Origin: Candidatus Gastranaerophilales bacterium
GTDB lineage: Bacteria; Cyanobacteriota; Vampirovibrionia; Gastranaerophilales; UBA9971
NCBI GenBank assembly: GCA_028278305.1
Contig: JANQEP010000158.1
Coordinates: 1 to 35,108 of the forward strand
Length of the DNA: 35,108 bases
Direction: 5' to 3'
Part shown: positions 1-35,108 of the stretch, one piece after another
How positions within the stretch are numbered: position 1 is the first letter of the stretch
How the letters are laid out: every line of letters starts with the position of its first letter
The notes under the pieces: generated by a model
Seen by the model: the letters and a program-made list of their open reading frames with translations, nothing else
Database searches by the model: none
What the model was told of the DNA's origin: nothing
Translations under genes and position numbers: made by a program

Positions 1-117
1 AGTTATTTGGGTTGTAGTTTCCTATTCTTAACATTTATAATCCCCTTTTTTTGAAAATCTTATTTCAATATATATAAAACCCGTAAAAAATAAAATTAAC
101 ATTTTAATAAAAAATTT

Positions 118-411
118 TTACTCAACAAAAGGTTCCAATAAGTCTATTAACGCCTTTACTTCTTGTTTCATTACTTCTCTGCTATACAGCATTTCACCCT
201 CATTAGTATAAAGCCAATGAACATCCAAGCCTAGCTTTGCCAGCATTACTAAATCCTCAGGGCTTGGCGTTTGCCTTCCATACTCAATAGATTGTACTTT
301 AGACTGAGAACACCCTAATTTCTCTGCCATAGCCCCCTGTGATAAGCCTTTGGACTCACGAAAAGTTTTAAAGTTGTCCCTTATTTTTTCACGTAAATTT
401 TCTAACAACAT
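118..411 (-). CDS. XRE-family helix-turn-helix transcriptional regulator (phage-repressor-like)
   Basis: ORF 118..450 contains an HTH_3-type segment (SKGLSQGAMAEKLGCSQSKVQSIEYGRQTPSPEDLVMLAKLGLDVHWLYTNEGEM). The track start at 450 is TTG; the in-frame ATG at 409-411 (MLLENLREKIRDNF) is a plausible start. Confidence 0.85.
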   Translation of the reverse strand: MLLENLREKIRDNFKTFRESKGLSQGAMAEKLGCSQSKVQSIEYGRQTPSPEDLVMLAKLGLDVHWLYTNEGEMLYSREVMKQEVKALIDLLEPFVE

Positions 412-595
412 ATATTTTGTGATTGACTGATCACACAAATTGTGATTCAATCTTTATACAACGTAAATTTTTTACAACATAAGCATAGCATAAAAATGCT
501 GTGCTTTTCCTTTTAATTTAAAATTTTGGGTAGTGCTTGAATAAATTCTGATATTTTTATTATTTGCGCCTTAACTTACTTTACAGCAGGTTTAC

Positions 596-621
596 AAAAA
601 GGCTGACCTTATTGGTCAGCC
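596..621 (-). terminator. Rho-independent terminator downstream of the Cys-rich secreted protein gene
   Basis: Perfect 8-bp stem GGCTGACC-TTATT-GGTCAGCC (601-621) flanked at 596-600 by AAAAA, a T-run on the minus strand. Confidence 0.8.
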
Positions 622-648
622 TCTCTGTCTTGAATTTTAGCTTAAATC

Positions 649-1188
649 TTAATCTAAGCCGAGAAAGTCTTCTTTAAACCTGGTAAAAGGTCCTCTTTTC
701 GGACAGCATAATGGAGCTGCCGCACCAATAATACCCTGTGGGCAACATAATGGGGCTGCTGCGCCAATAATGCCCTGTGGACAACATAATTTGGGTTCAT
801 AAACCATTCTTGATTCACAAACTGTTGCCGGTTCATAAGTCATTATAGGCTCACAGACAGTTCTTTCCTGATAGGAAACTATCGGTTCGCAGATAGTTTT
901 TGGCTCATAAACCATTCTAGGTTCATAAATTGTTTTAGACTGGTAAGAAACTACAGGTTCACAAAAAGTTTTGGACTGATAAGCCATTTTAGGGCAGCAG
1001 ACGGTTCTTGTCTGTGATACAATTCTAGGCTCGTAAACTACCTGTGGCGGACAGACAGGGCAACTAATTTCCATTGCGCACCCGGTTGGACAGGCGCTTA
1101 CCTGTGGACAACAACATTGAGAATAAGCTGGCTGGGCTAAAAAGACTACTAATCCTAACAACCCCAGTAATGGTAGAAACTTTTTCAT
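649..1188 (-). CDS. Secreted cysteine-rich repeat protein (12-aa C-E-P-x-x-x-Y-x-x-x-T-V/I repeats)
   Basis: Start ATG at 1186-1188 preceded by GGAGGGAG; signal peptide MKKFLPLLGLLGLVVFLAQPAYS; repeats CEPVVSYQSKTI/YEPRMVYEPKTI/CEPIVSYQERTV/CEPIMTYEPATV, then CCPQGIIGAAAPL twice. Confidence 0.75.
   Translation of the reverse strand: MKKFLPLLGLLGLVVFLAQPAYSQCCCPQVSACPTGCAMEISCPVCPPQVVYEPRIVSQTRTVCCPKMAYQSKTFCEPVVSYQSKTIYEPRMVYEPKTICEPIVSYQERTVCEPIMTYEPATVCESRMVYEPKLCCPQGIIGAAAPLCCPQGIIGAAAPLCCPKRGPFTRFKEDFLGLD
713..790. repeat. Two-copy 39-bp tandem repeat inside the Cys-rich gene
   Basis: 713-751 and 752-790 are near-identical (ggagctgccgcaccaataataccctgtgggcaacataat / ggggctgctgcgccaataatgccctgtggacaacataat) and encode the same 13 residues. 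Confidence 0.85.
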
Positions 1189-1359
1189 ATTTTTTCTCCC
1201 TCCGGAAACTTTACACACAAAAAAGAAAAGTAATATTATTTTTACTTTATTAACAGAGTTTTTAATCCATAAAAATGGCTATATTTAAAATAACTATTTT
1301 GTATAACTAAATTTCAAAAATTATAAAGCTCCAGATAACTATACCCGATTTTCTCTGAT

Positions 1360-1480
1360 TTATTACCATTAGGGTGGTTGTGCGCGGCAGCGGGAGCTAA
1401 CGCAGTAGCTCATTCATGGGTGGGTTTTGGCAAATGTTGCATACAGGCAATTCGTGATTCGAGTTAATTAACACTCATCC
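1360..1480. repeat. Dispersed GC-rich repeat element (family member 1)
   Basis: Shares GCGGGAGC...CTCATTCATG with the 25 kb element (reverse complement) and CAATTCGTGATTCGA with the element at 34992. Confidence 0.5.
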
Positions 1481-1584
1481 CGTTATTCTAAGAGTAGATT
1501 GATAAATCAACAATACGGAATTTATTAAAAAGTATTTTTATTGTTTAATATACTCAGCAAAGTAGTTATCGGGAGTTTGAAAAA

Positions 1585-2967
1585 ATGATTAATTTTGACT
1601 GGAAAAATGTTGATGCCTCTGCAATAGGTGAGGAGCATGGATTAGACGTAAAAAAAGAATTTTCTGAATACAAGGAAAAAATTTCAGAAATCGTATCAGA
1701 CCTCTATTCAAGCAGGGATATTTCCGGAAAATGGCTCGCCTGGATGAATCTTGGCTATAAAGATGAGTTAATTAAGGAAATTAATGAATACGCACGGGGT
1801 TTAAAAGGAAAATTTGATAACCTGCTGATTCTGGGAATCGGCGGGTCAGCTCTCGGCGGAATCTGCGTCACCGAAGCGCTTCTGAAACCTTACTGGAACC
1901 TTCTTGATAAGGATCAGAGAAACGGTTATCCCAGAATATTTTTCGTGGATAACATTGATCCTGACCAGATTAACGGGCTTCTGGATATTTTAGACCTTAA
2001 AAAAACCCTGGTAAATGTGATAACAAAATCAGGGACCACCGCAGAAACAATGTCAGTTTTTATGATCCTCGAAGAAAGACTTGAAAAAGAGCTGGGAAGT
2101 TCTTCCAAAGAAAATATTGTTACCACTACCGATAAAAACAAGGGTATTTTAAGAAAAATCACGGAAAATAAGGGTTATAAATCATTTATAGTGCCTGATG
2201 ATGTAGGCGGAAGGTTTTCTGTATTTTCTGCTGTAGGGCTTTTACCTTTTGCACTGACAGGAATTGATATCTCAGAAATCCTGAAAGGCATAAAGAATAT
2301 GGATAATGAGCTTCAAAATACTGACCTGGAAAAAAACATAGCTGCTCAAAATGCTCTTATTCATTATTTAATGGATAAAAAAGGCAAAAATATATCTGTA
2401 ATGATGCCTTATTCAAGCAGGTTAAGATTTGTTTCCGACTGGTACGTCCAGCTATGGGCAGAATCACTGGGTAAAGAAGTTGATCTTAACGGAAACAGGG
2501 TTAATGTGGGACCAACTCCTGTAAAAGCTCTTGGAGCAACAGACCAGCATTCTCAAATTCAGCTTTATAACGAAGGACCAAACGATAAGCTGATAAATTT
2601 CATCAGAGTAACCGAGTTTGATACTGAATTAAAAATTCCGCAGGTACTTCAGGATACAGGAATAGCATATTTAGGCGGAAAAGTCGTTAATGACCTTATG
2701 AATGCTGAAGCAGATGCTACCAGGGTAGCTGTAACCGACTATAAAAAGCCGAATGTTACTATAAACATCCCCCGGGTAAACGGATATTATCTCGGACAGC
2801 TTCTTTACATGCTGGAAGTTCAGACTGCTATTGCAGGAGCGCTTTATAACATAGATACCTTTAACCAGCCCGGGGTTGAGCAGGGTAAAAATTATACCTA
2901 TGCACTGATGGGAGGAAAAGGTTATGAAAAAACAGCTGAAGAGCTAAAACAAAAACTACATAATTAA
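1585..2967 (+). CDS. pgi: Glucose-6-phosphate isomerase
   Basis: PGI signatures: LLILGIGGSALGG, GGRFSVFSAVGLLP, GATDQHSQIQLYNEGP, FNQPGVEQGKNY. Confidence 0.95.
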   Translation: MINFDWKNVDASAIGEEHGLDVKKEFSEYKEKISEIVSDLYSSRDISGKWLAWMNLGYKDELIKEINEYARGLKGKFDNLLILGIGGSALGGICVTEALLKPYWNLLDKDQRNGYPRIFFVDNIDPDQINGLLDILDLKKTLVNVITKSGTTAETMSVFMILEERLEKELGSSSKENIVTTTDKNKGILRKITENKGYKSFIVPDDVGGRFSVFSAVGLLPFALTGIDISEILKGIKNMDNELQNTDLEKNIAAQNALIHYLMDKKGKNISVMMPYSSRLRFVSDWYVQLWAESLGKEVDLNGNRVNVGPTPVKALGATDQHSQIQLYNEGPNDKLINFIRVTEFDTELKIPQVLQDTGIAYLGGKVVNDLMNAEADATRVAVTDYKKPNVTINIPRVNGYYLGQLLYMLEVQTAIAGALYNIDTFNQPGVEQGKNYTYALMGGKGYEKTAEELKQKLHN

Positions 2968-3057
2968 ACGAAAATCCGGACCGGCGAAAATAATTTAAAA
3001 CTCCGGCTTTTCTTCACTTTCACAATCGAACTCCCTTACGATTATTAAGGACTTATG

Positions 3058-3082
3058 AAAAAATTTTACGTAAGAATTTTTT
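3058..3082. repeat. Near-palindromic 25-mer AAAAAATTTTACGTAAGAATTTTTT (possible bidirectional terminator)
   Basis: Near-perfect palindrome between convergent pgi and sepF; 24/25 match to 19322-19346. Confidence 0.6.
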
Positions 3083-3091
3083 GTTAATTGC

Positions 3092-3556
3092 TTAAGCCTG
3101 ATTCCAGAAAGCTTCCTTAATAACTTTAGCTTTTTCTGTTTCAGCTGAAATTGAGACGTTATTCGGAGTAAAGATAAATACGCCTTCGCCTATTCTTTGC
3201 TGATGCCCATCAACAGCATGCGTAGCACCTGAAACAAAGTCTACAACTCTCTGTGACTGTTCAGCATCAAGCAAATGCAGGTTTAATATAATTGATTTTC
3301 TCTCTCTAAGGCTATTTACCACTTCAAGTGATTCCTCGAAAGTTTTTGGTTCACTAACCACGACTTCATACAAGCCTGTCTTTGGATGGGAAACCACTTT
3401 TAAGCCTGATTTCTTTTTCTTTGGGGTTTCAAGCATTTCTTCTTCTTCCTCAAATTGCTCAGCAGCTCCGAATAGCTCATCATAGAATTCTTCATCATCT
3501 TCTATTTCAGGAACCAGACCCACCCAGTTTTTTAACCTGTTTACTATACCAGCCAA
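3092..3556 (-). CDS. sepF: Cell division protein SepF
   Basis: N-terminal amphipathic segment, acidic linker, and core YEVVVSEPKTFEESLEVVNSLRERKSIILNLHLLDAEQSQRVVDFVSGATHAVDGHQQRIGEGVFIFTPNNVSIS. Confidence 0.95.
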   Translation of the reverse strand: MAGIVNRLKNWVGLVPEIEDDEEFYDELFGAAEQFEEEEEMLETPKKKKSGLKVVSHPKTGLYEVVVSEPKTFEESLEVVNSLRERKSIILNLHLLDAEQSQRVVDFVSGATHAVDGHQQRIGEGVFIFTPNNVSISAETEKAKVIKEAFWNQA

Positions 3557-3583
3557 TTTTTTTTCCTCCCTTTAATATTGCTA

Positions 3584-4246
3584 TTACGGATTATTTTCCT
3601 TAAATATTGCCTGCCCGATTCTTACAATGGTAGAACCTTCTTCACAGGCTATTTTGTAGTCATTGCTCATTCCCATAGAAAGTTCGGGAATGTTGATTTT
3701 ATATTCGGTTTGCAGTTGATTTTTCAATTCTCTCAGCCCTATAAACACTTTTCTCAGAATTTTTTCGTTCTCCGTAAACGGAGCCATTGTCATAAGTCCT
3801 GCTATTTCCAGTGAATCCATATTAAGAATTTTTTCAAAATTTTCCTTTATCTCATTTACGCTGAATCCGTATTTTGTTTTTTCCTCCGCCACATTTACCT
3901 GAATTAAAATTTTTTGTTTTATTTTCTTAGATAAAGCTGTTTGGGATAAAACCTCCGCTACTTTTAGTGAATCTACAGAATGTATATAATGAAAATTTCC
4001 TGTTATTTTCCTTATTTTGTTAGTCTGAACATGTCCTAAAAAATGCCACGTTATATTTTTATCAATTTCTTTCGGTAACTGAGACCGTTTTTTCTCGGCA
4101 TCCTGAAACTTATTTTCTCCAAAATTTCTGATACCCGCATCATATGCTTCTTTGATTTTTTCAACATTTACATATTTTGATACCGCAACAATTCGAACGC
4201 CGGATATTTCATTTTGAAGCTTTAAAAAATTCTCCTTTATTCCCAT
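3584..4246 (-). CDS. YggS/PLPBP family pyridoxal-phosphate homeostasis protein
   Basis: VAVSKYVNVEKIKEAYDAGIRNFGENKFQDAEKK, WHFLGHVQTNKIRKI, LSMGMSNDYKIACEEGSTIVRIGQAIF. Confidence 0.95.
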   Translation of the reverse strand: MGIKENFLKLQNEISGVRIVAVSKYVNVEKIKEAYDAGIRNFGENKFQDAEKKRSQLPKEIDKNITWHFLGHVQTNKIRKITGNFHYIHSVDSLKVAEVLSQTALSKKIKQKILIQVNVAEEKTKYGFSVNEIKENFEKILNMDSLEIAGLMTMAPFTENEKILRKVFIGLRELKNQLQTEYKINIPELSMGMSNDYKIACEEGSTIVRIGQAIFKENNP

Positions 4247-4653
4247 TTTTAAAATAACTGATATTATTTTGCCGTTTTATTTCTAAATCAAATTAAGTCA
4301 ATTTAAAAATCAAAACAGTTTTAATATTTGTTTTTAAATCAAAATTATTATATTAAAAGTTTTTGAATAATACAAATAATTGTTCACTAATCATTTAAAT
4401 GTATGGGATAAATGTTGTGCAATTTTTCCTAAACCGTTACTCATGGCTGATTTAGAAATATTAATAAAGTTATTTCCAGTTTTTTAAATCTTAAAATTTC
4501 TTATAAAAAGTTAATTATTTAACCTGAATGACGGGTTAGTTATTTTTGGCTAAGCAGGCAAATCGAGTTGACCGATCTTTTCTGAAGGCTAATTTAAAAA
4601 TAATATTCATAAATTACAATATTTACAGTCAGCAGAAAATTCCGGGGATACGT

Positions 4654-5151
4654 ATGATTTTTAATAATATTTTTAAAATTTTGCTTATCAGCTTATTTTT
4701 AACTTCAGCCTGTGCGCAGGCTTTTGCAAATTCCCAAAAAATAGAGGATGCAAAAAAATTTCTGGATAAATTCCAGAAACTCAGCCACTCCTATGATAAA
4801 AAGATTATAGATATGTACTCAGACCGGGCAAAAATAGTAAGAATAATCAAAAAATCAAATGGAAAAACTGAAAAAGTAACGCTTCCTGTTAAAGGATACA
4901 AAAAAATGCTTAGATACGTAAGGTTTTTTGCAAAAATAAAAGGTTATAAGAACTATTATAACGACCTTAGCTATGAAATGGAAAATGAAAATGTAAGAAT
5001 AACAGGAAAAAGAATCAACAACGACGGCTATAAAGCCCCAATTTCACTGCTGATAGGCGAAAATTCCGAGGGAAAAATGAAAATTCTCGAGGAAAAAACC
5101 GCAACAAAATCAGATTTTATAGTTAAGAAAATTTTCACTAAAATGCGCTAA
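4654..5151 (+). CDS. Hypothetical secreted/periplasmic protein
   Basis: ATG at 4654 (in frame inside ORF 4546..5151, whose own start is TTG) gives a signal peptide MIFNNIFKILLISLFLTSACAQAFA; no confident family. Confidence 0.65.
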   Translation: MIFNNIFKILLISLFLTSACAQAFANSQKIEDAKKFLDKFQKLSHSYDKKIIDMYSDRAKIVRIIKKSNGKTEKVTLPVKGYKKMLRYVRFFAKIKGYKNYYNDLSYEMENENVRITGKRINNDGYKAPISLLIGENSEGKMKILEEKTATKSDFIVKKIFTKMR

Positions 5152-5153
5152 AA

Positions 5154-5203
5154 TCGGTCTCAAAAGTTTTTTGCGGATAAACAGGGCTTTTAAGAGCGCT
5201 TCG
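5154..5203. terminator. Putative terminator in convergent gap
   Basis: Imperfect hairpin CGGTCTCAAAAG...CTTTTAAGAGCG between convergent genes; shares CGGTCTCAAAAGT and GCTTCG with 34406-34443. Confidence 0.4.
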
Positions 5204-5218
5204 ACAGTTTTATTATCT

Positions 5219-6505
5219 TTAACAGGAAACAGTTGAGCAGGGATGTCCCGACAATTTATTAAAGAGAATTAAATAATCTTCAATTTCCCTTGTAGTCAGG
5301 AATTTTTCCTTAACGATCTGTTTTCCCGCCTCTCCCATTTTCTTTGCAATATCAGGATTTTGTAAGAGGTAAAGGGTCTTATCAGTAGCTTCCTGGATAT
5401 TGGAAACAAGAAAACCGTTTATACCGTCCTGAATCTGGATTTTAATTCCGCCTGCCTTACCGCCGATAACAGGTTTACCTTTCCAGAGAGCTTCGGTCAC
5501 GGTAAGCCCGAACCCTTCCCTGATGGATTTCTGTAATACAACATCAGCAGCGTACTGGAATGCTTTAACCCCCACATCACCCACGTTATGGAAATTGGTA
5601 TAAACGTTAAGGTCAAAGTCCTCGCCGGCTCTTCTCATAACCCTGTCATAAATAATCCAGCCTTCAGGATCGTCATGCGCCATGCTTCCTACCAGGACAA
5701 GCTGTACGCCTTTAATACCTTTTTTAACCTGTCCGAATTTTATGTTTCTGTAAATATCAATGACTCCGAGCGGGTCTTTCCAGGGATCAAACCTTGAAAC
5801 CTGGGCAATCAGGGGTCTGTCAGGATCTACGTTATAGCTGCACATGAGATTATTGACTTCTTCTTCTGACATCTCGCTGTTTTTAGGGCTCAGCGGGTCT
5901 ATTGAAGGAGGAATAAACGTCAGGTTCTTGAAATCAGCATCCTCTTTGACGAATTCTTCAAGGGTAAATATAACAGCATCATAGTTTTGGATGTAGGGAT
6001 TTATAAAGTTCCAGATATCGAGGTTAGGTTCTGATGTGTCAATGTGACAACGCCAGATCCACTTTCCCGTGGGCGCTGTAATATAATCAAGGATTGCCAG
6101 TGGTTGCGGGTCGTGAACAACAACATAATCATAGCTCTCAACTATAGCTCTTGCATTGTTCTTAACTGCTTCAAGGTAAATATTTTTCTGAGCTTCACTG
6201 ATTGTTCCGGGATGTCCCTGAAGCGTGTTATGAAAAAGCTTTGTAACATCATAAAACTCCGGGTTCGCCCTCATAACATACCAGTCAACATACATTCCAA
6301 GGCTTTGCATAACAGCTACCTGTGTTTTTAGAAGTTCTGCAACTCCTCCCCCGTAAGCAGTGGCATTAAGATGTAAAACCCTCTTATTTTGCAGCGGCGC
6401 AGCAAGTTCTTTTAACCGCTTAACTTTATCCTCGCCAATGACAGGAATATAATCATCAATTGACTTTGGAATAACCCTCACAGCTTGCATAATTTCACTA
6501 GGCAT
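5219..6505 (-). CDS. GT4-family glycosyltransferase, trehalose synthase (TreT)-like
   Basis: VLHLNATAYGGGVAELL, WRCHIDTSEPNLDIWNFI, VSRFDPWKDPLGVIDIY, QKSIREGFGLTVTEALWKGKPVIGGKAGGIKIQI. Confidence 0.85.
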   Translation of the reverse strand: MPSEIMQAVRVIPKSIDDYIPVIGEDKVKRLKELAAPLQNKRVLHLNATAYGGGVAELLKTQVAVMQSLGMYVDWYVMRANPEFYDVTKLFHNTLQGHPGTISEAQKNIYLEAVKNNARAIVESYDYVVVHDPQPLAILDYITAPTGKWIWRCHIDTSEPNLDIWNFINPYIQNYDAVIFTLEEFVKEDADFKNLTFIPPSIDPLSPKNSEMSEEEVNNLMCSYNVDPDRPLIAQVSRFDPWKDPLGVIDIYRNIKFGQVKKGIKGVQLVLVGSMAHDDPEGWIIYDRVMRRAGEDFDLNVYTNFHNVGDVGVKAFQYAADVVLQKSIREGFGLTVTEALWKGKPVIGGKAGGIKIQIQDGINGFLVSNIQEATDKTLYLLQNPDIAKKMGEAGKQIVKEKFLTTREIEDYLILFNKLSGHPCSTVSC

Positions 6506-6721
6506 AGTTTAAACCCCTCTTAACTCCTAATTAAATTTAATAATAACATATATTTTCAGGACATTTGTATAAGTTTTGTATTTTTTTAACTAATTACGGC
6601 TGTCCTCCGGATAAAATTAAAAATTTTAACCTAATAAAATTTTAAGATATTATATGAAAAAAGTTAACAAAATTTACGAATTTTATAAATAATTTTTAAA
6701 GAATTAACAGGAATTTAATTT

Positions 6722-8077
6722 ATGCAAAAAAATCTGGTTGCAATAATACTTGCCGGCGGCAGCGGAAGCAGGTTATGGCCCCTTAGCAGGGAGCTTTACC
6801 CAAAACAATTTTTAAACTTTTCAGAAGACAAAACCCTTTTACAGCTTACATATGCGAGGCTAAAGCAGTTTACGGAAAATATTATAACTGTTGCAAATGA
6901 TAAACACTTACCGGGAGTAAGTTTTCAGCTCTTAGAAATAGAAAAAGACGCTAAACATAACATTATCGGAGAACCTGTCGCTAAAAACACAGCTCCTGCT
7001 ATTGCTCTGGGCAGCCTGTTTATACAGGAAAACTTCGCTGAGCACGGTGACCCTGTTATAATTGTTGCCCCCTCAGACCATTTGATAAAAGATGATAAAA
7101 GCTTTACAAAAGCTGTTCTTGAAGGCGCGGAAATTGCAAAACAGGGATATATAGTTACTTTTGGGATTAAACCGTCTGCTCCTGAAACTGGTTACGGCTA
7201 TATCAAAGTCCTGCCGGATCAAAAATTCGGCAAAACCGGGGTTAAAACAGACTGCTTCAGGGAAAAACCAGACTATGATATTGCTGCAGAATATGTCAGG
7301 TCCGGGGAATACTTCTGGAATAGCGGAATTTTTATATTTTCCCTTTCAACTATTCTTGAGGAATTTGAGAAAAAAGAACCTGAAATTCAGCACAAAATCA
7401 GAGAAATCAACTTTAAGGATAAAGCTTCATACAGGGAAATTTACGGAAAACTTCCGTCAATTTCAATTGATTACGCTATTATGGAGAAATCAGACAGGAT
7501 TATCCTTATTCCTGCGGAATTTGACTGGAGTGATCTTGGATCCTGGGAAGCTATCTATGAAATTTCACCTAAAGATCACCATAATAATGTTGTCAAAGGT
7601 GATGTAATCAGTATCAACTGTGAAAATTCCCTGATATACAGTTCTTCAAGATGTATATCAACTGTCGGGTTGACTGATATGATTGTTGTAGAAACAGATG
7701 ATGCAGTGCTTGTATGTAACAGAAAAGACTCCCAGAAAGTTAAGGAGGTTTTTGAGCGCCTGAAAAAAGACGATAATGAATTGTATAAAACTCATAAAAC
7801 CGTCATAGAGGACTGGGGAAGTATTATAGATCTTGAAAAAAACGAAAATATAAGTGTTAACAAAATAATTATCAGGGAAAATAAAGAATTAGCTTTTAAT
7901 CGTGCTGATAAAAACCTGAAACATTATTATGTAACAAAGGGTAAAGCTTTAATAAAATTAAAAGACAGCATAAAGCTTCTGGATTGTGGGCAAAGCCTTG
8001 ATTTAAAAGACAAAATTCCTTATTCTATTGAAAATTCCGGGACCGGTGATTTAGAAATTCTTGAAATTATAAAGTAA
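6722..8077 (+). CDS. manC: Mannose-1-phosphate guanylyltransferase with C-terminal cupin-like domain
   Basis: AIILAGGSGSRLWPLSRELYPKQFL, PSDHLI, EKPDYDIAAEYVRSGEYFWNSGIFIF, FDWSDLGSWEAIYE; cupin-like tail HYYVTKGKALIKL. Confidence 0.92.
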   Translation: MQKNLVAIILAGGSGSRLWPLSRELYPKQFLNFSEDKTLLQLTYARLKQFTENIITVANDKHLPGVSFQLLEIEKDAKHNIIGEPVAKNTAPAIALGSLFIQENFAEHGDPVIIVAPSDHLIKDDKSFTKAVLEGAEIAKQGYIVTFGIKPSAPETGYGYIKVLPDQKFGKTGVKTDCFREKPDYDIAAEYVRSGEYFWNSGIFIFSLSTILEEFEKKEPEIQHKIREINFKDKASYREIYGKLPSISIDYAIMEKSDRIILIPAEFDWSDLGSWEAIYEISPKDHHNNVVKGDVISINCENSLIYSSSRCISTVGLTDMIVVETDDAVLVCNRKDSQKVKEVFERLKKDDNELYKTHKTVIEDWGSIIDLEKNENISVNKIIIRENKELAFNRADKNLKHYYVTKGKALIKLKDSIKLLDCGQSLDLKDKIPYSIENSGTGDLEILEIIK

Positions 8078-8078
8078 G

Positions 8079-8115
8079 GGGTAAAGAATAAAAACTTACC
8101 CATTTTAAAATTTTT
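8079..8115 (+). repeat. 32-nt boundary motif copy 1 (AAAGAATAAAAACTTAnnCATTTTAAAATTTT)
   Basis: Starts directly after the manC stop; matches 15101-15140 (minus) and 30660-30694 (plus). Confidence 0.75.
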
Positions 8116-8414
8116 CCTTGTCTCCCGAAATTGAGTTGATAACACCCAAATTGTCATTCGTGTGGTTAAAATATTCTTGCGAGGGCTCAATGACAATTTG
8201 TGAGCCCGTGGCAATCTGTGAAACCCCGTGTCAACTGAGGAAGTGGATTAAGGGCTGACATTACCCTATTTTTCTTGCATTATCAGCTATAATTATTGTA
8301 AAATATAAACATGCAGTTAAAAAAGAGGGAATAAAAGAATGGTGGAAAATTTGGTTAAAATCACAGAAAATTAATAATAAAAGGATTCTCAAATTTGTCA
8401 AAGCCTCAAGTTAA

Positions 8415-8711
8415 AAATATATCAGAATTAATGAAAGTTACAAAATCAAAACTAAAGATAATAAAGAATTCATTCAGTTAAGTTTATTTGATGATGGAAT
8501 TTATAGAGATGTAATATTGGGAATTAAAAACAGCACAGAAGGAATTAATTTTGCAATAAATTCAATTAAATCAGAAGAAGCAAAACAAACCAGCTGGTAT
8601 TTAGCAACAAATATCGAAGATAAAGAACAGGCAGTAAATGATTATACACGTAATTTTTTAAGAAGTAAAATTTTAATAAGTACCGCATTAATTTTTAGCA
8701 ATAAACAATAA
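8415..8711 (+). pseudogene. Degenerate IS4-like DDE transposase fragment
   Basis: Frame reads KYIRINESYKIKTKDNKEFIQLSLFDDGIYRDVILGIKNSTEG...QTSWYLATNIEDKEQAVNDYTRNF, resembling the conserved W-LATN-...-A-Y-R-F segment of IS4-type transposases. It is truncated, and related sequence upstream (KEWWKIWLKSQKINNKRILKF, about 8334) is in another frame. Confidence 0.55.
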
Positions 8712-8756
8712 AATTTTGTTTTTATATCTATATGTAAGAAGAGAAGGAAGTTATAA

Positions 8757-9338
8757 TTGCAGCCGGCTATAATAACAGGGAAAACAGGTCCATATGACCC
8801 TACCACCTCCAGGAGTTGGGGGCAAAATGCCAACTATAACTATAAAGCTTTTAATAAGGAAATACTTTTAGACAGCTATACTCCCAACTACGAGATTCAA
8901 TACTCAAAACCCGAGACTTTTCTGGGAAAAATGGTAAACGGGTTTTTGAATTTATTCAGAAATGTAAAAGAAAAGGCGGTTAGCCGGATTAATTTTAGCA
9001 GCCTCGCGGGATATGCCGGGGAAGACCTTAAAGGGGAGAATGCCAGAGTAAAAGATAATCCTGTGTTTGAGACGGCAGATACTGATAATGACGGTAAGAT
9101 TTCAGTAATTGAAGGAGCTGCATTTGCCATATTCCAGGACATGCTTGATGAGTATCCTGATATTACGGCGGCAAAAGTCCCTATAGACTTACAGCCGCAG
9201 GATGTGGACGGAAAAATAACTAATGTTGGTATTATAAACAGTTTGGGAGTATTATTAGGAAAAACCAGCCAAACAATAAAACCCATTCTTGCTAAAATAA
9301 GAAAAGATTTTGAATTGGACAAAAGAATTTCCGGTTAA
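8757..9338 (+). CDS. EF-hand-motif-containing hypothetical protein
   Basis: TTG start preceded by GAAGGAAG; EF-hand-like loop DTDNDGKISVIEG and second Asp-rich segment QDVDGKITNVG. Confidence 0.7.
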   Translation: MQPAIITGKTGPYDPTTSRSWGQNANYNYKAFNKEILLDSYTPNYEIQYSKPETFLGKMVNGFLNLFRNVKEKAVSRINFSSLAGYAGEDLKGENARVKDNPVFETADTDNDGKISVIEGAAFAIFQDMLDEYPDITAAKVPIDLQPQDVDGKITNVGIINSLGVLLGKTSQTIKPILAKIRKDFELDKRISG

Positions 9339-9344
9339 AACTTC

Positions 9345-9493
9345 GGTAGTGGTTAAATGCTAACTGATAAACTCTTAATGTCATGCCGCACCTGATGCGG
9401 GGATCTATTTAGTCAGGGATATTGCCTATTATGTTTACCAGATAGATACCGCATCAGGTGCGGGGTGACATCAGTCATTATTAAACCACTACC
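9345..9493. mobile_element. MITE-like / REP-like palindromic element (149 bp)
   Basis: Terminal inverted repeats GGTAGTGGTTAAA...TTAAACCACTACC enclose inner inverted arms ATGTCATGCCGCACCTGATGCGGGGATCTAT / ATAGATACCGCATCAGGTGCGGGGTGACAT. Confidence 0.7.
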
Positions 9494-9560
9494 ATATTTT
9501 TTTATACCTCTTTCAGGTTTATATTATAATGTTTTTGGTTAAATTATTTGAGAAGAAGAT

Positions 9561-11963
9561 ATGCCTGAGTCAGAGAGAAAAACAAATACAACAGCAATTA
9601 TAGACGGTATAGTTGATGGGCACAGAATATCAACCCAGCAGCTATTGCAGGAAATTTATAAAAAACTTGAGGAAGGATACGCCGAATTTGAGGTAAACGC
9701 CTGCGGACAGCACAATATCGGCGGACCTTTATGGGATAAAGATAGTAAGCCTCTGAAATTTCGCGTAAAAAACCCTGGTCAAAGACTCGGCTCTATGGGA
9801 ATGAGAGGAACTACCATAGAAATCGAGGGTTCAGCACCGGCTGACGTTGGCTGGCTTAATTCCGGGGCTGAAATAATATTAAAAGGTGATGGCGGTGACA
9901 CAACAGCTCACTGCGCGGCAACGGGCAAGATTTATGTGGCAGGAAGAACCGGCACAAGGTCAGGCGCCCTGATGAAATACGATCCCAGCTATCCTGCACC
10001 GGAATTCTGGGTACTGGAAAACACAGGCTCCTTCAGCTTCGAGTTTATGGGAGGCGGCATCGGCATTATTTGCGGTTATGGGTGCGAAAACATGGATTCT
10101 GTCCTGGGATACAGAAGCTGTGTAGGTATGGTCGGGGGAGTTATTTATGTAAGAGGTAATGTAAAAGAACTATCCAGGGAAGTATTCCTGCTGGACCTGG
10201 ATCAGGGAGACAAGGAATTCCTTTTAAAAGGTTTGCCTGTGTTTCTGGAAAAAATCGGAAGACCTGAGTTAATCAATGTTTTAAGTAGGGAGCTTCAGGA
10301 AAATAACCCCTCAAGTCCTTCAGAATCCCTCTCTTCCGATATGCAATGGAAAAAAATCCGCGCTAAAACTTATCAGGAAAGAACTATAAGGCAACAGGCA
10401 AAGTCTATCAGGGAATTTCGTGAAAATGACTGGGTAGAAGGCGGTATTTTCGGAGATGTGCTCCCGGATAACTATACTGTAGCTGATTTTGTTTCTACAA
10501 AAGATGCCAGGCTTAAATTTCCCGTGTGGAAAAATGCTCTTTTCAGCGCACCGTGTGAATATAATTGCCCTATAGGGATTCCGACGCAGAAAAGAATTTC
10601 CTTACTAAGACAGGGTAAAACAGAAGAAGCCCTGCGCCTGGTTCTGGAATACAGCCCGTTTCCGGCTTCTGTATGCGGGCAAGTTTGTCCTAATCTGTGT
10701 ATTGATGAATGTAACAGGAAATATCTTGATATTCCGGTAAAAATAGGGGAATTAGGTCTTTTATCAAATGAAATAAAGGCTGGTCTTCCCGGAATTGAGC
10801 TTAATAAACGTGTTGCAATCATAGGTTCAGGTGTAGCCGGTCTTGGAGCTGCCTGGTATTTAAGAAAGTCAGGCTGCAAAGTTGATGTTTTTGAGCAGGA
10901 TGAAGTCTTTGGCGGTAAATTAAAACAGGTAATCCCGGAAGACAGGCTTCAACAGGAAATTCTTGAAGCCGAACTGCAAAGAATAATTAAACTGGGAATT
11001 AATATAAAGACCAAAGCCCTTGTAAACAAGGAGTTTTTCCAAAAAATAAAAAGTGAATATGATGCCGTGGTTATTGCAACAGGCGCGCATAACCCTGTGA
11101 TAATCCCGTTTGAAGGTCATGAAAGGCTTGTAAAAGGTTTGGATTTTCTTAAAGAAATAAACCGCGGACAAAAGCCAAAAATCGGCGAAAAAGTAGTAGT
11201 AATAGGCGCCGGAAACGCCTCAATGGACGTTGTGATCGGGGCGTATAACCTCGGCGCAAAAGAAGTTACTGCAATAGACATTCAGAAACCCGCAGCTTTT
11301 GACAAGGAAATTGAACACGTAGAAAAACTCGGCGCAAAAATTATATGGCCCTGCTTTACGGAAAAAGTCAGTGAAAAAGGTGTTCATCTCAAGGACGGCA
11401 GGCTTCTTGAAGCTGATACAGTCATAATTTCAGTAGGGGACAGACCTGATTTATCATTTCTTGAGCAGGAATACCTGGATGAAAAAGGCATGCTAAAGCT
11501 TAATGAGTACAATCAATCGGAAATTGATTCAAAAGTCTTTGCACCGGGAGATGTAAGAGAACTCGGGCTATTTACCCATGCCATAGCGGACGGCAGAAGA
11601 GCGGCAATGAATATTCACAGAATGTTCAATGATGAGCCCCCGGATAACTTTGCAAAAGCCCCGATGATTCCTCAGGACAGAGTTAAAGACCAGTTCTACC
11701 ATCCTCTAAGAAGTGGAAAAGTTGAGGCAATGACTGCTGAGCAGGAAGCAGAGCGCTGTATGAGCTGCGGATATTGCAGAGACTGTGAATACTGCATGGA
11801 AGTTTGTCCTGAGCAGGCAATTGACAGGGTTCAAAAAACCGACGGCGTTTTTGAATACGTCAGCGACCCGGATAAGTGCATAGGTTGCGGAATCTGCGCA
11901 GGTATCTGTCCTTGCGGAATCTGGACTATGGAAGATAACCTGATCAAATTTCTCGAAGAATAA
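9561..11963 (+). CDS. Fusion: GltB C-terminal GXGXG-type domain + GltD-like FAD/NAD(P) oxidoreductase + C-terminal 4Fe-4S ferredoxin domain
   Basis: N-terminal GXGXG-like repeats (GTGTRSGALMKY, GMVGGVIYVRG); GltD-like CEYNCPIGIP...VCGQVCPNLCIDECNR and VAIIGSGVAGLGAAWYL; ferredoxin motifs CxxCxxCxxCxxxCP and CIGCGICAGICPCG. Confidence 0.85.
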   Translation: MPESERKTNTTAIIDGIVDGHRISTQQLLQEIYKKLEEGYAEFEVNACGQHNIGGPLWDKDSKPLKFRVKNPGQRLGSMGMRGTTIEIEGSAPADVGWLNSGAEIILKGDGGDTTAHCAATGKIYVAGRTGTRSGALMKYDPSYPAPEFWVLENTGSFSFEFMGGGIGIICGYGCENMDSVLGYRSCVGMVGGVIYVRGNVKELSREVFLLDLDQGDKEFLLKGLPVFLEKIGRPELINVLSRELQENNPSSPSESLSSDMQWKKIRAKTYQERTIRQQAKSIREFRENDWVEGGIFGDVLPDNYTVADFVSTKDARLKFPVWKNALFSAPCEYNCPIGIPTQKRISLLRQGKTEEALRLVLEYSPFPASVCGQVCPNLCIDECNRKYLDIPVKIGELGLLSNEIKAGLPGIELNKRVAIIGSGVAGLGAAWYLRKSGCKVDVFEQDEVFGGKLKQVIPEDRLQQEILEAELQRIIKLGINIKTKALVNKEFFQKIKSEYDAVVIATGAHNPVIIPFEGHERLVKGLDFLKEINRGQKPKIGEKVVVIGAGNASMDVVIGAYNLGAKEVTAIDIQKPAAFDKEIEHVEKLGAKIIWPCFTEKVSEKGVHLKDGRLLEADTVIISVGDRPDLSFLEQEYLDEKGMLKLNEYNQSEIDSKVFAPGDVRELGLFTHAIADGRRAAMNIHRMFNDEPPDNFAKAPMIPQDRVKDQFYHPLRSGKVEAMTAEQEAERCMSCGYCRDCEYCMEVCPEQAIDRVQKTDGVFEYVSDPDKCIGCGICAGICPCGIWTMEDNLIKFLEE

Positions 11964-12278
11964 GAATTTTTTATTACTTCCTTAGAATTGAATTACACTG
12001 TATAAATGGTTTCTTACAAAAAATTTCCTGTTTTAAGAAAAAAAATTAAAAACCACAATCCCTGTATTAATAAGTGTTTTGAAAATTTTTTGTTATTTTT
12101 CGTAATGTAATTTTGTAAAAGCGAAAATATTATTGCGATAACAAAAAACTAAGGATATAATTTATATATAATTAGTTAAAGTCAAATATATTCAATTGAT
12201 AAAGCATTATTAGAATTAATCACAACAAAATATTTTGACAGTAACTATAAGCAACGGATGACCGGGAACCTAGCTTTT

Positions 12279-12416
12279 ATGACAAATGAAATTAAAAAAG
12301 TATCTTTTTTTATGGTTGCTTTTGTCCTGATAATGTACACTTTGCTGCCATTATTCAGCATGATTGAAAATGGCTTTAAATCTACAGACTTTTACTATTA
12401 CGAGCAATACAAATAA
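12279..12416 (+). CDS. Small (45 aa) predicted membrane protein
   Basis: Below the ORF-track cutoff: MTNEIKKVSFFMVAFVLIMYTLLPLFSMIENGFKSTDFYYYEQYK, one hydrophobic helix, followed by a terminator; no strong Shine-Dalgarno. Confidence 0.4.
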   Translation: MTNEIKKVSFFMVAFVLIMYTLLPLFSMIENGFKSTDFYYYEQYK

Positions 12417-12451
12417 AAATATCAATGAACCTCTACTTATTCCTTTGCCAT

Positions 12452-12480
12452 TACCCCTTTTTAGGGGGTTTTTTATTTTT
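12452..12480 (+). terminator. Rho-independent terminator
   Basis: CCCCT-TTTT-AGGGG stem followed by GTTTTTTATTTTTT. Confidence 0.75.
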
Positions 12481-12486
12481 TAATTT

Positions 12487-13500
12487 TTACAATTTTCTTT
12501 TAATTATTGGGGCAATGCCTTTTAATTCATTGTAAAGCTCTTCAAACTGGTTATGGTAAACAGATTGTGCGCCGTCACAAAGAGCGGTTTCCGGGGAACT
12601 GTGAACTTCTATGGTAACGCCGTCAGCGCCTGCTGCTATTGCAGCCCTTGCCATAGGCGCTACTTTATCCCTTAAACCTGTTGCATGGCTGGGGTCTGCT
12701 ATTACCGGCAAATGACTCAGTTTTTTAATTACAGGTATGGCTGAAATATCCAGGGTATTTCTTGTAGCAGTCTCAAAAGTCCTGATTCCCCTTTCGCACA
12801 GGATAATATTTCTGTTTCCGCCGGACATTATATATTCAGCTGACATTAAAAGCTCTTCTATTGTTGCAGAAAGTCCTCTTTTAAGAAGAATCGGCTTGTT
12901 AATATAGCCAAGTTCACGCAGCAGGTTGAAATTCTGCATATTTCTTGCGCCTACCTGCAGGATATCAACATATTTAACACAAAGCTCTATCTGGGAAGCT
13001 TCCATGACTTCAGAAACAATCGCCATATTATATTTATCAGCAACCTGTTTTAAGTATTTTAACCCTTCTTCTCCCAACCCCTGAAAACTATAAGGAGATG
13101 TTCTTGGTTTAAAAGCACCTCCTCTAAGGAGTTTGACACCGCATTTACTGAGAAATTCCGCTGTTGATTCGAGCTGTTCAAATGATTCAACTGCGCAGGG
13201 TCCGGCTATAACCGCTATTTTTTCCCCGCCGATTTCTACTTCCTTTACCCTGATTACCGTATCTTCCGGCTTGAATATCCTGCTTGCCAGCTTATAGCTT
13301 GAGGAAATTTTTATTACTTCCTGGACAGAATCAATAGCTTCAAAGATTCTCCGGTCATGAATCACTTTATCACCTACAACGCCTATAACTGTGTTTATTT
13401 TTCCCCTTGAAATATGAGCTGCAAAACCTCTAGCTTTAATAAGTTCCTCAATCTTTCTGATATCCGCTTCAGAAGCGTTCGGTTTCATTACAATTAACAT
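12487..13500 (-). CDS. aroF: 3-deoxy-7-phosphoheptulonate synthase (DAHP synthase, AroF/AroA-beta type with N-terminal regulatory domain)
   Basis: VIAGPCAVESFEQLE, LLRGGAFKPRTSPYSFQGLGEEGL, ILCERGIRTFE, HLPVIADPSHATG, ADGVTIEVHSSPETALCDGAQS. Confidence 0.95.
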   Translation of the reverse strand: MLIVMKPNASEADIRKIEELIKARGFAAHISRGKINTVIGVVGDKVIHDRRIFEAIDSVQEVIKISSSYKLASRIFKPEDTVIRVKEVEIGGEKIAVIAGPCAVESFEQLESTAEFLSKCGVKLLRGGAFKPRTSPYSFQGLGEEGLKYLKQVADKYNMAIVSEVMEASQIELCVKYVDILQVGARNMQNFNLLRELGYINKPILLKRGLSATIEELLMSAEYIMSGGNRNIILCERGIRTFETATRNTLDISAIPVIKKLSHLPVIADPSHATGLRDKVAPMARAAIAAGADGVTIEVHSSPETALCDGAQSVYHNQFEELYNELKGIAPIIKRKL

Positions 13501-13755
13501 GGTTTTATCCTCATAAGCTCTTTTTAATACTAATATACGACTTTAAAATTTACTAACAAGTGTTTATAAATTTTTAATTATACTTTTATTTTTTAAGACC
13601 AATAATAAAATAATTTACTTTAAATAACTTTTGGGCTAAACTTAACCACAACGTATGTAATTACTGTTTATTATGATGATCATATTTAATATTTTTATTT
13701 TCAGGAAATATTTGAGCTTAAATTAATCATATAAAAGAAAAAGAGGATAAAATTA

Positions 13756-14940
13756 ATGACTAATCAAGCTGTTATGAGTGGGGTAGAAGAGAGTAATTTT
13801 CAGTTAACGGAAGAACAGCAGGATATCAAACAATGTGTGAGAGAGTTTGCAGAATCAGTAATCGCGCCCAGATCTGCTGAAATTGACGAAACAGCAAAGT
13901 TTCCGTTTGATATCTATAAAGAAATGGTGGAAAGCGGTCTTGTCGCGCTTCCTTATCCCGAAGAATACGGTGGGGCAGGAGCTGATCCTGTTACCGAATG
14001 TATTCTTGTTGAAGAATTATCAAGAGTAGACCTTTCATGCGCACTGGCATGTCTTGTTAATACCCTTGGCAGCAAACCAATAATGCTCGGTGCTTCAGAA
14101 GAACAAAAACAAAAATATATTCCAAGTATAACTTCCGGTGAAAGCCTTTGTGCTTTTGGATTAACAGAAGCAGGCGCAGGAAGCGACTTTATGGGAATCA
14201 AAACCCGCGCTGTTAAACACAATGATAAATACATAATTAACGGGACAAAACTTTTCATAAGTCACGGAAATATTTCGGATATCTGCACTGTTTTTGCAAA
14301 AACATCACCTGAGCCAGGACTTAAAAGCCTTAGCTGTTTCATAGTAGAAAAGGATTTTCCAGGATTCAGCGTTGGTAAGACCGAGCATAAACTTGGAATC
14401 AGGGGTTCTGAAACAGCTGAGTTAATTTTTGAAGACATGGAAGTTCCTGAAGAAAACCTTATAGCAAGCGAAGGTTCAGGCTGGAAGCTCGCTATGAATA
14501 CCCTTGACACTTCAAGACCAGGCGTTGGCGCCCAGGGTGTCGGGGTTGCACAGGGTGCGCTTGATTTTGCGTTTAAATATGCAAGGGAAAGAGTCCAGTT
14601 TAACCAGCCTATAGGCGACTTTGAAGCTGTTCAAAATATGCTGGTTAATATGGCTGTTAAAGTCGAAGCAGCAAGGCTTCTTGTATACAGGGCAGCCAGC
14701 CTGGTTTCCAGGAATGATAAAGCAAAATCCATGTATGCAGCCCTTTCTAAGTGCTATGGCGGCGATATAGCCATGGAAGTAACTAATGATGCGGTCCAGG
14801 TTCTTGGCGGATACGGATTCACAAGGGAATTCCCTGTCGAGAGAATGATGAGGGACGCAAAAATTACTCAGATTTATGAAGGAACCAACCAGATACAAAG
14901 AATGGTAATTTCAAGACACCTTCTTAAATCATATAAATAA
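13756..14940 (+). CDS. Acyl-CoA dehydrogenase
   Basis: GLTEAGAGSDFMGIKTRA, VQFNQPIGDFEAVQNMLVNMA, AVQVLGGYGFTREFPVERMMRDAKITQIYEGTNQIQRMVISR. Confidence 0.95.
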   Translation: MTNQAVMSGVEESNFQLTEEQQDIKQCVREFAESVIAPRSAEIDETAKFPFDIYKEMVESGLVALPYPEEYGGAGADPVTECILVEELSRVDLSCALACLVNTLGSKPIMLGASEEQKQKYIPSITSGESLCAFGLTEAGAGSDFMGIKTRAVKHNDKYIINGTKLFISHGNISDICTVFAKTSPEPGLKSLSCFIVEKDFPGFSVGKTEHKLGIRGSETAELIFEDMEVPEENLIASEGSGWKLAMNTLDTSRPGVGAQGVGVAQGALDFAFKYARERVQFNQPIGDFEAVQNMLVNMAVKVEAARLLVYRAASLVSRNDKAKSMYAALSKCYGGDIAMEVTNDAVQVLGGYGFTREFPVERMMRDAKITQIYEGTNQIQRMVISRHLLKSYK

Positions 14941-15100
14941 CGGTCAGAAAAAAAGCTTCTAAAGCTAGCCAGCTAACGTATTTCAGATCCTGACAATTTA
15001 TTTTATTTCTTTAAATTTTTCCTGGAATCTATAAAAGAAATGTCTTTTGTAAGATGCTTGAAACAAATCCGGCATGCCAGAATTGTGCATAAGGAATTTT

Positions 15101-15140
15101 TTAAAAATTTTAAAATGCGTAAGTTTTTATTCTTTAAACC
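15101..15140 (-). repeat. 32-nt boundary motif copy 2
   Basis: Reverse complement GGTTTAAAGAATAAAAACTTACGCATTTTAAAATTTTTAA, immediately 3' of the dnaN stop. Confidence 0.75.
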
Positions 15141-16253
15141 TTAATTCAATTGAACAGGCATTATAAGACAGATTGCATCTTTCTCGTTTTCAGACCTGTA
15201 TAATACACCTGATAAAGATCCGTCCATTTCAACCAGAACATTTTCAGATTCCACAATCTTTAAAAAATCCTGAATATATCTGTAATTAAAAGCTATATCA
15301 AGACTATCATTTTTATAATCAACAGCAAACTCATCGCAGGAATCACCAAGATCCGGAGTATCAGCAGTTATCTGAAGGTTGTCCTTATTAAAGGATAATT
15401 TAACTATATTTGTTCTTTCATTAACCATTGTAGACACTCTATCTATAGAAGATAAAAATTTACTCTTATCTATTTTTGCTTTTTTACTGTTAGAAATAGG
15501 AATAAGTTGTTCATAGTTAGGGTATTGACCTTCAATTAACCTGGATGATATATACCTGTCAGTTAATTTAAATAAAATTTGTCCGTTTTTAACTGTTATT
15601 GCTACTTTTTCATCTTCTACACCGGCTACTATGTTTATAAATTCCTTTAATGTCCTGGATGGAATTATAACCGAAAAGCTTTTTGAATCTTTATTTTCAA
15701 TATCTTCCTTGATTCTTGAAAGTCTGTTTCCGTCAAGTGCAGCCATTTCAAGTATATTATCTTCTATTTTACAGAAAACCCCGCTTAATACATTATTCAT
15801 ATCATAAGTGGCAGTGGCAAAAAGAGTCTGTCTTACCGCTTTTAATAGAGGTTCAATTTCAACTTCAACAAAATCATCGGATTCAGGATATTCTATAGGA
15901 GGAAATTCACTGCTTGAAATACCTTTAATATCAAATTTTGAGCTTGAGCACTTTATTTCAACCGTATTACTTTCATTTTGCAGTTTAAAACTTACTTTTT
16001 CACTGGGCAGCTTTGAAATAATTTCAGCCAGTTTTTTAGCGGGAAGAGTAATACTTCCGTTTTCGGATATTTCCGCGGAAATATTCATTTCTACCGATAT
16101 ATCCAGGTCAGTAGCGCAAAGTTTTATTTGATTACTATCAATTGTCTGTATCAAAACATTTGATAATACAGGTTGAATTCCCCGCACTGCTGCTGCTTTG
16201 CAAACAACATTTAATGCGTTATTAATAATATCTTTTTCAGCGCTAAATTTCAT
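15141..16253 (-). CDS. dnaN: DNA polymerase III beta sliding clamp
   Basis: Beta-clamp features throughout (VLSNVLIQT, ATDLDISVE, LPAKKLAEIISKLP, SRLIEGQYPNYEQLIP, C-terminal YRSENEKDAICLIMPVQLN). ATG at 16251-16253 with upstream AGGTGAGGAG is preferred over the GTG at 16271. Confidence 0.95.
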   Translation of the reverse strand: MKFSAEKDIINNALNVVCKAAAVRGIQPVLSNVLIQTIDSNQIKLCATDLDISVEMNISAEISENGSITLPAKKLAEIISKLPSEKVSFKLQNESNTVEIKCSSSKFDIKGISSSEFPPIEYPESDDFVEVEIEPLLKAVRQTLFATATYDMNNVLSGVFCKIEDNILEMAALDGNRLSRIKEDIENKDSKSFSVIIPSRTLKEFINIVAGVEDEKVAITVKNGQILFKLTDRYISSRLIEGQYPNYEQLIPISNSKKAKIDKSKFLSSIDRVSTMVNERTNIVKLSFNKDNLQITADTPDLGDSCDEFAVDYKNDSLDIAFNYRYIQDFLKIVESENVLVEMDGSLSGVLYRSENEKDAICLIMPVQLN

Positions 16254-16317
16254 ATTCTTACTACTCCTCACCTGACTTAAAACTATTTTTTTAATTATTT
16301 TTCTAACCTAATGTTTT

Positions 16318-16454
16318 GTTAAGTTAATTTGCCGGGGTTTTTCAAAATGCCCACCCGCCCTCCCTCAGAGGTGGAAAAGGCTCCGCCTTTTCAAATCCGT
16401 ATACATTTTGAAAAACCCTCATATACAAAATTAGTCCTAAAAAATTAATTTAAC
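16318..16454. mobile_element. Nested inverted-repeat (MITE-like) element between dnaN and the DnaA-box cluster
   Basis: Outer IR GTTAAGTTAATTT / AAATTAATTTAAC; inner perfect 15-bp IR GGGTTTTTCAAAATG / CATTTTGAAAAACCC; internal hairpin GAAAAGGCTCCGCCTTTTC. Confidence 0.6.
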
Positions 16455-16484
16455 TGTACACTAATTCATTTTACTTACTAAAAC

Positions 16485-16775
16485 TATTAAATAAATAAAT
16501 TTATTTATTATATAGTAATAGTAGAGAAAGCAATTTTCTGTAGAAAAGTGTATAAAATACATTTATAGCCTGAATTTTACCTGTTCAAAACTTGTTAATA
16601 AAATGTATAAAACTAAATAATTCTTTACAGCATTGTTTTTTTTCTACATTGTTTTTCTACAAAAAATATATACTTATATACAGGTTTTGAATAGTTTTTC
16701 TACAATTAGATACATTAAAATCCATGCCCTTTATAAAATTTTACAAACTAAATAAAAACACCTGTAGAAAACTTT
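16485..16775. other. oriC: Putative chromosomal replication origin (oriC): DnaA-box-like cluster plus AT-rich region
   Basis: Five perfect TTTTCTACA sites (16539-16547 minus, 16640-16648 plus, 16653-16661 plus, 16696-16704 plus, 16763-16771 minus) upstream of dnaN; adjacent 18-bp palindrome ATAAATAAATTTATTTAT at 16491-16508. Confidence 0.65.
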
Positions 16776-16849
16776 ATAAGTTTTAATATATGGTAATCTT
16801 TATATATTAAAAAAGCATTAAAAGTTATTTTACCGGATTCAGATAAAAA

Positions 16850-17629
16850 ATGAAATTTTCTATAATAACTGTCTGTAAAGACTCGCATGGAACTGTTGAA
16901 AATACAATTTTAAGTGTATTGGGGCAATCATATAATAATTATGAATATATAATCATTGACGGAGCTTCAAAAGACAGTACTCTTGATATAATCAATAAAT
17001 ACCGTGATAAAATAACCAAAATAATCAGTGAACCGGATAAAGGGCTTTATGATGCCATGAATAAGGGAATTAAAAACTCTTGCGGTGATTATTTTTTCTT
17101 TTTAAACTCTGATGACAGGTTTTTAGATGAAAATGTTTTGCAAAAAGTAATAAGGAAAGCTGAAAATAATAAAAAAGAACTTCTTTATGGTGATCAGGTT
17201 TTTATAAACAGTGATTCAAAAGAAGTCTCAATCAGGAAGCATAATAAATTAAACAAAGTCTATCTTATAAAAAACACACCCTGTCAGCCTGCAACATTTT
17301 ATAGAAATGATGTTTTTGATAAATACGGTGATTTTGATATTAATTTTAAAATAGTAAGCGATCATGAATGGTTTTTAAGGGCTTTTTTAAAACATAACAT
17401 TTCCTGTTATTATCTTAATTTTCCCGTTACGGAATTTAATTCAGGAGGTCTTTCCACGAGCATTAAAAGGGAAAAAGAATTAAACTCAGAGAGAGAGAGA
17501 ATGTTTAGAAAATATTTTTCAGATTCTGAAAGAAAAAGACTTGAATTTTTATCAAAATACCTGAGGTGTTTTACAACTTTTGCTGTTATAAAAAATATTT
17601 TAAATCAGTTTTTCAGGTTTGAGCTGTAA
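16850..17629 (+). CDS. Family 2 glycosyltransferase
   Basis: FSIITVCKDSHGTVENTILSVLGQSYNNYEYIIIDGASKDSTLDIINKY...ISEPDKGLYDAMNKGI...FFLNSDDRF. Confidence 0.9.
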   Translation: MKFSIITVCKDSHGTVENTILSVLGQSYNNYEYIIIDGASKDSTLDIINKYRDKITKIISEPDKGLYDAMNKGIKNSCGDYFFFLNSDDRFLDENVLQKVIRKAENNKKELLYGDQVFINSDSKEVSIRKHNKLNKVYLIKNTPCQPATFYRNDVFDKYGDFDINFKIVSDHEWFLRAFLKHNISCYYLNFPVTEFNSGGLSTSIKREKELNSERERMFRKYFSDSERKRLEFLSKYLRCFTTFAVIKNILNQFFRFEL

Positions 17630-17748
17630 AATATAGATTCGCTTTAATTAAATGCTGGCTTGATTTACATTCTTTTTATAGAGAAATAATTTTAGTCTTT
17701 GCCAGAAAAACATGTTAATATTTTTTATATAATATTTTATTATTTTTT

Positions 17749-18063
17749 TTGAAAAACCCCCGGAGATATAAAGCATTGTTCGGAAAAAGATGGTATGATA
17801 CTCATCCTAAAGTAAGCCTGGCAGTTGGATGTATAGAAAATGCAAATGATAACTTGAGAAGTAAATTATCTAAATTAATAATTAAGCATGCAAAAGAATT
17901 TGGTATAAGAGTAAAAAGACCTGCAGGTATAATTTTTCGCAGATGGTATGATAAAAATAAAGATCTTAGCCTTGCTATGGAGTATTTTAAAAAAGCAAGC
18001 GAAGATCAACGCGTAGAAATAGCTGACCATATTATTTTTTATGTGAGGGAAAAAACTCTGTAA
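17749..18063 (+). CDS. Hypothetical protein with two internal ~50-aa repeats
   Basis: Internal duplication (KRWYDTHPKVSLAVGCIENANDN... / RRWYDKNKDLSLAMEYFKKASED...). Start uncertain: TTG at 17749, or TTG at 17776 preceded by CGGAG. Confidence 0.5.
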   Translation: MKNPRRYKALFGKRWYDTHPKVSLAVGCIENANDNLRSKLSKLIIKHAKEFGIRVKRPAGIIFRRWYDKNKDLSLAMEYFKKASEDQRVEIADHIIFYVREKTL

Positions 18064-18110
18064 ATTTTAGAGATTCTTTTACGAATATTCATTATAAAAT
18101 AATATAAACA

Positions 18111-18629
18111 ATGAGCTGTATTAAAATCAGAAAAATGAATAAAAAAGACATTGATCAGATTATGAAAATTGAATCTGTTTCTTTTGGTAATTTTTTCTGG
18201 ACACCCGAAGCTTTTGCATCGGAAATAGAAAATCAGGTAGGACATTATTTTTCCGCTGAAAACGAAAACGGGCAGTTAATAGGATACTGCGGTTTCTGGC
18301 TGATACTTGAAGAAGCTCATATTACCACTATAGCTGTTCATCCTGACCACAGAAAATCAGGTATCGGTGAATTTCTTCTTCAGAAAATGCTGGAGACAGG
18401 CTACGAAAAAAATGTAAAATGGTTTACACTTGAAGTTAGAGCAAGTAATATTGCCGCTCAAAATTTATATTATAAATATAATTTCAAAAGTCTTGGTTTA
18501 AGAAGAAAATATTACCAGGACAACGAAGAAGACGCAGTGATAATGTGGACTGAAAACATCTGGGATAGTCAATACAGAGAATTCATCGCAAAACTGAAAA
18601 AAGACCTTGATCAAAGAGTAAAAGCCTGA
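18111..18629 (+). CDS. rimI: Ribosomal-protein-alanine N-acetyltransferase (GNAT)
   Basis: MSCIKIRKMNKKDIDQIMKIE, HITTIAVHPDHRKSGIGEFLLQKML, LEVRASNIAAQNLYYKYNFKSLGLRRKYYQDNEEDAVIM. Confidence 0.92.
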   Translation: MSCIKIRKMNKKDIDQIMKIESVSFGNFFWTPEAFASEIENQVGHYFSAENENGQLIGYCGFWLILEEAHITTIAVHPDHRKSGIGEFLLQKMLETGYEKNVKWFTLEVRASNIAAQNLYYKYNFKSLGLRRKYYQDNEEDAVIMWTENIWDSQYREFIAKLKKDLDQRVKA

Positions 18630-18631
18630 TT

Positions 18632-19312
18632 ATGACAAATCAACTTCTTAAAAGATTTCATTTTATAAAATTTCTGGAACCGTTTCCTAAATTCAGGTTT
18701 GGAGCTTTTCTCATTTCAATTTTTTGTTCTTTTTTAATTGTAATAGCAACGTTTACTCCTGTTCCTCTTATAATACTTGCTATTCCTGAAGAAGCGATCT
18801 CTAACAGCGGTGATTTTTTTGCCAATTTAAGCTCAATTGACCAGATAACAAGGGTTTTAAACTATATACCTCAGATTCCGGTAATTATAATGATAGCTTC
18901 AATGCTGGGTCCGGGAACAGGAATATTTTCAGTTTTTTTATACGTTGTATTTGGAATAGCTGGTTTTCCGGTATTTGCTTCGGGCGGTGGTTTAAGTTAT
19001 ATTTTTCGGCTGGGTTTTGGTTATATTCTGGGGTTTTTTGCGGGAACATTTATTACGGGAAGTGTTTTATCAACGGGTATTAACATGTTAAAAATCATAA
19101 AAGCTGCTGTTTTAGGTGTTTTAGCTGTTCATCTGACGGGAATTATTTATCTTGGTTTAATGCTGCTGTTAAAACAGGAATCAGTTTTTGCGATTTTCGG
19201 CTGGATATGGCAATTAAGCGGCATGCAGATATTATATGATTTAATATTCGGCATATTAGCCGCATTCCTGGGCAGGTTCTTAAGAAAAACCCTTTGGATA
19301 GCTATGGATTAG
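18632..19312 (+). CDS. bioY: BioY-family biotin transporter component
   Basis: Polytopic membrane protein with GTGIFSVFLYVVFGIAGFPVFASGGGLSYIFRLGFGYILGFFAGTFITG. Confidence 0.8.
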   Translation: MTNQLLKRFHFIKFLEPFPKFRFGAFLISIFCSFLIVIATFTPVPLIILAIPEEAISNSGDFFANLSSIDQITRVLNYIPQIPVIIMIASMLGPGTGIFSVFLYVVFGIAGFPVFASGGGLSYIFRLGFGYILGFFAGTFITGSVLSTGINMLKIIKAAVLGVLAVHLTGIIYLGLMLLLKQESVFAIFGWIWQLSGMQILYDLIFGILAAFLGRFLRKTLWIAMD

Positions 19313-19321
19313 GAACAGTTT

Positions 19322-19346
19322 AAAAAATTTTACTTAAGAATTTTTT
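19322..19346. repeat. Near-palindromic 25-mer, copy 2 (AAAAAATTTTACTTAAGAATTTTTT)
   Basis: 24/25 identical to 3058-3082; just downstream of bioY. Confidence 0.6.
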
Positions 19347-19404
19347 ATTACTTTTTTAATAAAGTATAATATTTTTAATCCATATTCAGCAGAAGGTCTT
19401 TAAT

Positions 19405-20439
19405 TTGTCTTATAAAATAATAATATTCTTAATAACCTCATTATTATTGGTTTTTTCCGGTGAAGCTTTTTCACAGGGTTCTGTTCAGTACACCGGTACT
19501 TCTATAACAGATTTTACAATATACAAAGTAGTTCCCAAAAAGACTTCTGCCCCGAAAAATTCCGGTTTTAACGCGGATATCAATGATAAAAAAACACCGG
19601 GTAAAACCGAGCCGGCTAAGAAAATAAAGCCTTTTTCAAAACCGGTTGTAAATAAAAAACAAACACCCGCAAAATCAACTCACAGCCCAAAAAAAATTGT
19701 AAAAACCCCCGGACAATCAAAACTTAAAGCTAAAAAACCTTTGCAAAAAGCTTCCCCCGCAAAGCAGGCATCTAAACCATCTGCTTCAAAGCCTCTTTCA
19801 GGTAAGTCAAAAACTGTCACTGAAGGCGTCCGGGAAATTGAGACAACAAAGGATAAATCAGCCGAGCAAATGCTCGCAGGGGAACATGAAAAAGCATTAG
19901 AATTTAATAAGCGTGATTACACTAAAAACCTGAATAAACTTCTGGAAAATGACAGTCTTATAGATGATTCCTCAAAAATAACAACCGAAAATAATTTAAG
20001 CGGCTACGATTATATAATCAAACCTTCGGTTTCACTTGCAATAGTTATTTTTATCATGCTTATAATAGCCTGGATTTACGGCAAGATAAGGGGTATAAGC
20101 CCTAATTCCCCGTTTTTTGACAAATTCAGCGATTCAAATATGAACAAATTTAAGGTCCTTGCTACTTCCACGCTCGGTCAGGGAAAAGTTATCCAGCTGG
20201 TTGAAATAAACGGAAAACAGCTGGTTATTGGAAGTACAAATAATAATATAAACCTTCTCACGGAAATAACTTCTGAAGAAATGGATGAGCTGCAGGCTAA
20301 AGCCGAGGCAAAAAAAGGGTTAAAGAGACAGGCAAAACCCTTACCGGAAGATGAGCAGGAATATTATGACCCTGATTCTTATTCATCCAGGTATTCAGAT
20401 CTTTATAAGGAATATACCGAAAAAAAAGAAGACAAGTGA
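19405..20439 (+). CDS. fliO: Flagellar biosynthetic protein FliO-like
   Basis: Signal peptide, Lys/Pro-rich linker, one TM (VSLAIVIFIMLIIAWIYG), then FliO-like FKVLATSTLGQGKVIQLVEINGKQLVIGSTNNNINLLTEI. TTG start with AGAAGG upstream. Confidence 0.8.
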   Translation: MSYKIIIFLITSLLLVFSGEAFSQGSVQYTGTSITDFTIYKVVPKKTSAPKNSGFNADINDKKTPGKTEPAKKIKPFSKPVVNKKQTPAKSTHSPKKIVKTPGQSKLKAKKPLQKASPAKQASKPSASKPLSGKSKTVTEGVREIETTKDKSAEQMLAGEHEKALEFNKRDYTKNLNKLLENDSLIDDSSKITTENNLSGYDYIIKPSVSLAIVIFIMLIIAWIYGKIRGISPNSPFFDKFSDSNMNKFKVLATSTLGQGKVIQLVEINGKQLVIGSTNNNINLLTEITSEEMDELQAKAEAKKGLKRQAKPLPEDEQEYYDPDSYSSRYSDLYKEYTEKKEDK

Positions 20440-20480
20440 CCTGAATTCCTGACTCAGGTCACTTGTAAGACTGTTTTTTT
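20432..20480. terminator. Rho-independent terminator overlapping the fliO stop codon (convergent fliO/flgE)
   Basis: Perfect 13-bp stem ACAAGTGACCTGA / TCAGGTCACTTGT followed by AAGACTGTTTTTTT; the fliO TGA (20437-20439) is inside the 5' arm. Confidence 0.85.
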
Positions 20481-20495
20481 ATGAACTGATTATGT

Positions 20496-21842
20496 TTATC
20501 TGCCCAGGTTTACGATTTGCTTCATTATCTGGTCCTGAACGCTGAATGTCCTGCTGTTAGCTTCAAGACCGCGCTGTGCAAGTATCATATTGGCAAATTC
20601 CTGGGACAGGTTAACATTTGAAGCTTCAAGGGAACCCGCGTTAATGACTCCCATTCCTCCTGAACCTGCTATTGCATAGGTAATATCCCCTGCAATTGAA
20701 TTAAGTCCAAACAGGTTACCGCTTTCAGCGTTAAGTCCCATAGGATTAACAACCGTAGCAAGCTGGATTTGAAGCTGAGCCGGGTCTACGCCTGCGTTAT
20801 TCGTAATACCGGCAAGTGATATTTCCCGACCGCCCGATGTAATATACTTGAGCGCTTTATCACCTGCAGGGTTAGCCGCTTCAACCGTTAATTTTGCGCC
20901 GTTTGAGTAAGTAACTTCCACTGAGCCATCATTTCCGATTGAGTATGTAGTGACTGAATAAGTGTTGTCAGATCCGTCAGCAGTGTCAATTGTAACCTCT
21001 GACTGGTTTTTCAGTAATGCACTGGTATATCCCGGAGCACCGGAAGTGAACCCCATAACAGACAGAAAATTACTTGTATCACTTGTATCTCCGCTGAATG
21101 TAACAGTTTCTGAGTCAGTAGACGTATCTATTTCTATCTGGTTACCGGATACTGAAACAGTGATAGTACTATTAGGGTCTCCTGCGCTTCCGTTAATATT
21201 GGTTTGTAAATCCGCAGCTATATCTGCCAGAGTGTCTCCGGAATTTATAGTAGTTGTAATATCTGTACCGGCTACATTAACGGTAAAAGTTCCGGTTGTA
21301 ACCGTAGAACCTGATATTTGACCTGTATCAGTAATCACATCAGCGCCGACTGCATCCGGGGTTAGAAAATTTAACTTCGGCGGAATGTGCACAGGCACAT
21401 TTCCCCCGGCGCTGCTTGTTGCCAGGGAAGTACCCATTACCCTTAGCCCGTCAGGGTTTACAAGAAAGCCGTCCGCATCAAAATAAAAGTTTCCAGCCCG
21501 GGTCAGAAGGGTTTGTCCTTCACTGCTCTGTACGGTAAAAAATCCTTCACCCTGAAGCCTGAGATCAGTTGCCCTTCCTGTACTTTGAACAGAGCCGTTA
21601 TCAAAGTTTCTTCCTATTTCCCCTATGGTAACACCAAGCCCGATTTCCATCGGGTTAATACCCCCAAGACTTGGAGTTGGAGCTGAACCGCCTGATAACT
21701 GCCTTGAAAAAATTGTTTTAAAATTAACCTGGCTTGATTTAAAAGCTACGGTATTCAGGTTTGCTATGTTATCCGAAATAACATCAATTCTTGCCTGGTT
21801 GGCTGTGATCCCTGATACGGCTGCAAATAGACCCTGTGACAT
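20496..21842 (-). CDS. flgE: Flagellar hook protein FlgE
   Basis: N-terminal MSQGLFAAVSGITANQARIDVISDNIANLNTVAFKSS, DLRLQGEGFFTVQ, C-terminal EASNVNLSQEFANMILAQRGLEANSRTFSVQDQIMKQIVNLGR. Confidence 0.92.
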   Translation of the reverse strand: MSQGLFAAVSGITANQARIDVISDNIANLNTVAFKSSQVNFKTIFSRQLSGGSAPTPSLGGINPMEIGLGVTIGEIGRNFDNGSVQSTGRATDLRLQGEGFFTVQSSEGQTLLTRAGNFYFDADGFLVNPDGLRVMGTSLATSSAGGNVPVHIPPKLNFLTPDAVGADVITDTGQISGSTVTTGTFTVNVAGTDITTTINSGDTLADIAADLQTNINGSAGDPNSTITVSVSGNQIEIDTSTDSETVTFSGDTSDTSNFLSVMGFTSGAPGYTSALLKNQSEVTIDTADGSDNTYSVTTYSIGNDGSVEVTYSNGAKLTVEAANPAGDKALKYITSGGREISLAGITNNAGVDPAQLQIQLATVVNPMGLNAESGNLFGLNSIAGDITYAIAGSGGMGVINAGSLEASNVNLSQEFANMILAQRGLEANSRTFSVQDQIMKQIVNLGR

Positions 21843-21925
21843 TTATTACCTCCTGTAAGTCTGTTTATAAAGTTTCTTTTTTTATTGTGCTGAATCCTGT
21901 ACTGAATTTATTTCAGGGTGATGTT

Positions 21926-22357
21926 TTAGCTGTCTTTTATACCTGTAATATTACTTATCGGATATTCTTTATCCCCGTCAACTATTACAGTTGTGCCATT
22001 ACTGTATATTTTTGCTTCTGTCACTTTTCCTTCCAGGGTTTCCTCGGAATCCTCAGGGTTTATAAAAGTGACTGTCTTTCCGACAAGTGAGCTTGCATAC
22101 GTAAATTGATTTGAGCTGTTAATGGCAATATTCATTTTCTGAAGTTCTGCAATCTGGGTGAATTGTGCCTGCTGCTGAAGCATCTGGGTATTATCCATAG
22201 GATTTAGAGGGTCCTGGTATTGCAGCTGCTTCATCATTAACTGTAAAAATGCGTCCTGCCCGAGCTCGGACGTTCCAGTTTTCCTGTTTTCATAAAGATT
22301 TTTTTCTGTCTGACTTTTTAAATCATTGAGAATGCCGTTTATTTGTGATTGACTCAT
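21926..22357 (-). CDS. flgD: Flagellar hook assembly protein FlgD
   Basis: LGQDAFLQLMMKQLQYQDPLNPMDNTQMLQQQAQFTQIAELQKMN. Confidence 0.93.
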   Translation of the reverse strand: MSQSQINGILNDLKSQTEKNLYENRKTGTSELGQDAFLQLMMKQLQYQDPLNPMDNTQMLQQQAQFTQIAELQKMNIAINSSNQFTYASSLVGKTVTFINPEDSEETLEGKVTEAKIYSNGTTVIVDGDKEYPISNITGIKDS

Positions 22358-22374
22358 TTATAACTACCTCCCCG

Positions 22375-24168
22375 TTAAACTTTGTAATCCACATTTCCTG
22401 TTAAATTCCGGATTCCCGGCTTATCCGGTTCTTCGCTGTTTTCCTCAAAATCATAAGATTCTGCTTCAGCCGGGTCATGGTCATTTTCAGCCGGGTTTTC
22501 ATCTTTGCCTGATTCAGCGCCTGTTTCAGAAGAATTGCCGTTTTCATCAAACTTAGCTGTGTTGTCGAAGTTGGCGTCTCCTTTTGATGATGAGGAATCC
22601 TGCACATTAACCGCTACCCTGTTTACGTTAATTCCCTGCTCGGAAAGACTTTGTCTCAGGGTTTCCAGTCCTTTGACCAGCATTTCCTTAACCTGGTTGT
22701 TTTCTGCTGTAATCCGGGCTGTCAGCTCGCCTTTCTGGCTTACGAGATTAATATTCACCTTGCCCAGGTTTTCCGGTCTTAAGTTTATCGAAACTTCTGA
22801 CTTGCCGTTTCCCAGCTGGGAAGAAGCGTTTTTAACCTGGTTCAGTATTGATTTTTGAGTAGATTCAGTATGTTTTGAATTTAAAATCCTGTCAAATTGC
22901 GCTGTTTTCTGGATATCTGCCTGCCGGGAAGCATTATCAACGGACGCGGTCTGGTTCATACCTGTTTTTGATTCCTGGGCTAAGTTTTGCTGTCCCTGTT
23001 TATTCATTGAATCGCCTGCTGTTTTTTGCGCTTCGGAATTTGCCAGTATCTTTATGTTTTCAAGTTTCAGGTCTTCTTTTATCTCAACCTGCCTTGAGTT
23101 TGGCGGTAATGGAATTTTGCCGTCATCTTTAGGATTATGGTTTTTAACTTTGTTGTCAGCTGCTTCTCGGGCCTCAGGTTTTTTTTCGGTGTTTTTCTCT
23201 TTAATTTCCAGGTTATTCTGAATTTCTGGCTTGTTTTTTTCAGTATTCTGCTGAGGTTTTGCTTCTTCTGCTGTATGCCCGGCTTTTTGCGGTGTTATTT
23301 CCCTGTTATTTGCGGAGATTGTTTCTTTCATTTTATCTTGAGCTTTTTCTGTACTTACTGATTTGCTGTTCGTGGAAATTGCCTGCTTTTCAGGATTATT
23401 TTGAGCGATTTTTACCTCTTTTTTACCTTCGGCATCTTTACCTTCAGCGCCGGGAACTGTCTTTTTATCTGCGGCTACACCCTGGTTTTTTTCTTCGGGT
23501 TTAGCTTTTTCGAGCAGAAGTTTTCCTGTGGTGTCTTTTACTGATTCTGTTTTTGTGCTTTGTTGTGACTGCTTATCAGTAGGTTTTTCCTCTTTGCTGT
23601 TGCTTATTGCCTGCTTGCTATTGCTTATTGCCTGATTTTGGATATTTTCAGCTTTTTCGCCGCTTTCTACGGCTTTATTTTTCTCTGCTTTAGAAGAAGC
23701 TTCCTTTGAATCCCGGAGAATTCTATCTTCTGTTGTTAAAGAAGCTTTTTGAGCTTTATCCTCTTTTTTTATTTCTGTCACTTCTGTCTTTTTTCCGGAA
23801 TGATTTACCTCTTTATCAGGCTTATTATTTTTTATATTACTCCTTTCATTGGAATCATTGGAATAAGCGCTTTTATTCTTGTTATTAATGGGGTTTTCAT
23901 GATACATGTTTTCCGAAGCGTTTTCATGGCTATGGTAATGAATTTCCTGTTCTTGCCGTGAGGAAAGCTTTTTCATGTGATTTTCCCCTGTATCATCCGT
24001 TGAAAATTTTTCCATTTTTTCTTTATTAAAGTTAAAGCTTTTATTAGCGGTTTCAAAAACCCTCATGAAGCTGTTAGAAGTGTCTTTTGAAGAATATTTG
24101 GGATCAAAATCAGTTTGTTTTTGACTAAAATCCGTTTTTAAAACATCCATTAAAATGTTTGTGACCAT
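22375..24168 (-). CDS. fliK: Flagellar hook-length control protein FliK
   Basis: Long low-complexity Lys/Glu/Asn-rich N-terminus and C-terminal Flg_hook-like domain SEVSINLRPENLGKVNINLVSQKGELTARITAENNQVKEMLVKGLETLRQSLSEQGINVNRVAVNV. Confidence 0.88.
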   Translation of the reverse strand: MVTNILMDVLKTDFSQKQTDFDPKYSSKDTSNSFMRVFETANKSFNFNKEKMEKFSTDDTGENHMKKLSSRQEQEIHYHSHENASENMYHENPINNKNKSAYSNDSNERSNIKNNKPDKEVNHSGKKTEVTEIKKEDKAQKASLTTEDRILRDSKEASSKAEKNKAVESGEKAENIQNQAISNSKQAISNSKEEKPTDKQSQQSTKTESVKDTTGKLLLEKAKPEEKNQGVAADKKTVPGAEGKDAEGKKEVKIAQNNPEKQAISTNSKSVSTEKAQDKMKETISANNREITPQKAGHTAEEAKPQQNTEKNKPEIQNNLEIKEKNTEKKPEAREAADNKVKNHNPKDDGKIPLPPNSRQVEIKEDLKLENIKILANSEAQKTAGDSMNKQGQQNLAQESKTGMNQTASVDNASRQADIQKTAQFDRILNSKHTESTQKSILNQVKNASSQLGNGKSEVSINLRPENLGKVNINLVSQKGELTARITAENNQVKEMLVKGLETLRQSLSEQGINVNRVAVNVQDSSSSKGDANFDNTAKFDENGNSSETGAESGKDENPAENDHDPAEAESYDFEENSEEPDKPGIRNLTGNVDYKV

Positions 24169-24213
24169 CCGTGAAACCTCAATTTAATGATAACAATTTT
24201 TAAAATCCCCGGT

Positions 24214-24660
24214 TTATGCCGGTCTTTTGTATCTGTTTACGGCTATTTCATCGATGTTAATCATGTCTTCTTTTTCTATGAGCTTTTTAAACTCCTCCAG
24301 AGCTTTTTCCCTGAGTTTTTCCATCATTGTTTTTTCTTTTAGCGCTTCGAGCATCAGCCCGTTTTTTTCCCCGAGTTCTTTTTCTGTCTGCTCTATAAGT
24401 TTATGCTGGTTTTTTATGTCCCCGTCAAGTTTTGACAGGTAGTTATGGTGGCAAAAAATAAAAGTATAGTCCATTACGCTTGAGTTTATGATTATCTCTA
24501 AGCCTGCTTGTGTCTGCTCAAGCTCATTGTAGAGAAAATCAAGAGACTTTTTCTCATTGAACAGCCTGTTTTTAACTGCGGCAAACTCAAGCTGGCGGTC
24601 TTTGAATTTTTTCTCCCTCGCATCAAGCACACTCTGTAATTTGAATTTAAACCCTTTCAC
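24214..24660 (-). CDS. fliJ: Flagellar export protein FliJ
   Basis: Coiled-coil MKGFKFKLQSVLDAREKKFKDRQLEFAAVKNRLFNEKKSLDFL; first gene of the fliJ-fliK-flgD-flgE array. Confidence 0.82.
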   Translation of the reverse strand: MKGFKFKLQSVLDAREKKFKDRQLEFAAVKNRLFNEKKSLDFLYNELEQTQAGLEIIINSSVMDYTFIFCHHNYLSKLDGDIKNQHKLIEQTEKELGEKNGLMLEALKEKTMMEKLREKALEEFKKLIEKEDMINIDEIAVNRYKRPA

Positions 24661-25000
24661 CCATTAACCCCTGATTACGCGTTTTTGCCTAGTTTAATTA
24701 GAGATTACCTCATATAAGGGGTCAGCTTCATCCTCTAAAGAAAGTATTTGGATTTGAACAATAATTAGCAGCTAAATATATTTTTAAATTTTAATAATGA
24801 TTTTACAGCTTATATGGAAATAGCCTTTAAACCAAGAATAACAAACGTTTTAAACTTATAAGTCATGTTAAGAAAAAGAATTTTTTTCTTGTAAGAAAAA
24901 TTTCATTTGAGTATGATTTTTAATAAAGAATAATTTTTATATTAAACGGAAAAATATGCGTATATATAATTTATTCCTGAAAAACCCGGATTTTATTTAA

Positions 25001-25185
25001 TTCGAATTGCTAAATAACTGAAAGGCTTAATATGACTGACTCAAAATTCCTTAAAATTTATAAAAAAGAGGCGGCGGCGGCATGAATGAGGCTATGCTCC
25101 CGCTTACGCAGAGCCGCCGCCCTCCTTCAGGGTGGGTGAGTGGGCGCTTTAAGGAATTTTGAAAAAATGTAATTAGCAATTCGAG
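25001..25185. mobile_element. Nested inverted-repeat (MITE-like) element with GC-rich core
   Basis: Outer IR TCGAATTGCTA (25002-25012) / TAGCAATTCGA (25174-25184); inner perfect 15-bp IR TCAAAATTCCTTAAA (25041-25055) / TTTAAGGAATTTTGA (25148-25162); GGCGGCGGC / GCCGCCGCC core. Confidence 0.7.
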
Positions 25186-25203
25186 TTATTTAAGGAAAAA
25201 AAT

Positions 25204-26163
25204 ATGAATTTACAGCTGGATTTTAATACTTTTTTTATGCTCTCAGGCTTTATACTTGCGGCATATTCCTGTGTAGCAAATGATGTTATTCAGACTCTGG
25301 GAACTTTTTTAAGTTCAAACGAGAAAAAACCCGCATTAATGATATGGGCTTATGTAAGTATAATTCTTGTTGCCACACTGGTTTTCGGCTGGGTGATTAA
25401 CAACGGGGAAATGTCGTTTAACAGGCTGGAGAAGATTCCTTATACCGGAATTTTCCACTGGTATCATGTTCTTCCTCCTATAGCGCTTTTGTTTTTAACC
25501 AGGTTTGGAATGCCTGTGAGCACTACTTTTTTGCTGCTAATGATTTTTAGTCCTGCCACTGTTATTGAAAAAATGATATTCAAGTCAGTATGCGGCTATA
25601 TAATAGCATTTGCTTCCGCTATGTTTCTCTATACAGTTATTGCCAGGGAAATAGAAAAACATTTTATCGGTACAAAAGATAAAAAATCCCCGGGATGGAC
25701 TATTATGCAGTGGTGTTCCACTGCTTTTTTATGGTCGCAGTGGATTATGCATGATGTTGCAAATATCTTTGTTTACTTACCGAGAAAATTTGATTTATTA
25801 GGCTTAGTAAGCGTTCTGACTGTCTTTGTAGCTTTACTTGGTCTTATATGCTATGCGCGGGGCGGTGCTATTCAGAAAATTGTCCGGCAAAAGACTAACA
25901 CAACGGATATTCGCTCGGCTTCCATTATTGACCTTATATATGCTTTTGTACTGCTTTTTTTCAAGGAGATAAACACTCTTCCCATGAGCACAACCTGGGT
26001 ATTTGTGGGAATTCTTGCCGGCAGGGAACTGGCTCTTTATAACAGGCTTAAGCACAAGTCTTCCAAGAAAATCTGGAGTAATCTGGGAAAAGATTTCTTT
26101 AAAGTATTTACCGGTCTGGTGGTCAGTATTTTTGTTGTTTACTTAATTAACATGGTTAAGTAA
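25204..26163 (+). CDS. PiT-family inorganic phosphate transporter (divergent)
   Basis: Polytopic protein; PiT-like half-repeats AYSCVANDVIQTLGTF and WSQWIMHDVANIFVYLPR; RFGMPVSTTFLLL and LPMSTTWVFVGILAGRELAL. Confidence 0.8.
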   Translation: MNLQLDFNTFFMLSGFILAAYSCVANDVIQTLGTFLSSNEKKPALMIWAYVSIILVATLVFGWVINNGEMSFNRLEKIPYTGIFHWYHVLPPIALLFLTRFGMPVSTTFLLLMIFSPATVIEKMIFKSVCGYIIAFASAMFLYTVIAREIEKHFIGTKDKKSPGWTIMQWCSTAFLWSQWIMHDVANIFVYLPRKFDLLGLVSVLTVFVALLGLICYARGGAIQKIVRQKTNTTDIRSASIIDLIYAFVLLFFKEINTLPMSTTWVFVGILAGRELALYNRLKHKSSKKIWSNLGKDFFKVFTGLVVSIFVVYLINMVK

Positions 26164-26283
26164 GAAAGCCCGGGTGCTGATGTAAGAGGTCTTCACAATT
26201 GCGAAGAGAGGGTTTTTCCAAAAAATAATGCTTAAAAATATGGTAGTGGTGTATTTGCTTTATAGCTAGTATAATATAGAATC

Positions 26284-27657
26284 ATGAAACTAACCGGACT
26301 GCAGATATTTAAATACCTTCCCGGCGGAAAGAAAGAACCTGAAGCTAACTGCAAAAAATGCGGTTTTCCCACGTGTATGGCTTTTGCAATGAAGCTTGCA
26401 AAAGAAGAAACTACCATTGATAAATGCGGATATGTTTCTGATGAATTAAAAACACTCTTTGAAGAAGCAAGCCGGGTTCAACAGCGGGAAATAACCTTTG
26501 GTCCTCCTTACAGGCAGGTTAAAGTCGGTAATGAAACCGTGATGTTCCGGCATGATAAAAAATTTGTTAACCCTGTCTGTCTTGCTGTAAAACTTGAAAG
26601 CTCAGACAGCGATTTTAGCCAGAAATTCCTGAAAATTAAAAACTATTCAGTAGAAAGAGTCGGTGAAACCTTTATCCTGGATTCTATAGCACTTTTTGAC
26701 CGGGATGAAACTTTTGAACAAAAAGCAAAACAGGTTTCACAAGCCGGTATCCCTTTAATACTTGTAAGTAATAATTTTGAAAATCTGCAAAAAATTCTGG
26801 GTTCCCTCAAAGATTCCAGACCGCTGGTGTATTTTGAAAATAATGAAACCCAAAAAATAGCCGGGCTTCAAAAGGAATTTAAAGTGCCGGTGATTGTTTC
26901 GGGAAACTCCGTAGAAAAACTCGCAAACAACTCTTCTGCAGCCCTGGATAACAAGACTCAGGATATAGTCCTGAACCTAAACAAGCTGTCGCTGAAAAAT
27001 GTAGTGCAGGACCTTACATATATAAGAAGGGCAGCTATAGAAGATAAATTTAAGCCCCTGGGATTTCCGGTGATTGCTTTTCAGAAAGATTTTGACGAAA
27101 ACTCAACCGATCCCATAAACCATGGAATTATCGGTTCTGTTTTAATCTGTAAATATTCAAATATAGTGGTCCTGGATGATTTTAACGAAGCTGTAATTTA
27201 TGCCCTTATAACACTGAGGCAGAACATTTTCACTGACCCTGAAAAACCGCTTCAGATTGAACCGAAAGTGTATCCCATCGGCGAAGTTGATAAAAATTCC
27301 CCCGTGATAGTTACTACAAACTTTGCTCTGACTTATTTTACTGTTGCAGGGGAAATTGAATCTTCCGGCATATCTTCATATCTTGTGGTTACTCCTTCTG
27401 ACGGAATGAGCGTACTTACAGCGTGGTCAGCAGACAAGTTTAACGGTGAAATCATAGCAAAAGCCTTTAAAGAATACGGTGTGGCTGATCTTGTAGATCA
27501 CAGAAAACTTATAATTCCGGGACATGTATCCGGGTTAAAAGATGAAATTGAAGAGGAAATGCCTGAGTGGCAAGTAATTATCGGCGCTAATGAGGCTGTT
27601 GATATCGTGGAATTTTTAAGGCGTTATCGGGATAAACACCTGAATTTACAGGCATAA
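26284..27657 (+). CDS. acsC: Corrinoid iron-sulfur protein large subunit-like (acetyl-CoA decarbonylase/synthase gamma subunit, AcsC/CdhE family)
   Basis: N-terminal 4Fe-4S motif CKKCGFPTCMAFAMKLAKEETTIDKC; C-terminal corrinoid-binding-like SSYLVVTPSDGMSVLTAWSADKFNGEIIAKAFKEYGVADLVDHRKLIIPGHVSGLKDEIEEEMPEWQVIIGANEAVDIVEFL. Confidence 0.88.
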   Translation: MKLTGLQIFKYLPGGKKEPEANCKKCGFPTCMAFAMKLAKEETTIDKCGYVSDELKTLFEEASRVQQREITFGPPYRQVKVGNETVMFRHDKKFVNPVCLAVKLESSDSDFSQKFLKIKNYSVERVGETFILDSIALFDRDETFEQKAKQVSQAGIPLILVSNNFENLQKILGSLKDSRPLVYFENNETQKIAGLQKEFKVPVIVSGNSVEKLANNSSAALDNKTQDIVLNLNKLSLKNVVQDLTYIRRAAIEDKFKPLGFPVIAFQKDFDENSTDPINHGIIGSVLICKYSNIVVLDDFNEAVIYALITLRQNIFTDPEKPLQIEPKVYPIGEVDKNSPVIVTTNFALTYFTVAGEIESSGISSYLVVTPSDGMSVLTAWSADKFNGEIIAKAFKEYGVADLVDHRKLIIPGHVSGLKDEIEEEMPEWQVIIGANEAVDIVEFLRRYRDKHLNLQA

Positions 27658-27762
27658 TCTTGAATTTTATTATAATCCGGATAAAATATGTTTAGAATTA
27701 AAATACTTATTGTTTTGTTTGTTTATTGAGAACCCGGGAAGATAGAGAAAAGAGAGATTTAT

Positions 27763-28308
27763 ATGCAGAGTTTTAATGATTTAAAAATTGACAGTTCCTG
27801 GACACTTTTTCTGGACAGGGACGGGGTAATAAACAAGAGACTTATCAATGACTATGTTAAAAATATTGACGAATTTGAATTCCTGCCGGGCGTAGAAAAG
27901 TCAATAGCAAGGCTAACGAAGATTTTTGGAAAAATTTTTGTTGTCACAAACCAGCGGGGAATCGCAAGAAAACTTATGACGCTCGAAGATCTTCTGCTTA
28001 TAAATGATTTTATGCTCAGAAAAATTGAAAATGCAGGAGGGAAAATAGATAAAGTGTATTTTTGCCCCCATGACAGAAATGAGGGTTGCGGATGCAGAAA
28101 ACCGGCGCCGGGAATGGCTTTTAAAGCACAACAGGAGTTTTGCGGCATTGATTTTTCAAAGTCAATAATGGTCGGGGATACTGATTCTGATATTGAATTC
28201 GGTAAAAACGCCGGCATGATTACCGTGCATATTACTACTGAGGATGTGGGGGGATTAAAAGCCGGTTCTCTATACGAATTCACCAGGATGCTGACATTTC
28301 CCGGCTAA
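27763..28308 (+). CDS. gmhB: HAD-IIIA phosphatase, GmhB-like (D-glycero-D-manno-heptose 1,7-bisphosphate phosphatase)
   Basis: LFLDRDGVINKR, VVTNQRGIARKLMT, CPHDRNEGCGCRKPAPGM, MVGDTDSDIEFGKNAGM. Confidence 0.85.
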   Translation: MQSFNDLKIDSSWTLFLDRDGVINKRLINDYVKNIDEFEFLPGVEKSIARLTKIFGKIFVVTNQRGIARKLMTLEDLLLINDFMLRKIENAGGKIDKVYFCPHDRNEGCGCRKPAPGMAFKAQQEFCGIDFSKSIMVGDTDSDIEFGKNAGMITVHITTEDVGGLKAGSLYEFTRMLTFPG

Positions 28309-28426
28309 GCATTTGCTGAAAAATTTTTTCTTAAATGCTAAAATATGTGGGCAAAATATTTTTCCGCAAAAAAACTGCTCTTTATGTCGGGATTTTCTTA
28401 ATAAATAAAAAAATTTTAATGACAAT

Positions 28427-28885
28427 ATGGCAAAATCAGAAAAAATAATAGCTACAAACAAAAAAGCTTTTCATGACTATCATATATCTGAAAAGTTTCA
28501 GGCAGGCATAGTGCTTACCGGCACTGAAATAAAATCTGTCAGGGCTGGAAAAGTTAACTTTAAAGACAGTTTTGCCAGGATAGAAAACAGGGAAGTATGG
28601 CTTTATAATTCTCACATAAGCAAATACGAGATGGGGAATATTTATAACCACGATCCTGAGCGAAAAAGAAAGCTTTTACTGAAAAAAGAAGAAATAAGAA
28701 AGCTCGAGCAAAAACTTAAAGGAACCGGCGAGACGCTGGTGCCTTTAAAACTGTATCTTGTTAACGGCTGGGCAAAAATAGAAATCGGACTGGCAAAAGG
28801 TAAAAAAATGTATGATAAAAGAGAAGATATTGCAAGGAAATCCGCAAAGCGTGAAATGCAAAGAGCTGCAAAACATAAATATTAG
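28427..28885 (+). CDS. smpB: SsrA-binding protein SmpB
   Basis: [97 protein letters not shown]. Confidence 0.97.
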
Positions 28886-28894
28886 GAGTTTAAA

Positions 28895-29212
28895 ATGAGT
28901 TATTGTTTAGTATACACCCTTACAGACAATATTGATGAAGCGAAAAAGATTGCAAATGCCCTTGTTAAAGAAAAACTTGCGGCATGTTGCAATATAATTC
29001 ATAATTTAACCTCGGTTTATGAATGGAAAGATGAAATTTGTGAGGATTCCGAAATTTTGATTCTGGCTAAAACAAAGAAAAGCTTATTTGAAGAGGTAAA
29101 AAATTCTATAAGAAAAAACCATTCCTATGAATTACCCGCAATAATTATGTTACCGATTGAAACCGGTCTTAAGGATTTCCTCAACTGGATAGGGGAAAAT
29201 ACCCGGAAATAG
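28895..29212 (+). CDS. cutA: Divalent-cation tolerance protein CutA
   Basis: ANALVKEKLAACCNIIHNLTSVYEWKDEICEDSEILILAKTKKSLFEEV...HSYELPAIIMLPIETGLKDFLNWI. Confidence 0.95.
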   Translation: MSYCLVYTLTDNIDEAKKIANALVKEKLAACCNIIHNLTSVYEWKDEICEDSEILILAKTKKSLFEEVKNSIRKNHSYELPAIIMLPIETGLKDFLNWIGENTRK

Positions 29213-29305
29213 CCGTAACCGAACCGGAATGAGCCGATTTTAATTGAGGTTATTTAACTCTCGATATATAATTAAATAAATCAATTTTTACTGAAAAAAG
29301 CAAAA

Positions 29306-30568
29306 ATGTTTTTTATCTATAACACCTTATTAATAATATTTGCGGTAATTTTCAGCCCGGCAGCCGTTGTAGCTTTTTTAATTAAGCCTAAATTCCGTGC
29401 GGGGTTTTGGGAAAAAATCGGGTTTTACGATAAAAACAGGGCTCAAAAAAAATCAATATGGATACATGCGGTTTCTGTAGGCGAAATTAACGCGACAGAA
29501 TCGCTTATAAAACAGATTAAAAATAAATTTCCCGAATACAATCTTGTAGTTACCACAGTTACAGCGACAGGACAGGAAGTTGCAAATAAAAAACTCGGTA
29601 ATACAGCTGATGTGATTTCTTATTTTCCCTATGATTTCAGTTTTTCGGCAAAATCGGCAATAAAGGCATTTGACCCGGCTCTTGTCATAATAGCCGAAAC
29701 CGAAATCTGGCCCGGTTTTATAAACCAGGTACATAAAAAAAACATTCCGGTTATGCTGGTAAACGGCAGGATTTCACCCGGATCTTATAAAGGCTATAGA
29801 AAACTCAGGTTTTTCTTTGAAAAAGTACTGAAAAATTTCAGCCTTATATTAATGCAAACAGAAACTGACAGGCAAAGAATAATTGAAATCGGAGCTCCTT
29901 GTGAAATTACCGAAGTTATGGGGAATTTAAAATTTGATATAACCGGACTGCTTAATGAAAATGCGGTTAATGAGCTTAAAAATTCCATGGGAAACCGGGA
30001 TAATCGGGTTTTGACAGCCGGAAGCACTCATCAGGGAGAAGATGAAATCATTTTAAACGTCTATAGCAGGCTGAAAAATGATTTTTCCGATTTAAAGCTT
30101 CTGCTTGCCCCAAGACATCCGGAAAGAAATGAAAACGTACTTAATCTTATCAAAGCAGGCGGGTATAAATACGGACTAAGAAGCCAGCAACACGGTTTTG
30201 ACCGGGCTGATGTGATTTTACTTGATACCATGGGAGAGCTGGGGCAGCTCTATTCAATAAGTTACCTTGCTTTTATAGGCGGAAGTTTTTCCGGCACGGG
30301 CGGGCATAATCCTCTTGAGCCTGCAATATATGGTGTGCCTGTTATATCAGGACCTGCAGTATTTAATTTCAAGGATATTTACGGGTTTATGACCTCATCA
30401 GAAGCTGCAAAAATTGTAGAAGATGAGGAAAGTTTATATATTCAACTGAAAAACTACCTTCTGGATAAGGAAAAATATGACCGGGCAGGCAGAGCCTGTA
30501 TTGAGATTTTTGAAAAAAACAGGGGCGCTTTAAATTTTGCCATTGAGAAAATAAAGGAATTAACCTGA
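29306..30568 (+). CDS. waaA: 3-deoxy-D-manno-octulosonic acid transferase
   Basis: IWIHAVSVGEINATESLIKQI, VVTTVTATGQEVA, YFPYDFSFS, AETEIWPGFINQ, AGSTHQGEDEIIL, LAPRHPERNENV, FIGGSFSGTGGHNPLEPAIYGVPVISGP. Confidence 0.95.
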   Translation: MFFIYNTLLIIFAVIFSPAAVVAFLIKPKFRAGFWEKIGFYDKNRAQKKSIWIHAVSVGEINATESLIKQIKNKFPEYNLVVTTVTATGQEVANKKLGNTADVISYFPYDFSFSAKSAIKAFDPALVIIAETEIWPGFINQVHKKNIPVMLVNGRISPGSYKGYRKLRFFFEKVLKNFSLILMQTETDRQRIIEIGAPCEITEVMGNLKFDITGLLNENAVNELKNSMGNRDNRVLTAGSTHQGEDEIILNVYSRLKNDFSDLKLLLAPRHPERNENVLNLIKAGGYKYGLRSQQHGFDRADVILLDTMGELGQLYSISYLAFIGGSFSGTGGHNPLEPAIYGVPVISGPAVFNFKDIYGFMTSSEAAKIVEDEESLYIQLKNYLLDKEKYDRAGRACIEIFEKNRGALNFAIEKIKELT

Positions 30569-30659
30569 GCGCTAAAAGCGGTTTTTACCAGGAATTACTT
30601 TTTGTAAGTTTATAAAAAAACACTATGGCGGCTGGAGTCAGTATAATTTATAATTAAGT

Positions 30660-30694
30660 GGTAAAGAATAAAAACTTATGCATTTTAAAATTTT
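30660..30694 (+). repeat. 32-nt boundary motif copy 3
   Basis: GGTAAAGAATAAAAACTTATGCATTTTAAAATTTT abutting the ATG at 30695. Confidence 0.75.
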
Positions 30695-31198
30695 ATGAGC
30701 ATGTGTAAAAACTTAATTGCGGCTATTTTTGTCATAGTACTGTTTTATTCAGGAACAGTAAGCTGTTTGGCTTTTCAGTTTTATGAAGAAGATTTTGCTG
30801 TAATAAGCGGCAGGAAAATTTTTCTGGAAGTTGCTGATACTCCAAGAAAACAGGCTCAGGGACTGATGTATATAAAAAAACTCCCTGCAAATTACGGAAT
30901 GATATTTCTCTTTGACCGGGCAGAACCTCGTTCTTTCTGGATGAAAAACGTAGAAATCCCTCTTGATATTATATTTATCAAAAAAAATATCATAGTGGAT
31001 ATTCATAAAAATGTGCCTGTTAATAGTGAAAATAAAACCCTGATATATAAATCAGCCCGCAGGGCTGACTGTGTTATAGAGCTAAACGCCGGTTTCTGCG
31101 ATAAATATAATGTAAAACCCGGTGATAAAATCCTTTTAAGCAGAAGCATTTATTATAAATGGAAAAAAACTAAAATTACTAAAAAACAGGAAAATTAA
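30695..31198 (+). CDS. DUF192 family secreted protein
   Basis: Signal peptide, then LEVADTPRKQAQGLMYIKKLPANYGMIFLFDRAEPRSFWMKNVEIPLDIIFI. Confidence 0.85.
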   Translation: MSMCKNLIAAIFVIVLFYSGTVSCLAFQFYEEDFAVISGRKIFLEVADTPRKQAQGLMYIKKLPANYGMIFLFDRAEPRSFWMKNVEIPLDIIFIKKNIIVDIHKNVPVNSENKTLIYKSARRADCVIELNAGFCDKYNVKPGDKILLSRSIYYKWKKTKITKKQEN

Positions 31199-31199
31199 A

Positions 31200-31517
31200 T
31201 TGGAAGAAAAATTACTTAAAAAAATTGAAACAATAAAACAATCCGTAGAGCAGATGAAAATTGATGATATACAGGAAAACCCGGAATCTGCCTTTGAGCA
31301 GTTTCAATGCGACTGCTGCGGAGATACAAAAGCTTTTGCGGGATCAATAATCTATAAAGATTTCAGGCTCTGTAATGATTGTGTTCTTCTTGCAGAAACA
31401 GGGTTTGCTCTTGGAAAAATGAATGAAATTGAAGATTTAATAGAAAAAATGGAAGATAAACGGTTTGAAGTTGTATATAAATCAATATTTGAGCCTGATA
31501 AAAACAACCTGAATTAG
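31200..31517 (+). CDS. Hypothetical protein with a zinc-ribbon-like CxxC...CxxC motif
   Basis: TTG start two bases after the DUF192 stop; FQCDCCGDTKAFAGSIIYKDFRLCNDCVLLAETGFALGKM. Confidence 0.6.
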   Translation: MEEKLLKKIETIKQSVEQMKIDDIQENPESAFEQFQCDCCGDTKAFAGSIIYKDFRLCNDCVLLAETGFALGKMNEIEDLIEKMEDKRFEVVYKSIFEPDKNNLN

Positions 31518-31557
31518 CCGGTTTAAATGGCAAAAAATTCCCCGGCAAAAGCTAGCC

Positions 31558-33018
31558 TCAGGCTTTTTTCATGTTTTGCAAAGTCCTGTAATCGTTTAAA
31601 TACAAATAACCGATAGGAATATGAACGGGCTGTTGTTCTAAGGCATTCTGCGGAATATTGGCATGATGCACCTTTGGCATAAAACTGTCAGCTTCCATCC
31701 AGGACGGCGCAAAGTAATCGTGGTCATCAGTATCGTTATACTTAAACCAGAGTTTCCCTTTATTATCATATTTATAGCCGGTTAACAGGATTTCATGCCC
31801 CTGGGGCACTATAACATTGCCGTTTTTATCAACATCTATTAAAAAACCGGTAATTATATTATGCCCCTGATCAAGGGATTTTAAAAATTGTTTTTTGGTT
31901 TGCTCAAAGTCATAAGTGTAGTTTAATACTTTGGTTAAATCATTATCCAGTTCCATATACACTATAGGAATTTTTTTACTCTGACTGTCAACTATTGACT
32001 CTACAAATGCTATTTCAAACTGGTTAAGTCCCTCACCCTCCCCGACTTCCCCGGATCTTTTGTCAGTCAGTGAATTATAAGTTTTTCTGCTTCCAAGCTG
32101 CATAAAGGCTGACTGTATAAGAACATCAACCATTGAGCGGGTATTCTTTACCCTGGAATCTTCCTGTATATCAGCTCTTAAATAGGCGTTTTTATCAGGT
32201 TTTACGGTTACTTCAACAGTATCCCAGCCAATATTCCTGAAATCAGAATTTTGCCGGGTCAAAACAGCAAGAGATTCCATCATATCAGGGGAAAGATCAG
32301 AGTATTTCAGCCTTGTTTTAACACTTTTATTGACACTGGTAAGACCTTCTACATAGCGGACGAATTCCGCGGGTCTTCTATGAGCCAGGTTAAATTCTAT
32401 ACTGGCGGCAGCGCAGGTAGAGCCGTTTATATTAAATAAGTCTGAGTGTTTAATCGGATAATTATCGCTAATATCATAAGGATTAAAGTTTTTGCTTGTT
32501 CTTGCCTGCTGGATTTTTAACTGAAGTCTTTTATTTTCCGCTTCTATGATACTTGCCATCCTGTTAGAGGGAATTTTTCCCACCTTCTGGGTTATTAAAT
32601 AAGGATCATGCAGGGTTTTTAGTGTTTGTTCAGCTATATTTTTTTTATCAAACACAGGAACTCTCGGTTCAGTCATAATTGTATAGAGGTTCTCAAGGGT
32701 TGAAGTGCCGTCGTTTGAGTCTCTTGAGAGGAGTTTTCCGTTTTTGTAGAGCTGGTTTAAAAGAACCCTGCCCTCCTGGTCCAGGTCATTATTAATTTTT
32801 GCATACATTTCCCTGATATCAGGATAGGATTTTTGAGAGAAGTAAAGCCTGTTTTTAGCGGAATTAGCATGGGCAGACATACCTGTTTTCTTACCGGAAA
32901 CAGTCTGGTTGCTGGTATAATTATTATTGGGCAGAGCTGTCTCCTGCGTATTTTTGGCAGAATTATTTTTATATTGCTCTAAATAAATATTTATAAAATC
33001 AGTCATTTTTCCTAGCAT
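31558..33018 (-). CDS. Hypothetical protein, candidate papain-fold cysteine peptidase-like
   Basis: 486-aa ORF with NGSTCAAASIEFNLAHRRPAEFVRYVEGL (candidate Cys) and, ~200 aa later, GHEILLTGYKYDNKGKLWFKYNDTDDHDYF (candidate His and Asn/Asp). Confidence 0.6.
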   Translation of the reverse strand: MLGKMTDFINIYLEQYKNNSAKNTQETALPNNNYTSNQTVSGKKTGMSAHANSAKNRLYFSQKSYPDIREMYAKINNDLDQEGRVLLNQLYKNGKLLSRDSNDGTSTLENLYTIMTEPRVPVFDKKNIAEQTLKTLHDPYLITQKVGKIPSNRMASIIEAENKRLQLKIQQARTSKNFNPYDISDNYPIKHSDLFNINGSTCAAASIEFNLAHRRPAEFVRYVEGLTSVNKSVKTRLKYSDLSPDMMESLAVLTRQNSDFRNIGWDTVEVTVKPDKNAYLRADIQEDSRVKNTRSMVDVLIQSAFMQLGSRKTYNSLTDKRSGEVGEGEGLNQFEIAFVESIVDSQSKKIPIVYMELDNDLTKVLNYTYDFEQTKKQFLKSLDQGHNIITGFLIDVDKNGNVIVPQGHEILLTGYKYDNKGKLWFKYNDTDDHDYFAPSWMEADSFMPKVHHANIPQNALEQQPVHIPIGYLYLNDYRTLQNMKKA

Positions 33019-33118
33019 ACTCCCTGCTATAATTATAAAAACCTGAATTAACTAAAATTTGCCATGAAATTAAATAATTTGTAATAAAATTAACGAAATT
33101 TATAAGAAAGGATAAACC

Positions 33119-34405
33119 ATAGAACTCGGGCAAAACAGAATTTTTAAAGAAAAAAGCACTTGTAATATAAAGTTTAAACCCTTAAATTACCGGGAATTAA
33201 ACATTTCCCTCCAGCGGCTGGTCCGCTTTAGCAGTCCTTTTGATAAGCTGGAGAGGGTTTATAAGGAAATACTTCTGAAACATTCAATTGAGCCTAAAAT
33301 AAATTCCAGGGATTTCTGGAGTTATGATTTTTCAGAAATCAACAGGCTTTTTCAGCATATATGGAATGAATCCGTAAGAACCTCCGGGAAAAAAGAGAAA
33401 AATAATTACGGAATAAACCTCTATCTTGCTTTTGAGGAATTACGGGAATTCTCGGCAGCGGAGTTTTTGAAAAATTTAATTCAGTCAGGCAAGCTAAGCT
33501 ATTACCGTCCAAAAAAATATTTGCTCGAAGAGCCTGATTTCTGCAAAAAAGAACATTTAGCGGAAATAAAAGGAATTTTCAGAAGAGCCGGGCTTATTAA
33601 TACGGAATTTTTTGACAGTATAAGCGGTTTTAGTGAGATAGAAAAACTGTTCATTGCTTATAAAATGAAATTTCCTCCTGATATTCACGGATTTTTAAGT
33701 TTTTCAGAGGGCAAACCCTCTTTACCGGGAAATATTAAAAGGCTTATATGGCTGGATAAATTTATCCGGGAAGAAAACTTAAGTATTGATGATCCCGGGT
33801 TAAAGACAAAGCTTCAGGGTATTTATGCCCGGGCAAAAGAATACCGGCGGGAAAACAGCTCCATGAATCCTTTAGAGCTTCTCATACTTGCCGAAGGCAC
33901 GACTGAAGAAACTTTGCTTCCTGCATTTTCAGAACTGGCAGGAGTTGATTTTAATAAAAACGGAATAAAAATAATATCTTCCGGCGGAAAAAATCAGATG
34001 TTAAGGCTTTATGCCAAATTCTGCCGGGAAACAAACCTTCAGATACTTATGATATTTGATTCTGATGCTCATAAAGAAGCCGGATCACTAAAAGACTGTC
34101 TGCGAGAGACAGATGATATTTATATCATCCGGAAGGGGGAATTTGAGGATATTTTACCTGACAGCCTGGTATGCAGGGCAGTAAACCTTCATTACAGGCT
34201 TACAGGCAGGATAAATCCTGATGATATTGAGGGAGCAAAAAAGAAATCACAGGTTTTATACCGGCTCTGGAAGGAAAAAGGTTTTGGGGAGTTTAAAAAA
34301 GCTGAGTTTGCAAGGATTGTGGCAAAAAATATTAACAGACCAACTGATTTATCAGAAGAATTACGCACAATTTTTGAAAAAATCAGTAAAAAACTCAACT
34401 GTTAG
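33119..34405 (+). CDS. OLD-type TOPRIM domain-containing protein with uncharacterised N-terminal region; likely ATA start
   Basis: Track ORF 33467..34405 extends without stops to TAA at 33113-33115; AAGAAAGGA lies just upstream of ATA at 33119. TOPRIM-like LLILAEGTTEETLLPAFSELAG...ISSGGKNQM...LQILMIFDSDAHKEAGS. Confidence 0.65.
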   Translation: MELGQNRIFKEKSTCNIKFKPLNYRELNISLQRLVRFSSPFDKLERVYKEILLKHSIEPKINSRDFWSYDFSEINRLFQHIWNESVRTSGKKEKNNYGINLYLAFEELREFSAAEFLKNLIQSGKLSYYRPKKYLLEEPDFCKKEHLAEIKGIFRRAGLINTEFFDSISGFSEIEKLFIAYKMKFPPDIHGFLSFSEGKPSLPGNIKRLIWLDKFIREENLSIDDPGLKTKLQGIYARAKEYRRENSSMNPLELLILAEGTTEETLLPAFSELAGVDFNKNGIKIISSGGKNQMLRLYAKFCRETNLQILMIFDSDAHKEAGSLKDCLRETDDIYIIRKGEFEDILPDSLVCRAVNLHYRLTGRINPDDIEGAKKKSQVLYRLWKEKGFGEFKKAEFARIVAKNINRPTDLSEELRTIFEKISKKLNC

Positions 34406-34443
34406 AAGCGGTCTCAAAAGTGCCTTACTTTGAGACCGCTTCG
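34406..34443. terminator. Bidirectional terminator between convergent genes
   Basis: Perfect 13-bp stem AAGCGGTCTCAAA (34406-34418) / TTTGAGACCGCTT (34429-34441). Confidence 0.65.
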
Positions 34444-34463
34444 TTCGGTTAAAGTTAAAAAGC

Positions 34464-34859
34464 TTACTGTTGCACTTCCTGAGGAATGAAAAGCGGTGCA
34501 ACCTTATAATTTCTCTGGGAAACAAGCTCTTCATCCCTATAAACATAGAATTTTACATATCTTGTTTCTTCTTTAAGAGTAACTTTCATATTCGGGGCAA
34601 AAGCATTATATACAAAATCTTCACCGGGAATTTTTACTTCTGTTTTTCCAAGCTCATAAAGCTCATTGTCATCAGTCCTGACTTTTATGGTTATAGTGTA
34701 ATCACCTTCTTCCCAGCCTGGTCCGCATATGGCAACCAGGTCAAAATAAGCTTCTGAAGGCAGCTGCATTACCAGAAATTGATCTATTATATTGATACAG
34801 CTAAGTTTATTATTTTTGTAAGTAATATTTTCCGCAAGTATAAGATATTGACTTTCCAT
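34464..34859 (-). CDS. Hypothetical protein (possibly DUF6941-like)
   Basis: 131-aa ORF, MESQYLILAENITYKNNKLSCINIIDQFLVMQLPSEAYFDLVAICGPGWEEGDYTITIKVRTDDNELYELGKTEV...; family assignment from general resemblance only. Confidence 0.65.
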   Translation of the reverse strand: MESQYLILAENITYKNNKLSCINIIDQFLVMQLPSEAYFDLVAICGPGWEEGDYTITIKVRTDDNELYELGKTEVKIPGEDFVYNAFAPNMKVTLKEETRYVKFYVYRDEELVSQRNYKVAPLFIPQEVQQ

Positions 34860-34979
34860 TTTGCGTTTTCTCCTTTTATATAATGACTTTTACCATAATT
34901 ACCATACCAATGATATCAATAATATCACAAATTACTATTAGCATATAAGGTAAAAAAATAAAGGAACAAATTCCCGCGT

Positions 34980-35108
34980 ATTTCATAAAATACAATTCGT
35001 GATTCGATTTAAATAACCTGAATCTCTAATTAGCCAAAAGCCAGGATATGACTGAGCAATATTTGTTTGCGAAGCGGGAGCGTAAAATGGTCCGGCTTTG
35101 CCGGTCAT
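34980..35108. repeat. Dispersed GC-rich repeat element (truncated by window end)
   Basis: CAATTCGTGATTCGATTTAAATAACCTGAA...GATATGACTGAGCAA...GCGAAGCGGGAGCG shares modules with the elements at 1360-1480 and 25001-25185. Confidence 0.5.

Follow-up and report, generated by a model that had tools for sequence, protein, structure and literature searches.

The intergenic segment at positions 16485-16775 of the window (the whole 35,108-nucleotide stretch of DNA analysed) is very probably the chromosomal replication origin, oriC, of this Gastranaerophilales bacterium, a member of the class Vampirovibrionia, which comprises non-photosynthetic relatives of cyanobacteria. A sequence-only reading had proposed as much, and the proposal is supported by the uniqueness of a DnaA-box cluster in the draft genome, its conservation upstream of dnaN and GC-skew minima in relatives. 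The cluster occupies an AT-rich gap (16272-16849; 578 bp, 24 % GC) between dnaN, which borders the gap as that reading had stated, and a divergent glycosyltransferase gene. Five exact copies of TTTTCTACA on both strands had been reported there, and we recovered exactly these five in the whole window, all within 233 bp (16539-16771) and in the strand order - + + + -. The number expected in the gap was 0.017, and at least five copies were obtained in 0 of 5000 dinucleotide shuffles. The consensus TTWTNTACA, which is the standard TTWTNCACA box with T replacing C at base 6, matched eight sites in the gap against 0.35 expected, whilst TTWTNCACA itself, the canonical box with C at base 6, was absent from the gap. 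The three additional sites were all TTWTATACA (16549-, 16604- and 16674+) and were missing from the sequence-only reading, as was a run of DnaA-trios at 16513-16524. Across the draft genome (160 contigs, 2.17 Mb, 90 % complete) we counted 56 copies of TTTTCTACA and found no second place with three copies inside 1 kb, so the 9-mer is not equally dense elsewhere. Nor does a better cluster accompany dnaA, a single-copy gene located on another contig (C37) and followed by recF, as no TTWTNYACA box was present within 3.4 kb around it. The features of the region are listed in Table 1.

Table 1. Elements of the probable origin and flanking features, in window coordinates
Feature	Position	Strand	Remarks
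dnaN, DNA polymerase III beta clamp	15141..16271	-	Three Pfam beta-clamp domains; TIGR00663 match 15147-16253
Dispersed hairpin repeat	16335..16418	.	Perfect 15-bp terminal inverted repeats; between dnaN and origin
All-AT palindrome, 20 bp, AATAAATAAATTTATTTATT	16490..16509	.	In AT-rich stretch flanking trios; AT-rich flank kept in relatives
DnaA-trio run TAG-TAA-TAG-TAG, TAGTAATAGTAG	16513..16524	+	Same position relative to first box in relatives
DnaA box 1, TTTTCTACA	16539..16547	-	14 bp from trios; in every family member with a contig covering the region
DnaA box 2, TTTTATACA, weaker	16549..16557	-	Tandem with box 1, 1 bp apart; same place in G005
Variant site in DnaA-box slot, TTTTGAACA	16582..16590	-	Alignment with relatives
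DnaA box 3, TTTTATACA	16604..16612	-	Same place in G005
DnaA box 4, TTTTCTACA	16640..16648	+	Exact match
DnaA box 5, TTTTCTACA	16653..16661	+	Exact match
DnaA box 6, TTATATACA	16674..16682	+	TTWTNTACA match
DnaA box 7, TTTTCTACA	16696..16704	+	Exact match
DnaA box 8, TTTTCTACA	16763..16771	-	Present in G005
Family 2 glycosyltransferase gene	16850..17629	+	Right-hand neighbour, divergent; outside origin

Moving away from dnaN, the elements follow one another as the hairpin repeat, an AT-rich stretch containing the palindrome, the trios, a 14-bp spacer, the tandem box pair at 16539/16549 and six further boxes in both orientations up to 16771. The arrangement of trios, spacer and box arose in 1 of 5000 shuffles. 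A basal unwinding system is characterized by three or more trios (3'-NAN-5', best GAT) lying no more than 16 bp from a DnaA box (PMC8287927), and the segment 16513-16547 contains four trios at a distance of 14 bp. The AT palindrome previously noted is real, though it measures 20 bp (16490-16509) rather than 18 bp (16491-16508), and is presumed to be the duplex unwinding element. Under the mechanism we propose, DnaA domain IV would bind the TTWTNTACA boxes and the tandem pair would load DnaA onto the neighbouring trios, which read 3'-GAT-5' going away from the box. The resulting oligomer would stretch the trio strand and melt the adjoining palindrome region, where the helicase would be loaded, whilst the remaining boxes would raise the local concentration of DnaA. 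The module has tandem boxes, a short spacer, TAG-type trios and an AT-rich stretch in common with the Bacillus subtilis incC region and its basal unwinding system (PMC6669920, PMC8287927), but in B. subtilis dnaA adjoins the region and the box is TTATCCACA, and the spacer of the Gastranaerophilales module is not GC-rich. The oriC regions of the photosynthetic cyanobacteria Synechococcus elongatus PCC 7942, Anabaena PCC 7120 and Cyanothece ATCC 51142 likewise lie upstream of dnaN with dnaA elsewhere, and they too are AT-rich with boxes in both orientations (PMC4674748). In several sampled cyanobacteria our sequence comparison additionally revealed a run of trios preceding two boxes in tandem.

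The nearest named relatives of the window were Candidatus Gastranaerophilales MAGs. Within the family, boxes and trios were present upstream of dnaN in all five relatives with long enough contigs (G003, G004, G005, G008 and G009), a count that leaves out G001 and G006, whose contigs end before the region. Alignment of these sequences showed that the slot at 16582 is occupied by TTTTGAACA in the window and G004 and by TTTTCTACA in G005, G008, G009 and G011. Such GA-type sites therefore behave as variant boxes, and the notion that they are recognized by another protein was dropped because the two forms alternate at one slot between relatives. GA-type sites also occurred in G198 and G075, and G307 and G342 probably have them too. 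A strict trio-plus-box pattern matched 18 of 286 genomes of the order, all of them carrying TGTAGAAAA though TGTGGAAAA was also allowed, and looser inspection identified arrays of TTTTCTACA upstream of dnaN in the majority of the Gastranaerophilales genera sampled. TTWTCTACA boxes upstream of dnaN extended to families of other Vampirovibrionia orders; many class members outside the order carried TTTTCTACA or TTATCTACA, and the box letters in the complete class genome G287 were TTATCAACA. The comparison of dnaN upstream regions suggested at the outset thus found the cluster conserved across order and class, beside dnaN or dnaA. Four order members (G029, G034, G083 and G055) had no DnaA-box cluster upstream of dnaN; the origin is therefore not always located there and may have moved in their genera. 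Members of family f8 (G319, G335 and G357) display the common bacterial layout of dnaA, boxes and dnaN, which indicates that the separation of dnaA from the origin in Gastranaerophilales was probably derived within the class. Paired modules could be compared between a cyanobacterium with Asp433 (G368; TAGTAGTAGTAGTAGGTGCTGTGGAAACTGTGGAAAA) and a class member (G288; TAGTAGTAATAGTAGGTGCTGTAGAAATGTAGAAAA), the DnaA of the latter not being found in its draft. These data suggest that the ancestor of the cyanobacterial phylum already had an origin linked to dnaN and containing trios.

The C-to-T change in the box was likewise borne out, but not as a peculiarity of this lineage: judged from the sequences sampled, the variant box is a class-wide trait that accompanies loss of the equivalent of Escherichia coli D433. 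The DnaA encoded in the draft matched Pfam PF11638, PF00308 and PF08299 above cut-offs (DnaA_N, AAA+ and C-terminal HTH), confirming it as a member of the DnaA family. Its recognition-helix signature is RKHTT, as against RDHTT in E. coli, B. subtilis and Mycobacterium tuberculosis and KDHTT in Aquifex, so that Lys-His-Thr-Thr stands in place of the canonical Asp-His-Thr/Ser (E. coli 433-435). Base-specific contacts have been described for residues 432-435 and 438-439 (PMC5043019; see also PMC7561715), and D433 has been placed at base 7, which adjoins base 6 (PMC8235120). We compared residue 433 and box type in 59 DnaA/origin pairs. All eight cyanobacteria outside the class combined Asp433 with CC boxes (TTWTCCACA), whereas the 51 Vampirovibrionia pairs included neither Asp433 (41 Lys, 7 Arg and one each of Asn, Gln and Thr) nor a CC box, and 27 of the 51 were clearly CT-dominated. 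The photosynthetic cyanobacteria with a dnaN-linked oriC differ from the present bacterium in pairing C at base 6 with Asp433 rather than T with Lys. A DnaA tree built with domain IV left out accords with Asp having been lost once, on the class stem. The residue/box association represents approximately one joint event, and a contrast inside the class, in which Lys and other residues were set against CT and other boxes, offered too few independent pairs. Separately, family f2 (G010, G028, G034 and others) carries a one-residue deletion just before the DnaA signature (FF-NKKHTT).

We consider it reasonably likely that the altered box and the disappearance of the near-invariant Asp433 (replaced by Lys, Arg, Gln, Asn or Thr) together constituted a switch of specificity on the class stem, with the unwinding module left unchanged. 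Base 6 would have changed from the C of standard TTWTNCACA to T, or to A in some relatives, and the polarity of the contact may have been swapped, with Asp433 (a hydrogen-bond acceptor) beside C6 (amino, donor) giving way to Lys (donor) beside T6 (keto, acceptor); Lys433 is, however, also found with A6 boxes. It is possible, though we rate it lower, that the two changes are unrelated lineage markers, base 6 having drifted to T in AT-rich genomes and Lys433 tolerating any base there; this would oppose the specificity switch only, not the identification of oriC. Such independence would fit the one joint event on the tree and the single pairing of Arg433 with CT (G340). It would also fit the occurrence within the class of Lys433 with both CT and GA boxes, which shows that base 6 is not determined by residue 433 by itself. 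It accords less well with the conservation of position 433 across bacterial classes and its contacts with bases (PMC8235120, PMC5043019), or with the fixation of T6 in G288 and f8 members, both copies of the tandem pair carrying it in G288, and AT drift alone does not account for the loss of Asp in 51 of 51 proteins. Thermotoga maritima offers a precedent in which a diverged box and domain IV substitutions coexist with retained TAG trios (PMC10316083, PMC6669920) and where our alignment likewise places a residue other than Asp at 433 (Ser in 2z4r); a chimera carrying the T. maritima domain has already been studied in B. subtilis (PMC6669920). The T. maritima box differs in being a 12-mer, AAACCTACCACC, as opposed to a 9-mer changed from the standard at base 6. 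We set aside, as ambiguous, an alignment of that box with CTAC at bases 5-8.

Few protein-DNA pairs in bacteria are as conserved as DnaA and its box, and rewriting an essential interaction that involves many sites is difficult. If a switch did occur, the replication initiator acquired a different recognition code throughout a bacterial class, yielding naturally orthogonal initiator/origin pairs, and a class with both sides changed would be a concrete case for how such a switch arises and for which residues determine specificity. These origins could escape origin finders tuned to TTATCCACA or TTTTCCACA, and the variant box could be used for Melainabacteria genomes. Our literature search returned no report linking TTTTCTACA or Melainabacteria with oriC, although one may exist elsewhere.

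Cumulative GC skew bears on whether the cluster marks the start of replication. There was no clear inflection in the 35-kb window or in an 81-kb contig of G003, and skew therefore supports the window by homology. In two long contigs of the same order the minimum lay upstream of dnaN: at 323,045 in G015 (a 400-kb stretch, of which 72 kb read as N), where dnaN starts 310 bp away at 322,735, and at 131,099 in G137 (260 kb), where it starts 273 bp away at 131,372. Skew in the complete genome G287, sampled at 20 places, was negative before and positive after dnaN (1,737,812) and reversed again between 0.57 and 0.66 Mb, roughly opposite dnaN. In G031 the plain GC minimum was 177 kb distant, and agreement came from the keto walk alone, which reached to within 7 kb of dnaN (306.7 versus 313.7 kb). 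The sites could in principle be DnaA boxes that merely regulate transcription of dnaN and the divergent glycosyltransferase gene, with the chromosome starting elsewhere: their setting is a divergent promoter region, DnaA is known to act as a transcription factor and some order members have no cluster at dnaN. We find this improbable given that a module of trios and AT-rich DNA has no role in plain repression, that three relatives have their skew minimum there and that the draft contains no other cluster, including near dnaA. Less probable still, to the point of being scarcely credible, is that the repeats are iterons bound by some protein other than DnaA, such as a plasmid or phage initiator or a regulator; the 9-mer is not a textbook DnaA box, but it differs by one letter from TTTTCCACA, the same module, order and trios occur in cyanobacteria for which experiments have shown binding of DnaA to TTTTCCACA boxes (PMC4674748), and the gene context is chromosomal throughout the class.

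The repeat between dnaN and the origin is probably not part of the latter. Its terminal inverted repeats are GGGTTTTTCAAAATG and CATTTTGAAAAACCC, its hairpin scored z = -5.7, and the draft genome contains 43 matches to it, many of them at the ends of contigs; it resembles a MITE-type element that contributes to fragmentation of the assembly. The distance from dnaN to the trios is shorter in G004 and G005 than in the window. Rfam returned no match anywhere in the window, and two of its predicted proteins, one of 486 aa (31558-33018) and a Cys-rich, repeat-bearing one of 189 aa (649-1218), had no Pfam match. The start codon of dnaN is probably the ATG at 16253. A second dnaN with 71 % identity was identified in the draft (G000:C57:4721-5836) on a contig near-identical to G006:C45, with the same coordinates and score, and this contig is probably a contaminant in the MAG. 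Second, far weaker dnaN-like genes (E about 1e-41 to 1e-47) were also observed in G028:C3, G047:C22, G052:C5, G152:C67 and G307:C5.
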